This document shows positions 1 to 64,000 of a stretch of 64,000 bases of DNA, one piece after another. Where the stretch lies: the NCBI GenBank assembly GCA_003220535.1, contig QHSU01000055.1, forward strand, positions 124,001 through 188,000, in the 5' to 3' direction. The position numbers and the translations under genes were made by a program. A model generated the notes under the pieces. That model searched no databases. It was not told where the DNA came from and was given only the letters and a program-made list of their open reading frames with translations. The number at the start of each line of letters is the position of its first letter. Position 1 is the first letter of the stretch. The DNA comes from Candidatus Rokuibacteriota bacterium (lineage in GTDB: Bacteria; Methylomirabilota; Methylomirabilia; Rokubacteriales; CSP1-6).

Positions 1-200
1 ACGTGCTCACGATCACGTCGAGAGTCGCGTGGGTGAGGACGAAGACGTTCCGGATGGAGCACGCGATCTCGGCCGGCGCCCGGCTCTGCTCGGAGGGCTT
101 CGAGATCCGCGCCTGGGTCGGCCGGCCCAAGGCGTCCGGCGAGCAGCTCCACGCCCGGCCGATCCCCGAGGACGTGGTGCAGCGACTCCAGGGAGCATGA
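1..200 (+). CDS. Acyl-CoA thioesterase-like protein, C-terminal part
   Basis: Only the last ~65 codons are inside the window; the 5' end lies to the left. The visible residues (a strand with VRTKTFRMEHAI, then EGFEIRAWVGRP, then PIPEDVVQRLQ before the stop) follow the closing strands of hotdog-fold 4-hydroxybenzoyl-CoA thioesterase-like proteins, which commonly end in a 'PIP.....L' tail. The function would be hydrolysis of an acyl-CoA thioester in the cytoplasm. The active-site part is not visible, so the assignment rests on the tail pattern alone. Confidence 0.5.
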   Translation, partial: VLTITSRVAWVRTKTFRMEHAISAGARLCSEGFEIRAWVGRPKASGEQLHARPIPEDVVQRLQGA

Positions 201-366
201 CGTTCCTGGACTGCCTGCGGCGCCCTTTGTTAGAATCGCGCAACTCGTGTCGTGGGCTCGCCTCGGCCAGCGGGGCCCCAGCCCCGCGACGACCCGCGGC
301 TCGCCCCGTCACTCCGGACCGTGCGTGTTCCGCCCGGCCGCGAGCCTGACCAGGAGGAGGTCAACC

Positions 367-1539
367 GTGCCCACGATCACTCGCGTGGCCCTCGTCGGAC
401 TCCTCGCGGCCCTGATCGCGGTTCCGGCCGCGGCGGAGACGGTGAAGATCGGCTTCATCACCACGCTGTCCGGGCCGCAAGGCGCCATCGGCGAGCACAT
501 GAAGAGCTCGGTCGAGCTGGCGCTCGACCTTCTCGGGCGGAAGGTGGGCGGGCTCGACGTCGAGGTGATCTACGGCGACGACCAGGTCAAGCCCGACGTC
601 GGCAAGCAGCTCGCCGACGAGATGCTCAAGAAGCACAAGGTCCACTTCGTCTCGGGCGTCATCTGGTCCAACGTGATGCTGGCGGTGGCCCCGACCGTGA
701 CGGGCGCCGGCACCTTCATGATCGGCACCAACGCGGGGCCCCACGAGCTCGCCGGCAAGATGTGTCACGAGCTGTTCTTCACCACGTCGTGGCAGAACGA
801 TCAGACGCCCGAGGCCATGGGCAAGTACATGCAGGACCAGAACCTCACCGACGTGTACGCCATGGCGCCCAACTACGCCGCCGGCAAGGACATGATTTCG
901 GGGTTCAAGCGGTACTTCAAGAACAAGGTCGTGGCCGAGGTCTACACCCAGCTCGGTCAGCAGGACTATCAGGCCGAGATCAGCCAGATCCGCGCCACGA
1001 ACCCGAAGGCGGTCTTCGTCTTCTACCCGGGCGGCATGGGGATCCAGTTCCTCAAGCAGTACGCGCAGGCGGGTCTCCGTGGCCAGATCCCGCTCTACTC
1101 CGTGTACACGGTGGACGAGATCTCGCTGCCGGCCGTGAAGGAGGCCGCGCTCGGCCAGTGGGAGACGCGGTACTGGAGCCCCGATCTCAAGAACGAAGCG
1201 AACCAGAAGTACGTCGCCGAGTTCCGGAAGAAGTTCGGCAAGATGCCGGTCTTCTACGGCGCTCAGAGCTACGACGGGATCATGCTGATGGACGCCGCGA
1301 TCCGGGCCGTGAAGGGCGACCTCACGAACAAGAAGGGCATGATCGCGGCCATGCGTCGCGCCGACTACAAGTCGACGCGCGGGGCGTACCGGTACAACGT
1401 GAACCACTTCCCGATCCAGAACTTCTACCTGCTCAAGGCCGTCCAGAACCCGGACGGCGAGTTCGCGATGCAGATCCAGCGCACCGTCTTCGAGAACCAC
1501 CAGGACGCCTACGCGGCCGAGTGCCCGATGAAGTGGTAG
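367..1539 (+). CDS. livK: Branched-chain amino acid-type ABC transporter substrate-binding protein
   Basis: 390-aa periplasmic binding protein of the LivK/type 1 periplasmic-binding family. The GTG start at 367 is chosen because an AGGAGG sequence (352-359) sits at correct spacing and because it places a typical signal peptide (hydrophobic VALVGLLAALIAVPAAAE) at the N-terminus; the open frame runs further upstream but has no such support. The mature protein starts with VKIGFITTLSGPQ, the hallmark first strand of this family. The ligand could be an amino acid, amide, urea or an aromatic acid, since this family is broad. It is first in an operon with both permeases and both ATPases; a terminator hairpin after it should make its transcript more abundant. 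Confidence 0.93.
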   Translation: MPTITRVALVGLLAALIAVPAAAETVKIGFITTLSGPQGAIGEHMKSSVELALDLLGRKVGGLDVEVIYGDDQVKPDVGKQLADEMLKKHKVHFVSGVIWSNVMLAVAPTVTGAGTFMIGTNAGPHELAGKMCHELFFTTSWQNDQTPEAMGKYMQDQNLTDVYAMAPNYAAGKDMISGFKRYFKNKVVAEVYTQLGQQDYQAEISQIRATNPKAVFVFYPGGMGIQFLKQYAQAGLRGQIPLYSVYTVDEISLPAVKEAALGQWETRYWSPDLKNEANQKYVAEFRKKFGKMPVFYGAQSYDGIMLMDAAIRAVKGDLTNKKGMIAAMRRADYKSTRGAYRYNVNHFPIQNFYLLKAVQNPDGEFAMQIQRTVFENHQDAYAAECPMKW

Positions 1540-1567
1540 CGGTGGTGACCGACGCGGCAGGGATCGA

Positions 1568-1600
1568 GGGGCGCGGCAAGGCCGCGCCCCTTTTCTTTCG
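1568..1600 (+). terminator. Intrinsic terminator/attenuator hairpin between livK and livH
   Basis: A perfect 10-bp GC stem (GGGGCGCGGC at 1568-1577 pairing with 1581-1590) with a 3-nt AAG loop is followed directly by TTTTCTTTC. This is a textbook rho-independent terminator. It lies inside the liv operon, 29 bp after the livK stop codon, so partial termination would make more binding protein than membrane components. Confidence 0.85.
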
Positions 1601-1609
1601 TTTGGAGTC

Positions 1610-2557
1610 GTGCCTCGGCCGGTGCTGCCGATGATCCTCGGCCTGGTGCTGGAGCAGACGCTCAACGGCCTGCAGTACGGCGTGATGCTCTTCCTCATGG
1701 CCGCCGGGCTCACGCTGGTCTTCGGCATCATGAACCTCGTCAACCTCGCCCACGGCTCGCTCTACATGGTCGGCGCCTACCTGGCCACGGCGTTCGCCGG
1801 GTGGTCCGGGTCGTTCGTGCTCGGCGTCGCGCTCGCGTTGCCGGCCACGCTCCTGGTCGGCGTCGTCGTCGAGGTGATCGCGCTCCGGACGCTTTACGAG
1901 CGGGATCATCTCGACCAGGTGCTGGCCACCTTCGGGCTGCTCCTCTTCTTCAACGAGCTGATCAGCATCCTCTGGGGACGGGCGGCGATCTACGCGAGCG
2001 TGCCGTCGTTCCTGAGCGGTCACATCCGCGTGCCGCCGGGCATCCCCTATCCCGCCTATCGGGCCGGCGTCATTCTGGTGGGCGTCGCGGTGGCCGTGCT
2101 CCTCTGGGTTCTGGTGGCGCGGACCCGCGTCGGCATGCGCATCCGGGCCGGCGCCAGCAATCGCACCATGGTGTCGGCGCTCGGCGTGAACGTCCGGCTC
2201 CTCTACACACTGGTCTTCGGCCTGGGCGCCGCGCTGGCCGGCCTCGCCGGGGCGATGGCCGGTCCCATCTACGCCGTGCAGCCCGGGATGGGCGAGGGGA
2301 TCCTCATCCAGGTCTTCGTCGTCATCGTCATCGGCGGCATCGGGTCCATCCGCGGGGCGATGGTCGGCGCCATCGTCGTCGGCATGGTGGACACGCTTGG
2401 TCGCGCGTTTTTGAAGCCTGTGCTGGCCACGGTCATCTCTCCGCCGGCGGCCGACAAGGCGGGCCCGGCCCTGGCGTCGATGCTGATCTACCTGCTCATG
2501 GCGGCGGTGCTGTTCTTCCGTCCGGAGGGGCTCTTCCCGGCCCGCGGCCGCTCCTGA
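1610..2557 (+). CDS. livH: Branched-chain amino acid ABC transporter permease LivH
   Basis: Polytopic inner-membrane permease of the LivH family, up to 315 aa. The segment LVFGIMNLVNLAHGSLYMVG near the N-terminus and GGIGSIRGAMVGAIVVG near the C-terminus are characteristic of this family. The GTG at 1610 follows TTTGGA very closely; the ATG at 1631 (MILGLVLEQTLNGLQYG) is an equally good start giving 308 aa and matches the usual N-terminus better. The stop overlaps the livM start (TGATG), indicating translational coupling. Confidence 0.92.
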   Translation: MPRPVLPMILGLVLEQTLNGLQYGVMLFLMAAGLTLVFGIMNLVNLAHGSLYMVGAYLATAFAGWSGSFVLGVALALPATLLVGVVVEVIALRTLYERDHLDQVLATFGLLLFFNELISILWGRAAIYASVPSFLSGHIRVPPGIPYPAYRAGVILVGVAVAVLLWVLVARTRVGMRIRAGASNRTMVSALGVNVRLLYTLVFGLGAALAGLAGAMAGPIYAVQPGMGEGILIQVFVVIVIGGIGSIRGAMVGAIVVGMVDTLGRAFLKPVLATVISPPAADKAGPALASMLIYLLMAAVLFFRPEGLFPARGRS

Positions 2558-3501
2558 TGGCGTCTTCGCGGCGCACGATCGCGCTCGTGGTCGCGGGTCT
2601 CCTGCTGGCGGTGGTGCCGCCGATCGCGGCGCTCACCAACCAGCCGTTCTACGTCGACCTGTTCCGGCGCATGATGATCTTCGCGATCGCCGCGGTGAGT
2701 CTCGATCTGATCCTGGGCTACGGCGGCATGGTGAGCTTCGGGCACGCGGCCTACCTCGGAATCGGCGCCTACGCGGTCGGCATCCCCGCCTTCCACGGCA
2801 TCGACAACGGGTTTCTACAATTGAGCCTGGCGATCGCGGCGTCCGCGCTGGCGGCACTGGTGATCGGCGCGATCTCGCTCCGGACGAGCGGCGTCTCCTT
2901 CATCATGATCACGCTCGCCTTCGCCCAGATGCTCTACTACCTGGGCATCAGCCTCGAGACCTACGGCGGCGACAACGGGATGCGCCTCACCGTCCGCAGC
3001 CAGTTCGGTGGGCTGATCGATCTCTATCAGCCCACCGTCTTCTACTACGTCGTGCTGGCGATCCTCGTCGTATTCGTCGTCCTCGGCGACCGGCTGGTCG
3101 CGTCGCGGTTCGGCATGGTCATCCGAGCGGCGAAGTCGAACGAGCCGCGCGCGCGGGCGATCGGGTTCTCGCCGTTCCGGTACAAGCTCACGGCCTTCGT
3201 CATCGCCGGGAGCGCGGGCGGCCTGGCCGGTGCCTTGCTGGCCAACCAGACGGAGTATCTGACGCCGGAGTTCATGCACTGGACCCGCTCGGGCGAGATC
3301 ATGTTCATGGTGATCCTCGGCGGCATGGGGACGCTGGTCGGGCCCGTCCTCGGCGCGATCGTGCTCCTGCTGCTCGAGGACGTCTTGTCCGCCCTGACCG
3401 TGCACTGGCAGATCGTTCTCGGGCCGTTCTTGGTCCTGGTCGTGCTGTTCGCGAAGCGCGGCCTGTTCGGCCTCGTGTCCGGCGCCCCCCACAATGGCTG
3501 A
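2557..3501 (+). CDS. livM: Branched-chain amino acid ABC transporter permease LivM
   Basis: 314-aa polytopic permease forming the second half of the Liv membrane channel with LivH. The conserved block DLILGYGGMVSFGHAAYLGIG and the C-terminal EIMFMVILGGMGTLVGPVLG are diagnostic for LivM. The ATG at 2557 overlaps the livH stop; the 3' end overlaps livG by 8 bp. About eight hydrophobic spans can be read. The last residues before the stop are rich in basic and hydrophobic residues, as usual in this family. Confidence 0.93.
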   Translation: MASSRRTIALVVAGLLLAVVPPIAALTNQPFYVDLFRRMMIFAIAAVSLDLILGYGGMVSFGHAAYLGIGAYAVGIPAFHGIDNGFLQLSLAIAASALAALVIGAISLRTSGVSFIMITLAFAQMLYYLGISLETYGGDNGMRLTVRSQFGGLIDLYQPTVFYYVVLAILVVFVVLGDRLVASRFGMVIRAAKSNEPRARAIGFSPFRYKLTAFVIAGSAGGLAGALLANQTEYLTPEFMHWTRSGEIMFMVILGGMGTLVGPVLGAIVLLLLEDVLSALTVHWQIVLGPFLVLVVLFAKRGLFGLVSGAPHNG

Positions 3502-4249
3502 GACACTGCTGGCGATTCGCGGCCTGAGCAAGCGCTTCGGCGGTCTGCTCGCCAGCGATCGAATCAACCTCGACGTGACCCGAGGCGAGACGCACGCGAT
3601 CATCGGCCCCAACGGCGCGGGCAAGACGACGCTCATCGGGCAGCTGGCCGGGGACCTCCGTCCCGACGCCGGCGCCATCCGTTTCGCCGGCCACGACGTC
3701 ACGCGCCTGGGCGCGTCGCTGCGGTCACGGCTGGGCCTGGCGCGCTCCTTTCAGATCACGAGCATCTTCCGGGACTTTTCCGCGCTCGACAACGTGGCGC
3801 TCGCCGTGCAGGCGCACAGCGGCTCGAGCTTTCGGTTCTGGCGGGCGGCTCGTGCCGACCGCGCGCTGCGTGACCCGGCGCGGCTCGCTCTGGAGTCGGT
3901 GGGGCTCGGTGTGCGGGCCAGCGTGCTCGCGGCCAAGCTCGCCCACGGCGAGCAGCGGCAGCTCGAGATCGCCATGGCGCTGGCGACGAAGCCGCGGCTG
4001 CTCCTGCTCGATGAGCCGGTCGCGGGCATGGGCCTCGAGGAGTCCCAGCGGATGGTCCGCTTCCTGGGCACGCTCAAGGGGCGGATCACGCTCGTGCTCG
4101 TCGAGCACGACATGGACGCGGTGTTCACGCTCGCCGATCGGATCTCCGTCATGGTCTACGGCCGGATCATCGCCACCGGGACGCCCTCTGAGGTCCGGGG
4201 CAACGAGCAGGTTCGCAGAGCCTACCTCGGCGAGGACGTGGCGTCCTGA
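3494..4249 (+). CDS. livG: Branched-chain amino acid ABC transporter ATP-binding protein LivG
   Basis: 251-aa ATPase of the Liv transporter. Walker A is GPNGAGKT near residue 40, the Walker B region is LLLLDEPVAGMG, and the switch histidine lies in VLVEHDMDAVF. The signature motif is atypical: LAHGEQRQLEIAMAL has AHGEQ where LSxGEQ is usual, as is common in LivG proteins. It overlaps livM by 8 bp and its stop overlaps the livF start (TGATG), so the pair is translationally coupled. Confidence 0.94.
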   Translation: MAETLLAIRGLSKRFGGLLASDRINLDVTRGETHAIIGPNGAGKTTLIGQLAGDLRPDAGAIRFAGHDVTRLGASLRSRLGLARSFQITSIFRDFSALDNVALAVQAHSGSSFRFWRAARADRALRDPARLALESVGLGVRASVLAAKLAHGEQRQLEIAMALATKPRLLLLDEPVAGMGLEESQRMVRFLGTLKGRITLVLVEHDMDAVFTLADRISVMVYGRIIATGTPSEVRGNEQVRRAYLGEDVAS

Positions 4250-4950
4250 TGCTGACCGTCGACTCGATCGAGACGGCGTACGGGGTGAGTCAGGTCCTGT
4301 TCGGCGTGAGCCTCTCGGTCGGCGCGGGCCAGGTCGTGACGCTGCTGGGCCGGAACGGCATGGGCAAGACCACGACCGTCCGCTCGATCATGGGCATCGC
4401 GCCGCCGAAGGCCGGCACGATCCGCTTCGAGGGCCGCGCGATCCACGGCCTGCCCCCGTACCGCGTGGCGCAGGCCGGGCTCGGCCTGGTGCCCGAGGGC
4501 CGCCAGGTGTTTCCGAACCTCACGGTGAGAGAGAACCTCGTGGCGACCGCGGCCAACCGCGCCGGGCGCGAGGCGGCCTGGCGGGTCGAGACGGTGTTCG
4601 CGCTCTTTCCCCAGCTCGCAGCGCGCGCGCGGAGCCTCGGCGCCGCGCTCTCCGGCGGCGAGCAGCAGATGCTCGCGGTCGGTCGCGCGCTGATGACGAA
4701 CCCGCGCCTTCTCATCCTCGACGAGGCGACGGAGGGGCTGGCACCCCTGGTTCGCGCCGAGATCTGGCGCTGCGTGGAACGGCTCAAGGCGCGCGGCCAG
4801 TCGATTCTGATCATCGACAAGGATGTGCGGGCGCTCACCCGGATTGCCGACCGGCACTACATCCTCGAGAAGGGCCAGATCGTCTGGAGCGGAACGTCCG
4901 CCGAGCTCGGCGGCCGCGAGGACGTCCAGCACCGGTACCTCGGCGTATGA
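4249..4950 (+). CDS. livF: Branched-chain amino acid ABC transporter ATP-binding protein LivF
   Basis: 233-aa second ATPase of the Liv system. Walker A is GRNGMGKT, the signature is ALSGGEQQMLAVGRAL and Walker B is LLILDEATEGLAP. The loop VPEGRQVFPNLTVRENL is the LivF fingerprint. The usual switch histidine (EQN/EH) is replaced by DKDVRAL after ILIID, a frequent LivF feature. It closes the transporter operon; an MBL-fold hydrolase gene follows 13 bp later and is likely cotranscribed. Confidence 0.94.
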   Translation: MLTVDSIETAYGVSQVLFGVSLSVGAGQVVTLLGRNGMGKTTTVRSIMGIAPPKAGTIRFEGRAIHGLPPYRVAQAGLGLVPEGRQVFPNLTVRENLVATAANRAGREAAWRVETVFALFPQLAARARSLGAALSGGEQQMLAVGRALMTNPRLLILDEATEGLAPLVRAEIWRCVERLKARGQSILIIDKDVRALTRIADRHYILEKGQIVWSGTSAELGGREDVQHRYLGV

Positions 4951-4963
4951 GAGACTTCGGGGC

Positions 4964-5818
4964 GTGAGCTGGATCGACCGTTCTTTTCCGACGACGGCAA
5001 CACCGAGCGAGCTGGTGGGGCGTGTCCTGGGATTGAACCCGGGCATGATGACAGGGCCGGGCACCAACACCTACCTGGTCGGACGCCGGGACCCGATCCT
5101 CATCGACACCGGGGCCGGCGTGGCCGAGTATCCGCCGCTCCTCGTGCGTTATCTCGCTCAGCGCGGGTGGTCCAGGCCCTCGCGGATCGTCCTCACGCAT
5201 CGCCATCCCGATCATCTCGGCGGCGTCTCGCAGCTCCGGGCGCGCTTTCGCGGCATCCACGTCGCGAAGATGATCTTCCGCGACGCGGCCCTGCCGGAGT
5301 CGATCCACGACCTGCGCGACGGGCAGAAGGTGGAGGGCGACGGCGTCACGCTCATCGCCGTCCACACGCCGGGCCACGCCTCCGACCATTTGTGCTTCTA
5401 CCTGGTGGAAGAGAGAGCGCTCTTCACCGGCGACGTGGTCCTGGCCGGGTCCACGACGGTCATCCCGTCCGGCGACGGCGACCTCCTCGACTACATGAGT
5501 TCCCTCGAGCGGATCAAGGGGCTCGACGTTCGGCGGATCTATCCGGCTCACGGGCCGGTGATCGAGGACGGTCCGGGACGGATCCAGGAGTACATCGATC
5601 ACCGGTTGATGCGCGAGCGTCAGATCCTGGAAGCAGTCGGCGACGGGCTAGCCACGATTCCGTCGGTGGTCGAGCGAATCTACGCCGACGTGTCGCCTGG
5701 CCTTCATCCAGTGGCGGCCATGTCGGTGGAGTCGCACCTGAAGAAGCTGGCGCGGGAAGGACGCGTCCTCGAGACCGTCGTGCGGGACGCGCCCTCGCGG
5801 TGGCTGCTCGTACGCTGA
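4964..5818 (+). CDS. MBL-fold metallo-hydrolase (LACTB2-like)
   Basis: 284 aa. The metal-binding motif HRHPDHLGG (HxHxDH), the second histidine in VHTPGHASDH, the bridging aspartate in LFTGDVVL and the terminal histidine in IYPAHGPVI are all present, so a di-metal hydrolase is expected. The C-terminal ~80 residues resemble the winged-helix tail of LACTB2-type hydrolases. The GTG at 4964 is preferred because homologues begin shortly before the N-terminal substrate loop (here LNPGMMTGPGTNTYLVG). It follows livF by 13 bp, so it may process a substrate imported by the Liv system, but the true substrate is unknown. Confidence 0.85.
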   Translation: MSWIDRSFPTTATPSELVGRVLGLNPGMMTGPGTNTYLVGRRDPILIDTGAGVAEYPPLLVRYLAQRGWSRPSRIVLTHRHPDHLGGVSQLRARFRGIHVAKMIFRDAALPESIHDLRDGQKVEGDGVTLIAVHTPGHASDHLCFYLVEERALFTGDVVLAGSTTVIPSGDGDLLDYMSSLERIKGLDVRRIYPAHGPVIEDGPGRIQEYIDHRLMRERQILEAVGDGLATIPSVVERIYADVSPGLHPVAAMSVESHLKKLAREGRVLETVVRDAPSRWLLVR

Positions 5819-5856
5819 CGCTTCCGGGACCGGCGTGCGGGGCATCGAGATCCCGG

Positions 5857-5955
5857 GTGCCCCGTTCGGTTCCCGAGCCAGGTGCGCTGCTGTTCGTGGG
5901 CGGCGGGCTCGCGGGTCTCGCGGCGATCGCCTGGCGGCGAAGCGGACGGAAGTAG
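5857..5955 (+). pseudogene. Orphan PEP-CTERM sorting-signal tail
   Basis: A 32-codon stretch encodes VPEPGALLFVGGGLAGLA followed by AIAWRRSGRK and a stop. This has the three parts of a PEP-CTERM signal: the (V)PEP motif, a hydrophobic span and a basic tail. Such signals sit at the C-terminus of secreted proteins processed by exosortase. No secreted-protein body precedes it; upstream in this frame is only antisense-like or shifted sequence of the MBL gene. The simplest reading is the last remnant of a deleted PEP-CTERM gene. A chance match in GC-rich sequence is possible but the fit is good. Confidence 0.5.
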
Positions 5956-5971
5956 CCTCGGCGACCCGCCC

Positions 5972-6715
5972 TTAGAGGCTCGCCCGCTCGCGCGCCTGGC
6001 GCACGAGCGCCGCAAACAGATTGCGGGCGGCGCGATCGTGGCCGACCAGCTCTTCCGGGTGCCACTGAACGCCGAGGACGAACCGCGCGTCATCGCCGAG
6101 CTCCACGCCCTCGATGATCGAGTCGGGCGCCCACGCCACGTCCTTGAGCCCGCGTCCCAACCGTTTGATGGCCTGGTGGTGGAAGCTGTTGACGTCGACC
6201 TCCAGCGCGCCGAGGATGCCGGCGAGCCGCGAGCCGTCCTGCACTTTCACCTGATGCGCCGTGACGCTCCGAGCGTTCCCCTGGAGCCCCGCCTGGCTGT
6301 GGTCGAGCGGCGAGCCCGGCTCGCTGGGAATGTCCTGATGGAGGCTCCCGCCGAGTGCGACGTTGAGCACCTGGATGCCGCGGCAGATCGCGAGGAGAGG
6401 GACGCGATTCTCCAGCGCCCAGCGCGTGAGGTCGATCTCGAGCGAGTCGCGGGCGGGGGACACCTCGGCGGTGGCCGGATGCGGCGGCTCGCCAAAGCGC
6501 GCGGGGTCCACGTCGCCGCCTCCGGTCAGCAACACCCCGTGCACGTGCTTGAGAAGCTCGGCGCGCGCCGAGGGCTCGAGCTGCGGCGGCAGCGGAAGGG
6601 GCACGCCGCCGGCTTGCTGGATCGCGTTCAGGTATGCCGCGTTGACGTACGCGCGCTCCGGATATTTGTCGACGGTGACCGACGTCGAGACGCAGATGAG
6701 CGGTGGTGGATTCAT
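5972..6715 (-). CDS. Class I glutamine amidotransferase-like gamma-glutamyl hydrolase (peptidase C26, PuuD-like)
   Basis: 247 aa from the ATG at 6715 (MNPPPLICVSTSV), chosen because the family begins within a few residues of the first strand. The nucleophile elbow is PLLAICRGIQVLN with catalytic Cys, and the His/Glu of the triad are in GVQWHPEE. GGGDVDPARFGE is typical of gamma-glutamyl-GABA hydrolases (PuuD type). It is divergent from a gamma-glutamyltransferase gene with a 62-bp shared upstream region, which supports a role in breaking gamma-glutamyl bonds. Confidence 0.85.
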   Translation of the reverse strand: MNPPPLICVSTSVTVDKYPERAYVNAAYLNAIQQAGGVPLPLPPQLEPSARAELLKHVHGVLLTGGGDVDPARFGEPPHPATAEVSPARDSLEIDLTRWALENRVPLLAICRGIQVLNVALGGSLHQDIPSEPGSPLDHSQAGLQGNARSVTAHQVKVQDGSRLAGILGALEVDVNSFHHQAIKRLGRGLKDVAWAPDSIIEGVELGDDARFVLGVQWHPEELVGHDRAARNLFAALVRQARERASL

Positions 6716-6777
6716 CGTTCCAAGCGTAGCACGGGGCCCCTTGGCGGCCGGCCCCCTCGCGGGTATCATGGTCCCCC

Positions 6778-8553
6778 ATGAGCCTTGACTCCGTGAGCTC
6801 CCAGCAGACAGCGTCCGCCCACACTCCTACTTCCTCGGTCCAGGTCATCGGCTCGCGCTGGGCGGTCGCGGCGGGCCACACGCTCGCCTCCGAGGCCGCG
6901 TCACGTGTGCTGGGGGCGGGCGGCAACGCGATCGACGCCGGCGTCGCCGCTGGTATCACTCTGGGTGTCGTCCACTGCGACATGGTGAGCGTTGCGGGCG
7001 TGGCGCCGATCCTGGTGCACGTCGCGCGCACCGGGGAGACCTGGCAGGTCTCCGGCGTCGGCCCGTACCCGCGCGCCACGACGGCGGCGTACTTCCGCGA
7101 GCGCCACGGCGGCCAGATTCCACCGGGACTGCCGCGTACGGTCGTGCCGGCGGCGCCGGATGCCTGGTGCACGGCGCTCGAGCGGTGGGGCACGATGTCC
7201 TTCGCCGAAGTCGCCACCGCCGCCACCGAGCATGCCGAGCGCGGCTTTCCGATCTCGCAGTTCACCGCCTATCAGATGGGATCGAACGCCGACAAGTACC
7301 GACGCTGGCCGTCCTCGGCGGCCCTCTACTTGCGGGACGGCCGGGCGCTTCGCATGGGTGAGATTCTCGTGCAGCGCGAGCTGGGCGAGACGCTCCGCCG
7401 CATGGCCCGGGCCGAAGCGAAGGCGGGCGGCAGCCGTGAGGCCGGGGTGCGCGCGGCGCGCGATGAGTTCTATCGCGGCGAGACGGCCAAGCGCATCGCC
7501 GAGTTCCACCGCGTCGAAGGCGGACCGCTCGCCGCCAGTGACCTCGCCGAGTTCAGCGTCGAGGTGGGCCCCGCATTGCGGACCACGTTCGGCCGTTACG
7601 ACGTCGCCGCGTGCGGCTTCTGGTGTCAGGGGCCGTCGTTGCTCCAGATGCTCAACCTCCTCGACAGCGTCGACCTCAAGGCCCTCGGCCACAACTCGCC
7701 GGCGTACTTGCACCGTCTCATCGAGACGGTCAAGCTCGCCTTCGCCGACCGCGACGCGTACTACGGCGACCCGCACTTCGTGAAAATCCCCGCCGACGCG
7801 CTGCTCTCGAAGGCGTACGCCGCGGCACGCCAGCGGCTCATCAAGGAGCGGGCGTGGCCCGACATGCCGCCCGCGGGCGATCCCGATCGGCTCGACGCCG
7901 TCCGACACAAGGAGGCGGCGCTGCCGCTGGCCGGGGGGTCGCACCCGGCTCCCGGCGGCACGGCGGAGTCGCTCGACACGAGCTACGTGGCTGTCGTGGA
8001 CGAGGCCGGCAACGGCTTTTCGGCCACGCCGAGCGATCCGAACGTCGACTCGCCCGTCGTCACCGGCGTCGGCTGCGTCGTGTCGCCGCGCGGCTCGCAG
8101 GGCTGGCTCGACCCGGAGCATCCGAGCGTGGTGGCGCCGGGCAAGCGACCGCGCCTGACGCCGGCCCCGGCGATGGCCTTCACCGGTGGCCGGCTCTTCA
8201 TGCCCTTCGGCACGCCCGGCGGCGACGTCCAGCAGCAGGCGATGCTTCAGGTCTTCCTGAACGCGACGGTCTTCGGCATGGATCCTCAGCTCGCCATCGA
8301 GGCCCCCCGCGTCGCGTCGCGCAGCCATCCCGACTCCTTCTGGCCGCACGCGTTCGCTCCCGGCAAGGTCGAGGCGGAGCAACGCATTCCCAAGGAGACG
8401 CGCGAGGCGCTGGTCGCGCTCGGCCACACCGTCGCCGACTGGCCGGAGTGGGAGTGGCGGGCCGGCGCGGTGTGCGCGGTCAGAGTCGGGCCGGATGGCG
8501 CCCGGTGGGCCGGGGCCGATCCGCGTCGCGGCGCTCACGCGATCGCGCGGTAG
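6778..8553 (+). CDS. ggt: Gamma-glutamyltransferase family protein (Ntn hydrolase)
   Basis: 591 aa. The proenzyme is expected to cleave itself before a threonine nucleophile; the matching site is Thr401 in SLDTSYVAVVDEAGN. The N-terminal part contains the family block AASRVLGAGGNAIDAGVAA and the C-terminal part contains the LTPAPAMAF and GTPGGDVQQQAMLQVFLN regions. No signal peptide is seen, so a cytoplasmic location is likely. Substrates in this family range from glutathione to other gamma-glutamyl or acyl amides. It is divergently paired with the C26 hydrolase, suggesting a common catabolic pathway. Confidence 0.88.
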   Translation: MSLDSVSSQQTASAHTPTSSVQVIGSRWAVAAGHTLASEAASRVLGAGGNAIDAGVAAGITLGVVHCDMVSVAGVAPILVHVARTGETWQVSGVGPYPRATTAAYFRERHGGQIPPGLPRTVVPAAPDAWCTALERWGTMSFAEVATAATEHAERGFPISQFTAYQMGSNADKYRRWPSSAALYLRDGRALRMGEILVQRELGETLRRMARAEAKAGGSREAGVRAARDEFYRGETAKRIAEFHRVEGGPLAASDLAEFSVEVGPALRTTFGRYDVAACGFWCQGPSLLQMLNLLDSVDLKALGHNSPAYLHRLIETVKLAFADRDAYYGDPHFVKIPADALLSKAYAAARQRLIKERAWPDMPPAGDPDRLDAVRHKEAALPLAGGSHPAPGGTAESLDTSYVAVVDEAGNGFSATPSDPNVDSPVVTGVGCVVSPRGSQGWLDPEHPSVVAPGKRPRLTPAPAMAFTGGRLFMPFGTPGGDVQQQAMLQVFLNATVFGMDPQLAIEAPRVASRSHPDSFWPHAFAPGKVEAEQRIPKETREALVALGHTVADWPEWEWRAGAVCAVRVGPDGARWAGADPRRGAHAIAR

Positions 8554-8589
8554 GCTCGCCGCTCAGGCGGAAAGGTCCCCAGCCGTCCC

Positions 8590-8900
8590 CGCGTAGCTCT
8601 CCGGTCTACCGCGTCGGCGGCAAGTGGATTCGCACCGACGGCATGTATTACCTCGTGCGCGTGGACAAGGACCTGTACGTCTTCTCCGCCGGTCCTGGCA
8701 AGGAGATCCACCTCGCCAAGGATCTCGGCATCGCGAGGGTCGTGCGGGACGGTCGAACCGAGACAGGTGCTCGTGAATGGCGTCGAGGCGACGTCACTGC
8801 TCGACGTCGGCGTCGTGGGTCGGGGTGTGCCGGTCGGCGTGCTCGCCGCCCTCAGGCTGGGTCCGAACTCGATCGAGGTCCTGGAAGGCCGGGAAGGTCG
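8590..8900 (+). pseudogene. Decayed hypothetical gene fragment
   Basis: Protein-like sequence without a usable start can be read: a segment with VGGKWIRTDGMYYLVRVDKD, then LYVFSAGPGKEIHLAKDLG up to about 8765, continuing after a one-base shift as VLVNGVEATSLLDVGVVG to about 8870. The composition is far less Arg/Ala-biased than shadow frames nearby, so it looks like former coding sequence. I do not recognise the family. It abuts the end of a broken MFS gene on the opposite strand. Confidence 0.35.
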
Positions 8901-8929
8901 CGCGGATCGTCCTGACCGTGACGCGCGTC

Positions 8930-9403
8930 GTAGCTCGTGCGCCACCCGAACCAGAGGGTGAGCGCCATGGCGAGTGGGACCATGACGAGCTGTCCAGCCG
9001 ACATGCCGCCCGCCGTGAGGCCGATGGCGACGCCGCGACGCGTCTCGAACCAGCGGGCCGCGATGGTCGATCCGGTCGTCATCGAGACACCGCCCGCGCC
9101 GAGCGCCATGAAGAACCCAGTCGTGACGCAGACGTGCCAGAGACTTTGCACGTAGGCGGCGCCGATCGAGCCGACGCCGAGCAGGAGCAGCGACACGACG
9201 ATCACGCGCCGGGGACCTCAGCGATCGGCAAGGCGGCGGACCAGGGGACCGGCGGCGCCAAGGAGAAGGAGCGAGATCGCGGCGGCACCGGACAGGGCCC
9301 CCCGGCCCCAACCGAACTCCGCCTCCATGGGCTTGATGTAGACGCCGAAAATCGAGCGGAGCCCCGTCCCGGCCATCATGCAGAGGGTTACGGCGCCGGC
9401 CAC
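8930..9403 (-). pseudogene. Broken MFS transporter gene (N-terminal half only)
   Basis: The minus strand encodes a good MFS N-terminus (GLRSIFGVYIKPMEAEFGWG ... LLLLGAAGPLVRRLADR) up to a TGA at 9218-9220, then continues in the same frame with GPRRVIVVSLLLLGVGSIG and further spans to FGWRTSY near 8930. The TGA stands where homologues have Trp in the 'DRWGPR' loop 2-3 motif, so a TGG to TGA change is the simplest explanation. The remaining half of a ~400-aa transporter is missing. Both the stop and the deletion indicate a pseudogene; the closest family is the oxalate/formate or monocarboxylate-type MFS group. Confidence 0.75.
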
Positions 9404-9437
9404 GCGCCCCGGCCCGGCCCTGCCGCCACACGCCCGG

Positions 9438-12035
<2,598 letters not shown>

Positions 12036-12072
12036 TCCCCTCTACTCTTCTTTCTCTCGCTCTGTTCTCTCG

Positions 12073-13104
12073 CTATCCGAGGTAGGCTCGCGGGTTGTCG
12101 GCGCGGAGCGTCCTGAGCCTCTCGTATAGCTCCCGTTCCGCCGGCGTCACATCGCTCGGCATGACAATTTTCACCGCGACCAACTGATCGCCGGCGGCGG
12201 CGCCCCGGAGGCGCGGCATCCCGTAGCCCGGAAGTCGAAAGGTGCGCCCGCTCGAGGTCGCGGCCGGCACCTTCATCGACACCTTGCCGCGCAGGGTGGG
12301 TACCTCGAGGGTCGTGCCCAGCGCGGCCTCGGGCGCCGTGATGGGCAGGGTCAAGTGGACGTCGTCGCCTTTTCGCTCGAAGAAGGGGTGCGGCGCCACG
12401 GTGACGCTCAGGTAGAGATCACCGCGCGCTCCCGCCGCGCCGGCGCCCTCGCCGGAGACACGCACACGCTGGCCGCTCTTCACGCCCGCGGGGATCTTCA
12501 CGTCGACCTGACGCCGAGCCCGCTGCCAACCCCCTCCGCCGCAGGCCGCGCACGGCTGTCGCTTGATGTTGCCGGCGCCGTGGCAGGTTCCGCACGGCTC
12601 CTCGAGGTCCATCGCGAACGTTTTTCGCGCGCCGTGATAGGCCTCTTCGAGCGAGATCTCGACGCCGGCCTGGACATCGTCACCACGGGAGCCTGGACCC
12701 CGCTCGAAGAGGTCGTCGAGCCGCACACCCTCGCCCCGTGATCCCCGCCGCGTGTGCGCGCCCAGGTCGCCGAAGATGGTGCGGAAGAAGTCCGAGAAAT
12801 CCCCGACGTCGCCGAGGTCACCGCCGTACTCGACCCTGAATCCGCTGCCCGGAGGACCGGGCGGAGCTTGGGCGTAACGCTGCCAGTCCGGTCCGAGCGA
12901 GTCGTAGCGCCGGCGCTTCTCGGGATCGGAGAGGACCTCGTACGCTTCGCTGATTTCTTTGAAGCGCTCGCCGGAGTCCTTGCTTTTGGCGACGTCCGGA
13001 TGGTGCTTTCTCGCAAGTCGTCGGTACGCAGACTTGATCGTCTTGTCGTCCGCCTTCCGGTCGACGCCCAGAATCCGATAGTAGTCCTTGAAATCGACGG
13101 CCAT
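12073..13104 (-). CDS. DnaJ-like co-chaperone with a shortened zinc region
   Basis: 343 aa. The J domain is N-terminal ([23 protein letters not shown] motif in KHHPDVAKS), followed by a Gly-rich linker and the DnaJ C-terminal substrate-binding domain. Classical DnaJ has four CxxCxGxG motifs; here only two such sites are visible (CGTCHGAG and CAACGGGG), so the protein lies between DnaJ and the zinc-free CbpA type. It stimulates DnaK ATPase. The ATG at 13104 is preceded by a weak GTAGG. A TATACT hexamer (13114-13119, minus) lies very near the start; no CIRCE element was found. Confidence 0.9.
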
Positions 13105-13230
13105 CCTACAAGAAGTATAGCAGGTACATTGAGTCTTGTACGCTAATGTCAGAAGAGGGACCGATCGCTATGGTTCCGGAAACTATTGAATTCCTAAATC
13201 CCGGGGATCAGACCAGAGAGGCGATCCGCC

Positions 13231-14715
13231 CTAGCCTCGCCCCACCCGGAACGCGACGTAGAGCGACATTGGTCCGCGCTGGAGCAAGACCGTGAGCGGA
13301 TCGCCTTCCTTCATGTCGCGGGTGAGGCGCTCGAAATCGACCATGGTCTTGACGGTCTGGCCGTTGAGCTGCTTGACGACATCGCCCCGCTGGACGCCTG
13401 CTTCCGCGGCCGCGCTGCCGTCCTCGACTCGAACCACGATGACGCCGTCTGTCGACCTCAGGTTCAGCTGTCGGGCGATTTCGGGGGTCACCGGACGCAC
13501 TTCAAGCCCGAGCATCGAGCGTGCGCGTCCGCCGCCCGGCCGCTGCTGCTGGGCCTGGCGCTCGTCGGGAGCCTGGCCGATCTTGACCTCGACCGTCTTG
13601 TCGCCCTGGTCGCGCCAGACCTTTACCTTCGCCGTGCGGTCGGGGGAAAAGAAGCCGACCGCGCGCTGCAAGTCGCCGGGGCCCTCCATCGGCCGCCCGT
13701 CGAACTCGAGCAGGATGTCTCCGGGCTTGAGGCCCGCCTTCGCGGCGGGGCTGTCCGGCACCACCTCGTTGATGAGCACGCCCTTCGGGTCCTTCGCGCC
13801 GAACGAGCGCGCCAGCTCCGGGGTGAGCGGCTGGATCGAGACGCCGAGCCAGCCACGCGTCACGCGGCCCTTGTCGCGGAGCTCCGTGTAGATCTTGCGC
13901 GCCATGTTCGAGGGGATCGCAAACCCGATGCCCGAGCCCCCGGCGACGATCGCGGTATTGATGCCGATCACCTCGCCCTGCATGTTCACGAGCGGTCCGC
14001 CGGAGTTGCCCGGGTTGATCGCAGCGTCGGTCTGGAGGAAGTCGTCGAAGGGGCCCTGGTCGAGCTGGCGCGCCTTGGCGCTGATGATGCCGGCCGTGAC
14101 CGTCGCCTGCAGGCCGAACGGCGAGCCGACGGCCAGGACCCAGTCGCCGACCTGGATCCGGTCGGAGTCGCCCAAACGCGCGTGCTTGAAGGTGCCCTTG
14201 CCGTCGTCGAGCTTGAGCACGGCGAGATCGGTCTTCTTGTCCACTCCGATGAGCTTCGCCTTGTGCTTTCCTCCGTCGAGCGTTACGACTTCGATCTCCG
14301 TGGCCTTTTCGACCACGTGAGCGTTCGTGAGCGCGATCCCCGTCGCGTCCACGATGACGCCCGAGCCGAGACTGCGCTGCGGGATACGCTCGGGCACCTC
14401 GCCGAAGAAGCGCCGGAAGAACTCCTCGCCGAAGAACTCCTCGAACGGCGTGCGGCCCTGGAGGCCGGCTCCCCGGGAGACGGTGTTGATGTTGATGACG
14501 GCCGGTTTGATCGATTCTGCGACGGAGGCGAACGTCCCGCCCTGAGGCGGCATCTGCACGGGCAGGATGGGCAGCGGGCTGACGGGCGCCTGCGCCACGA
14601 GCGGCGGCCGCCCGAGCTCCGCACGAGTCGCCGTGAACGCCCCGAGCGCGACGCCCGCCACCAGAACGAGCGCCAGCACCCCGAACAAGGTCCTTCGCTT
14701 GAGCTGCACCATCAT
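13231..14715 (-). CDS. htrA: Periplasmic serine protease of the HtrA/DegP (Do) family
   Basis: 494 aa. An N-terminal hydrophobic segment ([18 protein letters not shown]) anchors or exports the protein. The catalytic triad is visible: His in ALTNAHVV, Asp in KTDLAVLKL and Ser in [10 protein letters not shown]. Two PDZ domains follow (about residues 290-380 and 400-490; [20 protein letters not shown] and [19 protein letters not shown]). It degrades or refolds damaged envelope proteins. The start overlaps the ftsH stop (ATGA at 14712-14715), so the two are translationally coupled; ATG at 14712 is an alternative start. Confidence 0.95.
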
Positions 14716-16613
14716 CGTGTCCCCTCCACCATCGTTTCCCCGGCCAGCGCCCGCCGCAATCGTTCGCCCTCGAGGGTCTCTGTCCGCTTCAGCTCCCGAG
14801 CCGCCGCGACCAGCACGGCCTTTTTAGTCGTCAGCATCGCGCGCACTCTGTCGTGGGTGCGCTCGAGGATCGCCCGCACTTCCTCGTCGATCGTCCGGGC
14901 CGTCTCCTCGCTATACTCGCGCTCGCCGCCCATGCCCGTGCCCTTGAGGAAGAGCGGCGTGCGGTCGCCGAAGGTTGCGAGCCCCACCCGCTCGGACATC
15001 CCGTACTTGGTCACCATGAGTCGCGCGATCTCGGTCGCGCGCTCGAGGTCGTTGTGCGCGCCGGTCGAGACCTCGCCGTAGACGAGCTCTTCGGCGACGC
15101 GGCCGCCCAGGAGCACCGCGATCCGATCCTCCAGCTCGCTCCGGGTCATGAGGAAGCGCTCCTCCGTCGGCAGCTGGTAGGTCATCCCGAGCGCGGCGAT
15201 GCCGCGTGGGATGATCGTCACCTTGTGGACGGGATCGGCGTGCGCGACGGACGTCGCGACCAGCGCGTGGCCCATCTCGTGATGGGCCACGATATCGCGC
15301 TCCTTTTCCGAGAGCACGCGACTCTTCTTCTCGAGTCCCGCCACGACCCGATCGATGGCCTCTTCGAAGTCCGCCATCTCCACCGCATTTTTCTCTTTTC
15401 GCGCCGCCAGCAGCGCCGCCTCGTTGACGATGTTGGCGAGGTCGGCGCCGGCGAAGCCCGGTGTGCGCGCCGCGATCACGCCGAGGTCGACACCGGACGC
15501 CAGCACCACGGCGCGGGCGTGCAGTCGCAGGATCGCTTCGCGGCCACGGAGATCGGGCTTGTCGACGACGACCTGCCGGTCGAAGCGGCCCGGGCGCAGG
15601 AGCGCCTGGTCGAGCACCTCCGGGCGGTTCGTCGCCGCCATGATGATCACGCCCTTGGAGGAGTCGAAGCCGTCCATTTCGGCGAGGAGCTGATTGAGCG
15701 TCTGTTCGCGCTCGTCGTGGCCGCCGATGAAGCCCGTGCTGCCGGCGCGCGACTTGCCGATCGCGTCCAGCTCGTCGATGAAGATGATGCACGGCGCCTT
15801 GTCCTTGGCTTGCTCGAACAGGTCACGGACGCGCGCCGCGCCGACGCCCACGAACATCTCGACGAACTCCGAGCCCGACAGGGTGAAGAAGGGCACGTCC
15901 GCCTCGCCCGCGACGGCGCGCGCGAGCAGCGTCTTGCCCGTGCCCGGCGGGCCGACCAGCAGGACGCCCTTGGGGATACGCCCGCCGAGCCGCTGGTACT
16001 TCTTCGGATTCTTGAGGAAGTCGACGATCTCGACGAGCTCGGCCTTCGCCTCGTCGACGCCGGCGACGTCGCCGAACGTCGTCTTGAGCTCCTTGCGATC
16101 GAAGATCTTGTGCTTGGAGCGCCCGAACGAGAGCGCCTGCGTGGGCCCGCCGCCCACCCGACGCATCAAGACCATCCAGATGCCGATCATGACCCCGAGC
16201 GGAATGATCCAGCCGAAGAAGAGGTCGCGCACGAAGGTGGACTCGATCCGCCCGGTGAACTCGACCTTGTGCCGCTCCAGCTCGGTGACGAGAGGCGCCT
16301 CGTCCACGCCGGGGATGCGGGTGACCGTGAACACGCGGACCTCGCCGTCCGAGCCGAGCCACTGGCGGAGACGATCGCCGGGCCCGCTCGGCGTCGTGGG
16401 CAGCGCGTCGGGCTTGGCGATGCCGCGGATTTCCTTCTCCGTCAGCGCCACCTTCTCGACCTTGTCGGCGCGCACGAGCTCGAGGAACCTGGACATCGGG
16501 ATCTCGACCGTCCGGGGGGCCTGGAGCCAGGACTGGAGCAGCAGGAGAACCATCGCCGCGACCAGCACGTAGGCCAGCGAGAACTGGATGCGCTGGTTGA
16601 GCCGCGGCTTCAT
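14712..16613 (-). CDS. ftsH: ATP-dependent zinc metalloprotease FtsH
   Basis: 633 aa from the ATG at 16613. This start is chosen over in-frame ATGs at 16631 and 16658 because GGGGA precedes it at good spacing, it gives the usual FtsH N-terminus ([20 protein letters not shown]) and the 16658 start would overlap the promoter. Two membrane spans flank a periplasmic domain, followed by the AAA domain (Walker A GPPGTGKT, second region of homology RPGRFDRQV) and the M41 protease domain with zinc site HHEMGH. It degrades membrane and regulatory proteins. It heads the ftsH-htrA pair. Confidence 0.96.
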
Positions 16614-16650
16614 CGTATCCCCATCGGCCATGCTAGCGTCGGAGGCCGAG

Positions 16651-16706
16651 AGTGTCAAACGCGCGACCTCTTTTCGCTTGACACTTCAAGCCCTTTGGCC
16701 TAAGAG
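16651..16706. promoter_or_regulatory. Divergent promoter region between ftsH and the bd-like oxidase operon
   Basis: Two perfect TTGACA boxes face away from each other: on the minus strand at 16653-16658 and on the plus strand at 16678-16683. Including one extra flanking pair on each side they form an 8-bp inverted repeat (AGTGTCAA / TTGACACT). For ftsH, a 17-bp spacer leads to TAGCAT as -10 (16630-16635). For the oxidase operon, a 17-bp spacer leads to TAAGAG (16701-16706), a weak -10. The repeat could also be a regulator site. Confidence 0.55.
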
Positions 16707-16798
16707 TTGGCGCTGATCTCTCCTGTGAAACTGAGAACAAGCTCGATTCTCTCGAGGATCGGCCAACGCGGTTGCGAGTGTCTGGTTCGGGAGCCAAG

Positions 16799-18637
16799 GT
16801 GAGGGATCGCGGCGCGGTTCGTCGGGCCACCTGGACGGCCCTGACGGTGGTGGCCCTCCTGACGCTGCTCCCGGCGCTGCCGGCGCTCGCCCAGGACGCG
16901 GCTCGGGAGCCCGCCTACCGGGCCTTCCCCCTGATCGGTTCCCGGCTCGCGGTGTGGGCGATCGCCCAGCTCCACCTCAATTTCGCCGCGTTCATTCTCG
17001 GTGTGCCGATCTTCGCCGTGATCATCGAGATCATCGGCTGGCGGACAGGCGACGCCAGGTACGACTGGCTCTCGCACGAGTTCGTCAAGCTTACGTTCGC
17101 GGCATTCTCGACCACCGCGCTGCTGGGCGCGTTTCTCCTGTTCCTGTTCGTCGGCTACTACCCGAAGTTCTGGACGTACATGACCTCGATCTTCTTCCCC
17201 ACGTACTGGGTCTACGCGCTCCTCTTCTTCGCGGAGACCTTCACCGTCTACGTCTGGTACTACGGATGGGACTGGCTCAGCGGTCCTCGGAAGGGGATCC
17301 ACGTCGGCCTTGGCGTCCTCTCGAACCTCTTCGGCACGGCGATCCTCCTGGTGGCGAACTCCTGGGTCACCTTCATGATGTCGCCCGCGGGGATCGATGA
17401 ATCGGGCGCCCTCAAGGGATCGGTGTGGGGGGCGATCAACAACTTCACCTGGGTACCGATCAACATCCACCGGCTGATCGCGAACATCGTGTTCGGTGGC
17501 ACGATCGCCGCGGCGTATGCGGCGTTCCGCTTCCTCGGCGCCAAAACCGACGAGGAGCGCGCGCGCTACGACTGGATGGGGTATATCGGCAACTTCGTGG
17601 CGCTGTCCGCGTTCATCGTCTTGCCATTCGCGGGCTATTACCTGGGCCGTGAGATCTACGCGTTCAACCAGACCATGGGCATCACGATGATGGGCGGCTT
17701 CATGTCGTGGCTCTGGATCATCCAGGCGATCCTGATCGGCGTGCTCTTCATGGGCTCGAATTACTACCTCTGGCTCGGCATGGAGCGTATCCCCGGCTCC
17801 GAGCGGTACCGGCGCTACGTCCCGATGATGATCGGCATCCTCGCCTTCGGCTTCATGGTCTGGGCGACGCCGCGTTCCATGGTGATCACGCTCGACGAGG
17901 CGCGCGCGATGGGCGGCACGCACCATCCGGTGCTGGGCTTCCTGGGCGTCATGTCGGCGAAGAACACCGCCGTGAACATGATGATCCTCACCACCTTCGT
18001 GTCGTTCGTCCTCTATCGCCGCGCGAATCGCGTCTCGACCAGGCCATGGGTCGGGATCGGGATGGCGATCCAGTGGGCCACGCTCGGACTCGCCGCGGCG
18101 ATCGTCGTCTTCTACGGCGTGTACGGGTACTTCGTCGAGTCCTTGGTGAGAATCGGCTTCTCCGTGTATCAGGTGCTGGCCGTGCTCGCCGCCATCGTCG
18201 TCGTCATGGCGATCGATATCCCGATGTTCAAGGGCGCCCGCTCGACCGGGACGATCCGCTGGGGGACGATCGCCCCACGCTCCCAGTACGTGCTCATTCT
18301 CCTGGCGGTCACGTTCACCTGGCTGATGGGCCTGATGGGCTTCGCCCGCTCGGGAATCCGCCAGCACTGGCACGTCTACGGGGTCATGCGCGACAACTCG
18401 GTCGACGCGGCAACGCCCGCGATCGGGTACGCGGCCAACATGATCACCGCGGTCACGATCGCATTCTTCGCGCTGGTGATGTTCATCTTCTGGCTCGGTG
18501 GCCTCGGCGAGAAGGGCAAGGCCGGCGATTCCGGCCATGCCGCCGCGCCGGTCTTCGCGGGCGGGAGCGACGCCGCACCCGCGGGGCCAGCATCGACGGG
18601 GGAGTCGAGAGGGGCGCGAAGCCCCCTTCTCCCATAG
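16799..18637 (+). CDS. Cytochrome bd-like oxidase subunit I (CydA superfamily), no CydB partner
   Basis: 612 aa with an N-terminal signal-like segment (LTVVALLTLLPALPALAQ) and about 14 membrane spans. Regions matching the CydA haem-b pocket are recognisable: SRLAVWAIAQLHLNFA near the N-terminus (family first haem His), LLVANSWVTFMMSPAG (family 'ANGWMQNPVG' region) and WVPINIHRLIANIVFGG (second His region). The start GTG at 16799 follows GGGAG; TTG 16772 and GTG 16778 are alternatives. No cydB follows; instead cytochrome c genes are directly downstream, so electrons probably come from cytochrome c rather than only quinol. Whether it reduces oxygen is not shown. Confidence 0.8.
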   Translation: MRDRGAVRRATWTALTVVALLTLLPALPALAQDAAREPAYRAFPLIGSRLAVWAIAQLHLNFAAFILGVPIFAVIIEIIGWRTGDARYDWLSHEFVKLTFAAFSTTALLGAFLLFLFVGYYPKFWTYMTSIFFPTYWVYALLFFAETFTVYVWYYGWDWLSGPRKGIHVGLGVLSNLFGTAILLVANSWVTFMMSPAGIDESGALKGSVWGAINNFTWVPINIHRLIANIVFGGTIAAAYAAFRFLGAKTDEERARYDWMGYIGNFVALSAFIVLPFAGYYLGREIYAFNQTMGITMMGGFMSWLWIIQAILIGVLFMGSNYYLWLGMERIPGSERYRRYVPMMIGILAFGFMVWATPRSMVITLDEARAMGGTHHPVLGFLGVMSAKNTAVNMMILTTFVSFVLYRRANRVSTRPWVGIGMAIQWATLGLAAAIVVFYGVYGYFVESLVRIGFSVYQVLAVLAAIVVVMAIDIPMFKGARSTGTIRWGTIAPRSQYVLILLAVTFTWLMGLMGFARSGIRQHWHVYGVMRDNSVDAATPAIGYAANMITAVTIAFFALVMFIFWLGGLGEKGKAGDSGHAAAPVFAGGSDAAPAGPASTGESRGARSPLLP

Positions 18638-18638
18638 C

Positions 18639-19436
18639 ATGCGCCTCCCGGTCGGCGTCAAGGTCGGCGCGTTCGCGCTCGTCGTGATGGGCACCTATAC
18701 CTACTACGCCAACTCGATCCCGCAGATACAGTCGAAGCCGCCGGCCGAGCTGTCGCTCGAGGGTGGAAACGTCACACCGGCCCAGCTCGTGAAGGCCGGC
18801 GAGGAGATCTTCAAGACGAAGGGCACCTGCGAGATCTGCCACCGGATCGGCCAGCCGGGGACCCGGGCGCCCGATCTAGCTGGCGTCGGTGCTCGCGCGG
18901 CGAAGAGGAAGCCCGGCCTGAGTGCCAAGCAGTACATCATCGAGTCGCTGCTCCAGCCTGGGGCGTACATCGTCGAGGGCTACCCGAACATCATGCCCGC
19001 GGTCGACAAGCCGCCGATCGCGCTGAATCGCTCGGAAGTCTGGGCGCTGACCGCATTCCTCGAGTCCCTCGGGGGTACCGTCGACGTCACGCTCGACGAC
19101 ATCCCGAAGACCGTGGGTGCCGCCGCGGCGGGAGGCGCCCCGGCCGAGCTTAAAATTCCCGGCGACCCGAAGGCCGGCGAGGTGGTCTTCACGGGTAAGG
19201 CAGGCTGCATCGCCTGCCACAAGGCGGGGAAGATCGGCGCCTCGCCCGTCGGGCCCGACCTTTCGCAGATCGCGAGGATCCAACCTCCCGACTACATCAT
19301 GAAGAAGATCCTGGATCCGGCGGGCGCGGGCACGGTGGCAGGCTATCCCAAGGGCGTGATGCCTCCGATGTTCGGTCAGTCGCTGACGGCGAAGGAGTAC
19401 GTGGATCTCGTGGCCTTCCTGATGACGCTGAAGTGA
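18639..19436 (+). CDS. Membrane-anchored dihaem c-type cytochrome
   Basis: 265 aa. An N-terminal hydrophobic anchor (VGAFALVVMGTYTYYA) is followed by two cytochrome c domains, each with a CxxCH site: CEICH in the first and CIACH in the second. Met ligands could be those in PNIMPAV and GVMPPMFG. ATG 18639 follows the previous stop by 1 bp. It is periplasmic and probably shuttles electrons to or from the bd-like protein upstream. A conserved pattern 'LxxLGGTVDVTLDDI' links the two domains. Confidence 0.88.
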   Translation: MRLPVGVKVGAFALVVMGTYTYYANSIPQIQSKPPAELSLEGGNVTPAQLVKAGEEIFKTKGTCEICHRIGQPGTRAPDLAGVGARAAKRKPGLSAKQYIIESLLQPGAYIVEGYPNIMPAVDKPPIALNRSEVWALTAFLESLGGTVDVTLDDIPKTVGAAAAGGAPAELKIPGDPKAGEVVFTGKAGCIACHKAGKIGASPVGPDLSQIARIQPPDYIMKKILDPAGAGTVAGYPKGVMPPMFGQSLTAKEYVDLVAFLMTLK

Positions 19437-19440
19437 GTCG

Positions 19441-20193
19441 ATGAGCTTTCTTCGCTCGCGCTTCGTCCAGGCCGTCCTCGTGCTCGTCATCGCGTTCGTC
19501 GTCCTCCGGTTCGGCATCCGGCCGCCGGCGCCGTGGAGCGTCCTGACCCTCTACATGTCGATCGTGCTCCTCGCCGTGCTCGTGTTCGTGTCCTCAGACT
19601 CCGATTCGTGGCGCGACTTCGTCCGGCCGATCCGCGAGACGCTGGTCAATCCCGACAGGCGCCACATGCGGCTCGGGCTTCTGATCGCCCTCCCGCTCCT
19701 GCTCGGCTACTACGCCTACACGCAGGCGGCGGCCAAGCCGCAGGCGCCGCCGGAGCTGCGTGCCGTTCACCCCGCGCCGCCGGCGTCCATCCAGTTCCGA
19801 GGCAAAGAGATCCAGATCACGGGACTGGACAACCCGCTCCGGAAGGACCAGGCGAGCTTCAAGAAGCACGTCGCCGCGGGCGCGGAGACCTACATCCGCA
19901 ACTGCGTGTACTGCCACGGCGACAACCTCGACGGGAAGGGCCACTTCGCCCCCGGGTTCAACCCGCCGCCGGCAAACTTCCAGGATCCCGGCACGATCGC
20001 GATGCTCCAGGAGGCGTACCTCTTCTGGCGCGTCGCGAAGGGCGGGCCCGGGCTTCCGAAGGAGTCGACGCCGTGGAACTCGGTCATGCCCGCGTGGGAG
20101 GATCGGCTGACCGAAGAGCAGATCTGGCAGGTCATCATGTACCTCTACGACGCGACGGGGCAGCATCCGCGGCGCTGGGAAGAATCGCATTGA
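19441..20193 (+). CDS. Membrane-anchored monohaem c-type cytochrome
   Basis: 250 aa. Three hydrophobic segments occur in the first 100 residues (VLVLVIAFVVLRFG, LYMSIVLLAVLVFV and LGLLIALPLLLGYYAYT), followed by a periplasmic cytochrome c domain with CVYCH, GDNLDGKGHFAPGFNPPPANF and a possible Met ligand in WNSVMPAWEDRLTEEQIW. This layout (membrane part then one c-haem) suggests a dedicated electron carrier of the bd-like complex. It is 4 bp downstream of the dihaem cytochrome gene. A long inverted repeat follows its stop codon. Confidence 0.87.
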   Translation: MSFLRSRFVQAVLVLVIAFVVLRFGIRPPAPWSVLTLYMSIVLLAVLVFVSSDSDSWRDFVRPIRETLVNPDRRHMRLGLLIALPLLLGYYAYTQAAAKPQAPPELRAVHPAPPASIQFRGKEIQITGLDNPLRKDQASFKKHVAAGAETYIRNCVYCHGDNLDGKGHFAPGFNPPPANFQDPGTIAMLQEAYLFWRVAKGGPGLPKESTPWNSVMPAWEDRLTEEQIWQVIMYLYDATGQHPRRWEESH

Positions 20194-20213
20194 CCCCCTC
20201 GCTGGGCGGTAGC

Positions 20214-20370
20214 CGGGTTGCGCAGGGCGGGCGGAGGGCGGGCGGGTGCCGGCCGGGATCCGACTGCTGCGATCCGGGACGCGAGGATAGTGCACGCCAC
20301 GCGAATGCAACCCTGACTACACGGATCCCGGCCGGCACCCGCCCGCCCTCCGCCCGCCCTGCGCAACCCG
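20214..20370. repeat. Long perfect inverted repeat (49-bp arms), copy 1
   Basis: The arms 20214-20262 and 20322-20370 are exact reverse complements over 49 bp, separated by a 59-nt spacer. The outer arm is CGGGTTGCGCAGGG..., the inner end is CCGGGATCCG. The spacer begins ACTGC and ends CCTGACTAC(A), as does the spacer of the second copy at 32277-32414. It lies between two cytochrome genes, 21 bp after one stop and 12 bp before the next start, and would form a very stable RNA hairpin in the operon transcript. Confidence 0.93.
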
Positions 20371-20381
20371 TCCACGCTGGC

Positions 20382-21863
20382 GTGAGCGGGTCAGCGAGGC
20401 GCTACCGGATTCCTCCATTCGTCGCGGGTCTCGTGCTCATTGTGCTCGCCCTCGTTGCGGTGCCGTCGTGGGTGGGGGCGCAGGCGGGGGACGCGGGGGC
20501 GGGGAAGGCTGTGTACGAGCGGAGGTGCGCGGGCTGCCACGGCGACAAGGGGGATGGGAAGGGGCCGGCCGCCGAGTTGCTCTCGCCGAGGCCCCGCGAT
20601 TTCACCACGGGCATCTACAAGATTCGGACGACGGCAAACAAAGTCCCGTCCGACCAGGACCTGTTCCGGACCATCACGGAGGGCATGGCCGGAACCTCGA
20701 TGCCGTCGTGGGCGGTACTGCCCGAACGGGACCGGTGGAACCTGGTCGCGTACATCAAGACGTTCGCCGCGGAGAAGTTCAAAGAGGCGCCGAAGAAGCT
20801 CGAGCTTCCAAAGGAGGTCGCCTCGTCGGCGGAGTCCATCAAGCGCGGCAAGGAGATGTTCGAGGCGATCGAATGCCACAAGTGCCACGGCGCCGAGGGC
20901 CGCGCCGACGGCCCCTCGCGCGCCGAGCTGAAGGACGAGTGGGGCTATCCGATTGCGCCCGCGAACCTCACCAAGTGGTGGAACTTCCGCGGGGGCTCGA
21001 GCCGCGCCGACATCGCCACGCGGCTCGCCAACGGCATCCTCGGCACGCCGATGCCCACCTTCCTCGACAGCGTCGAGAAGCCCGACGACATCTGGCACCT
21101 GACGAACTACATCTTGTCGCTCGGGCCCGAGTCGCCGCAATACGCGACGCTCGTCACGGTCACGGCGGTGTCCGACGCGATCCCCGACGACCCGAACGCG
21201 GCGCTCTGGACGAAGCTCGTGGCGAATCGCATCTCGCTGATGGGACAGGTGATCGTCGATCCCCGGAACTTCAACCCGGCGATCGATCTCGTGTCGGTCC
21301 GTGCCGCGTACAACGACAGGGAGATCGCGTTCCACCTCACGTGGGACGACCCGACCCAGTCCGTCGACGAGCCCGCGAAGAAGCTCTACACGGACGCGAT
21401 CGCGCTGCAGTTTCCACCCCAGATCGCCGCGGGGACCGAACGGCCGTATTTCCTGATGGGCGACGCCTCGGACGCCGTCTACCTGCTGCGCTGGGAAAGC
21501 GGCAAGGGTGTGATGGAGGCGACGGCGAACGGCCCGACGAAGATTGTCGCGATCGCGGGCGCGGAGGCGACCGGCAAGGCGGTGTATGCCAACGGCCAAT
21601 ACCGCCTAGTGATCAAGCGTCCTCTGGTGTCCAAAGACCCAACGCGGCCCACGTTCAGGCCCGCGGTCTTCACGCCGGTCGCATTTCAGGCCTGGGACGG
21701 CGGCGCGGGGGAGACGGGCCCGAGGATGTCGTTGACATCATGGTACTATCTGCGGCTGGAGGAGCCGCAGTCGAACCGCCGTTTCGTCATTCCTCCGGTC
21801 GTCGCAATCCTCACAGTGGCGGTGATGCTGCTCGTGGTGCGAGCCGCGAACAAGCGGGCATAA
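20382..21863 (+). CDS. Dihaem cytochrome c with C-terminal ethylbenzene-dehydrogenase-type haem-binding domain
   Basis: 493 aa. After a signal/anchor segment (FVAGLVLIVLALVAVPSWVGA) come two cytochrome c domains (CAGCH with GDKGDGKGPAA, then CHKCH with GAEGRADGPS), then a domain (about residues 270-455) resembling the gamma subunit haem-binding domain of the DMSO reductase family (EB_dh). A C-terminal membrane span (FVIPPVVAILTVAVMLLVV) follows. No molybdenum subunit is encoded here. The GTG at 20382 lacks a good ribosome site and lies 12 bp after the hairpin; a downstream start is less likely because it would cut the signal. Confidence 0.82.
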   Translation: MSGSARRYRIPPFVAGLVLIVLALVAVPSWVGAQAGDAGAGKAVYERRCAGCHGDKGDGKGPAAELLSPRPRDFTTGIYKIRTTANKVPSDQDLFRTITEGMAGTSMPSWAVLPERDRWNLVAYIKTFAAEKFKEAPKKLELPKEVASSAESIKRGKEMFEAIECHKCHGAEGRADGPSRAELKDEWGYPIAPANLTKWWNFRGGSSRADIATRLANGILGTPMPTFLDSVEKPDDIWHLTNYILSLGPESPQYATLVTVTAVSDAIPDDPNAALWTKLVANRISLMGQVIVDPRNFNPAIDLVSVRAAYNDREIAFHLTWDDPTQSVDEPAKKLYTDAIALQFPPQIAAGTERPYFLMGDASDAVYLLRWESGKGVMEATANGPTKIVAIAGAEATGKAVYANGQYRLVIKRPLVSKDPTRPTFRPAVFTPVAFQAWDGGAGETGPRMSLTSWYYLRLEEPQSNRRFVIPPVVAILTVAVMLLVVRAANKRA

Positions 21864-21888
21864 CTCGAATTCAGGAGGAGTAAGGGCC

Positions 21889-22587
21889 ATGCGTAAGGCA
21901 ATCGGCGCGTTTCTGGCGATCGCGCTCGTCGCGGGCGTCGCCGTCGTCGCTCATCGCCCGGGGCCGGCCGGCGCGCAGGGAGGCGGGACCATCGAAGCCG
22001 CGGTGACGTATGCCGGCGCGCCGATGGTCGAGAAGCTCAAGGTGAACAAGGACACGGAGAAGTGCGGGACCGAGGCGGTGATCGAGAAGGTCGTAGTCGG
22101 CGCCAACAAGGGCCTGGCCAACGCCGTCGTGTCCGTCCCGGGCGCCAAGGGTGCCGCGAAGGCGGTGAAGGCCACCGTCGACCAGCACGGCTGCAAGTTC
22201 GTCCCGCACGTGACCGCGATGACGCCGGGCGAGCTCGAGCTCAAGAACTCCGACGACATCCTGCACAACATCCACACGTACTCGACGGCGAATCCGTCCA
22301 TCAACAAGGCCCAGCCGAAGTTCAAGAAGGTGATGACCGAGAAGCTCGAGAAGCCCGAGATCGTCAAGCTCACCTGCGACGTCCACAGCTGGATGCTCGG
22401 GTGGGTCGCCGTCATGCCGAACCCGTTCTTCGGCGTGACCGACGCGAACGGCAGCGCGAAGATCGAGAACGTCCCGCCCGGCAAGTACACCCTCGAGGCG
22501 TGGCACGAGACGCTCGGCAAGCAGACGAAGGACGTCGAGGTCAAGGCCGGTCAAACGACGAAAGTCGCGATCGAGATGAAGAAGTAA
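21889..22587 (+). CDS. Secreted cupredoxin-like protein with carboxypeptidase-regulatory-like domain, paralogue 1
   Basis: 232 aa with signal peptide (AIGAFLAIALVAGVAVVAH). The middle part ends in DILHNIHTYS ... VKLTCDVHSWMLGWVAV: a His followed later by Cys-x2-His-x2-Met, the ligand order of cupredoxin copper sites. The last ~70 residues (GVTDANGSAKIENVPPGKYT) resemble a carboxypeptidase regulatory-like beta-sandwich. Strong ribosome site (AGGAGGAG) upstream. It directly precedes the cytochrome c oxidase genes; a paralogue (29577-30350) closes the cluster. A role as a copper electron carrier or copper donor is inferred. Confidence 0.75.
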   Translation: MRKAIGAFLAIALVAGVAVVAHRPGPAGAQGGGTIEAAVTYAGAPMVEKLKVNKDTEKCGTEAVIEKVVVGANKGLANAVVSVPGAKGAAKAVKATVDQHGCKFVPHVTAMTPGELELKNSDDILHNIHTYSTANPSINKAQPKFKKVMTEKLEKPEIVKLTCDVHSWMLGWVAVMPNPFFGVTDANGSAKIENVPPGKYTLEAWHETLGKQTKDVEVKAGQTTKVAIEMKK

Positions 22588-22608
22588 GAGCCAGGAGGCT
22601 CTGCGAGC

Positions 22609-23361
22609 ATGCTTGACTGGTGGCTGCCGGAGAACGTTTCGACCTACGGCCAGGAGATCGACTGGCTCTTCCACCTCATCTACTACATCACCGGCGTGAC
22701 GTTCGTCCTCGTCTTCGTCACGATGCTGGTGTTCCTCGTGATGTACCGGGATCGCCCCGGCCGGCGGGCGCGGTACACCCACGGCAACACCATGCTGGAG
22801 ATCGTCTGGACGGTGGTCCCGGCGCTGATCCTGGTCATCCTGACGCTCCTCAGCGTCCCGGCGTGGTCGAAGATCAAGATGACCATGCCGGAGACCGACT
22901 TCGTGGTGCAGGTGACGGCCAAGCAGTTCAACTGGCAGGTGACGTATCCGGGACCCGACGGCAAGTTCGGCACGACGGACGACAAGACCCTGCTGGACGA
23001 GATGCACGTGCCCGTCAACAAGGTCGTCCGCGTCATCCTGAAGTCCCAGGACGTGATTCACAGCTTCTTCGTCCCCCAGTTCCGGATGAAGCAGGACGCG
23101 GTCCCCGGCCGCGAGATCCGCCAGTGGTTCGAGGCGACCAAGCCGGGCCGGTACGAGTGGCCGTGCGCGGAGCTGTGCGGCTTCGGGCACTCGGGGATGC
23201 GGGGCTGGATCTACGTCCACACGCCCGAAGAGTACGGGAAGTGGGCCGCGCAGAACCTGACGGCGGAGGCCACGGCCGCGGCGGCCGAGGCGACGCCGCC
23301 GGACAAGAAGGGCGAGACGACGAAGGCCGAGCCTAAGAAAGAGGGGAAAACCAAGAAATGA
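22609..23361 (+). CDS. coxB: Cytochrome c oxidase subunit II
   Basis: 250 aa. Two N-terminal transmembrane helices (IYYITGVTFVLVFVTMLVFL and TMLEIVWTVVPALILVILTL) precede the CuA domain. The CuA ligands are complete: His in DVIHSFFVPQFR and the motif CAELCGFGHSGM (Cys, Glu carbonyl, Cys, His, Met). The C-terminal tail is Ala/Lys-rich (TAAAAEATPPDKKGETTKAE) and unusual in length. It receives electrons from cytochrome c. Its stop overlaps the coxA start (ATGA). Confidence 0.95.
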   Translation: MLDWWLPENVSTYGQEIDWLFHLIYYITGVTFVLVFVTMLVFLVMYRDRPGRRARYTHGNTMLEIVWTVVPALILVILTLLSVPAWSKIKMTMPETDFVVQVTAKQFNWQVTYPGPDGKFGTTDDKTLLDEMHVPVNKVVRVILKSQDVIHSFFVPQFRMKQDAVPGREIRQWFEATKPGRYEWPCAELCGFGHSGMRGWIYVHTPEEYGKWAAQNLTAEATAAAAEATPPDKKGETTKAEPKKEGKTKK

Positions 23362-25112
23362 GCGCCACCAGCGCGACCGCTCACGCGCACGTCGAGCACG
23401 CCGGCCACCACGAGCTCGGCTTCGTGCGGACATACATCTTCTCCACGGACCACAAGATGATCGCCCGGCAGTTCCTGTTCCTGGGACTCTTCATGATGAT
23501 CATCGGCGGCCTGCTCGCCCTCGTCGTCCGCTGGCAGCTCGCCTGGCCCGAGACGGCCGTCCCCGGACTCGGCGGCATCCTCACGGAGACGGGCGGCATC
23601 CTCGAGCCCAGCACCTACAACATGGCGTTCACCATGCACGCCACGATCATGATCTTCTTCGTGATCATGCCGATCCTGGCGGGCTGCTTCGGGAATTTCT
23701 GTATCCCGCTGATGATCGGGGCGCGCGACATGGCGTTCCCGTTCCTGAACATGCTCTCGTTCTGGGTGACGGGCAGCGCGGGCCTGATCATGCTCTCCGG
23801 CTTCTTCGTCGAGGGCGGCCACGCGGCCGCCGGCTGGACCTCCTACGCCCCGCTCTCGGCAGTGCCGTCGTACACCGGCGTGAACTGGGGCCAGAACATC
23901 TGGTGCATCAGCCTGTTCATCATGGGTATCGGCTCGATGATGGGCTCGATCAACTACATCACGACGATCATCAACATGCGGGCGCCGGGTATGCGGCTCT
24001 TCCGGATGCCGCTCGTGGTGTGGTCGCTCTTCATCACGGCGATCCTGCTCCTCCTGGCCCTGCCGGTGCTCACGTCGGGCGTCGCCATGCTGCTGTTCGA
24101 CCGCACGCTCGGCACGAGCTGGTTCAAGCCCGCCGGCGGCGGCGAGCCGCTCCTGTGGCAGCACCTCTTCTGGTACTTCGGCCACCCGGAGGTCTACATC
24201 CTGATCCTCCCGGCGATGGGCATCGCCTCCGAGATCCTGCCGGTCTTCTGCCGGAAGCCGATCTTCGGCTACCACGCGATGGCGTTCTCGATGATCGGGA
24301 TCGCGTTCCTGTCCTGGATCGTCTACGGCCACCACATGTTCGTCAGCGGCATGAGCCCGGCGCTCGGGATGGCCTTCACGGTCACCACGATGGTGATCGC
24401 GGTGCCCTCGGCGATCAAGACGTTCAACTGGCTGGGCACGCTCTGGGGGGCGCGGATCCAGTTCACGGTCCCCATGCTCAACGCGCTCGCGTTCGTGTCG
24501 ATGTTCGTCATCGGCGGCCTCTCGGGCATCTTCATGGCCTCGACGCCGGTCGACATCTACATCCAGGACACGTACTTCATCGTGGCGCACATCCACTACG
24601 TCGTCTTCGGCGGCTCGATCTTCGGCGCGTTCGCCGCGATCTACTACTGGTTCCCGAAGATGTTCGGCCGGATGACGAACACCGTCCTCGGCCATCTGCA
24701 CTTCTGGCCGACGTTCGTGTTCTTCAATCTGACCTTCTTCCCGATGCACATCATCGGAGTCGGCGGGCAGATGCGCCGCATCTACAATCCGATGCAGTAC
24801 GAGTTCCTCCAGCACCAGCAGCACTGGAACGTGTTCATCACGGTGTCGGCCCTGTGCCTCGGCGTGGCGCAGATCTTCTTCGTCATCAACTTCTTCTGGT
24901 CGCTGTTCGCCGGCAAGAAGGCGCCGATGAACCCGTGGAACGCGACCACACTCGAATGGACGGCACCATCGCCGCCTCCGCACCTGAACTGGGGTCCCAC
25001 GCTGCCGACGGTGCATCGGGGTCCGTACGAGTACAGCTCCCCGGAGTCGAAGGAAGACTTCTTGCCACAGAACGCGCCGCCGGTGGTGACGGCCGGAGCG
25101 CGGCGGCACTGA
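23358..25112 (+). CDS. coxA: Cytochrome c oxidase subunit I
   Basis: 584 aa with 12 or more helices. Haem and copper ligands are present: His in FTMHATIMIFF (haem a), the CuB/Tyr site FGHPEVYILILP including the cross-linkable Tyr and the D-channel Glu, the HH pair in VYGHHMFVSGMSP and the HxH pair in IVAHIHYVVFGG. The Glu in GHPEVY places it in the A1 group of haem-copper oxidases. It reduces oxygen and pumps protons in the inner membrane. Overlap with coxB by 4 bp shows tight coupling. Confidence 0.96.
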   Translation: MSATSATAHAHVEHAGHHELGFVRTYIFSTDHKMIARQFLFLGLFMMIIGGLLALVVRWQLAWPETAVPGLGGILTETGGILEPSTYNMAFTMHATIMIFFVIMPILAGCFGNFCIPLMIGARDMAFPFLNMLSFWVTGSAGLIMLSGFFVEGGHAAAGWTSYAPLSAVPSYTGVNWGQNIWCISLFIMGIGSMMGSINYITTIINMRAPGMRLFRMPLVVWSLFITAILLLLALPVLTSGVAMLLFDRTLGTSWFKPAGGGEPLLWQHLFWYFGHPEVYILILPAMGIASEILPVFCRKPIFGYHAMAFSMIGIAFLSWIVYGHHMFVSGMSPALGMAFTVTTMVIAVPSAIKTFNWLGTLWGARIQFTVPMLNALAFVSMFVIGGLSGIFMASTPVDIYIQDTYFIVAHIHYVVFGGSIFGAFAAIYYWFPKMFGRMTNTVLGHLHFWPTFVFFNLTFFPMHIIGVGGQMRRIYNPMQYEFLQHQQHWNVFITVSALCLGVAQIFFVINFFWSLFAGKKAPMNPWNATTLEWTAPSPPPHLNWGPTLPTVHRGPYEYSSPESKEDFLPQNAPPVVTAGARRH

Positions 25113-25129
25113 TCGGGACGGCGAGACCG

Positions 25130-26275
25130 GTGGCCCACCGCCTGGCGCTGTCGACCCTGGCCGCGACGTGCGTGCTCATCCTCCTCGGAGGGCTGGTGAC
25201 GAACACGGGCGCGGCCCTCGCGGTGCCCGACTGGCCGAGCACGTTCGGCTACAACATGGTGCTCTTTCCCTGGTCGCGGATGGTGGGCGGCATCTTGTAC
25301 GAGCACAGTCACCGGCTGATGGGTGCGCTGGTCGGCCTGCTGACCCTGGCGCTGGCCGGCGCGCTGTGGCGCGCAGGCGGCCGACTGCGCCGGCTGGGCC
25401 TCGTGGCGGTGGCCGTCGTCCTCGCCCAGGGCGTGCTGGGCGGGCTGCGCGTCGTCCTCCTGGAGGACACGCTCGCAATCATCCATGGCAGTCTCGCCCA
25501 GGCCTTCTTCGCCCTGCTGGCCGCGATCGCGCTGCTGACGGCTCCGCGCGGACGGGTCGCCGGGGCCCCGGTCGAGCCGGCGCTGAAGGGGTTGGTCGTG
25601 GTCGCGACCGCGCTCCTGTACGCGCAGATCGTCTTCGGCGCGCTCCTGACGCACGCCGGACGCATCGACCTTCACCTGGCCGGCGCCGTGCTGGTGTTCG
25701 CCATGGTGCCGATCGTCGCGGCGCGGCTGCGCCGGACCGGAGACGCCGTGGCGGCGCCCGTGTCACGGCTGCTGCTCGTTCTGCTCGGCGTCCAGCTCTT
25801 GCTCGGCGTCGGGAGCTTTCTGGCGAGGTTCTCGTCGCTCTGGATTCCCGGCGAGCAGATCACCGTGACCCTGCTGCCGGTGGCGCACCGACTGGTCGGC
25901 AGCCTCATCCTCGGCGCCATCGTGGTTCTCGCCGTGCGAGTCTCCACCGCCGAGACTGATCCGCAACCGATTGATCGGGCGCGACGGAGCCACGCCGCAT
26001 CTATCTCAGGCCACACCGGGTCTGAGCCGGCCTCACGGACCCCGCTACAACGGAGCCACGCCGCGTCTCTCTCAGGCCACCCCGGGCCTGCGCCGACCTC
26101 ACGGACCCCGCTACAACAAACCCGGGTTGATCGGGCGCCGCGGAGCCACGCCGCATCCATCTCAGGCCACCCCGAGTCTGCACCGACCTCACGGACCCCG
26201 CTACAACAAACCCACGCCGCATCCATCTCAGGCCACCCCGGGTCCGAGCCGCCCGCACGGCACTCGTTACCATGA
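25130..26275 (+). CDS. ctaA: Haem A synthase with repetitive C-terminal tail
   Basis: 381 aa. The membrane core (about residues 1-285) shows the CtaA pattern: LGGLVTNTGAALAVPDWPST, EHSHRLMGALVG, IIHGSLAQAFFALL, LHLAGAVLVFA and PVAHRLVGSLILG, giving the four conserved His of the haem sites. It converts haem O to haem A for subunit I. The last ~95 residues are encoded by 66-bp tandem repeats (see 25986-26270), an extension not expected in this family. The GTG at 25130 is the most plausible start; the ribosome site is weak. The stop overlaps the ctaB start (ATGA). Confidence 0.9.
   Translation: MAHRLALSTLAATCVLILLGGLVTNTGAALAVPDWPSTFGYNMVLFPWSRMVGGILYEHSHRLMGALVGLLTLALAGALWRAGGRLRRLGLVAVAVVLAQGVLGGLRVVLLEDTLAIIHGSLAQAFFALLAAIALLTAPRGRVAGAPVEPALKGLVVVATALLYAQIVFGALLTHAGRIDLHLAGAVLVFAMVPIVAARLRRTGDAVAAPVSRLLLVLLGVQLLLGVGSFLARFSSLWIPGEQITVTLLPVAHRLVGSLILGAIVVLAVRVSTAETDPQPIDRARRSHAASISGHTGSEPASRTPLQRSHAASLSGHPGPAPTSRTPLQQTRVDRAPRSHAASISGHPESAPTSRTPLQQTHAASISGHPGSEPPARHSLP
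25986..26270 (+). repeat. In-frame 66-bp tandem repeats at the 3' end of ctaA
   Basis: Three 66-bp copies at 25986-26051, 26052-26117 and 26142-26207, plus a degenerate partial copy at 26214-26270. The core reads GGAGCCACGCCGCATC...CTCAGGCCAC...CGCTACAAC. Copies 1 and 2 are directly adjacent; 24 bp (including TTGATCGGGCGC, also found just before copy 1) separates 2 and 3. Since 66 is a multiple of three, each copy adds the same 22-residue unit (core SHAASISGH ... SRTPLQ). Confidence 0.93.
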
Positions 26276-27198
26276 CACCGCCCACCCTCGACACGGCGCG
26301 GGTATCGACCGAGGCGATCGTCGTCGCGCTCGCGCGGGAGCGCCGCCGAGTCGCGGCCGACCTGATCGCCCTCACGAAGCCGCGCGTCGTCCTCATGATC
26401 CTGGTGACGACGGTCGTCGGGTACTACGTCGGGCTGCCGGGCGCGCCGGACTACGTCAGGCTCGTTCATCTTCTGATCGGGACGATGCTGGCCGCCGGCG
26501 GCACCCTCGCGCTGAACCAGTATTGGGAACGCGATGTCGACGCGCGGATGGAGCGGACCCGCGTGCGCCCACTCCCCGACGGTCGGCTGGCGCCGCTCGA
26601 GGCGCTCTTGTTCGGCACCACGGTCACGATCGCAGGGCTCGTCTACCTCGGCGCATTCGTCGGTACGCTCGTTCTCCTCGTGACCGCGGCGACGACCATG
26701 CTCTACCTCTTCGCCTACACGCCGCTCAAACTCCGGACGCCGCTCTGCACGATCATCGGAGCGGTGCCCGGGGCGTTGCCGCCGGTGACGGGCTGGGTGG
26801 CGTCGCGGGAAGGCTTCGGAATCGGCGCGTGGGTGCTGTTCGGCATTTTGTTTCTCTGGCAGCTGCCCCACACGCTCGCCATCGCGCGTCTCTACCGAGA
26901 CGACTATGCGCGCGCCGGCGTCCGGCTGTTGCCCGTCGTCGACGCCGAGGGCACCAGCACCGAACGGCAGATCGTCACGGGCTGCCTGGCGCTGCTGGCG
27001 GTGAGCCTCTTGCCGACGCTGATCGGCCTGGCCGGCCCGATCTACTTCGTGGGCGCGTTCCTGCTCGGCTCGGCCTTCGTCGCTCTCAGTACGCGCCAGG
27101 CGCTGACGCCGTCGGCCGGCGCGGCCCGGCGCGTCCTGGTCGCGTCGCTCTTGTATCTGCCGGTCCTCCTCGCCCTGCTGGCCTTCGACAAGGTATGA
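26272..27198 (+). CDS. ctaB: Protohaem IX farnesyltransferase (haem O synthase)
   Basis: 308 aa UbiA-family membrane enzyme. The first prenyl-diphosphate motif region is ALNQYWERDVDARMERTRVR (N-x3-D-x3-D), and the family block LIALTKPRVVLMILVTTVVG is N-terminal. It attaches farnesyl to haem B, supplying CtaA next door. The ATG at 26272 overlaps the ctaA stop and comes 2 bp after the repeat tail; the 3' end overlaps a small membrane-peptide gene by 4 bp. Confidence 0.93.
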   Translation: MTPPTLDTARVSTEAIVVALARERRRVAADLIALTKPRVVLMILVTTVVGYYVGLPGAPDYVRLVHLLIGTMLAAGGTLALNQYWERDVDARMERTRVRPLPDGRLAPLEALLFGTTVTIAGLVYLGAFVGTLVLLVTAATTMLYLFAYTPLKLRTPLCTIIGAVPGALPPVTGWVASREGFGIGAWVLFGILFLWQLPHTLAIARLYRDDYARAGVRLLPVVDAEGTSTERQIVTGCLALLAVSLLPTLIGLAGPIYFVGAFLLGSAFVALSTRQALTPSAGAARRVLVASLLYLPVLLALLAFDKV

Positions 27199-27293
27199 CG
27201 TCCGACGCGCGGAACCGGCAGACGCTGCGTGTGCTCCTGACGATCATCGGGGCGCTCATCGTCTCCGCGTTCCTCATCGGGATCCGCTGGTGA
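27195..27293 (+). CDS. Small single-span membrane protein in the oxidase operon
   Basis: 32 aa: a basic N-terminus (MTSDARNRQTLR) and one hydrophobic helix (VLLTIIGALIVSAFLIGI) ending RW. The start overlaps the ctaB stop (ATGA) and the stop overlaps the next ATG (TGATG), so it is embedded in a translationally coupled string, strong support for a real gene despite its size. Short one-helix proteins are common in oxidase operons (accessory or assembly subunits), but I cannot name a family. Confidence 0.7.
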   Translation: MTSDARNRQTLRVLLTIIGALIVSAFLIGIRW

Positions 27294-27961
27294 TGACCGC
27301 CACCGTCGATCGCCAGCCGGTCGCCCGACGGACCAACGGCCACCGGCCGCCGCCGCCGCCACCGACGGGGGGTGGCGATGGTCCCGAGCGAGAGCCCAGC
27401 CCGCGACGTCCGCTGCTGGACAACGTCAAGCTCGCGATGCTGTTCGTCATCTGCGGCGAGGTCATGTTCTTCGGCGGCCTCGTCTCCGCATTCCTCGTCC
27501 TGCGCGTCACCGCAGCCCAGTGGCCGCCGCCGCTCCAGCCCCGGCTGCCGATCGGCGTGACCGGCGTCAACACGCTCGTGTTGCTCGCCTCCAGCGTCGC
27601 GATGCTGGCGGCGAGCCGAGCGCTCGAGCGCGGCGACCGGCGAGCGCTCGTGCGACAGCTCCTGCTCACAGCCGGCCTCGGCGCCGCGTTCCTGCTCGTG
27701 CAGGGCTACGAGTGGGTCCGTCTCGTCAGCTTCGGGCTCACGGTGACGTCGGGCGCGTACGGCGGCACCTTCTACACCGTGATCGGGACGCACGCGGCGC
27801 ACGTCGTCGCGGCGGTCGTCTGGGTCGGCGTCACGGTCCTGCTCGCCGCCAACGGTCGGTTCGCCGATGGCCGCACAGGCCCGCTGCGGGCGTGCGCGAT
27901 CTACTGGCACTTCGTCGTCGCGTTGTGGCCGATCCTCTACGTGATGGTGTACCTCGTATGA
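27293..27961 (+). CDS. Cytochrome c oxidase subunit III-like protein (first copy)
   Basis: 222 aa. A Pro-rich cytoplasmic N-terminus is followed by five membrane spans typical for short subunit III proteins: LAMLFVICGEVMFFGGLVSA with its conserved Glu, VQGYEWVRL, TVIGTHAAHVVAAVVWVGV and YWHFVVALWPILYVMVYLV. ATG 27293 overlaps the preceding stop; GTG 27290 is possible. A second subunit III gene lies 260 bp downstream, so the complex may contain two different III-type subunits or two alternative ones. Confidence 0.88.
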   Translation: MTATVDRQPVARRTNGHRPPPPPPTGGGDGPEREPSPRRPLLDNVKLAMLFVICGEVMFFGGLVSAFLVLRVTAAQWPPPLQPRLPIGVTGVNTLVLLASSVAMLAASRALERGDRRALVRQLLLTAGLGAAFLLVQGYEWVRLVSFGLTVTSGAYGGTFYTVIGTHAAHVVAAVVWVGVTVLLAANGRFADGRTGPLRACAIYWHFVVALWPILYVMVYLV

Positions 27962-28224
27962 AGTCCTGGGGAGTCACCGCGCTGGCCCTGGTCCTGACGC
28001 CGCGTGTCGCCGTGGCGTGCGCGACGTGCATGGCGTCGCCGTTCGGCGATCAAACCTACACCTGGCCCTACCTCGGCCTCATCCTGCTACCGTTCGGTCT
28101 GGTGGCCGCGGTCGTCGGGGTCCTCGCCTACCAGGCGGGCTATCGCCCGCGGATCGTCGCGCGACAGTTCGCGGCTCGCTTCGCCGGGAAAGACGACCCG
28201 GCAATCATCAAGGAGACGACATGA
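27958..28224 (+). CDS. Small CxxC-containing membrane protein
   Basis: 88 aa. A signal-like N-terminus (WGVTALALVLTPRVAVA) is followed at once by CATCMASPFGDQTYTW, then one membrane helix (LGLILLPFGLVAAVVGVLAY) and a basic tail. The CxxC after the signal would be on the periplasmic face, where it could bind copper or act in thiol exchange; this is inference. It overlaps both neighbours by 4 bp (ATGA), between the two subunit III genes, so it belongs to the oxidase operon. No family recognised. Confidence 0.75.
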   Translation: MKSWGVTALALVLTPRVAVACATCMASPFGDQTYTWPYLGLILLPFGLVAAVVGVLAYQAGYRPRIVARQFAARFAGKDDPAIIKETT

Positions 28225-28838
28225 GTCAGGCAGCCGCGATGCACGGGGCGGTGGAAGCCGCCGAGTCGCCCCTCACCCCCGAAAGCTGGGGGAAGCTCGG
28301 CATGTGGATTTTTCTGGCCGGCGACGCCGTCGGCTTCGGCACCCTCCTGGCCGGCTACGGCGCGATGCGGGCGACGAGCGCAGATTGGCCCCGGCCGTTC
28401 GACGTCCTCGGCATCAACCTGACGGCCGCGATGACCTTCCTTCTCATCTGCTCGAGCGTGACGATGGTGAAGGCGCTCGAGTGGCTGGGCAAGGGGGACA
28501 AGGGCCGAGCGATCAGGTTCCTTTTCTTCACCGCGCTCGGGGGCGCGATCTTCGTCAGCCTGCAGGCCTACGAGTGGACGCACCTGATCCACCGAGGGCT
28601 CCACATCAACGGTAACCCGTGGGGCGCCTCGCTCTTCGGCACGTCGTTCTTCCTCGTGACGGGCTTTCACGGCCTGCACGTCACCGCCGGCGTCATCTAC
28701 CTGCTCGCGATCATGCGGGTCGTCGCCCGGCGGCCCACGCCCGCGGCGAGCTACAACGCGGTCGAGATCACCGGGCTCTACTGGCATTTCGTCGACCTCG
28801 TCTGGATCATGGTGTTCACCTTCATGTACCTCCTGTAA
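28221..28838 (+). CDS. Cytochrome c oxidase subunit III (second copy)
   Basis: 205 aa with five membrane spans: KLGMWIFLAGDAVGFGTLLA, LTAAMTFLLICSSVTMVKAL, FVSLQAYEWTHLI, FFLVTGFHGLHVTAGVIYLL and YWHFVDLVWIMVFTFMYLL. The FHGLHV and YWHFVDLVW motifs are classic for subunit III. It differs clearly from the first copy, so duplication is old or the genes have separate origins. The start overlaps the CxxC protein stop; subunit IV follows 12 bp later. Confidence 0.92.
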   Translation: MSQAAAMHGAVEAAESPLTPESWGKLGMWIFLAGDAVGFGTLLAGYGAMRATSADWPRPFDVLGINLTAAMTFLLICSSVTMVKALEWLGKGDKGRAIRFLFFTALGGAIFVSLQAYEWTHLIHRGLHINGNPWGASLFGTSFFLVTGFHGLHVTAGVIYLLAIMRVVARRPTPAASYNAVEITGLYWHFVDLVWIMVFTFMYLL

Positions 28839-28850
28839 GGGGTCGAAGCC

Positions 28851-29180
28851 ATGGCGACGGCAGAGCACAAGCATCCGAACTACATGGCGATCTTCTGGTA
28901 CCTCGCGATCCTCACCGTGGTCGAGATCGCGGTGATCTACATGCCGCTGGCGAAGTTCACGATCGGCGTGCTGCTGTGCGCGCTGGCCCTCGGCAAGGCG
29001 GTGCTGGTCGCGATGTACTTCATGCACCTGCGGTTCGAGGCGCGCACCCTCGGCATGGTCGCGATCACTCCGCTCGCGATCGCCACGCTGCTGATCTTCG
29101 TGCTGCTGCCCGACGGGTTCGCGGTCATGAAGCGGACGGTCGGCGTCAAGGCGGCCACCACCGAGCCTGCGAAACACTGA
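28851..29180 (+). CDS. Cytochrome c oxidase subunit IV (prokaryotic)
   Basis: 109 aa with three hydrophobic helices; YMAIFWYLAILTVVEIAVIY, ALGKAVLVAMYFMHLRFE and TPLAIATLLIFVLLPDGFAV match the bacterial subunit IV/CtaF-CyoD-like family. The Lys-Ala/Met-rich second helix with MYFMHLR is the family fingerprint. It stabilises the oxidase complex. Located directly after subunit III with a 12-bp gap. Confidence 0.9.
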   Translation: MATAEHKHPNYMAIFWYLAILTVVEIAVIYMPLAKFTIGVLLCALALGKAVLVAMYFMHLRFEARTLGMVAITPLAIATLLIFVLLPDGFAVMKRTVGVKAATTEPAKH

Positions 29181-29211
29181 GTGGTCCGTCCTGGGGCCGG
29201 CGGGGTGATCG

Positions 29212-29580
29212 ATGGAATCCGAGCGCCAGGCCAACCGCCTCTTCCGCACCCTGGGCCGGGCGGTACGGCTCCGGTGTCCCCGCTGCGGGGCGACTGCGCT
29301 GTTCCGGGGCTGGTTCTCGATGGCGGACGCGTGCGCCCTCTGCGGGCTCCGGTTCGAGCGGGTGCAGGGCTACTTCGTCGGGGCGATCTACATCAACTAC
29401 GCGGTGACCGCGGCCATCGCGATCGGCGGCTTCTTCGTCCTCTGGAGCCAGACGGCCCTCTCCACGGCGGCGCAGCTCGCGCTGCTGGTGCCGGTCGTGA
29501 TCCTGTTTCCGCTCTGGTTCTTCCGCTACAGCCGGAGCCTCTGGCTCGCTCTGGAGTGGTTGATCAATCGCGAGTTGTGA
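29212..29580 (+). CDS. DUF983 family membrane protein with zinc-finger-like motif
   Basis: 122 aa. The N-terminal part carries CPRCGATALFRGWFSMADAC followed by ALCGLRF: two CxxC pairs typical of DUF983 and likely to bind zinc. Two membrane helices follow (YFVGAIYINYAVTAAIAIGG and AALLVP-type second span). DUF983 genes often sit beside cytochrome oxidase genes, as here, so a role in oxidase assembly is plausible but untested. Its stop overlaps the next start (GTGA). Confidence 0.87.
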   Translation: MESERQANRLFRTLGRAVRLRCPRCGATALFRGWFSMADACALCGLRFERVQGYFVGAIYINYAVTAAIAIGGFFVLWSQTALSTAAQLALLVPVVILFPLWFFRYSRSLWLALEWLINREL

Positions 29581-30350
29581 GGCGGCCGCGCGCGGCCGCC
29601 GCGGGCGCGCTCCTCTCGTTGCTCGTGCTGGTCGTGGTACCAGTACCGGCGGTCGACGCCTACGAAGCCGCCACGGTGCACGACGGCGGCACCTTGACGG
29701 GCGTCGTCAGGTTCGTCGGCACTCCACCGACGCTGAGCCCGATAGCAGTCAACAAGAACCGCGACGTGTGCGGCGCCCAGAAGGTCTCGGAGGCCCTGGT
29801 GCTCGGGCCGGACCGGGGCGTGCGCGACACCGTGGTGATGATCGAGGGCGTCGCCCGCGGCAAGAAGGGCACGGGCGACGTCATCGTCGACAACCGGAAC
29901 TGCGTGTTCGTCGGCCACGTGACCGCCGTGGTCCCCGGCGACCGCGTGCGCGTCCGCAATTCCGACCCGGTGCTCCACAACACCCACGGGTTCCTCGGCC
30001 AGCCGACGGTCTTCAATCTGGCGTTGCCGACCAAGGACCAGATGATCGACATCACGAAGCGACTCCAGAAGCCCGGCGTGGTCCGCGTGCTGTGCGACGC
30101 GCACCCGCACATGTTCGCGTGGATGATCGTTCACGACAGCCCGTACGTGGCGGTGACCGACGCCTCCGGCGGCTTTCGCATCGGCGACGTGCCGCCGGGC
30201 ACCTACAAGGTCTCGATGTGGCACTCCGGCTACCGGCCCAAGGGCGCCGACAAGGACGGCCGGCCGGTCTACGACGAGCCGCGGACGACCACCAAAGAGC
30301 TCACGATCGCGCCGAAAGCGACGGCGACGGTCGAGTTCGAGTTGCGTTGA
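29577..30350 (+). CDS. Secreted cupredoxin-like protein with carboxypeptidase-regulatory-like domain, paralogue 2
   Basis: 257 aa. Signal peptide (AGALLSLLVLVVVPVPAVDA), then a domain parallel to the protein at 21889-22587: DPVLHNTHGFLGQ ... VRVLCDAHPHMFAWMIV, again His followed by Cys-x2-His-x2-Met, and a C-terminal VTDASGGFRIGDVPPGTYKV sandwich. The two genes share order and ligand pattern but are divergent. This copy has an extra charged C-terminal loop. It ends the oxidase block; the UspA fusion gene starts 20 bp later. Confidence 0.75.
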   Translation: MRRPRAAAAGALLSLLVLVVVPVPAVDAYEAATVHDGGTLTGVVRFVGTPPTLSPIAVNKNRDVCGAQKVSEALVLGPDRGVRDTVVMIEGVARGKKGTGDVIVDNRNCVFVGHVTAVVPGDRVRVRNSDPVLHNTHGFLGQPTVFNLALPTKDQMIDITKRLQKPGVVRVLCDAHPHMFAWMIVHDSPYVAVTDASGGFRIGDVPPGTYKVSMWHSGYRPKGADKDGRPVYDEPRTTTKELTIAPKATATVEFELR

Positions 30351-30370
30351 GGCCACGACAGGGGGACTCC

Positions 30371-32278
30371 ATGTTCAAGCACATCTGCGTTCCGGTGGAC
30401 AACTCGGACTATTCGAACCGGGCGATCGACCTGGCGGTCGAGCTGGGCCGGACGGGCGGTGCCCGGCTCACGGGCGTCCACGTGTACGCGGCGCGGCTCC
30501 ACGACTACCGGTTCAAGCAGATGGAGTACACGCTGCCCGAGGAATACAAGGACGAGAACGAGCTCGAGCGTCAGCGGAAGATCCACGACTCGTTGATCGC
30601 GATGGGCCTCCAGCTCATCTCCGAGTCGTATCTCGACGTGATGGCGCGGAAAGCCGGCGAGGCCGGGCTCGCCTTCGAGCCCAAGATGATCGACGGCAAG
30701 CACTACAAGGTCCTCATCGAGGATTGCCTGGCCGCCGACTACGACCTCGTGGTCATGGGCGCCCTCGGGATGGGCGCGGTCAAGGACAGCCAGCTCGGCT
30801 CCGTGACCGAGCGGTTCGTCCGCCGCGTGTCGCGTGACACGCTGATCGTCCGCAACACCGACGCGCTCCCGGATCAGCAGGGGGCGATCGTCGTCTGCCT
30901 CGACGGCTCGCCGCAGTCCTTCAATGGTCTCCAGCTGGGCATTCGAATCGCGAAGGCGCTCGGCCGGCCGTTGCAGGCCGTGGCCGTCTACGACCCGTAT
31001 CTCCACTACGCGATGTTCAACGGCATCGTCGGCGTGCTGAGCGAGAAGGCGTCGAAGATCTTCCGCTTCAAGGAGCAGGAGCAGCTCCACGAGGAGATCA
31101 TCGACACGGGCCTGGCCAAGATCTACCAGTCGCACCTCGAGATCGGGCGCAAGCTCGCGTCGGAGTCGGGGGTCGAGCTGGCCATCACGCTCCTCGACGG
31201 CAAGTGCTTCGAGAAGATCCTGACCTTCGTCCGCAAGGAGCAGCCGTGGCTCCTCATCCTCGGCCGGGTCGGGGTGCACTCGGACGAGAACGAGGTCGAC
31301 CTCGGCTCCAATACCGAGAACCTCCTGCGACTGGCCCCGTGCAACGTGCTGCTGACGGGCGGCAAGTTCTATCCCCCGCTCGACGTGAAGGCCGAGGAGA
31401 TCATCTCGTGGACGGAGGAGGCGGAGGCGCGGATGGAGCGCGTGCCGCCCCAGGTGAAGGGTGTAGCCCGCACGGCGCTGCTGCGCTACGCGATCGAGCA
31501 GGGACACACCGTCATCACCAACAAAGTGATCGACGAGGCGATGGCGATCTTCATGCCGACGCGCATGGCCGAGCGGATGCAGATCCTCGCCGAGGACGTC
31601 GCGGTCGCCAGGCTCCGCGCCGAGGCGCAACCGGCCACGGCCATCTGCTCCGTCTGCGGCTACACGGTCAAGGGACCCAATCCCGTCGTCACGTGCCCGG
31701 TCTGTAAGGCCGGCGCCGACAAGTTCCAGCTCATCTCGAAGGAGGCGATCGAGGCGATCGCGACCCAGGAGGGCGGCATCGAGGCCGAGGAATCGATGCC
31801 GGGCGTCCAGGTGAAGTGGTCCGCCGACGCGCGCGACGCGCTGCGCGAGGTGACCGACGCGTACCTCCGCCGCCGCGCGAAGGCTCGGATCGAGAAATAC
31901 GCGCGCTCGCGGAAGATCCCGGTCATCACCTGTCAGCTCGCCCTGCCGATGATCGAGGAGACCGTCGGGCGGGAGAAGCTCGGCGCGGGCTGGGACACGC
32001 TCCTGGCGAAGACGAAGTTCGAGCCGGCCGATCAGCCCGCGGCTGCGCCCACGGATGGCGGCGGGGGCTTCGGGTGGACCGAGGAGGCGACCGCGCGCCT
32101 CAACCGCGTCCCGGCCGGGTTCATGCGTGACATGACGCGCGAGGAAGTGGAGCGGGTGGCGGCTTCGAAAGGCGTCACGACCATCGATCTCGCGGTCTGC
32201 GAGGAGGGCATCGGGCACGCGCGCGAGACCATGAACGAAGTGATCGCCGGATACGTCTCGAATAAGAAACCGCGATAA
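30371..32278 (+). CDS. Double UspA protein fused to PCP_red and rubredoxin-like domains
   Basis: 635 aa. Residues ~1-155 and ~165-335 are two universal stress protein domains (FKHICVPVDNSDYS; VVMGALGMGAVKDSQLGSVT). Residues ~345-398 form a PCP_red-type domain (ISWTEEAEARMERVPP...), C426/C429/C442/C445 form a rubredoxin-like knuckle (CSVCGYTVKG ... TCPVCKAG), and two further PCP_red-like segments begin near W483 and W569 (FGWTEEATARLNRVP). PCP_red is known from the protochlorophyllide reductase B subunit; no chlorophyll genes are seen here. Strong AGGGGG ribosome site. Function unknown; a redox or tetrapyrrole-linked regulator is a guess. Confidence 0.8.
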   Translation: MFKHICVPVDNSDYSNRAIDLAVELGRTGGARLTGVHVYAARLHDYRFKQMEYTLPEEYKDENELERQRKIHDSLIAMGLQLISESYLDVMARKAGEAGLAFEPKMIDGKHYKVLIEDCLAADYDLVVMGALGMGAVKDSQLGSVTERFVRRVSRDTLIVRNTDALPDQQGAIVVCLDGSPQSFNGLQLGIRIAKALGRPLQAVAVYDPYLHYAMFNGIVGVLSEKASKIFRFKEQEQLHEEIIDTGLAKIYQSHLEIGRKLASESGVELAITLLDGKCFEKILTFVRKEQPWLLILGRVGVHSDENEVDLGSNTENLLRLAPCNVLLTGGKFYPPLDVKAEEIISWTEEAEARMERVPPQVKGVARTALLRYAIEQGHTVITNKVIDEAMAIFMPTRMAERMQILAEDVAVARLRAEAQPATAICSVCGYTVKGPNPVVTCPVCKAGADKFQLISKEAIEAIATQEGGIEAEESMPGVQVKWSADARDALREVTDAYLRRRAKARIEKYARSRKIPVITCQLALPMIEETVGREKLGAGWDTLLAKTKFEPADQPAAAPTDGGGGFGWTEEATARLNRVPAGFMRDMTREEVERVAASKGVTTIDLAVCEEGIGHARETMNEVIAGYVSNKKPR

Positions 32279-32414
32279 GCGGGGGCGTGGGGGTGGGGAT
32301 GCCTCCCGGAATCCGACTGCGGACATTCGGGTCCGGCTGAATCTCATGCTTCGCGCGAGTGTGATCCTGACTACGCGGATTCCGGGAGGCACCCCCACCC
32401 CCACGCCCCCGCTT
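32277..32414. repeat. Long inverted repeat (39-bp arms), copy 2
   Basis: Arms 32277-32315 and 32376-32414 are reverse complements with one mismatch (A at 32299), separated by 60 nt. The left arm begins in the stop codon of the UspA fusion gene. Inner arm ends CCCGGAATCCG, spacer starts ACTGC and ends CCTGACTAC(G), matching copy 1 (20214-20370), while the outer arms (GGGGGCGTGGGGGTGG here) differ. It would form a strong hairpin between the respiratory operon and the radical SAM gene. Confidence 0.92.
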
Positions 32415-32503
32415 CCATGGATCCCGACAAGCGTGCCCGCGCTTCCGTCCAGAGATCTCTCGTCGTGACAGACTCCACATCCGGTCACGACGCGACGTCG
32501 GCA

Positions 32504-33970
32504 ATGTCATCATCCACGAATCCGAACCCGTACACGGCGTACAGCGTGTCGTGGAATCTCACGCAGCGGTGCAATCTGGAATGCTCGCACTGCTACATGT
32601 CGGCGTTCGCCGGCGCCGACACGCGAGGCGAGCTGTCCACCGACGAGTGCCGGCGGGTGATGGACGAGATCGCCCAGGTCAACCCGAACGTCTTCCTGAT
32701 CCTCACCGGGGGCGAGCCCCTGCTCCGGAGGGACATCTGGGACATCGTGGCCTATGCCGCCGAGAAGCGGTTCACGACCGTGCTCGGCACCAACGGCGTG
32801 CTGCTGCGCGAGCGCGAAGCGGCGCTGATGCGCACGCACGGCGTCCTCGGCGCCTCGATCAGCCTCGACTCCACCGATCGCGTCAAGCACGATGCGTTCC
32901 GCCACTTGCCGGGCGCCTGGGAGGCCGCGGTGCGGGCCACTCGCGTGCTGACCGACGCCGACCTCGATTTCTCGCTCCACATGTCGGTGACGGACTGGAA
33001 CGTGGGCGAGGTGCCCGCGATGATCGAGCTGGCGAAGAAGCTCGGCGCCAAGGTGCTGAACTTCTTCTTCCTGGTGCGGACCGGCCGCGGCAAGAGCCTC
33101 ACGGACATCGATCCCTCCGCCTACGAGCGCGTGCTTGCCTACCTCGCCAAAGTCCAGGGCGCGGGCTCCGGCCCTCCCTCGTTCGTTCGTACGCTCCTCG
33201 GAATCTGCGAGCGGCGCCCGGCCGGGGCACGGGGCGGGGAAGGGTCCGGCGCGAGTGGGGTTCCGAAGCGCCGGACTCTTCCCCGCCCCGTGCCCCCGCC
33301 GGGCGGCCCTCAGACGTTCGAAGATCCGTGGTCGGCGCCCGTGGGCAAGAGCGACGGGCTGCTCATTCGCGCGAAGTGCGCCCCCCACTTCCGGCGCATC
33401 CTCTACGAGATGAACCCGTCCTCTCCGCTCCTCCGGAACTATGCCCACGGCTCGTGTCCGGCCGGTAAGTACTACTGTCGCATCACGCCTGATGGCGACG
33501 TCACGCCGTGCCCCTACATGCCGGTGACGGCGGGCAACGTGCGCGAGCGGTCCTTCGCCGACCTGTGGCGAGCGGCGCCGGTCTTCGGTGACCTCCGCGA
33601 CCCGAAGCTCGGCGGACGGTGCGGCGTCTGCGAGTTCGCGAAGATCTGCGGCGGTTGCCGCTGCCGCGCCTACGCGACGTACGGCGATTACCTCGCGGAA
33701 GATCCCGCCTGCGCCTACCAGCCCGGCGCGCACGGCGGCGAGCTGATCGACCTGCCGGCGTCGTTGACATTCGGGCTGTCGGTCGACTACGAGCTCGTCT
33801 GGGACGCGGAGGCGCGGGGGCGGCTCCAGGCGATTCCCTCGTTCGCGCGCGGCATGGTGATCAAGGCCGTCGAGGCCTACGCGTGTGGCCGGGGCGAGAC
33901 CACGATCACGAAGGAACTCCTGGCGGACGTCCGCTCGAAGTGGGGCGCGCGCTTCCGGCCCCAGCCCTGA
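32504..33970 (+). CDS. Radical SAM/SPASM protein with C-terminal PCP_red-like domain
   Basis: 488 aa from ATG 32504; ATG 32417 (next to the hairpin) would add 29 non-conserved residues. The [4Fe-4S]-SAM motif is CNLECSHC (C23, C27, C30), with the GGEPLL motif after it. SPASM-type cysteines follow (SCPAGKYYC...TPCPY and CGVCEFAKICGGCRC). Residues ~430-480 (LVWDAEARGRLQAIPSFARG) are a PCP_red-like domain, as in the preceding gene. Residues ~238-268 are encoded by an inserted palindrome (33214-33306). It resembles AhbC/AhbD/NirJ-type haem or peptide-modifying enzymes; the substrate is unknown. Confidence 0.82.
   Translation: MSSSTNPNPYTAYSVSWNLTQRCNLECSHCYMSAFAGADTRGELSTDECRRVMDEIAQVNPNVFLILTGGEPLLRRDIWDIVAYAAEKRFTTVLGTNGVLLREREAALMRTHGVLGASISLDSTDRVKHDAFRHLPGAWEAAVRATRVLTDADLDFSLHMSVTDWNVGEVPAMIELAKKLGAKVLNFFFLVRTGRGKSLTDIDPSAYERVLAYLAKVQGAGSGPPSFVRTLLGICERRPAGARGGEGSGASGVPKRRTLPRPVPPPGGPQTFEDPWSAPVGKSDGLLIRAKCAPHFRRILYEMNPSSPLLRNYAHGSCPAGKYYCRITPDGDVTPCPYMPVTAGNVRERSFADLWRAAPVFGDLRDPKLGGRCGVCEFAKICGGCRCRAYATYGDYLAEDPACAYQPGAHGGELIDLPASLTFGLSVDYELVWDAEARGRLQAIPSFARGMVIKAVEAYACGRGETTITKELLADVRSKWGARFRPQP
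33214..33306. repeat. Palindrome inserted in frame in the radical SAM gene
   Basis: Arms 33214-33252 and 33268-33306 pair at 36 of 39 positions around a 15-nt spacer. The stem centre is GGGGCACGGGGCGGGG. It is translated as a low-complexity Arg/Gly/Pro stretch (RRPAGARGGEGSGASG...) between two normal protein segments, so the host gene tolerates it. The arms resemble the outer stems of the other two inverted repeats in base composition but lack their ACTGC/CTGACTAC core. Confidence 0.85.
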
Positions 33971-34395
33971 TGGATTCCTTTCGGCTGGCCGCGCGGGCGT
34001 ATCTGGTCTACGGAGTGATCTACTGGATCGGCGGCTTCTATCTCGTCATGCACGGGGTCGGCGTCCGTGGTGGACGCATGATGCAGCCGGGCGTGGTGTG
34101 GATCGTCCTGGGACTGGTCTTCGTCGTGGCGATCCCGTATCTCCTGGTGCAACGCCGGGCGTGGTTCGAGCGCTGGATTCTCTCACGCCGCGACTTCGCG
34201 CGAATTCTCACGGCCCTCATGGCCCTCCGCGCCTGGCACGTCCTGCGGGTCGCTCTTCGCCCCGAGACGGCCAGCGTGCCCGCGCCCTGGGGCGGCGAGC
34301 TGACCTTCCGGGTCGGCGCCATCGTCTTTCTGGTCGTCACCGCCGGCGCGCTCGTCCTCGTAGGTCGCGCGGCGTGGGACAGGGAAGCCGCGTGA
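33970..34395 (+). CDS. Small integral membrane protein of unknown function
   Basis: 141 aa with about four hydrophobic spans (AYLVYGVIYWIGGFYLVMHG, GVVWIVLGLVFVVAIPYLLV, ILTALMALRAWHVLRVA and VGAIVFLVVTAGALVLVG). The ATG overlaps the radical SAM stop (TGATG) and the stop overlaps the next start (GTGA), so it is translationally coupled between the radical SAM and Mrp-like genes. I do not recognise the family; it may anchor or accompany these enzymes. Confidence 0.75.
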   Translation: MDSFRLAARAYLVYGVIYWIGGFYLVMHGVGVRGGRMMQPGVVWIVLGLVFVVAIPYLLVQRRAWFERWILSRRDFARILTALMALRAWHVLRVALRPETASVPAPWGGELTFRVGAIVFLVVTAGALVLVGRAAWDREAA

Positions 34396-35252
34396 AGCGC
34401 TACAAGGACATCGCCGGCGACGGCGGCTCGAACATCGCGGGCCAGGTCGAGGCCCAGCACGACAGGCTCCGGCAGCGCCTCGCGTCCGTGCACGCGATCG
34501 TCGCGATCGTGTCGGGCAAGGGCGGTGTCGGCAAATCGGCCCTCACCGCGAACCTCGCGTGCTGCCTGACACTCGGTGGCTGGAAGGTGGGCGTCCTCGA
34601 CGTGGATCTCAACGGTCCGACGCAGGCCAAGATGCTGGGCGTGCGTGGCCGGCGGCTGGTCGTGACCGATGGCGGCGTCGAGCCCCCAGGCAGCGAGCTC
34701 GGCGTGAAGGTGATGTCGATGGATCTCCTCCTGCCCGAGGACGCCGCGCCGCTCACGTGGGACACGACGGTCCAGGAAGAGGCGCACACCTGGCGCGGGG
34801 CCATGGAGGCGAACGCGGTCCGCGAGTTCCTGGCCGACACGAACTGGGGCACGCTCGATGCGCTGCTCCTCGATTTGCCGCCCGGCACCGACCGGCTCGC
34901 GACGATCGCGTCGCTCGCGCCGGAGCTCGCGGGGATCGTCGTCGTGACGATCCCGTCCGACGTGTCTCACCTGGTCGTGAGGAGATCGATCACAGTGGCC
35001 GCCCAGACGACGGCGCCCATTCTCGGGCTCGTCGAGAACATGGCGGGTCTGTTCCCCGGGCCCGACGCCGCCCGGATGGCCGCCGACGCCGGGATCCCCT
35101 TTCTCGGGAGCGTGCCGTTCGATCCGGCGCTTGCGGTGGCCGCCGATCGGGGCGAAGCCTTCGTCGCCTTGGCACCGGAGCGCGAGTCGGCTCGGGCGCT
35201 CCGGCGGATCGCCGATGGGATTCGCGTCACGCTGTCTCCGCGCAAGGCGTGA
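34392..35252 (+). CDS. Mrp/NBP35-like P-loop ATPase lacking the C-terminal CxxC
   Basis: 286 aa. The deviant Walker A IVSGKGGVGKSALTANLA and the motif DLPPGTDRLATIASLAP identify the Mrp/NBP35 branch of MinD-like ATPases, which carry and deliver Fe-S clusters. The usual bridging-cluster motif after NM (CPxC) is replaced by ENMAGLFPGPDA, without cysteines. It therefore may not hold a shared cluster at its dimer interface. Coupled to the gene before it by a GTGA overlap and to the Nudix gene after it in the same way. Confidence 0.85.
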   Translation: MKRYKDIAGDGGSNIAGQVEAQHDRLRQRLASVHAIVAIVSGKGGVGKSALTANLACCLTLGGWKVGVLDVDLNGPTQAKMLGVRGRRLVVTDGGVEPPGSELGVKVMSMDLLLPEDAAPLTWDTTVQEEAHTWRGAMEANAVREFLADTNWGTLDALLLDLPPGTDRLATIASLAPELAGIVVVTIPSDVSHLVVRRSITVAAQTTAPILGLVENMAGLFPGPDAARMAADAGIPFLGSVPFDPALAVAADRGEAFVALAPERESARALRRIADGIRVTLSPRKA

Positions 35253-35830
35253 CGGCTCGCGCACGGTTCTGCCTGGCCTGCGGCGGACACCTCGTGATCG
35301 TCCGCGAGCAGGGGCGCCGCCGGCGACGGTGCAGGCGCTGCGGCTGGACGTTCTACGACAATCCGGTCCCGGCGGCCGTTGCGGTGATCGTGAGCGGAGG
35401 CCGGCTCCTGATGGCGCGTCGAGGGCGGCCGCCGTACGCGGGGAGCTGGGACCTGCCGGGAGGCTTCCTCGAGGCCGGGGAGGTGCCCGAGGCGGGTCTG
35501 CGGCGCGAGCTCCGCGAGGAGCTCGGGGTGCGAGCGCGCCCGGTTCGGCTCATCGGCTTTGCGACGGATCGCTACGGGCCGCGCGGTTTCCCCGTGCTGA
35601 CCACGGTCTATCGCGTAGCGCTCGGGCGCGGGGACGTTCGTCCCGGCGACGACGTCTCGGAGGTCCGCTGGTTCCCGCGCCGCACGGTCCCGTTCGGGGC
35701 CGTCGCGTTTCCGTCGATGCGCCGGCTCTGCGCCGCTACCTCAAGGGTCAGACTCCTGTCAGGGGTCGGTGACCCCCCGGAAGCCGGCGACCCCTCTCAG
35801 GGGCAGGTGACGCGCGGGTCGGGCGTGTAG
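35249..35830 (+). CDS. Nudix hydrolase with N-terminal zinc ribbon
   Basis: 193 aa. The N-terminus holds a zinc ribbon (CLACGGHL ... RRCRRCGWTFYDNP), followed by the Nudix box GFLEAGEVPEAGLRRELREE plus LGV. This layout resembles NudC-type or similar phosphohydrolases of nucleotide substrates. Homology ends near FPSMRRLCA; the last ~35 residues are encoded by a REP-like sequence (35744-35776) and overlap the opposite-strand gene by 34 bp. GTG 35249 overlaps the preceding stop. Confidence 0.85.
   Translation: MTARARFCLACGGHLVIVREQGRRRRRCRRCGWTFYDNPVPAAVAVIVSGGRLLMARRGRPPYAGSWDLPGGFLEAGEVPEAGLRRELREELGVRARPVRLIGFATDRYGPRGFPVLTTVYRVALGRGDVRPGDDVSEVRWFPRRTVPFGAVAFPSMRRLCAATSRVRLLSGVGDPPEAGDPSQGQVTRGSGV
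35744..35776. repeat. REP-like sequence with GGGTCAGACTCCTG core and hairpin
   Basis: The segment AGGGTCAGACTCCTG followed by TCAGGGGTCGGTGACCCC contains a perfect 6-bp hairpin (GGGGTC-GGT-GACCCC at 35762-35776). The 'GGGTCAGACTCCTG' pattern resembles intergenic repeats found with REP-associated tyrosine transposases in many genomes. A second short hairpin (CCCCT-CTC-AGGGG) follows at about 35791-35803. It occupies the 3' end of the Nudix gene, where it may act as a bidirectional terminator between convergent genes. Confidence 0.5.
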
Positions 35831-36504
35831 CCGGCGACCTTGTACGTCAGCACGAAGTCGTCGGCCCAGGCCTTGGGCTTCACGGTGCCGAGGCGCGTCT
35901 CGCCGTCCCAGGCCAGCACATACGAGCCTTCCGCCAGCTGACCGATGCCGACCCGGCCGCGCAGGTAGTCCGTGGCCAGCGCCTTCGGCAGGAAGACTGC
36001 GGCCGTCTCCAGCACCGGAGCCTGGCCGCTCGTGGGCTCGGCCTTCAACCAGCTCACGATCACGGTGAAGCCCTCGAGAGAGGGGTCCTTGAGCAGATCG
36101 CCGCTGGCCATCGAGCGCAGCAGGTGCGGCACGTAGCGCGAGAACATCGCGGAGACACGGTCCTGAAGAGGCAGCCGCGTGAACTCCGGAGCGGGCTGCT
36201 GGTCCACGGTGACGTTCACCGAGAGGTACCGGGCGTCGCCTTCGAGGTGCTTGGGCTTGTAGAAGCCGATGCCCTCCGGCTTCACGTCCACCCAGGGCAT
36301 ACAGTGATAGATCTTCGCGTTGAGATCGCGGAGGGCTCCCTGATACTTCTGCCCGAGCGTACGACCCCTGTCCGAGGTGTACTTGTCGGGCTGAAGGACC
36401 CGGTCGGCCGGAGCGTCTGCGGCGAGCGCGCCGCTGGCGCCGAGGGTCAGGCCGGCGGCGACGGCGAGTCCAAGAACCGTTCGGGTGAGCTTTGTCTCTC
36501 TCAT
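35797..36504 (-). CDS. Secreted protein of unknown function
   Basis: 235 aa with a clear signal peptide (TRTVLGLAVAAGLTLGASGALAA, cleavage after ALA). The mature part is mixed alpha/beta by composition and contains one Cys pair (IYHCMPW near the N-terminus, VTCP at the very end) that could form a disulfide. No known domain is recognised. Monocistronic and convergent with the Nudix gene, overlapping it by 34 bp. Confidence 0.75.
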   Translation of the reverse strand: MRETKLTRTVLGLAVAAGLTLGASGALAADAPADRVLQPDKYTSDRGRTLGQKYQGALRDLNAKIYHCMPWVDVKPEGIGFYKPKHLEGDARYLSVNVTVDQQPAPEFTRLPLQDRVSAMFSRYVPHLLRSMASGDLLKDPSLEGFTVIVSWLKAEPTSGQAPVLETAAVFLPKALATDYLRGRVGIGQLAEGSYVLAWDGETRLGTVKPKAWADDFVLTYKVAGYTPDPRVTCP

Positions 36505-36645
36505 GCTTGAGAGCTCAGGGCATGCGGCGTGCCACCCGCCTAACCCCGCGAATCACCGCCCATCTGTGCGCGGCAACGATGCGCGCCCTGGGTCAAAATG
36601 CCCCCCGAATCGTCAAGCACGTGCCTGCATGGCGGGCGCCGGTGT

Positions 36646-36903
36646 CTAGCGCTCCAGGATCTGTTCCTGGCTGACGGTGACCGGTCGGCCGAACCAGTTC
36701 TGCTTTTGCGCCAGGGCGATGTCCTCTCGCGTCACCTTCGACGCCGAGCCCTCACGATTGTTCATCGAGAAATCGAAGTGCTCCTTGGAAGCGAAATGGC
36801 TCGTGTTCGACCGCCAGACGTTCCACTCTTCGCTGGACGCGCAGCCGCCGACTACCAGCAGTGACGTCCCGATCAGCAGCGATCGCCAGTGCTTCCCGCG
36901 CAT
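36646..36903 (-). CDS. Small lipoprotein of unknown function
   Basis: 85 aa from the ATG at 36903, chosen because GGGGAGGA precedes it and it gives a lipoprotein signal (LLIGTSLLVVGGC). The mature peptide (ASSEEWNVWRSNTSHFASKE...) is short and polar, ending in a helix-prone ALAQKQNWFGRPVTVSQEQI. Small 'EWxxWxS..tHFAS..H' lipoproteins recur in some soil bacteria, but I cannot assign a function. Divergent from the PAC2 gene. Confidence 0.75.
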   Translation of the reverse strand: MRGKHWRSLLIGTSLLVVGGCASSEEWNVWRSNTSHFASKEHFDFSMNNREGSASKVTREDIALAQKQNWFGRPVTVSQEQILER

Positions 36904-37018
36904 AGACAAGTCCTCCCCAGAAGAATCGGGCTGGCACATGCTACCGTCGCGTGGGGATCGGGTCAATCGGCTGTTCGTGCTAGACTCCCCCTACAACGTC
37001 GAGGAGACTGACGAGTCG

Positions 37019-37903
37019 ATGGACGCTCTGAAGATCCACTCGCGCCCGGAAGGCTTGCGCCGGCCGATCCTGATCATGGCGTTCGGCGGCTGGAACGACG
37101 CGGCCGAGTCGGCGACGACTGCGGTGCGGTACCTCGGGACGTCGTTCCGGGCGCAAAAGTTCGCCGAGATCGACCCGGAGGAGTTCTATCACTTCGGCCT
37201 CTCCCGGCCCTACGTCCGCTTCAAGCAAGGTTCCGACACGGAGCGTGAGATCATCTGGCCGGCGACCGAGTTCTCGATCACGCAGGCGTCCGAGTTGGCG
37301 CGCGACGTCATCGTGGGCGTGGCGGTCGAGCCGCACTTGCGCTGGAAGACCTACTGCAATCTGGTTCTCGACCTCGCGCGGCGCTGCGAAGTCGCGCTGG
37401 TGCTGACCCTCGGAGCGCTGCTCGCCGAGGTGCCACATACCCGGCCCGTCCGCCTCTCCGGCAGCGCGTCCGACCCGGAGCTCGCGGCCCGCCTCGGAGT
37501 CCGCCCGACGAAGTACGAAGGGCCCACCGGCATCGTCGGCGTCCTCAACACGATCTGCCGCGACCAGGGGCTTGCCACGGCGAGCCTCTGGGCCAACGTG
37601 CCGCACTACATCTCGGGCATCGAAAACCCCAAGGCGACACTGGCGCTCGTCCGGCGGGTGGCGCCGATTCTGGGCACCACGATCGAGGTCGGCGACCTCG
37701 AGGAAGCGGTGAAGCAGTTCGACGCGAACCTGAAGGAAATCGTCGCGCAGAACGCGAAGATCGCCAACTACGTCAAGAAGCTCGAGTCGCGCGATGTCGA
37801 GGAGCCGGGGCCCGCTGCGCCCGGCGGCCCGAGCGATCTGCCGCCGGCCGCCGAGCTCGTCGCCGAGTTCGAGCAGTTCCTCCGCCAGCAGCGCCCGGAG
37901 TGA
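37019..37903 (+). CDS. PAC2 family protein
   Basis: 294 aa. The start of the domain (RRPILIMAFGGWNDAAESAT) and the middle block PVRLSGSASDPELAARLGV ... YEGPTGIVGVLN match the PAC2 (proteasome assembly chaperone 2-like) family found in bacteria and archaea, whose bacterial role is not established. The C-terminal ~60 residues form a likely coiled coil (AVKQFDANLKEIVAQNAKIA) and Pro-rich tail. ATG 37019 is preceded by GAGGAGA. Overlaps the next gene by 4 bp. Confidence 0.85.
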   Translation: MDALKIHSRPEGLRRPILIMAFGGWNDAAESATTAVRYLGTSFRAQKFAEIDPEEFYHFGLSRPYVRFKQGSDTEREIIWPATEFSITQASELARDVIVGVAVEPHLRWKTYCNLVLDLARRCEVALVLTLGALLAEVPHTRPVRLSGSASDPELAARLGVRPTKYEGPTGIVGVLNTICRDQGLATASLWANVPHYISGIENPKATLALVRRVAPILGTTIEVGDLEEAVKQFDANLKEIVAQNAKIANYVKKLESRDVEEPGPAAPGGPSDLPPAAELVAEFEQFLRQQRPE

Positions 37904-38772
37904 CCGGAGCCCGGATCCGCGCAGTCGCGCTCGCCCTCCTCCTCGTCTCGGGCTCGTCCACTGCGGCCGAAAAGGCCAGCGTCACGTGGCACCCGTCGAA
38001 GCCCCGGATCGGCGATGTCGCCTGGCTTCACGTGAAGGATGCCCCGGAGACGGCCGCGGTCGAGGGCTCGGTCGACGGACGGCCCTTGACCTTCTTTCCG
38101 TACGCGGGCGGGCACGCCGCGCTATTCGGCGTCGATCTGGACATGAAGCCGGGTACCCATGCGTGGCGGGTGGGAGTCGTGGAGCCCGGACGCGAGCCGC
38201 AAAGCGCGCAGGGGAGCGTGCAGATCACACGCCGGCCGTTTCGCGTGGAGCGGCTGACGCTGCCGCCGGCGATGGTCGATCTCGACCCCGAGACCGAGCG
38301 GCGCGCGGTGGGCGAGAGCAAGCAATTGACGACGCTCTACCGGACGATCACCCCCGAGCGCCTCTGGCGGGGAAAGTTCACGACGCCCGTGGGAACGACC
38401 GCGGCCGGCACCGGGTTCGGCGCCCGCCGGATCATCAACGGCCGACCCCGCTTGCCTCACGGCGGCATCGACTACGCGATGCCACGGGGAACACCGGTGG
38501 TCGCGGCCAATGCCGGCAAGGTCGCCCTCGTCGCCGAGTTTTTCTTCCCGGGTCGGCTGGTCGTCATCGACCACGGTCTCGGCCTCTACACCCTCTATTT
38601 CCACCTCGACACGGCCTCGGTCGCCGAGGGAGAGCGCGTCGAGCGCGGCCAGACGCTCGGGACGGTGGGAGCCACTGGCCGGGCCACCGGCCCGCACCTG
38701 CACTTCGGAGCCCAGGTGGGCGGGGCCAGGGTCGATCCGGCGACCCTCCTGGGCCTCTCGCTTCTCGACTAG
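37900..38772 (+). CDS. M23 family metallopeptidase (LytM-type)
   Basis: 290 aa with signal peptide (AVALALLLVSGSSTAAE). The C-terminal peptidase domain has the zinc site HGGIDYAMPRGTPV (HxxxD) and the HLHFG motif, so it is probably active in cutting cell-wall peptide cross-links or glycine-rich peptides. The N-terminal domain resembles the beta-sandwich found before many M23 domains (e.g. in outer-envelope proteins). GTG 37900 overlaps the PAC2 stop; its 3' end overlaps the small basic protein gene by 4 bp. Confidence 0.9.
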   Translation: MTGARIRAVALALLLVSGSSTAAEKASVTWHPSKPRIGDVAWLHVKDAPETAAVEGSVDGRPLTFFPYAGGHAALFGVDLDMKPGTHAWRVGVVEPGREPQSAQGSVQITRRPFRVERLTLPPAMVDLDPETERRAVGESKQLTTLYRTITPERLWRGKFTTPVGTTAAGTGFGARRIINGRPRLPHGGIDYAMPRGTPVVAANAGKVALVAEFFFPGRLVVIDHGLGLYTLYFHLDTASVAEGERVERGQTLGTVGATGRATGPHLHFGAQVGGARVDPATLLGLSLLD

Positions 38773-39032
38773 CGCCGACGCCGCGCCTTCGCCTTCTTCT
38801 TACCCTTGCTCCGCGCCTTGGCTTTGGTCTTCCGCGTCGGCCGGGCCTTGGCCTTCTTCCTGGCCTTCGCCCTGGCTTTGGGCTTTGCCGCCTTCGGCGC
38901 CGCCTTGGGAGCGGCCGGCTTCGGCGCCGGCGGCGGCGGCGCTGGCGCGGCGGGTATGGGTGGTGGTGTCGGAACTGGGGACGGCGTCCAGGGCTGCGGC
39001 TCACCGAACATGCGTTCCATCGTCTCCTCCAT
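38769..39032 (-). CDS. Small Lys/Ala/Pro-rich histone H1-like basic protein
   Basis: 87 aa. The N-terminus is acidic to neutral (MEETMERMFGEPQPW), the middle is Pro/Ala-rich and the C-terminal half is a run of KA, KAK and RK units ending KARRRR. Such tails resemble bacterial histone H1-like or AlgP-type DNA-binding proteins. It is on the opposite strand and overlaps the M23 stop by 4 bp. The low-complexity composition limits certainty, but the strand-specific Lys codon use supports a real gene. Confidence 0.6.
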   Translation of the reverse strand: MEETMERMFGEPQPWTPSPVPTPPPIPAAPAPPPPAPKPAAPKAAPKAAKPKARAKARKKAKARPTRKTKAKARSKGKKKAKARRRR

Positions 39033-39092
39033 TGGCTCGACTCACGCCTGCCCTACCCTGCCGTCGAGGGCCTCGCGAGCGCAAGAGGGAAA

Positions 39093-40115
39093 TTAGACCG
39101 CGATACGCGCGCGCAAATGCGCGGCGTGAGCGGCCAGCGCGCGGTTGGACCAGATCGTGAGGGTCGACTCGGTGAGCAACAAGCGAACGGCGCCGCGGGA
39201 GATCTTGATCGGCGTCTTCGCGATGAGGGGATTCGGGTGCGCCGCGAGGTCGGCGAGCGTGGCGAGGCCGATCAGGAGCGGCCACGCGCACGCCAGGCGC
39301 ATCCGCCACTCGAGCCGCGGGATCGCGAGCGTGTAGTCCCATGCGACGTTGTAGTGCTCGAGCGCCAGCCCGAGCAGGCGGCGATAGAGCGGCAACGCGC
39401 GGGCCGCGCCCGCGGGCTCGAGCAGATCCCGCGGCCCGAGCCCCAGCGCCGCCAGCTCGCGCGCCGGCAGGTAGCACCGGCCGTGGGCGAGATCGCCGGG
39501 CACGTCACGGAGGACGTTGGTGAGTTGCAGAGCTTTGCCGAAGCTCACGCCCTGCTCGCTCATCTCGCGCAGGGCCCAGTCGCTGACTCGCCGCCGGTGC
39601 GCCACGTGGAGCACCGTCCAGAACGGGCCGACACAGCCCGCCACCAGGTACGTGTAGTGGTCGAGCTCCTCGAGGCTCTCGATCGCGGCGAGGCCCTTCG
39701 AGTCCTCGCCCGGAAAGCGGGTGAGGTCGAAGATCATCCCCGACGTCAGCGTCGCCAGCACCGCGCGCACCTCGTGACGGTCGGCTGGCGCCAGCGCCGC
39801 GACGCGAGCGAGCGCCTCGCCCACGCGCTCGAGCAGGCGCCGCTCGGCGACGTGCGCCTGACGGGGCGCGCACGCGCGCGCCAGAGCCTCGACATCGGCC
39901 GCCTCGCCGGCGTACGCCCGCCGGAGCGTCTCGAGATGGCCGAGGCGATCAGCGCGGGCGATGAGCTGCGTGTCGGCGATCGTGTCGGCCGCGCGCGCGA
40001 GCAGATAGGCGAGACCGATCGGCTCACGCAAGGGGCGAGGGAGGACGGCGAGCGAGAGGTAGAAGCTCCGGCTGACCTGCCGCAGGAGGTCGCCCAGCAG
40101 GTCGTCGCCGGCCAT
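39093..40115 (-). CDS. Squalene/phytoene synthase family protein
   Basis: 340 aa. The opening SRSFYLSLAVLPRPLREPIG and both Asp-rich motifs (RAADTIAD and NVLRDVPGDL) show a prenyl head-to-head synthase that joins two prenyl diphosphates, probably squalene or hydroxysqualene (HpnC/HpnD-like) or phytoene. The second motif lacks the more usual DVxED order only slightly. It is downstream of a small zinc-ribbon gene by 1 bp. No hopanoid cyclase or carotenoid gene is in the window, so the product stays open. Confidence 0.85.
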   Translation of the reverse strand: MAGDDLLGDLLRQVSRSFYLSLAVLPRPLREPIGLAYLLARAADTIADTQLIARADRLGHLETLRRAYAGEAADVEALARACAPRQAHVAERRLLERVGEALARVAALAPADRHEVRAVLATLTSGMIFDLTRFPGEDSKGLAAIESLEELDHYTYLVAGCVGPFWTVLHVAHRRRVSDWALREMSEQGVSFGKALQLTNVLRDVPGDLAHGRCYLPARELAALGLGPRDLLEPAGAARALPLYRRLLGLALEHYNVAWDYTLAIPRLEWRMRLACAWPLLIGLATLADLAAHPNPLIAKTPIKISRGAVRLLLTESTLTIWSNRALAAHAAHLRARIAV

Positions 40116-40116
40116 G

Positions 40117-40413
40117 CTACTCGTAATCGAACGGTCGCTTCGGCGGCCCGGGGTCGTCCTTGGCCTTCTTCAGCCCCTCCTGGAACTTGCGGTCGAGAAG
40201 CTTGCCCTTCTCTCCCTCGGCGCGGAGCTGCTCCTTGAAGCGCTCCTCGCGCTCGGCGGACTTGGAGCGAAGCTTGTCGAACGCGGCGCCGAGATCGTCG
40301 ACCGAGCGCGTCGGCGGTGGCGCCTCGTGCGCGATGACGGCGCGGAGCTCCGCGTCCAGCGTGAGCTTGGCCTTGCAGCACGGGCACTCGACGGTGAACG
40401 ACGGTCCGGCCAT
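40117..40413 (-). CDS. Small zinc-ribbon-like conserved protein
   Basis: 98 aa. CPCCKAKLTLDAELRAVIAH at the N-terminus has a CxCC-type metal-binding start, followed by a charged helical region (ERFKEQLRAEGEKGKLLDRK) and a C-terminal LKKAKDDPGPPKRPFDYE. I have seen this short pattern recur in soil bacteria, but know no function. Adjacent to and cotranscribed with the prenyl synthase (1-bp gap). Confidence 0.75.
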   Translation of the reverse strand: MAGPSFTVECPCCKAKLTLDAELRAVIAHEAPPPTRSVDDLGAAFDKLRSKSAEREERFKEQLRAEGEKGKLLDRKFQEGLKKAKDDPGPPKRPFDYE

Positions 40414-40459
40414 GGCGCCACGCTAGCAGCGTGGCCTGAGGGCGTCAAGCCGTGCGACA

Positions 40460-41383
40460 ATGCCGCCGATGGGCGAGCTCGCCAACGAATTTTCCTGGTC
40501 GCGCAGTCGGGACAATACCTTTCAGGAGTGTCGCCGCCGGTACTTCTACCACTATTACGGCGCCTGGGGCGGGTGGGACGCGGGCGCGACCGAGGACGTC
40601 CGGCGCCTCTACATCCTCAAGCAGCTCGCGTCCCGGCAGCAGTGGGCGGGGCGGGTCGTGCACGACGCGATCGAGATGGTGTTCCACGCCTTCGCCGGCG
40701 GTCGCGACCTCCCGGTCGAGCCGTTCATCGCCGACGTCGTCGAGCGAATGCGCGGCGAGTGGCGCTCCTCGAAGGCCGGCCGCTACCGTGACAGCCCGAA
40801 GACGGTGGCGCTGTTCGAGCACGAGTACGCGCTCGACCTGAAGCCCGAGGTGTGGCAGGCGCTCTCCCGCAACGTCGCGGTCTGCCTGCGCAATTTCTTC
40901 CGCCTCCCGCTCCTGGCGGCCATCCGCAAGACGTCGTCCGAGCACTGGTCGATCGAGCACTGGTCCAAGGTCTTCCAGTTCGAGGGCACCGCGGTCTGGA
41001 TGGCGCCCGACTTCGGCTTCTGGACGGACGACGGGCGGCTCGCGCTCGTGGACTGGAAGACGGGAGGCTCGACGCCGGACGGGGCGGCGTTCCAGCTCGG
41101 CTGCTACGCGCTCTACGCCGCCGAGGTGCTCGGGGTGCCGCCCGCGAAGGTCGACCTGTTTGAGGCGAATCTGCGCGAGCCGGAGGTGACACAGCTCACC
41201 TGGAGCGACGAGCGGCTCGAGGCCATCAAGGAGCAGCTCCGCCTCTCGGTCCGTTCGATGAAGGCGTACCTCGTCGATCCCGCCGCCAACGTCGCGACGA
41301 TCGCCGACTTCGAAAAGGCCGAGGATCTGAGGATCTGCCGGTGGTGCAACTTCCGGGCAGTGTGCCGTCCGGAGCTCACGTGA
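40460..41383 (+). CDS. PD-(D/E)XK nuclease family protein with Cys cluster (RecB/AddB-like)
   Basis: 307 aa. Motif APDFGFWTDDGRLALVDWKTG contains the active-site Asp and Asp/Lys of the PD-(D/E)XK fold, followed by the QxxxY motif (FQLGCYALYA). One N-terminal Cys (TFQECRRRYFYHY) and three C-terminal Cys (CRWCNFRAVC) fit the Fe-S cluster that closes AddB/Cas4-like nuclease domains. No helicase domain or cas genes adjoin, so it is a stand-alone repair-type nuclease. Start ATG 40460; ATG 40469 is also possible. Confidence 0.85.
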   Translation: MPPMGELANEFSWSRSRDNTFQECRRRYFYHYYGAWGGWDAGATEDVRRLYILKQLASRQQWAGRVVHDAIEMVFHAFAGGRDLPVEPFIADVVERMRGEWRSSKAGRYRDSPKTVALFEHEYALDLKPEVWQALSRNVAVCLRNFFRLPLLAAIRKTSSEHWSIEHWSKVFQFEGTAVWMAPDFGFWTDDGRLALVDWKTGGSTPDGAAFQLGCYALYAAEVLGVPPAKVDLFEANLREPEVTQLTWSDERLEAIKEQLRLSVRSMKAYLVDPAANVATIADFEKAEDLRICRWCNFRAVCRPELT

Positions 41384-41420
41384 TGCGGAGCCTCCTTCTC
41401 CCAACAGACAGGAGAACGTC

Positions 41421-42212
41421 GTGAGAGAGAACACGTTGAGGAAGATCTGGGCGCGGGGCGAGGCGGTCGTGAACGGCTGGCTGTCGATCCCGAGCTCGTT
41501 TTCCGCCGAGGTCATGGCCCACCAGGGGTTCGACTCGCTCACCGTGGACATGCAGCACGGCGTGATCGACTACCAGACCGCGGTGACGATGCTCCAGGCC
41601 GTCTCGACGACGCCGGTCATCCCGCTGGCCCGCGTGCCGTGGAACGATCCGGCGCTCCTCATGAAGATCCTCGACGCGGGCGTCTACGGCGTCATCTGCC
41701 CGATGATCAACACGAAGACCCAGGCCGAGGCGCTCGTGGCCGCCTGCAAGTACGCCCCGCGCGGCTATCGGAGCTGGGGCCCGGTGCGCGCGTCGATCTA
41801 CGCGGGCGCCGACTACGGCGACCACGCCAACGACGACCTGATCGTGATGCCCATGATCGAGACCGCCGAGGCGGTGAAGAACATCGACGAGATCCTGCGC
41901 GTGCCCGGCATCGACGCGGTCTACGTGGGCCCGTCGGATCTGTCGCTCACCCTCGGCTGCAAGCCGCGGCTGGACCAGACCGATCCGCCGGTGGTGGAGG
42001 CGCAGCAGAAGATCGTCGAGGCGTGCAAGCGGCACGGCGTCGCCGCGGGGATCCACAATGGGACCGCCGCCTACGCGCTGAAGATGGTCGCGGCCGGCTA
42101 TCAGTTCGTCACGCTGGCGAGCGACAGCCGGTTCATGGCCGCCAAGGCGGCCGAAGAGGTCGCGGTGGTGCGGAAGACCGGTGTGAAGGCCGGCAAGCTG
42201 CCAGCGTACTGA
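41421..42212 (+). CDS. HpcH/HpaI aldolase family protein
   Basis: 263 aa class II pyruvate aldolase-like TIM barrel. Blocks: GFDSLTVDMQHGVIDY (metal-site region), RVPWNDPALLMKILDAGVYG, MIETAEAVKNIDEILRVPG and DAVYVGPSDLSLTLG. It would cleave a 2-keto-3-deoxy or 4-hydroxy-2-oxo acid to pyruvate and an aldehyde. GTG 41421 is preceded by AGGAG at good spacing. The PPOX gene starts immediately after its stop. Confidence 0.9.
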   Translation: MRENTLRKIWARGEAVVNGWLSIPSSFSAEVMAHQGFDSLTVDMQHGVIDYQTAVTMLQAVSTTPVIPLARVPWNDPALLMKILDAGVYGVICPMINTKTQAEALVAACKYAPRGYRSWGPVRASIYAGADYGDHANDDLIVMPMIETAEAVKNIDEILRVPGIDAVYVGPSDLSLTLGCKPRLDQTDPPVVEAQQKIVEACKRHGVAAGIHNGTAAYALKMVAAGYQFVTLASDSRFMAAKAAEEVAVVRKTGVKAGKLPAY

Positions 42213-42626
42213 ATGGGCCTCGACGAGGCAAAGATCCAGGGATTTCTCGCCACCAAGGACGTCGCCGTGCTGGCGACCGTGCAGGCCGACGGGGCTCCGC
42301 TGGCGATGCCGATGTGGTTCCTGCACGGCCCGGCCGCGCTGACCATGATCAGCGTCGAGGACACCCAGAAAGTTCGGAACCTCCGCCGTGACTCCCGAGT
42401 GTGCGTGGTGGCCGAGGCCGTGTCCGGAGGTGGGGAGATACGTGGGGTGACCGTGCAGGGACGTGCCGAGTTCCTGCCGGAGGGCCCGGAACGGCGTGCG
42501 CTCGTCGAGCGCTTCCACGACAAGTACGGCCGGCTCGAGCGCCTCTGGAGCGGCAAGGCCATGCCGGCGAACCGCGTGATGTTCCGGATCGTCCCCTCGC
42601 GCGTGCGGAGCTGGGGACTCGGATGA
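42213..42626 (+). CDS. PPOX-class (pyridoxamine 5'-phosphate oxidase-like) flavin/F420-dependent protein
   Basis: 137 aa split-barrel protein. Typical blocks: FLATKDVAVLATVQADGAPL, VEDTQKVRNLRRDSRVCVVA and the C-terminal VMFRIVPSRVRSWG, which is common in F420-binding PPOX members. It probably binds a flavin or deazaflavin cofactor and reduces an unknown substrate. Starts 1 bp after the aldolase stop. Confidence 0.85.
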   Translation: MGLDEAKIQGFLATKDVAVLATVQADGAPLAMPMWFLHGPAALTMISVEDTQKVRNLRRDSRVCVVAEAVSGGGEIRGVTVQGRAEFLPEGPERRALVERFHDKYGRLERLWSGKAMPANRVMFRIVPSRVRSWGLG

Positions 42627-42641
42627 TCGTCCGCTAGCCGC

Positions 42642-43277
42642 GTGGCCGACCAGGACGCGGGCTGCTTCGACGACGCGCTGAGAGCGCGGGTCCAGGAAAA
42701 CCTCGCCGGATTCGAGCGACGACCGATCGCCCCCGACGGCCGCCGTCCCGCCGCGGTGGCGGTCGTGCTGCTCCCGGACGACGAAGGACGCGCCTGCTTT
42801 CTCTTGACCCGGCGCACGGCGACCTTGCGCGCGCACGCCCGCCAGTGGGCGCTGCCCGGCGGCCGGATCGACGCCGGCGAGAGCTCGGAGGATGCCGCGC
42901 TGCGCGAGCTCCGCGAAGAAGTCGGTCTCGTGCTCGACGCGGGCGCGGTGCTCGGGCTCCTGGACGACTACGGCACGCGCTCGGGCTTCATCATCACGCC
43001 CGTCGTCGCGTGGGCGGGGGAGAAGATCGAGCTGGCGCCCAATCCGGCCGAGGTGGCGCACGTGTACCGGGTGCCGCTCGCCGAGCTCGACAAGCCTGAC
43101 GTGCCGCGGCTGATCACGATTCCCGAGAGCGACCGTCCCGTGATCCAGGTCCCGCTGCTGTCGTCGCTCATCCACGCCCCGACCGCCGCCGTGCTCTACC
43201 AGATCCGCGAGGTGGTTCTCCACGGCCGGGCCACGCGCGTCGCCCACTTCGAGCAGCCGACCTGGGCGTGGAAGTAA
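42642..43277 (+). CDS. Nudix hydrolase of the CoA pyrophosphatase (NudL/YeaB) type
   Basis: 211 aa. The family signature FLLTRRTATLRAHARQWALPG precedes the Nudix box GRIDAGESSEDAALRELREE (then VGL). Members hydrolyse CoA and its thioesters to phosphopantetheine and 3',5'-ADP. The GTG at 42642 is the likely start. It lies 15 bp after the PPOX gene. The many CoA-ligating genes in the window fit a CoA-handling enzyme. Confidence 0.85.
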   Translation: MADQDAGCFDDALRARVQENLAGFERRPIAPDGRRPAAVAVVLLPDDEGRACFLLTRRTATLRAHARQWALPGGRIDAGESSEDAALRELREEVGLVLDAGAVLGLLDDYGTRSGFIITPVVAWAGEKIELAPNPAEVAHVYRVPLAELDKPDVPRLITIPESDRPVIQVPLLSSLIHAPTAAVLYQIREVVLHGRATRVAHFEQPTWAWK

Positions 43278-43360
43278 GCGCTCCGGGCGTTGCACGCTCC
43301 GCGCCCGTCGTCCGTCGCCGGTCTCGCGTGTCGGACGCCTTGCGGCTTCGCGCAAGCACG

Positions 43361-43390
43361 CCGACCTCATGGCCGCCGTTACAGTAATAT
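43361..43390 (+). promoter_or_regulatory. Candidate sigma70-type promoter upstream of the selenoprotein gene
   Basis: The only AT-rich patch of the 206-bp gap contains TAATAT (43385-43390), a good -10 box. An 18-bp spacer leads back to CCGACC (43361-43366), a weak -35. The start codon of the gene is at 43484, preceded by GAGAGGAGA. The prediction is based on hexamers only. Confidence 0.35.
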
Positions 43391-43483
43391 CGTCTGACGC
43401 GGTGGCCGGGGGGCCGCCACGGGCGGGTCGAGGCGGACCGCCGGGGCGGCCTGACGAGGGCGCCGGGATCGAGAGGAGACGGC

Positions 43484-44395
43484 ATGGCGGAGAGGAAGTT
43501 CACGATCGTCGACGGCGGGCGGGCGGTCGAGGTGGACGAGCGCGAGGGCGTCGTGCTCGCGAAGCGCGCCGAGACCGCGGGGCGCCCGGTGGCGGTCGAC
43601 CTCGACGAGGGCGTCGCGTATCTGGGCGTGACGGCTCGCGAGCGGGCGGCGGCGCTCGCCTCGCTCGAGGCGCCGGACTTCAGGCTTCCCGACCTCGACG
43701 GGCGGCTCCATTCACTATCCGAGCATCGCGGCAAGAAGGTGCTCCTCGTCGCCTACGGGTCGTGGTGAGGGTGCCGCCTCGACCTGCCGGTCTGGCAGGC
43801 GGTGTACGGGGAGCTCCGCGGGTACGGCTTCACGGTGATCACGGTGGCGATCGACAAGAGCGCTGAGGACGCGCGTCCGTGGATCGCGGCGGCGAGGCCG
43901 ACGCACCCGTCGCTGATCGACACGACGCACGTGCTCGCCGACCTCTACAACATCGTGAACGTGCCGACGATTCTCTGGCTCGATGAGCGCGGCCGGATCG
44001 TCCGGCCGAACGACGTGGCCTTCGGCACCGACACCTTCAAGTCCATCACCGGGCTCGAGGCGGCCAAGCACCTCGCGGCGCTCCGCGCCTGGGTCCGCGG
44101 GGAGGCGACGGCGATTCCGGCGGCACGCGTTCGGGCGCTCCAGGCGCTGCCGACGGACGTCGACCAGCAGGCGCGCGCCGAATTCGGCCTGGGCGAGTGG
44201 CTGTTCACCAGGGGGCGAACCGAGGCGGCCACGCGCCATTTCGTGAGAGCCGGCGAGCTGGCACCCCACGACTTCACGATTCGACGGGGGACGATGCCCA
44301 TGCGCGGGATCGATCCCATGGGCCCGCAATTCCGCGAGATGCTCGGGGCGTGGGTCAAGGCAGGGAACCCTTACTATCGGCCGTTAGCGGAGTGA
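43484..44395 (+). CDS. Thioredoxin/redoxin-like selenoprotein (in-frame TGA read as Sec)
   Basis: 303 aa if the TGA at 43766-43768 is read through as Sec95. The fragments before (…KKVLLVAYGSW) and after (GCRLDLPVWQAVYGELRGYG…) are in the same frame and join to a continuous redoxin domain: FRLPDLDGRLHSLSEHRG leads the thioredoxin fold, and W-Sec-G-Cys sits where thioredoxins have WCxxC. PTILWLDERGRIVRP supplies the cis-Pro. A C-terminal helical tail follows. A SECIS-like hairpin occurs 15 nt behind the TGA (43783-43799). The alternative is a pseudogene, which the hairpin and uninterrupted frame argue against. Confidence 0.85.
43783..43799 (+). promoter_or_regulatory. Bacterial SECIS-like hairpin after in-frame TGA
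   Basis: A perfect 6-bp stem (CCTGCC 43783-43788 / GGCAGG 43794-43799) displays the loop GGTCT. The loop starts 20 nt after the TGA (43766-43768). In E. coli fdhF mRNA the SelB-binding loop also reads GGUCU and lies at nearly the same distance from UGA (18 nt). Bacterial SECIS elements are known to require a G in the first loop positions and a distance of about 16-37 nt; both hold here. Confidence 0.8.
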
Positions 44396-44397
44396 CC

Positions 44398-45390
44398 ATG
44401 GGAATGCTCAGCGGAAAGACGGCGCTGGTGACAGGCGCGGGACGAGGCATCGGCCGCGGGATCGCGCTCGCGCTCGCCGCGGCGGGGGCGAAGGTGGTCG
44501 TCAACGACATCGGCGCCTCCTTGAGCGGCGAGGGCGTCGAGAACACGCCCGCCCAGTCGGTGGTGGACGAGATCGTCAAGGCGGGCGGCGCGGCGCAGCC
44601 CAACTACGGCTCCGTCGCGGACTTCGGCAAGGCCGCCGCGATGGTCCAGCAGGCGATCGACAGCTGGGGCCGGATCGACATCGTGGTGCACGTCGCCGGC
44701 ATCCTGCGCGACCGGATGATCTTCAATATGACCGAGGACGAGTGGGACGCGGTGATCAACGTGCACCTCAAAGGGATGTTCAACGTGGTGCGCGCCGCCT
44801 CCGTCTCGATGCGCGAGCAGAAGGGCGGGCGCATCATCAGCATGTCGTCGGTGTCCGCGCTCGGAGCGCCGGGGCAGCCAAACTACGCCGCCGCGAAGGC
44901 CGGGATCATCGGGCTCACGTGGTCGACGGCGAACGCGATGGCGAAATACGGCGTGACCGTGAACGCCATCATGCCGAGCGGGGCCACGCGCATGATCGAC
45001 TCGACGCCGAGGGGGCGGCAGGTTTTCGAGCAGACCGGCAAGTGGCCGAGCGAGCTGGCGGCCGGGACCGACCGCGACCCCGACAACGTGGCGCCCATCG
45101 TCGTCTACCTGGTGAGCGACGCCGGGGCGAGCGTCAGCGGCCAGGTCTTCCACGCGCGGGGCTACGGCTACACCCTGCTCGCCCAGCCCCACGCCGTGCG
45201 GCACATCAAGGCGGGGCGTCGCTGGGATCCCGAGGAGCTGGTGAAGATCTTCCCCGAGACGCTGGGCGGCCACCTGAAGCAGCCTCCGAGCATCGAGTTC
45301 GGCCAGAAGCTCGACGAGCGTCCCGCGGACGAGTGGCGAGACCTCGGCGGGGGTCGGCGCTTCTGGAAGTCGCGGTACGAGGAGCCGTGA
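44398..45390 (+). CDS. SDR family oxidoreductase (MFE-2 / 17-beta-HSD4-like)
   Basis: 330 aa. The NAD-binding motif TGAGRGIGRGIAL, the catalytic Ser (ISMSSVSALG) and YAAAKAG (YxxxK) are in place. The length beyond a normal 250-aa SDR and the middle block IVVHVAGILRDRMIFNMTEDEW match the hydroxyacyl-CoA dehydrogenase part of peroxisomal multifunctional enzyme 2 and its bacterial relatives, which act in beta-oxidation of bulky acyl-CoAs. ATG 44398 is 2 bp after the previous stop. The 3' end overlaps the phosphatase start. Confidence 0.9.
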   Translation: MGMLSGKTALVTGAGRGIGRGIALALAAAGAKVVVNDIGASLSGEGVENTPAQSVVDEIVKAGGAAQPNYGSVADFGKAAAMVQQAIDSWGRIDIVVHVAGILRDRMIFNMTEDEWDAVINVHLKGMFNVVRAASVSMREQKGGRIISMSSVSALGAPGQPNYAAAKAGIIGLTWSTANAMAKYGVTVNAIMPSGATRMIDSTPRGRQVFEQTGKWPSELAAGTDRDPDNVAPIVVYLVSDAGASVSGQVFHARGYGYTLLAQPHAVRHIKAGRRWDPEELVKIFPETLGGHLKQPPSIEFGQKLDERPADEWRDLGGGRRFWKSRYEEP

Positions 45391-45869
45391 AGACCGTTCT
45401 CGTGGTATGCCACGCCAATACCGCGCGAAGCGTGATGGCCCAGGCGCTCCTGGAGCGGATGTTGGCGCGGCAGGGCATCGATGGCGCCATCCGCGTCAGG
45501 TCGGGAGGGATCGCCAACTACGCGCGAGATGGCATGATCGCCTCGCTCGACGCGCGCCTGGCGCTCCGTGAGGAGGGCATCCACCTGGCCGAGGATGACT
45601 TCGCCTCGACCGACCTCAAGCGCCACCGCCACCTCCTCGCCGAGGCGGACCTGATCCTGACGATGACCGGGCTCCAGAAGCAGATGCTGGGCGCCTTCGA
45701 CGAGGCCCGCGACCGGCCCGTGTTCACGCTCCGGGAGTTCGTGGGCGAGGACGGGGACATCGATGATCCGGCCACCCAGGGCGAGGAGGTGTTCCGCGTC
45801 TGCCGTGACGAGATCAAGCGTTGCCTGGAAAAATCGGTCCCGCGCCTGCTGATGATATTGTCGGGGTGA
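45387..45869 (+). CDS. Low-molecular-weight protein-tyrosine-phosphatase-like protein
   Basis: 160 aa. The P-loop is VCHANTARSVMAQALL (C-x5-R with Ser), and the general-acid loop is GDIDDPATQGEEVF. These features identify LMW-PTP; the related arsenate reductase fold is less likely because the extra Cys pair is missing. Its target in this cluster may be a signalling protein, but no tyrosine kinase is nearby. GTG 45387 overlaps the SDR stop (GTGA). Confidence 0.8.
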   Translation: MKTVLVVCHANTARSVMAQALLERMLARQGIDGAIRVRSGGIANYARDGMIASLDARLALREEGIHLAEDDFASTDLKRHRHLLAEADLILTMTGLQKQMLGAFDEARDRPVFTLREFVGEDGDIDDPATQGEEVFRVCRDEIKRCLEKSVPRLLMILSG

Positions 45870-45883
45870 AGCGGGAGGCCTCG

Positions 45884-45952
45884 ATGACCGACGCGTCGTT
45901 CGACATCTGCTTTGCCGGCCGGTCGTCGAATGACGGCATGAGAGGCGCGTGA
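45884..45952 (+). CDS. Possible 22-codon leader peptide before the histidine kinase
   Basis: ATG 45884 is preceded by GGGAGG at 7-nt spacing and encodes MTDASFDICFAGRSSNDGMR then GA and a stop whose TGA overlaps the histidine kinase GTG (GTGA at 45949-45952). The arrangement looks like translational coupling of a leader ORF to the kinase. Too short for family assignment. Confidence 0.35.
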   Translation: MTDASFDICFAGRSSNDGMRGA

Positions 45953-48900
45953 CTCCCCGCGGCCGTCTCTTCCGGAAGTACGTGGTCGTCTTCGCCGGCT
46001 TGGTCAGTGGGGCCCTGCTCGCGTCCGGCGCCATCGAGATCTATTTCTCCTACCACGAAAACCGCGACGCGCTCGTCGCGCTCCAGCGCGAGAAGGCCCT
46101 GGGCGTGGCCGCGCGCATCGAAGACTTCATCAAGGAGATCGAGAAGCAGATCGGCTGGACAACGCAGCCACAGCTCGGCGCGCCGTCGGCGGCGATGTAC
46201 CAGCGTCGCGTCGACTACCTGCGACTGCTCCGTCAGGTGCTGGCGATCACCGAGATCAGCCATCTCGACGCCGAGGGCAAGGAGCAGCTGCGCGTCTCGC
46301 GCCTGGCGATGGACGTCGCCGGCAGCCAGACCGACTACTCGCACGAGCCGAAGTTCGTCGAGACCAAGGCCGGAAAGGTCTACCACGGGCCAGTGTACTT
46401 CCGGAAGGGGTCCGAGCCCTACATGACGATCGCCATGGCCGGGAGCGGCCAGCGTGCCGGCGTGACCGTGGCCGAGGTCAATTTGAAGTTCATCTGGGAC
46501 GTCGTCTCCCAGATCAAGATCGGAAAAGCCGGCCACGCCTTCGTCCTCGACGGCCAGGGCGCCCTCATTGCGCATCCGGACATCAGTCTGGTGCTCCAGC
46601 AGACGACCTTCGCCGGGCTCGACCAGGTCAAGGCCGCGCTCGCCGGTGCGCCTTCGCCCGGTGAGCAGCGGCGGCAAGTGATGATCGCACGGGATCTCAA
46701 GGACCGGCGCGTGATGACAGCCTACGCGACCATCGCGTCGCTCAAGTGGTCCGTCTTCGTGGAGCAGCCGCTCGAGGAGGCGTTCGAGACCCTCTACGCC
46801 TCGATCCAGCGCACGATCGGCCTCCTCGTGCTCGGCGTGCTGCTGGCGGTGGCGGCGAGCCTGGTCCTCGCCCGGCGGATGGTCACGCCGATCCAGGCGC
46901 TGCAGGCCGGTGCGGCCCGGATCGGCGCCGGCGAGCTGGAGCAGCGAATCGACGTCAGGACGGGCGACGAGCTGGAGGCGCTGGGCGATCAGTTCAACAG
47001 CATGGCCACCCAGCTCAAGGAGTCGTACGCCGGGCTCGAGCGCAAGGTCGAGGAGCGTACGCACGAGCTGACCGAGTCGCTCGAGCAGCAGACGGCGACC
47101 GCCGAGATCCTGCGCGTCATCTCGAGCTCGCCGACCGACGTCCAGCCCGTGTTCGATGCGATAGCCGAGAGCGCGGTGCGGTTGTGCGGCGCGCTTTTCA
47201 GTTCCGTCTATCGCTACGATGGCGAACTGATCCACATGGTCGCGCACTACAATTACCCGCAGGCGGCCCTCGATCTTTCGGAGCGTGCCTTTCCGGCTCG
47301 ACCGGGGCGCCATCTGTTTTCGGGCCTGGCGATTCTGGAGCGGCGGGTCGTCCACGTCCCCGACGTGCTGAGCGACGCCGAGCACGCGTTCGCTCACAAC
47401 CTCGCGCGGACGGCCGGCTTCCGCAGCGTGCTGTCGGTTCCGATGCTCCGCGGTGACAACCCGACCGGAGCGATCACGGTGTGGCACACCGACGTCGGTC
47501 CGTTCTCGGAAAAGCATATCGAGCTGCTGAAGACCTTCGCCGACCAGGCCGTCATTGCCGTCGAGAACGTGCGCCTCTTCATCGAACTGCAGGAACGGAA
47601 TCGTGAGGTCACCGAGGCGCTCGAGCAACAGACGGCGACGGGAGAGATTCTCCGCGTCATCTCGAGCTCGCCGACCGACGTGCAACCCGTGCTGGACGCG
47701 GTGACGGAGAGCGCGGCTCGCCTCTGCGAAGTGCCCGACGTCGCCATCATGCGACTGGATGGCGAGCGGTTCCGCCTGGTCGCGCATCACGGACCGGTTC
47801 CGATCGGGCCTATTGGCCACTTCGAGATCCCGCTCGGGCTCGGCACGGTGGGCGGCCGCGCCATGATCGAGCGTCGAACGATCCACGTGCCGGACCTCCA
47901 GGCCGCGGCCGCCGAGTTCCCCCAGGGGTCCCAGCTCGGGCAGCAGTACGGCAACCGAACGACGCTCGCGGTCCCCTTGCTGAGAGAGGGACAGCCGATC
48001 GGGTTCATCCTGCTCCGGCGCCTCGAGGTCCGTCCCTTCAGCGACAAGCAGATCGCTCTCCTCCAGAGCTTTGCGGACCAGGCGGTCATCGCGATCGAGA
48101 ACGTGCGCCTGTTCCAGGAGCTGCAGGCGCGGACGGGTGAGCTGGCCCGCTCGGTCGACGAGCTGCAGGCGCTCGGCGAGGTCGGTCGGGCAGTCAGCTC
48201 GACGCTCGACCTCGAGACGGTGCTGGCGACCATCGTGTCGCGGGCCAGCCAGCTCTCGGGCACCGATGGAGGCGCGATCTACGAGTACGACGAGGAAGCG
48301 GAGGAGTTCCACCTGCGCGCCACGCAGAACCTCGACGCGGACCTCGTGGAGCAGCTCCGCTCGACGGTCATCCGCAAAGGGGTGGGCGCGGTCGGCCGTC
48401 TGGCCGTGACCCTCGAGCCGACGCAGGTCCCCGACATCGAGCGGGATAGCACGTATCAGAGCCCGCTGAGACATGCGGCCATCGGCGCCGGCTATCGCGC
48501 GCTGCTCGCGGTGCCGCTTCTTCGTGAGAACCGCATCATCGGCGGGCTCGTCGTGAACCGGAAGAGCCCCGGGGAATTCGCGCCCGACGTCATCGAGCTG
48601 CTCCGGACCTTCGCCGCCCAGTCGGCCCTGGCCATCCAGAACGCACGTCTCTTCCAGGAGATCGAGGAGAAGAGCCGGCAGCTCGAGGTGGCCAATCGCC
48701 ACAAGTCGGAGTTCCTCGCGAGCATGTCGCACGAGCTCCGGACGCCGCTCAACGCCGTCATCGGGTTCTCGGAAGTCCTGCTCGAGCGGATGTTCGGCGA
48801 GATCAACGACAAGCAGGACGAGTACCTGCAAGACATCCTCGCCTCCGGTCGGCACCTGCTGTCGCTCATCAACGACATTCTCGACCTCGCCAAGATCGAG

Positions 48901-49395
48901 GCCGGTCGCATGGAGCTGGAGGTGACCGAGTTCCATCTGCCGCAGGCGATCGACAACGCGATCACGCTGGTGCGCGAGCGCGCCGCGCGCCGGGCGATCA
49001 CGCTCGAGGTCGACGTCGACCCGCGGCTCGGCGAGATCAAGGGCGACGAGCGGAAGGTCAAGCAGGTGCTCCTGAACCTCCTGTCCAACGCCATCAAGTT
49101 CACACCGGAGGGCGGGCACGTGGGCGTCCACGCCGCCCTTGCGGACGGCTTCGCCGAGATCTCGGTGACGGATACCGGCGTCGGGATCGCGCCCGAGGAC
49201 CACGAGGCCGTCTTCGAGGAGTTCCGCCAGGTGGGGACCGACTACGCCAAGAAGCACGAGGGCACAGGCCTGGGCTTGACGCTCTCGCGACGATTCGTCG
49301 CGCTGCACGGCGGCAAGATCTGGGTGAAGAGCCAGCTGGGCCAGGGCGCGACGTTCACCTTCACACTCCCGGTGAATCCATGGCAAACGAGCTGA
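45949..49395 (+). CDS. Hybrid-type sensor histidine kinase: Cache, HAMP, three GAF, HisKA, HATPase
   Basis: 1148 aa. TM1 (KYVVVFAGLVSGALLASGAI), an extracytoplasmic Cache-like sensor to ~285, TM2 (TIGLLVLGVLLAVAASLVLA), HAMP (MVTPIQALQAGAARIGAGEL), then three GAF domains (~385-900) connected by repeated linkers (LEQQTATGEILRVISSSPTD occurs twice, near 380 and 560, almost identical). The phosphoacceptor is His928 in SMSHELRTPLNAVIG; the ATP domain has DTGVGIAPEDHEAVFEEFRQ and GLGLTLSRRFV. No receiver domain is attached, but two REC genes follow. GTG 45949 is the start. It overlaps the next gene by 16 bp. Confidence 0.92.
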   Translation: MTPRGRLFRKYVVVFAGLVSGALLASGAIEIYFSYHENRDALVALQREKALGVAARIEDFIKEIEKQIGWTTQPQLGAPSAAMYQRRVDYLRLLRQVLAITEISHLDAEGKEQLRVSRLAMDVAGSQTDYSHEPKFVETKAGKVYHGPVYFRKGSEPYMTIAMAGSGQRAGVTVAEVNLKFIWDVVSQIKIGKAGHAFVLDGQGALIAHPDISLVLQQTTFAGLDQVKAALAGAPSPGEQRRQVMIARDLKDRRVMTAYATIASLKWSVFVEQPLEEAFETLYASIQRTIGLLVLGVLLAVAASLVLARRMVTPIQALQAGAARIGAGELEQRIDVRTGDELEALGDQFNSMATQLKESYAGLERKVEERTHELTESLEQQTATAEILRVISSSPTDVQPVFDAIAESAVRLCGALFSSVYRYDGELIHMVAHYNYPQAALDLSERAFPARPGRHLFSGLAILERRVVHVPDVLSDAEHAFAHNLARTAGFRSVLSVPMLRGDNPTGAITVWHTDVGPFSEKHIELLKTFADQAVIAVENVRLFIELQERNREVTEALEQQTATGEILRVISSSPTDVQPVLDAVTESAARLCEVPDVAIMRLDGERFRLVAHHGPVPIGPIGHFEIPLGLGTVGGRAMIERRTIHVPDLQAAAAEFPQGSQLGQQYGNRTTLAVPLLREGQPIGFILLRRLEVRPFSDKQIALLQSFADQAVIAIENVRLFQELQARTGELARSVDELQALGEVGRAVSSTLDLETVLATIVSRASQLSGTDGGAIYEYDEEAEEFHLRATQNLDADLVEQLRSTVIRKGVGAVGRLAVTLEPTQVPDIERDSTYQSPLRHAAIGAGYRALLAVPLLRENRIIGGLVVNRKSPGEFAPDVIELLRTFAAQSALAIQNARLFQEIEEKSRQLEVANRHKSEFLASMSHELRTPLNAVIGFSEVLLERMFGEINDKQDEYLQDILASGRHLLSLINDILDLAKIEAGRMELEVTEFHLPQAIDNAITLVRERAARRAITLEVDVDPRLGEIKGDERKVKQVLLNLLSNAIKFTPEGGHVGVHAALADGFAEISVTDTGVGIAPEDHEAVFEEFRQVGTDYAKKHEGTGLGLTLSRRFVALHGGKIWVKSQLGQGATFTFTLPVNPWQTS

Positions 49396-49763
49396 TCCTG
49401 ATCGTCGAGGACAACGACAAGAACCTCAAGCTCGTGCGTGACGTGCTCCAGCACCGCGGTTATCAGACGATCGAGGCGGGCACGGGCGAGGACGGCGTAC
49501 GGCTCGCGAAGGAGCGCCATCCCGACCTGGTCCTCATGGACATCCTGCTTCCGGGGATCGATGGCATCGCGGCCCTCGGCCAGCTCCGCGCCGACGCCGC
49601 GACGCGCGCGATCCCGGTGATCGCGGTGACGGCGTCGGTCATGACCCACGATCGCAAGAAGGTCATGGACGCCGGGTTCGACGGCTACCAGTCCAAGCCG
49701 ATCAAGGTGAAGGAGTTCATCGAGGCGGTGCGCGAGATGCTGGACCGCCGGGCCGGAGCGTAG
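49380..49763 (+). CDS. Single-domain response regulator (CheY/DivK-like)
   Basis: 127 aa, a receiver domain only. The phosphoacceptor is Asp54 in LVLMDILLPGIDG, the acidic pair is in IVEDNDKN, the Thr/Ser switch is in AVTASVM and the Lys is in SKPIKVKE. It starts inside the histidine kinase gene (16-bp overlap), indicating it is its direct partner. With no output domain it must act by protein interaction or in a phosphorelay. Confidence 0.92.
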   Translation: MANELILIVEDNDKNLKLVRDVLQHRGYQTIEAGTGEDGVRLAKERHPDLVLMDILLPGIDGIAALGQLRADAATRAIPVIAVTASVMTHDRKKVMDAGFDGYQSKPIKVKEFIEAVREMLDRRAGA

Positions 49764-49772
49764 CCGCTCGCC

Positions 49773-50864
49773 ATGCCCGAGAAAGTCCTCGTCGTCGACG
49801 ATATGCCCGTCAACGTGAAGCTTCTCGCCGACCTCCTGGCCGTGAAGGGCTACGCCGTCGTCACGGCCGCCAACGGCGCGGAGGCGCTCGCGAAGGTCGA
49901 CAAGGAGCAGCCCGGGCTCGTGCTGCTCGACGTCATGATGCCCGGGATGAGCGGCTACGACGTCTGCCGGAAGCTCCGCGAGAACCCGGCGACGGCGATG
50001 CTGCCCGTCATCATGGTAACGGCGCTCGATCCGGCCCAGGAGCGCGTGAAGGGGATCGAGGCGGGCGCCGACGACTTCCTGACCAAGCCCATCAACCAGC
50101 CCGAGCTCCTGGCGCGCGTGAAGTCCTTGCTGAGGATCAAGCTGCTCCACGACGAGCTCGCCGAGTGGAACCGGACCCTCGCGCAGCGCGTCGAGCAGCA
50201 ACTCGCCCAGCTCGACCGCTTCGAGCGGCTCAAGCGCTTCTTCTCGCCCCAGCTCGCCGAGCTGATCGTGAGCGGCGACGCCGAGGACCCGCTGAAGAGC
50301 CACCGGCGCGAGATCACCGTGGTCTTCCTCGACCTCCGCGGCTTCACCGCCTTCGCCGAGACGTCCGAGCCCGAGGAGGTCATGAGCGTGCTCCGGGAGT
50401 ACCACACCGCGATGGGGCGAGTCATCGTCGAGCACGAGGGGACGCTCGAGCGCTTCACCGGCGATGGGATGATGATCTTCTTCAACGATCCCGTGCCGGT
50501 GCCCGACGCGCCGGAGCGCTCCGTGCGGATGGCCGTGGCGATGCGCGAGCGGGTGGACGAGCTGCTGGTGACGTGGCGCAAGCGCGGCTACGATCTCGAC
50601 TTCGGCGTTGGCATCGCCCAGGGTTACGCGACGATCGGCGCGATCGGGTTCGAGGGCCGCATGGACTATGGCGCGATCGGCACCGTGACCAACATGGCCG
50701 CGCGGCTCTGCGGCGAGGCCAAGCCGCGCCAGATCCTCATCGCGCAGCGCGTGCTCGGGGCGGTCGAGGCGCTGGTCGAGGTGGAGGAGCTGGGCGGCCT
50801 CACGCTGAAGGGCTTCTCGAGGCCGGTCCCCGCCTTCAACGTCCTCCAGCTGAAGACCTCGTGA
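49773..50864 (+). CDS. Response regulator with class III adenylate/guanylate cyclase domain
   Basis: 363 aa. An N-terminal receiver (Asp53 in LVLLDVMMPGMSG, Lys in TKPINQPE) is joined by a helical linker (ARVKSLLRIKLLHDELAEWN) to a class III cyclase domain (~175-360). The metal-binding Asp residues are in VFLDLRGFTAFAE and TGDGMMIFFND; the catalytic Asn/Arg region is in TVTNMAARLCGEA. Specificity for ATP or GTP cannot be decided by eye. Ten bp after the single-domain regulator, it is the likely cAMP/cGMP output of the kinase operon. The gene ends 13 bp before a convergent gene. Confidence 0.9.
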   Translation: MPEKVLVVDDMPVNVKLLADLLAVKGYAVVTAANGAEALAKVDKEQPGLVLLDVMMPGMSGYDVCRKLRENPATAMLPVIMVTALDPAQERVKGIEAGADDFLTKPINQPELLARVKSLLRIKLLHDELAEWNRTLAQRVEQQLAQLDRFERLKRFFSPQLAELIVSGDAEDPLKSHRREITVVFLDLRGFTAFAETSEPEEVMSVLREYHTAMGRVIVEHEGTLERFTGDGMMIFFNDPVPVPDAPERSVRMAVAMRERVDELLVTWRKRGYDLDFGVGIAQGYATIGAIGFEGRMDYGAIGTVTNMAARLCGEAKPRQILIAQRVLGAVEALVEVEELGGLTLKGFSRPVPAFNVLQLKTS

Positions 50865-50877
50865 AGCGCCGAGGCGC

Positions 50878-52407
50878 TCAGATCTTCCGCTCGCGCCCCG
50901 TCCAGTAAGGGTCGCGCAGGAGCCGCTTGATGAGCTTGCCGGCGGTGTCGCGGGGGAACTCCGTGGGAAAGGAGACCTCGCGCGGCACCTTGTAGTCGGC
51001 CAGATGCTGCCGGGCGAAGGCGCAAAGCTCGTCCGCCGTGAGTGCCTCCGCTGGGCGCAGCTGCACCGCCGCGTGGACGCGCTCGCCCCAGTCGTCGTCG
51101 GGCACGCCGAACACGGCCACGTCCTCGACGGCGGGATGTCGGTGGAGGACGTCCTCGATCTCTGCGGGATAGATGTTGACGCCGCCCGAGATGATCATGT
51201 CGCGCTTGCGGTCGCAGAGCGTGTAGAAGCCGTCCTCGTCCACCGTGGCCACGTCGCCGACGGAGTACCACTCGCCCCGCCGCGTCTGCCGCGTCGCCTC
51301 CGGGTTCTTGTAGTAGGCGTCGAACATGCCCCCGAAGCGGCGGACGTAGAGCTCGCCCGGCCGGCCGACGGGGACCGGTTCGCCGTCGTCGTCGAGCACC
51401 GCGATCTCGACGCCGGGCGCCGCCCGGCCGCACGAGCCAGGCTTTCTCAGCACGTCCTCGGGACGCAGGATGGTGTTGATCCCGAGCTCCGTGGAGCCAT
51501 AGAACTCGTAGAGGCAGGCGCCGAAGTAGCGCAGCGCCTCCTCCTTGACGCGCATGGGGCACGGGGCCGCCGCCACGACGAGCGCGCGCATCGAGGCGAC
51601 GTCGTAGCGCGCGCGCACGGATTCCGGCAGGTCGACGATGCGCTTGATCAGGGTGGGCGCCATGAACGTGCTGGTGACCCGGTGCTTCTGGATGAGATGG
51701 AGGGCGTGCTCGGCATCGAACTTGCGCATGACCACGACGCCGCCGCCGAGCACGACCGTGAACAGGGCGAAGGAGCCCGGCGCCGAATGATAGAGGGGTC
51801 CCGCCACCAGGTGCACGTGGTCGTCGTGGATCATGCCGAGCCCCTGCATGTAGGCCAGCGTGATCTGGGGATCGGAGGCCGCGCGGCTCGCGCCCTTGGG
51901 CTTTCCGGTGGTCCCGCCCGTGTAGATCATGGAGCCGCCGAGCCCCTGCGTCGGGTCGAGGGCCGGCGGCTCGGGGCTTCCCTTCTCGAGGAGCTCGTCG
52001 AGGCTGACCGCCCAGGGCCGACGCTCCCCGCCCATGAGGACCCAGAGGCGCACCTTCGCGGCGTGCCGCCGGATCGCGTCCGCCATCGCCACGAAGGGGC
52101 CGCCCACGAACGCGGCTACGGCGTCGGAGTGGTCGAGGATGTAGAGGGCCTCCTCGGCGACCAGGCGGTGGTTCATCGGTACGGGCACCGCGTTGGCGGC
52201 GCGGGTCGCGCTCGCCGCCAGCAGGTACTCGAGGGAATTGGGAGCGTAGACGACCACGTGCTCGCCGCGGCCCACGCCGGCCTTGACGAGCGAGTTGGCG
52301 AGACGGTTGCGCCGCTCGAGGAGCTCGCGCCAGGTCCAGCGGCGGTCATCCTCGATGTAGACGACGACGTCGGGCTTCGACTGCGCGTGGATCGAAACGA
52401 AGTCCAA
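50878..52407 (-). CDS. AMP-dependent acyl-CoA synthetase/ligase
   Basis: 509 aa ANL superfamily. The P-loop is SMIYTGGTTGKPKGASR, the A5 motif is YEFYGSTELGINT, the A7 motif is YSVGDVATVDEDGF and the C-terminal catalytic Lys lies in ELCAFARQHLADYKVPREV ... DTAGKLIKRLL. It activates a carboxylic acid with ATP and CoA. It is the last gene of the dipeptide-type transporter block on this strand (9-bp gap from dppF), suggesting that the imported compound is, or is cleaved to, a carboxylic acid. Confidence 0.92.
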   Translation of the reverse strand: MDFVSIHAQSKPDVVVYIEDDRRWTWRELLERRNRLANSLVKAGVGRGEHVVVYAPNSLEYLLAASATRAANAVPVPMNHRLVAEEALYILDHSDAVAAFVGGPFVAMADAIRRHAAKVRLWVLMGGERRPWAVSLDELLEKGSPEPPALDPTQGLGGSMIYTGGTTGKPKGASRAASDPQITLAYMQGLGMIHDDHVHLVAGPLYHSAPGSFALFTVVLGGGVVVMRKFDAEHALHLIQKHRVTSTFMAPTLIKRIVDLPESVRARYDVASMRALVVAAAPCPMRVKEEALRYFGACLYEFYGSTELGINTILRPEDVLRKPGSCGRAAPGVEIAVLDDDGEPVPVGRPGELYVRRFGGMFDAYYKNPEATRQTRRGEWYSVGDVATVDEDGFYTLCDRKRDMIISGGVNIYPAEIEDVLHRHPAVEDVAVFGVPDDDWGERVHAAVQLRPAEALTADELCAFARQHLADYKVPREVSFPTEFPRDTAGKLIKRLLRDPYWTGRERKI

Positions 52408-52416
52408 CCGGCTCGT

Positions 52417-53388
52417 CTACTTCGGGTAGAGGTGGCAGGCGACCAGGCGACCGGACTCCGGGAGCAGCTTCGGCTCCTCGCTGGAGCAACGCGGGAGCGC
52501 ATAGGGGCAGCGCGGATGGAAGCGGCAGCCACCCGGCGGGTTCAGCGGACTCGGCACCTCGCCGGTCAGGATGATCTCGTCGTCGCGCCGCTCGTCCGGG
52601 TGCGACGGCAGCGCCGCCGAGAAGAGCGCCTGCGTGTAGGGGTGCTTGGGCGCCTTGGAGACGATCTCGGCGTCCCCGAGCTCCACGATCTTGCCCAGGT
52701 ACATCACCGCGATCGTGTGGCTCATGTGGGCCACCGCGGCGAGGTCGTGAGCGATGAAGAGGTACGACACGCCGAGCTGGGCCTGGAGGTCGCGCAGGAG
52801 GTTCAGGATCTGGGCACGGATGGACACGTCGAGCGCCGAGACCGGCTCGTCGAGCACCACGACCTTGGGCGAGAGGGAGAGAGCTCGCGCGATCGCGATC
52901 CGCTGGCGTTGGCCGCCCGAGAACTCGTGGGGGAACAGGTCGACGGCGCGCTCGGGCAGCCCCACCAGCTCGAGCAGGCGCAGGACGCGCTTGCGCACTT
53001 CGGGCGACGGCAACGACTCGTTGGTGACGAGCGGCTCGACGATGATCGAGCCGACGCGCATGCGCGGATTCAGCGATGCGTAGGGGTCCTGGAAGACGGC
53101 CTGCACGGAGCGCCGGTAGGCGCTCAGACTCCCGCCATCGAGCGTCTGGAGGTCTCGCCCCTCGAACCGCATGATCCCGTCCGTCGGTCGCTCCAGGAGC
53201 AGCACCATCTTCCCCGTCGTGGTCTTGCCGCACCCCGACTCGCCGACGAGCCCGAGAGTCTTGCCCTGATCGATGGAGAAGGAGATGTCGTCCACCGCGC
53301 GGACGACGGCGACCTGGCGCGAGAAGAACCCGCGCTTCACCGGGAAGTGCTTGACGAGGTTCGTGGCTTCGAGGACCGGTCCGGCCAT
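52417..53388 (-). CDS. Oligo/dipeptide-type ABC transporter ATP-binding protein (DppF-like)
   Basis: 323 aa. Walker [10 protein letters not shown], signature [16 protein letters not shown] and Walker [13 protein letters not shown] are complete, and the C-terminal oligo_HPY domain ([20 protein letters not shown], four-cysteine Fe-S-like pattern) is present. It energises uptake of peptides or peptide-like substrates together with the DppD-like ATPase. The gap to dppD is 13 bp. Confidence 0.93.
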
Positions 53389-53401
53389 CGTCGCTAGTCC
53401 C

Positions 53402-54385
53402 TCATCTCGTCACGGGAGCCGACAGCCAGCAGCGGCTCGTCTGAGCGTCCGCGACCCGGAACTCGGGCGGCGCCTCCGAGCGGCAGCGGTCCATGACCTT
53501 GGGGCACCGCGGGTGGAACGCGCAGCCCGGCGGGGGCGCCGACGGATCCGGCGGCTGGCCGTCGATCGCGGTGAGGCGTTTGCGACTGTCACCGAGCCGC
53601 GGAATGGACTCGAGGAGCGCCTGCGTGTAGGGGTGCGCCGGCGCGTTGTAAATCTGCTTGACCGGGCCGGCCTCGACCATCCGGCCCGCGTACATCACCG
53701 CCACCTGGTCGCACATCTTGGCGACGATGCCGAGGTTGTGGGTGATGAAGATCAGCGCCAGGTTGTGGGAGCGCTGGAGGTCACGCAAGAGCTTCAGGTA
53801 CTGCGCCTGGATCGTGAGGTCGAGGCTCGTCGTGGGCTCGTCGGCGATGAGCACCCGCGGCTCGCACGAGATCGCGATCGCCCCGACGATGCGTTGGCGC
53901 ATGCCACCGGAGAGCTGGTGGGGATACTCGCGCACGCGCGTCTCGGGCGCCGCGATGCGGACGGCCTTCAAGAGCTCCGTCGCCCGGGTCCACGCGTTCC
54001 CGCGGGACGCGCCCTCGTGGACGCGGATCGGCTCCGCCACCTGATCCCCCACGGTGAAGAGCGGGTTCAGAGACGCCATCGGGTCCTGGAGGATCATCGC
54101 GATGCGCTTGCCACGGATCCGCCGCATCTCGGCGGCGGACTTCTTGATCAGATCTTCGCCCTCGAAGAGGATCTCGCCCGAGACGATGCGGGCGGCGGGC
54201 GGGAGCAATCGCAGCAGCGTGAGCGCCAGCGTCGTCTTCCCGGAGCCCGACTCGCCCACGATGCCGAGCGTCTGGCCCTGGTCGAGCACCAGCGAGACGT
54301 CGTCCACCGCCCGCGTCACGCGGGCGCCACGGGCGCTCACGTAGTGCGTGGAGAGGCGCCGGATCTCGAGGAGCGGGCCGGTCAC
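53402..54385 (-). CDS. Oligo/dipeptide-type ABC transporter ATP-binding protein (DppD-like)
   Basis: 327 aa from the GTG at 54385 (VTGPLLEIRRLSTHY), which overlaps the permease stop (GTGA); a longer open frame to 54541 overlaps the permease and is a shadow. Walker A GESGSGKTTLALTL, signature LSGGMRQRIVGAIAI and Walker B VLIADEPTTSLD are present, with a C-terminal oligo_HPY cysteine motif (PPGCAFHPRCPKVMDRC). It pairs with the DppF-like ATPase. Confidence 0.93.
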   Translation of the reverse strand: MTGPLLEIRRLSTHYVSARGARVTRAVDDVSLVLDQGQTLGIVGESGSGKTTLALTLLRLLPPAARIVSGEILFEGEDLIKKSAAEMRRIRGKRIAMILQDPMASLNPLFTVGDQVAEPIRVHEGASRGNAWTRATELLKAVRIAAPETRVREYPHQLSGGMRQRIVGAIAISCEPRVLIADEPTTSLDLTIQAQYLKLLRDLQRSHNLALIFITHNLGIVAKMCDQVAVMYAGRMVEAGPVKQIYNAPAHPYTQALLESIPRLGDSRKRLTAIDGQPPDPSAPPPGCAFHPRCPKVMDRCRSEAPPEFRVADAQTSRCWLSAPVTR

Positions 54386-55284
54386 AGCTGGCGGAGCTGT
54401 GGGTCGAACTTCACCCGGAGCCAGTCGCCGAGGAGGTTCGCCGAGAGGACCATCAGCATGATGCAGGATCCCGGCAGCACGGTCAGCCACCAGTAGCCAG
54501 CCATCAGGCCCTTTTTGCCGTCGGCGAGCATCAATCCCCACGCGGGCTGGGGTGGCGGCACGCCGACGCCGAGGAACGAGAGCGTCGCCTCGGCGATGAT
54601 CGCCTGGCCGAGCTGCAGGGTGGCCAGCACGATCGCGGAGTTGATCACGTTGGGCAGGATGTGCTTACGCATGATCGTCCACTTCGAGCAGCCGGCGACG
54701 ACGGCCAGACGCACGAAGTCCCGCTCCCTGACGGACAGCACTTCCCCACGGATGATGCGCGCGTAGCGCGTCCAATAGACCGCGGCGAGGATGATGATGA
54801 TGTTCGACACACCGGGCCCCACGATGGCGGCCAGGAAGATCGCGAACGTGATCACGGGCAGGGCCAGCCAGGCGTCGGTGAGGCGCATGATGATCTGATC
54901 CACCCACCGGCCGAGATAGCCGGAGATGATCCCGAGGGCCGTGCCGACGAATCCGGCCACGATGATGACCAGGAGCCCCACGATCACGGAGATCCGGGCG
55001 CCGAAGATCAGCCGCGAGAGCACGTCGCGTCCGAGGTGGTCGGTCCCGAGGAGGTGGTCGACGGTCCCGTTCGCCTCCCACGCCGGGGGCCGGAAGCGGT
55101 CGCCCAGCACTCCGACCTCGGGATTGTGGGGTGCGAGCGCATTCGCGAAGATCGCCACCAGCAGCACGGTGGTGAGGATCGAGATCGGGATGAGCGGAAA
55201 CCCTTCACTGCGAAAGATGGCCAGACGCCAGGGCAGGGTCAGGATCGCGGATACGGAACGGCTGTTGGCTGCGCTACCGTTCAT
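54382..55284 (-). CDS. Dipeptide-type ABC transporter permease (DppC-like)
   Basis: 300 aa with six membrane spans. The EAA-loop region is EVLSVRERDFVRLAVVAGCS followed by KWTIMRKHILPNVINSAIVL. The conserved N-terminal box HLLGTDHLGRDVLSRLI (here DHLLGTDHLGRDVLSRLIFG) is typical of DppC. It is encoded 8 bp after the DppB-like permease and overlaps the DppD-like ATPase by 4 bp. Confidence 0.93.
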   Translation of the reverse strand: MNGSAANSRSVSAILTLPWRLAIFRSEGFPLIPISILTTVLLVAIFANALAPHNPEVGVLGDRFRPPAWEANGTVDHLLGTDHLGRDVLSRLIFGARISVIVGLLVIIVAGFVGTALGIISGYLGRWVDQIIMRLTDAWLALPVITFAIFLAAIVGPGVSNIIIILAAVYWTRYARIIRGEVLSVRERDFVRLAVVAGCSKWTIMRKHILPNVINSAIVLATLQLGQAIIAEATLSFLGVGVPPPQPAWGLMLADGKKGLMAGYWWLTVLPGSCIMLMVLSANLLGDWLRVKFDPQLRQL

Positions 55285-55292
55285 ATGCTCTC

Positions 55293-56213
55293 CTAGCTCT
55301 CATATCTGATCCTCGGGTCGATGACGGCGTACAAGATGTCCACGAGGAGATTGACGACGACGATCATCACGCCGCCGAGCAGGATCGTCGCCTGCACGAC
55401 CGGGAAATCGCGGAAGGCGATGCCCTCGTAGAGCAGGCGTCCGACGCCCGGCCAGGCGAAGACGGTCTCCACGACGACCGCCACGTTGACCATGATCACG
55501 AGATTGATCCCGGCCAAGGTGAGCACCGGGATCAGCGCGTTCTTGAGGGCGTGCTTGGCGATGACGAGCGCCTCCGGCAGCCCTTTCAGCCTCGCGAGCT
55601 TCACGTACTCGGAGCCGAGCACCTCGAGCATCGACGAGCGCGTCAGCCGCATGTGGGTGGCCGCGAAGACCCACCCGAGCGCGATGGCCGGCATCACGAG
55701 GTGGAGCACCGTCCCGGATCCGGACGACGGAAGCCAGCCGAGGTAGACGGAGAAGAACAGGATCATGATCAGCCCGACCCAGAACGACGGCATCGAGAGC
55801 CCGAGCAGCGCGAAGAGCTTCCCCGCGCTGTCCCACCACTGATTGACCCGCACCGCGGCGATGATCCCGGTCGGAATGCCGACGAGCAGCGAGAACGTCA
55901 TCGCCGCCGAGGCCAGCAACAGCGAGGCCGGCAGGCGCGAGAGGTAGAGCTCGAAGACGTCGGTGCGGTAGTAGAACGACTGGCCGAAATCTCCGCGGAC
56001 GAGGTGCGTGATGAAGCTCGCGTACTGGGTCCAGAGGGGCTGGTCGAGGCCGAACTGCTTTCGAATCGCGTCGAGGTCCGCCGCGCTGGCCCCGGGCTCC
56101 GCCAGGAGTACGGCGGGATCGCCGGTGATCCGCATCAAGAGGAAGATCGTCATCGACAAGAGGAAGAGCGACACGAGCGCCAACCCGAGCCGCTTGACGA
56201 TGAACTTCTTCAT
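55293..56213 (-). CDS. Dipeptide-type ABC transporter permease (DppB-like)
   Basis: 306 aa. The N-terminal helix (LGLALVSLFLLSMTIFLLMR) and the periplasmic block LIRKQFGLDQPLWTQYASFI-like region are standard for DppB; the EAA loop is LGSEYVKLARLKGLPEALVI. First gene of the operon dppB-dppC-dppD-dppF-acs. A strong promoter with repeats lies upstream (56317-56376). No substrate-binding protein gene adjoins, which is unusual; it may be encoded elsewhere. Confidence 0.92.
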   Translation of the reverse strand: MKKFIVKRLGLALVSLFLLSMTIFLLMRITGDPAVLLAEPGASAADLDAIRKQFGLDQPLWTQYASFITHLVRGDFGQSFYYRTDVFELYLSRLPASLLLASAAMTFSLLVGIPTGIIAAVRVNQWWDSAGKLFALLGLSMPSFWVGLIMILFFSVYLGWLPSSGSGTVLHLVMPAIALGWVFAATHMRLTRSSMLEVLGSEYVKLARLKGLPEALVIAKHALKNALIPVLTLAGINLVIMVNVAVVVETVFAWPGVGRLLYEGIAFRDFPVVQATILLGGVMIVVVNLLVDILYAVIDPRIRYES

Positions 56214-56316
56214 AACGTCCTACCCCTCACGGCCTGATCTCACTGAGTCGTCTCCTCGCCACCGGCTGCGGACCCGACTACGAACTGGAGAGGTACGAGA
56301 GCCGAAAAGCGAAGGG

Positions 56317-56376
56317 ATTATCCCTGATTTTACTTCAGTGTCAATGTCCTGGCGCGTCAACGTCTCGGTGCGTCAA
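56317..56376 (-). promoter_or_regulatory. Strong promoter with 16-bp-spaced TTGAC repeats upstream of the DppB-like gene
   Basis: On the minus strand a perfect -35 box TTGACA (56339-56344) is 16 bp from GATAAT (-10, 56317-56322). Further upstream TTGACG occurs at 56355-56360 and 56371-56376, exactly 16 bp apart each, with partly conserved sequence between (TTGACGC.CC..GAC.). The predicted leader to the dppB start is about 95 nt. The extra boxes look like tandem regulator sites or alternative -35 boxes. Confidence 0.6.
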
Positions 56377-56507
56377 CATTCCGGAATCCGAGCCGCTCAT
56401 CCGCCCCGTTTCCGCGGCCCCGCCCGCCCTCGTCTTCCACCGGCCCGGAACGTTCCAGCCGGGGCGCGCGTTACTTGAGGTCCGTGGCTCCCGCGGAACG
56501 GGTCGAG

Positions 56508-57488
56508 CTAGTGTAGATCCTGCAGTTCCGGAATGACCCAGAGCGGCCTCCGCCCCGCCGCGACTCTCTGGACGTTGTCGAACGCGTTGCGAAACGCCTT
56601 CGCCCAGTTCTCCCACGTCGGCCCCGCCGTGTGCGGGGTGATCGTGACGTTCTCGAGGGCGAAGAGCGGGTGGTTCGCCGCCGGCGGCTCCTCGACCATG
56701 ACATCGAGACCGGCGGCGGCGATCTGACCCGAGGCCAGCGCCACCTGCAAGGCCGTCTCGTCGACGACGGGACCGCGGCAGGTGTTGATCAGGATCGCGG
56801 TCCGCTTCATGGTGGCGAACTCGCGCGCGCCCATCAGGCCGCGAGTCGCGCTGGTGAGGGGCACGTGCAGGCTGACGACGTCGGAGGTGCGCAAGAGCTC
56901 GGGAAAGAGCACGAACCGGACGCCGAGTGCGTCCTCCTGATGCTCGGCGAGCCGGATGATGTCGTAGTACTGGACGTGCATGTCGAAGGCCTGCGCGCGC
57001 CGCGCGACTTTCTTTCCGATGGTGCCGAGGCCGACGATGCCGAGCGTCTTCCCGGCGAGCTCGTACATCCGCGTCTGCGAGAAGTCCCCGACCCGCCACT
57101 TGCCGGTGACGACGTTGTTGTGATGCCAGGCGAGCTTCTTGTAGACGGCCAGGATGAGCATCAGGGTGTGCTCGGCCACCGCGACCGAGTTCGAGCCGCC
57201 GTTGTTGGCGACCGGCACGCGGGCCTGGCGCGCCGCCCCGATGTCGAGACGGTCGTACCCGGCGCTGATCAGCTGGATCAGCTTGAGCTTGGGCGCTCCG
57301 CGATAGAACTCCGCGCCGAGGCTCTCGCGCGCGAACCCCACGAAGTACTCGGCGTCTTTCATGGCCGCGGGGAACTCGGGCGTGCCCTGCTCGGCGACGT
57401 GAAGCTCGAACTCCGCCGGCAGGAGCGAGCGGGCGATGTCGACGAGCGCCGCGGGGAGCTTCGGAGAGAGAACGATCTTGGTGGCCAC
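56508..57488 (-). CDS. D-2-hydroxyacid dehydrogenase family protein
   Basis: 326 aa. The nucleotide-binding motif is LGIVGLGTIGKKVARRAQAF (GxGxxG), the catalytic Arg/Glu region includes AILINTCRGPVVDETAL, and the His is in TPHTAGPTWENWAK. Substrates may be glyoxylate, hydroxypyruvate, phosphonates or longer 2-hydroxyacids. The 294-bp gap to the transporter holds the latter's promoter. A lipoprotein gene precedes it by 21 bp. Confidence 0.88.
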   Translation of the reverse strand: MATKIVLSPKLPAALVDIARSLLPAEFELHVAEQGTPEFPAAMKDAEYFVGFARESLGAEFYRGAPKLKLIQLISAGYDRLDIGAARQARVPVANNGGSNSVAVAEHTLMLILAVYKKLAWHHNNVVTGKWRVGDFSQTRMYELAGKTLGIVGLGTIGKKVARRAQAFDMHVQYYDIIRLAEHQEDALGVRFVLFPELLRTSDVVSLHVPLTSATRGLMGAREFATMKRTAILINTCRGPVVDETALQVALASGQIAAAGLDVMVEEPPAANHPLFALENVTITPHTAGPTWENWAKAFRNAFDNVQRVAAGRRPLWVIPELQDLH

Positions 57489-57509
57489 GGCGGTCTCCTT
57501 TCTCTGGCG

Positions 57510-57839
57510 CTACCGGAGCTTCTTCATGTCGTCGGGAAAGTTCGACGTGAACGAGTACGACTTGACCGTCCCGTTCCCGTTGAAGCGTACGGTGAAGTCC
57601 TTGGTGATCGTCCCGGGGGAGCCCCGATGGGCATAGAACCATCGCCACGTCTGGTCCCCGCTGTCGATCCCGACCTGGTAAGGCTCGCCGAAGACGGTCA
57701 GCAGCCCGGCCTTGTCCGTGACGTTGACCTTGATCTGCGCCGCCTCGGGCGAGGGGAAATCGCGGCCCAGCTGGAGCCCGGCGCACGCCGTGGCCAGGAG
57801 CGCGACGAGGAGAGCCCGGAGGAGCCACCCGTGCTTCAT
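57510..57839 (-). CDS. Small outer-membrane-type lipoprotein (SmpA/OmlA-like)
   Basis: 109 aa from ATG 57839. Lipobox LLVALLATAC with Cys17. The mature part (LLTVFGEPYQVGIDSGDQTW ... FTVRFNGNGTVKSYSFTSNF) resembles the short alpha/beta domain of BamE/SmpA-type lipoproteins, though without a firm family match. It sits between the dehydrogenase and CoA-transferase genes with short gaps on both sides; a link to them is not obvious. Confidence 0.7.
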   Translation of the reverse strand: MKHGWLLRALLVALLATACAGLQLGRDFPSPEAAQIKVNVTDKAGLLTVFGEPYQVGIDSGDQTWRWFYAHRGSPGTITKDFTVRFNGNGTVKSYSFTSNFPDDMKKLR

Positions 57840-57852
57840 GCGTCGGCCGCCG

Positions 57853-59046
57853 TCACGCCAGCGCAACGACGCCGGCGGCGGCGAGACGATCGACCTCGCC
57901 CCTGGGCAATCCGAGCTCGCCGAGGACTTCGGCGGTGTGCTCGCCGAGCAGCGGCGCCGGACGGCGGATCGTGCCTGGGGTCGCCGAGGCTCCGACCGGA
58001 AAGCTGAGCATCCGCGCGGGTCCGTACCCGGGCTGCTCGAGCGCCGCCACCAGGCCGAGATGCTTCACTTGAGGATCCTCGAAGACCTCGTCGAACTCGT
58101 AGATGGGCCCGGCGGCGACCTGCGCAGCCTCGAACCGTGCCACCCACGCGGCGGTCGTGTCCCGGGCCAGCGCCCGCTCGACGCGCGCCCGCAGCTCGTC
58201 GTGATTGGCGATGCGGCTGTCGTTGGTCGCGAACTTCGGATCCGTCACGAGCGTCTCGTCGCCCAGGGCCCGGCCGAAGCGCGCGTACTGGTCGGGGTTC
58301 ATGATGACGACCTGGACCCATCCGTCCTTGGTCCGGAACGCCTCGGCGGGCGTGAGGTACGGGTTGCGATTGCCCACCCGCGGCGGGCGCTTGCCCGAGT
58401 CGAAGTAGTGGGCGACGGGATCTGGGAGAAGCGCCAGTGTGGACGCCAGCAGGCTCACGTCGAGCTGCTGGCCCTGACCGGTGCGGAGCCGATGGGCGAG
58501 CGCCGCGCTCGCGACGCCGAAGGCGAGGAAGGCGGCAGCGAGGTCAGCGACGGAGCCACCGACCTTCGTCGGCGGGTGTCCCGGCATCCCGGTGAGCGCC
58601 ATGATGCCGCTCATCCCCTGGGCGATCGTGTTGTAGCCCGCCCGCCTGGCGTGCGGGCCGGTCTGACCGAAGCCCGTCACCGAGACGTAGACGACCGCCG
58701 GATTCACGCCGCTCACCGCGATGTAGCCGAGCCCGAGCTTGTCGGCGACGCCCGGAAGGAAGTTCTCGACGACGACATCGGCTCGGCGGGCCAGCTCGAA
58801 CACGAGCTTGCTGCCCTCGGGCTGCTGGAGATCCACGGCGATGCCGCGCTTGTTCCGGTTGATCGCGGCGAACGTGGCGCTCATCCCCGTCCCACGCCAC
58901 GCGCGCAGATCGTCGCCGCGGCCGGGACGCTCGACCTTCACGACGTCGGCGCCGAGATCGGCCATGAGCGTGGCGCAGTAGGGACCCGCGATCACGCGCG
59001 AGAGGTCGAGGACACGGATGCCGTCGAGCATCCCGTGGTCAGCCAC
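57853..59046 (-). CDS. CaiB/BaiF family CoA-transferase
   Basis: 397 aa. The start LDGIRVLDLSRVIAGPYCAT, the block VVKVERPGRGDDLRAW and VVENFLPGVADKLGLGY (with the family catalytic Asp/Glu region nearby) show a class III CoA-transferase that moves CoA between organic acids. ATG at 59046; it overlaps the enoyl-CoA hydratase-like gene by 8 bp, so the two proteins probably act on the same acyl-CoA. Confidence 0.92.
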   Translation of the reverse strand: MADHGMLDGIRVLDLSRVIAGPYCATLMADLGADVVKVERPGRGDDLRAWRGTGMSATFAAINRNKRGIAVDLQQPEGSKLVFELARRADVVVENFLPGVADKLGLGYIAVSGVNPAVVYVSVTGFGQTGPHARRAGYNTIAQGMSGIMALTGMPGHPPTKVGGSVADLAAAFLAFGVASAALAHRLRTGQGQQLDVSLLASTLALLPDPVAHYFDSGKRPPRVGNRNPYLTPAEAFRTKDGWVQVVIMNPDQYARFGRALGDETLVTDPKFATNDSRIANHDELRARVERALARDTTAAWVARFEAAQVAAGPIYEFDEVFEDPQVKHLGLVAALEQPGYGPARMLSFPVGASATPGTIRRPAPLLGEHTAEVLGELGLPRGEVDRLAAAGVVALA

Positions 59047-59767
59047 GGTCGAGGAATCCCTCGGTCATCGCGTTGACCTCAGGGATGCCGGTGCGGGCGA
59101 TGGCGTTGATCCGCGCCTTGACCTCCGCCAGCGGCTTGAACGGCTTGGCCGCCAGCGATTCGGCGTACGCGCGCACCTCTTTGGCGAGCGCCGCGCCGGG
59201 CACGACCCGGTGGACGAGGCCCCAGGCCTGGGCCTCCGCCGCCGAGTACCGCCGGCACTCCATGATGATCTCCTTCGCGCGGGCCGGACCGACGAGCCGC
59301 ACGAAGCGCGTCGTCGACGCGATGCCGAGCGGCACCCCGAGGTCGACTTCCGGAATCCAGAGCTGCGCCTCTACGGCGGCCCAGCGGAAATCGCAGGCGA
59401 GCGTGAGGCCCCACCCACCGCCCACCGCGTGGCCGTTGATCATGGCGATCGTCGCCTGCTCGAGGTTCTCGAGCATCGTGTTGGCGCGCTCGAAGAGCCG
59501 GCGGAACTGGCTCTTGCGCTGGCCGAAGGCCTGTCGTCGCTCCTCGGCCGACATGGTGGACTTGAGGCCCGCGTCGGCGCCGGCCGAGAACACCGGCGGC
59601 GCGCCGGTGACGATGACCACGCGCGTCGCGGCGTCGTCCCGCAGCTCCGCGAACGCCGCCGCCAGGTCGGTCAGCATCGGGTCGCTCAGCGAGTTGCGGC
59701 GGTCGGGCCGGTTCAACGTGACGGTCGCGATCGCGCCGTCGCGAACGAGTGTGACGTTGTCGCCCAT
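59039..59767 (-). CDS. Enoyl-CoA hydratase/isomerase-like protein
   Basis: 242 aa from ATG 59767. Oxyanion-hole segment FSAGADAGLKS and the block GHAVGGGWGLTLACDFRWA are crotonase-fold hallmarks. At the first catalytic Glu position of hydratases (GGGxE) this protein has Gly; the second acidic residue (PEVDLGVPLG) is kept. The activity may therefore be isomerase, hydrolase or decarboxylase rather than true hydratase. First of the pair with the CaiB-like transferase. Confidence 0.87.
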   Translation of the reverse strand: MGDNVTLVRDGAIATVTLNRPDRRNSLSDPMLTDLAAAFAELRDDAATRVVIVTGAPPVFSAGADAGLKSTMSAEERRQAFGQRKSQFRRLFERANTMLENLEQATIAMINGHAVGGGWGLTLACDFRWAAVEAQLWIPEVDLGVPLGIASTTRFVRLVGPARAKEIIMECRRYSAAEAQAWGLVHRVVPGAALAKEVRAYAESLAAKPFKPLAEVKARINAIARTGIPEVNAMTEGFLDRG

Positions 59768-59824
59768 GCGCGCGGACGGTATCACAGGGCGCGCGCGGCA
59801 CGCAATTGCGTCCCGGCCGTGCTC

Positions 59825-61057
59825 TCAGGCGAAGAGCGCGAGCGGCGGCTCTCTGGTCGTGAAGCCCGGGAAGAGCGGCGCGGCGGGCGCGCCGAGATGG
59901 CGCGTCGCGACCTCGGCGAACAGGGTGCGAAAGTCCGTCGTGACCGCGAGGTCACGGCCCTCGAAGAGCTGGTGGCCGGCGAGCCCCGGCCAGCGGCCGT
60001 ACACACGCCCGCCGCGCACACCCCCGCCCAGCACGAGCATCGCCGTGGCGTGGCCGTGGTCGGTGCCGCGGTTGCCGTTCTCCGCGACGGTCCGGCCGAA
60101 CTCCGACATGGTGAGCACGACGACGTCCGCCATCTTGCCGCCGAGGTCCTGGGCGAAGGCCGCGAGCGCCGCGCCGAACTCGCGGAAGCGCAGTGCGAGC
60201 TGCCCACGCTCGGCGCCCTGGCCGACGTGGGTGTCCCACCCTTGCATGTCCGCGAAGGCGACCTCGAGCCCGACGTTCGCCTTGATGAGCTGGGCGATCT
60301 GGCGCAGCGCCTCGCCGAGCTGGCCGCGTGGATAGTCGGCGCCGTTCGCCGGCGCGATTCGCGCGGCGTTGACGCCCCGGAGCATCTTGACCGCCTCGAA
60401 GGTCTCGCGCCCCGTGCCGTGCAGGAGATCACGGACGCCTTGCTCGTAGAGCGACTCGAAGCCCTGCCGCGCGCTCGCGTCGGTGCCGGCGCGCACGTCG
60501 AAGCGCTCGATCGACTGCATCGAGATCGCGCCGACGTCGCCCTGGAGCGTTCGTGGCAACGCCGGCCCCATGGCGACCGCGCGGAAGGGCGTTCGGCTCG
60601 CCGGCCGCGTCTTGACCGCGCGCGCGAGCCAGCCGTCGGGCGTGCTCTTGATCCCCGGCGTCCCGGTCTCCATGTAGTCCTGCGCGTCGAAGTGCGAGCG
60701 CGTCGTGTCGGGGGAGCCGCACGCATGGACGACGGCCAGCGCGCGGTTCTCCCAGAGCGGCACGAGCGGTGCGAGGGCGGGGTGAAAGGCGAAGAGGCCG
60801 TCGAGATCGATCGCGCGATCGCTCTCGCCGCGCCTGGGCGGCAGCAGCCCGATCGACGGACGCACGCCGGTATAGCCGGCGTCGCCGTGCGGTATCACCA
60901 TGCTGAGCCCGTCCACGGCGCCGCGCTGGAAGACGGCCACGAGCACCTTGCCGTTCGCCTCCGCCGCGCGGGCCGTCCGGAGGAGGAAACGGGGCGCCGC
61001 CGCGTAGGCGACCAGCGCGCATCCGCCGGCCTTCAGGAACGTCCGTCGCGTGGGCAT
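59825..61057 (-). CDS. DUF1501 family protein with Tat signal
   Basis: 410 aa from ATG 61057: a Tat signal MPTRRTFLKAGGCALVAYAA, then the DUF1501 (sulfatase-like, alkaline-phosphatase-fold) domain with SLSMVIPHGDAGY-type start (here DGLSMVIPHGDAGYTGVRPS), WDTHVGQGAERGQLA and VVVLTMSEFGRTVAENGNRG. It is exported folded. DUF1501 and DUF1800 genes usually occur as a pair, as here; their biochemical role is not established. Confidence 0.9.
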   Translation of the reverse strand: MPTRRTFLKAGGCALVAYAAAPRFLLRTARAAEANGKVLVAVFQRGAVDGLSMVIPHGDAGYTGVRPSIGLLPPRRGESDRAIDLDGLFAFHPALAPLVPLWENRALAVVHACGSPDTTRSHFDAQDYMETGTPGIKSTPDGWLARAVKTRPASRTPFRAVAMGPALPRTLQGDVGAISMQSIERFDVRAGTDASARQGFESLYEQGVRDLLHGTGRETFEAVKMLRGVNAARIAPANGADYPRGQLGEALRQIAQLIKANVGLEVAFADMQGWDTHVGQGAERGQLALRFREFGAALAAFAQDLGGKMADVVVLTMSEFGRTVAENGNRGTDHGHATAMLVLGGGVRGGRVYGRWPGLAGHQLFEGRDLAVTTDFRTLFAEVATRHLGAPAAPLFPGFTTREPPLALFA

Positions 61058-61083
61058 CCGGTGTCTCGCTTCGGCGCGCACCA

Positions 61084-62760
61084 CTACCGCCGTTGGAACT
61101 CCGGCGAGCCGATCACCAGCGCCGCGAGCTTGGCGACGTCGGTGTTCGCCGGTCCTCGATCGTCCGTCGTGAGCCGCGTGATCTGCGGATCGCCGAGCTG
61201 CGCGGTCAGCACGGCGCGTGTCGCCGGCCCCGCCTGATCGGCGACGAGCGCGGCCAGGAGGCGGTCGAGCACGGCCGAGGGCGAACCCGGATCGGCCCCC
61301 GCGACGAGCGCGGAGAGCTCGACGCTCACGTGGGGGTACCGGCCCGAGGCGAGCCCGAGCGCGAAGTTCATGCGGGCCAGCAGGGCTCCGGCGTTCACCC
61401 AGGTCTCGCCGCGGTCGGCGTAGCCCGTCGGCGGCTGGGCCAGGTAGAGCGGCTCGCCGATCTCGGCGCTCGCCCGGGCCAGCGCCATGCCGCCCTGGGC
61501 GTCCGTGCTGGCCCCGAGGGCCCGCACCGCGCTGACGACGAACTCGAACGGCTTCTTGATCTTGGCGCGGTACACGTCCTCACCGTAGAACTCGCGTGAC
61601 TCGAAGATCACCCGGAGCATCGCGGGAATGTCGCCGGCGGTGCTCGTGTAGGTCGAGGCGACCCGGGCGACCAGCGCGGGCGGTGGCGTGTCCGAGACGA
61701 AGCGCCGGACGAGCTTGGTGGCGACGAAGCGCGCGGTCGAGGGGTGGCGCGTGAGGATCTCGATCACGCGCTCGCCGTCCGCCTGCCCGCCACCCGCCGG
61801 GATCCGATGGCCGACGACCACCTTCTCGGCCGCGTCGTGCATCGCCGACCGGAAGACGAAGCGCCCGGAGGTCTGGGGCCGGTCGATCGTCCAGCCGGTG
61901 AACGCCCGCGCGACCTCCGTCACGTCCTTCTGGGTGTAGCCGCCGTCAACGCCGAGTGTGTGCAGCTCCATCAGCTCGCGCGCGTAGTTCTCGTTGAGTC
62001 CGGCCTTCCGGCCGCGATTCGGGCCCGCCGGGACGATGAAGTCCGGCCTGGCGCTGAGCCAGTTGTCGAGATAGAAGAGCATTGCGGGATGGCGCGCGGT
62101 GGCGCGCACCAGGTCGGGAAACGTCCCCAGCGCGTGGGGCCGGATCGCCTCGCGCTCGTAGGCCGACACGTACCAGCGCAGGTCGCCCTTGCCGGCGAAG
62201 ACGTTGAAGTGGTTGAACCAGAAATCCACCATGACTTCCTCGAGCTGGCGCTCGCTCGTCACGGCGCGGACGACTTTCGCGGCCTGGAGCTCGGCTGCGA
62301 TGCGGATCGGCCGCTTCTCCATCGGGTAGCGCTCCTGCATCTCCTGGCGCGTCATCGCGCCGCTCGCGATCTTCTCGCGCAGCTTCGGATCGGGCCGCGG
62401 ATACTCCCGGAGCAGCTCCAAAATAGGCATGCGAAGCGTCGTCAGCTCGGCGAGCGCCCGGTCGGTGGCGGAGTCGTCGATCGTCCGCGGCCCAAGCTGC
62501 CGGTCGATCCAGGCCGAGAGGCCGATCGCCCGCACCCGCTCGACGTCGCCGGGTCGCGCCCCGTAGGTGAGCCGGCTCAGAGCGTGGAGGATCCGGCGAT
62601 CATCGGTCGGCTGGGCGCCGCCCGCGGGGGGCGCGCCGGTGATCGGCTCGGCGGGCCCGGCTGCGCCGGCGGCCGTCGCGCCGCATCCTGCCAGCGCACC
62701 GAGCGCGATCAGCACGGGCAACACCGATCGCGCCGCCCCGCACCGGGCCCCGCCCTTCAC
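61084..62760 (-). CDS. DUF1800 family lipoprotein
   Basis: 558 aa. A lipobox (VLPVLIALGALAGCGA) at the N-terminus, then the DUF1800 domain: LSRLTYGARPGDVERVRAIG, VDFWFNHFNVFAGKGDLRWY, NENYARELMELHTLGVDGGY and TWVNAGALLARMNFALG. DUF1800 proteins are paired with DUF1501 proteins in the cell envelope of many bacteria. The gap to DUF1501 is 26 bp; its start overlaps the DUF3106 stop. Confidence 0.9.
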   Translation of the reverse strand: MKGGARCGAARSVLPVLIALGALAGCGATAAGAAGPAEPITGAPPAGGAQPTDDRRILHALSRLTYGARPGDVERVRAIGLSAWIDRQLGPRTIDDSATDRALAELTTLRMPILELLREYPRPDPKLREKIASGAMTRQEMQERYPMEKRPIRIAAELQAAKVVRAVTSERQLEEVMVDFWFNHFNVFAGKGDLRWYVSAYEREAIRPHALGTFPDLVRATARHPAMLFYLDNWLSARPDFIVPAGPNRGRKAGLNENYARELMELHTLGVDGGYTQKDVTEVARAFTGWTIDRPQTSGRFVFRSAMHDAAEKVVVGHRIPAGGGQADGERVIEILTRHPSTARFVATKLVRRFVSDTPPPALVARVASTYTSTAGDIPAMLRVIFESREFYGEDVYRAKIKKPFEFVVSAVRALGASTDAQGGMALARASAEIGEPLYLAQPPTGYADRGETWVNAGALLARMNFALGLASGRYPHVSVELSALVAGADPGSPSAVLDRLLAALVADQAGPATRAVLTAQLGDPQITRLTTDDRGPANTDVAKLAALVIGSPEFQRR

Positions 62761-63353
62761 GGCTGACCGCGCCGCTGCTGTTGTCGCTGCTCGCGGAGCC
62801 GCTCGCGTTCCTCGGGCGGCATCTGTCGCCAGCGCTCGCGGAGCCGCTCGCGTTCCTCGGGCGGCATCTGCCGCCAGCGCTCCTGATTGCGGAGCACGCG
62901 CTCACGCTCCTCGGGCGACATCGACTCCCATTGTCCGAACCGTTGCAGGATGCGGTCTCGGCGCTCGGGCGGCAGCCGCTGGAAGCGCTCGTACGATTTC
63001 TGCAGCTCGTCCCGCCGCTCCTGGGGTAGCTCGTTCCAGCGCTGAAAGTCTTTGAGGATCTGCGCCCTCTGCTCGGGCGAGAGCTGGCGGAAGCGCTTGT
63101 AGCTCTGGCGCGCCGACTCCCGCTCTTCCGGGGTCATGGACTTCCAGTGGCGATAGTTCTCGAGGGCGCGCGCCCGCTCTTCGGGTGTGAGCTTCTGCCA
63201 CCGCTCGAGGTTGCGCTCGGCGATGGCCCGCTCTTCCGGCGTGAGGTTCTCCAGCCCCTGGATCGGCGCCGACTGTCCCCACGCGACGTCGCGGGCCCCG
63301 AGGACCAGAGCCGCGACGAGCAGGAGCAGTCCGGAGAGGAGACGCCGTGTCAT
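62757..63353 (-). CDS. DUF3106-like secreted repeat protein
   Basis: 198 aa from ATG 63353 with signal peptide (LLSGLLLLVAALVLGARDVA). The mature part is about twelve tandem ~13-residue units of the type TPEERARALENYRHWK, PEERERLRERWRQM, with near-identical copies at the C-terminus. Such Arg/Glu/Trp repeats are the DUF3106 pattern; periplasmic Zn/metal-responsive LTXXQ proteins are distant analogues. It overlaps the DUF1800 start by 4 bp and the preceding small gene by 4 bp. Confidence 0.82.
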   Translation of the reverse strand: MTRRLLSGLLLLVAALVLGARDVAWGQSAPIQGLENLTPEERAIAERNLERWQKLTPEERARALENYRHWKSMTPEERESARQSYKRFRQLSPEQRAQILKDFQRWNELPQERRDELQKSYERFQRLPPERRDRILQRFGQWESMSPEERERVLRNQERWRQMPPEERERLRERWRQMPPEERERLREQRQQQRRGQP

Positions 63354-63628
63354 CGATCCTTCGCCTCTTTCGGGACCGACGTCCGCGGCTGCGGCTGGCT
63401 CTCGAGCGCCGGGAGCCTCTCGAGGAGGCGCATCCGCTCGAGAATCTGCATGCGCGTGAGCACCCCGCGGTCGCGGGCGAGGTCGGCCTCCTTGAGGAGG
63501 TCGAGGTCGAGCAGCATCCGGGCATCGGGCGGCTGGCCAGCGCCGTCCGCCGCGCGGCCCGCGCGCGCCGTGACGAGCCCGACCGCTCCAAGGAGCCCCA
63601 GCGCCAGCCATGCGGGCGTGCGGCGCAC
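63350..63628 (-). CDS. Small secreted/membrane protein of unknown function
   Basis: 92 aa from GTG 63628, directly before which the previous gene stops. N-terminal hydrophobic segment (WLALGLLGAVGLVTARAG), then a short helical region with regular Leu/Met spacing (ARMLLDLDLLKEADLARDRG, TRMQILERMRLLERLPALES). The Leu-Asp-Leu-Leu repeat also appears in the neighbouring gene (RLDLLEDLDVIRNLD), suggesting the two interact. Function unknown. Confidence 0.6.
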   Translation of the reverse strand: MRRTPAWLALGLLGAVGLVTARAGRAADGAGQPPDARMLLDLDLLKEADLARDRGVLTRMQILERMRLLERLPALESQPQPRTSVPKEAKDR

Positions 63629-63630
63629 CG

Positions 63631-64000
63631 CTAGCCCTGGTGCCCAGAAGCGAGCCCGTCGAGATTGCGGATGACGTCGAGATCCTCGAGGAGATCGAGC
63701 CGCTCGACCATCTGGTATTCCTGCAGGAGCCCGAGCTCGCGCCCGATGACCGCCTCGTCGAGGCTGAAGGGGTCCGTGCTCTTCGAGAGCTCGAGCCCGC
63801 TCCACACGCCGACGACCAGGAGGACGCCGGCGAGACCCGCCGAGAGGGCCAGCGGCACGGGGCGCCACCACCACGCGCGCCGGCCGCGTCGCGCCTCGAG
63901 CTTCTGGTACAGCTCGGCGCGATAGCGGGCCCAGTTCACTACCGGCGGCTCTCCGATCGAGCGAGCGAGGTCGCCGAGCAGATCTCGGAGCTGCTCGGTG
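63631..64000 (-). CDS. Anti-sigma-like single-span membrane protein, partial
   Basis: The frame continues past the right window edge, so the N-terminus is missing. The visible part has a cytoplasmic region (EQLRDLLGDLARSIGEPPVV, NWARYRAELYQKLEARRG), one membrane helix (VPLALSAGLAGVLLVVGVW) and an extracytoplasmic tail ending LDVIRNLDGLASGHQG. This layout fits anti-sigma or DUF3619-like proteins, which in other bacteria precede DUF3106 genes downstream of an ECF sigma factor. The sigma factor would lie beyond the window. Confidence 0.55.
   Translation of the reverse strand, partial: TEQLRDLLGDLARSIGEPPVVNWARYRAELYQKLEARRGRRAWWWRPVPLALSAGLAGVLLVVGVWSGLELSKSTDPFSLDEAVIGRELGLLQEYQMVERLDLLEDLDVIRNLDGLASGHQG

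Follow-up and report, generated by a model that had tools for sequence, protein, structure and literature searches.

An in-frame TGA in a soil Rokubacterial gene is very probably the selenocysteine codon of a ResA/TlpA-like oxidoreductase with a Sec-Gly-Cys motif

ResA and TlpA proteins are exported or membrane-bound. Their structures (PDB 2f9s, 1st9, and 1jfu) have a thioredoxin fold with a CxxC motif, a tryptophan before the first redox residue, and a VPT loop. Proteins with a Sec-Gly-Cys (UGC) motif in an AhpC-TSA/TlpA-type domain have been recorded previously. Table 2 of the 2008 GOS marine survey (PMC2398784) gives 46 sequences as 'Prx-like (UGC-containing)', and UGC-containing Prx-like or TlpA proteins are listed in PMC9312934 and in Table 1 of PMC13188914 (cd02966, UGC); by their description, these entries resemble the protein described here and may belong to its family. 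The term UGC does not occur in the word-searchable portions of PMC12013277 and PMC5029168. The closest described family is NCBIfam NF041054 (WAxxUGC_long, 'ResA-like WAxxUGC motif-containing protein'). No paper was found that names NF041054 or WAxxUGC, and a limited literature search found no bench study of the family.

The gene described here lies in a 64,000-nucleotide stretch of DNA, which was analyzed as a whole and is called the window. The window is part of contig C64 of a genome of 7.18 Mb in 162 contigs, and the nearest named relatives are metagenome assemblies of Candidatus Rokubacteria/Rokuibacteriota, at no more than 86% identity. The gene starts with an ATG at 43484, just downstream of AGGAG, and ends with a TGA at 44393–44395. 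Its only further in-frame stop is the TGA of codon 95, and a single continuous frame is interrupted there, as had been predicted from the sequence. The features of the locus are collected in the table.

Table. Features of the predicted selenoprotein locus (positions in the window)
Feature	Position	Strand	Basis or detail
Gene for predicted Sec-containing ResA/TlpA-like oxidoreductase	43484..44395	+	303 codons and stop; TGA at codon 95 read as Sec
Thioredoxin-fold (AhpC-TSA/redoxin) domain, residues about 62–177, with NVPT at 159–162	43667..44014	+	Pfam, AlphaFold2 model, Foldseek
TGA, read as Sec95, first redox residue of the W-U-G-C-R motif	43766..43768	+	Codon counts in homologues
TGC, Cys97, presumed resolving residue and sole other Sec/Cys of the protein	43772..43774	+	
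Bacterial SECIS-like hairpin, 6-bp stem and 5-nt loop GGTCT	43783..43799	+	Pair conservation in TGA copies
C-terminal helical (TPR-like) domain	44030..44359	+	Model helices, residues 183–292
Low-molecular-weight phosphatase gene, recurrent downstream in the window's phylum	45387..45869	+	PF01451, E 4e-22

The perfect hairpin predicted behind the TGA was likewise found, with its stem beginning 14 nt and its loop 20 nt from the TGA. Its arms are CCTGCC (43783–43788) and GGCAGG (43794–43799), and the loop between them (43789–43793) is presumably the same as that of the E. coli fdhF SECIS. This geometry (perfect 6-bp stem, exact offset, and 5-nt loop) occurs at three of the 1482 TGA trinucleotides on the two strands of the window, while a loose hairpin rule is satisfied at 48 of them. 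Thirty-three TGAs have at least 90 open codons before them and at least 190 after; three of these have a loose hairpin, and when the first hairpin for each TGA is considered, codon 95 is the only one of the 33 with G in the first two loop positions. The folding energy of the 50 nt from the TGA shows no excess over shuffled sequences (z 0.52; 140 of 200 shuffles equal or better), and an Rfam scan of the region returned three matches, all below threshold and without meaning. In a sequence as GC-rich as this, the frame and hairpin by themselves are no more than suggestive, and the reading of the TGA as Sec was decided on comparative evidence.

The predicted alternation of TGA with cysteine codons was found in homologues of the gene. 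The codon equivalent to codon 95 is TGA in 108 of 122 distinct homologues, TGC in 11, and TGT in three, and no other codon occurs. These 122 copies remain after removal of near-identical ones from 136 aligned rows (TGA in 121, TGC in 12, and TGT in three), rows aligned over 150 or fewer positions having been dropped; a further copy outside the alignment (L046) has TGA at this codon. Every row without TGA has a cysteine codon, and neither Trp, Arg, nor a gap occurs at this position among the 136 rows. On a tree of the 122 copies, built by a quick method with the Sec column left out, there are eight changes between Sec and Cys, five of which are forced by starred branches. The copies were gathered from three groups. 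An NF041054 search of the window's phylum covered 95 genomes, with the codon read in 30 loci; some 22 additional rows with a TGA appear in the results of this search and stand outside the counts. The class of Aquihabitans comprised 296 genomes, 92 of which have a match at E 1e-40 or better, and the codon was read in 70 of 106 matches (30 returned loci and 40 that were picked). The phylum of isolate CTSoil_040 comprised 297 genomes, five with a match, and the codon was read in those loci.

These counts bear on whether the TGA results from a sequencing or assembly error, or whether this lineage has a changed code in which TGA specifies Trp. We found no evidence in support of either. TGA recurs in 29 of 30 related loci from the records of other, named genomes (the remaining one, from Aquihabitans sp. 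G128, has TGC) and in genomes of the two other groups, the 136 rows are devoid of Trp at this position, and TGA also terminates the window gene. We consider the probability of such an error or changed code to be negligible.

Two observations on individual copies were made in the course of this comparison. The sole departure from Sec-Gly-Cys among the 136 rows is a Sec-His-Cys motif in one copy (L154, G317:C189). In addition, six genomes of the Aquihabitans class have two inspected copies each, both with TGA and located on different main branches of the tree (G116, L102/L150; G156, L100/L139; G160, L095/L148; G192, L097/L153; G219, L091/L158; and G238, L113/L155), suggesting that the paired copies have distinct roles.

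The part of the gene downstream of the TGA has the substitution pattern of coding sequence. Third-position changes there exceed first- and second-position changes in all eight of the near relatives compared, which are equal in length to the window gene. In the comparison with L045, third codon positions account for 23 of 43 differences upstream of the TGA and for 44 of 71 downstream. The signal of purifying selection is weaker upstream, where the comparison with L026 gives 16 synonymous and 28 nonsynonymous codon differences. If the TGA were instead a true stop, the locus would consist of two adjacent genes or a truncated pseudogene, and the downstream piece does form an ORF with a GTG start at 43802; TGA is also the stop that this gene normally uses. 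However, a true stop does not fit with the persistence of TGA at one codon in the great majority of homologues and its exchange for cysteine codons alone, with the unbroken frames of the Cys homologues, with the evolution of the part behind the TGA as coding sequence in the same frame, or with the selenium machinery of the genome described below. We regard it as highly improbable.

The hairpin differs in its conservation between TGA and Cys copies. The inner five pairs are complete in 107 of 108 TGA copies as compared to eight of 14 Cys copies (Fisher p 5e-6, relatedness ignored), and all six pairs are complete in 97 of 108 and five of 14, respectively. Loop position 2 is G in all 108 TGA copies and in 12 of the 14 Cys copies. 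The hairpin is partly dictated by the conserved residues LPxWQ. Of the 107 TGA copies with leucine in the 5'-arm, 105 encode it by CTG, as opposed to seven of 14 Cys copies. Gene-wide, CTG makes up 37% and CTC 48% of leucine codons in the genes of this family, and the next leucine position, which is outside the stem, is mixed (CTG in 40 of 88 TGA copies). Only a few double changes preserve pairing: at the outer pair, C-G is replaced by G-C in two copies and by T-A in one, and at an inner pair G-C is replaced by T-A in one copy. Folding energy relative to synonymous recodings was rejected as a discriminator, with mean z of -1.1 for TGA and -0.8 for Cys copies and poor separation between them. 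Among five tree-independent pairs, neither an intact stem nor the CTG codon was significantly associated with Sec, in a test that is without power because there are only five such pairs. Taken as a comparison of sequences, these data support the view that TGA copies retain the hairpin to a greater extent than the encoded residues require, and hence that it is under selection.

The genome has the selenium machinery on which the original prediction depended, with selA, selB, selC, and selD all present and each above its curated cut-off. The genes for selB (354 bits), selA (593 bits), and tRNA-Sec (69.8 bits, anticodon TCA) are located within about 5 kb of one another on contig C107, while selD (335 bits) is on contig C1. 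The selD gene (L048, G000:C1:110596-111537) has an in-frame TGA of its own near the start, in the context C-A-G-U-A, and by its sequence the selenophosphate synthetase of this genome looks like a selenoprotein as well.

The presence of selB across the phylum was rejected as a test of co-occurrence because 84 of 95 genomes pass and the test does not discriminate. We used 40 genomes instead, chosen mainly by score, of which 26 have TGA copies and 14 have Cys copies (13 whose listed match crosses the motif without a stop, along with G206, in which the TGA counted for the match is located outside the motif). selB is above its cut-off in 23 of the 26 TGA genomes and in one of the 14 Cys genomes (Fisher p 6e-7). 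The tRNA-Sec results are similar: with the line set at 56 bits, a choice made once the scores were known, 23 of 26 TGA genomes have a match and none of the 14 Cys genomes does. At Rfam's own cut-off of 47 bits, five of the 14 Cys genomes also match, at 47–51 bits; given that second matches at 48–49 bits occur in some TGA genomes, we take these to be other tRNAs with a long arm. As for the exceptions, one TGA genome (G270) has neither selB above cut-off nor tRNA-Sec, two (G156 and G284) have tRNA-Sec but not selB above cut-off, and two more (G116 and G128 in our numbering of genomes) have selB but not tRNA-Sec at 56 bits or more. The Cys genome with a strong selB (G258, with copy L098) has it on contig C418 at 379 bits, in the score range of Rokubacterial selB; the contig may be a contaminant, or the gene a remnant of former Sec use. 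On the strength of these sequence comparisons, we conclude that the in-frame TGA of this soil-bacterium gene is almost certainly a selenocysteine codon.

The central domain of the protein matches Pfam PF00578 (AhpC-TSA; E 6e-15, residues 62–172) and Redoxin (E 9e-10), with weak similarity to GSHPx, and the C-terminal part matches TPR_12 at E 0.014, which is under Pfam's cut-off. Among NCBIfam models, NF041054 is followed by ResA, StoA, and TlpA, and sequence matches in the PDB are led by 4hqs ('thioredoxin family protein') and ResA. An AlphaFold2 model based on 25 rows has a pLDDT of 93.5 and a pTM of 0.90, and a Foldseek search with its central domain finds ResA at E 1e-10 (TM-score by target 0.76–0.77 for the two best). 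The protein had been predicted to be thioredoxin-like. This is so with respect to its fold, but both sequence and model place the domain with the ResA/TlpA type rather than with thioredoxin proper. We assume that the tryptophan preceding the redox residue is a ResA/TlpA feature, as is the VPT motif, and the proline of NVPT is presumably the cis-proline of the fold. Sec95 lies directly before the helix of residues 96–114 and aligns with the first cysteine of ResA's CxxC. The U-G-C motif is one residue shorter than CxxC, a spacing that is constant in the 136 rows. S93-W94-C/U95-G96-C97-R98, D100-L101-P102, and W104-Q105 are invariant in a 20-row alignment, though not in every distant copy. Unlike ResA and TlpA, the window protein has two additional parts, and no export signal or membrane anchor is visible by eye at its N-terminus.

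Sec is common in peroxidases, and Sec95 might be peroxidatic and be resolved by Cys97 from very close by, in which case the protein would be a selenoperoxidase of the Prx/GPx-like kind. The usual peroxidatic context, PxxxT(S)xxC, is absent from the sequence, however, and the ResA/TlpA-like tryptophan and VPT, the NCBIfam models next in rank, and structure and fold searches led by ResA-type proteins also argue against this activity. It has in its favor that AhpC-TSA is the best Pfam family, that GSHPx is weakly similar, and that the class goes by the name Prx-like in tables of earlier surveys. On balance, a selenoperoxidase seems unlikely, and we lean toward thiol-disulfide exchange as the main activity, in preference to the reduction of peroxides or sulfoxides.

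The window protein matches NF041054 with an E of 7e-63 and 213 bits, below the cut-off of 300; a long-form relative (L053) scores 368 bits. Thirteen of the 95 genomes of the phylum have a match above this cut-off, and the window's genome is not among them. The two share the U-G-C motif and the order of N-terminal part, thioredoxin domain, and helical C-terminus, and this E-value along with one alignment and tree indicates common ancestry. In contrast to the long form, which the NF041054 model describes and which is sister to the window's shorter branch, the window copy does not have the N-terminal GW-LKPEG-Cx4C segment, its C-terminal end is different (PYYRPL), and its identity to six long-form rows of the alignment is 42–43%. 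The segment, in the form GW-LKPEG-Cx4C-VPV, is common in the family. Its Cx4C is present in 96 of 120 assessable copies (incomplete rows L061 and L078 were left out) and missing in 24, including the window branch, and the tree requires five changes to account for this. The Sec-Gly-Cys arrangement had been called unusual. That description holds insofar as the spacing of CxxC is absent, but not as to novelty, as Sec-Gly-Cys in a thioredoxin fold is found in the three listings mentioned at the outset and in NF041054, which make this a known kind of protein. The present analysis adds a short branch that has just one Sec-Cys pair, the distribution of this branch among Rokubacteria, the way in which Sec and Cys alternate with selB, and the statistics of the hairpin.

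Our overall account, to which we assign a probability of about 0.9, is that the locus encodes one selenoprotein of 303 residues with a ResA/TlpA-type thioredoxin domain and chemistry carried out by Sec95 and Cys97. In translation, SelB with Sec-tRNA would bind the hairpin that begins 14 nt behind UGA codon 95 and thereby decode this codon, as the conservation of the hairpin suggests. The product would consist of a short N-terminal cap, the ResA/TlpA-type domain, and the TPR-like C-terminal domain, with no visible export signal. Sec95 would replace the nucleophilic first cysteine of CxxC at the start of helix 1, and one motif residue appears to be deleted, therefore placing Cys97 two residues after Sec95. 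The selenolate of Sec95 would probably attack a disulfide or other oxidized sulfur of a cytosolic partner, which is probably bound by the helical domain. The adduct would then be resolved by Cys97, and the Sec-Cys selenenylsulfide so formed would be returned to the reduced state by thioredoxin or a small thiol. A further and quite tentative idea is that the Rokubacterial branch represents a pared-down cytosolic selenoenzyme with a function of its own, in which the N-terminal Cx4C was lost and all chemistry therefore falls to one Sec and one Cys, with a strained selenenylsulfide of unusual redox potential; we think this doubtful.

The Rokubacterial surroundings of the gene include NUDIX, HpcH-aldolase, SDR, and low-molecular-weight phosphatase genes, and a Cache-HAMP-GAF histidine kinase is located downstream in 20 loci. 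Neighbors were counted through searches with the window's own neighbors, in flanks of about 300 nt for 40 loci and about 1.5 kb for most others, such that some neighbors could be missed. With duplicates included, the phosphatase was matched in 32 of 135 loci, all from Rokubacteria or the window's phylum, and the SDR in 33 of 135, some of these SDR matches (31–35% identity) being probably other SDRs. An all-against-all clustering of neighbors was confounded by overlapping GC-rich frames and was rejected. In the window itself, positions 45949–50864 encode a large dCache-HAMP-triple-GAF histidine kinase, a response regulator, and a response regulator-adenylate/guanylate cyclase.

The recurrence of the phosphatase gene, which in the majority of its 32 loci lies directly downstream or is separated by an SDR gene, raises the question of whether the selenoprotein partners this enzyme, reducing or protecting its active-site cysteine. 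No match to the phosphatase was obtained outside the window's phylum (with flanks of about 300 nt in 40 loci), and the cluster also contains the unrelated SDR. An apparent fusion of selenoprotein and phosphatase in one locus (L043) was rejected, as it consists of an N-filled assembly gap with a frame change. A partnership of this sort is improbable in our view, and we treat the two genes as associated only, without drawing a functional link.

Selenoprotein genes are easily split in two by gene callers. Because of this, and because the short branch falls under the cut-off of NF041054, the one NCBIfam model that would name it, the branch is probably misannotated across Rokubacteria. The alternation between Sec and Cys, tracking selB as it does, offers a well-defined natural comparison of what a thioredoxin-fold enzyme of soil bacteria gains from selenium.
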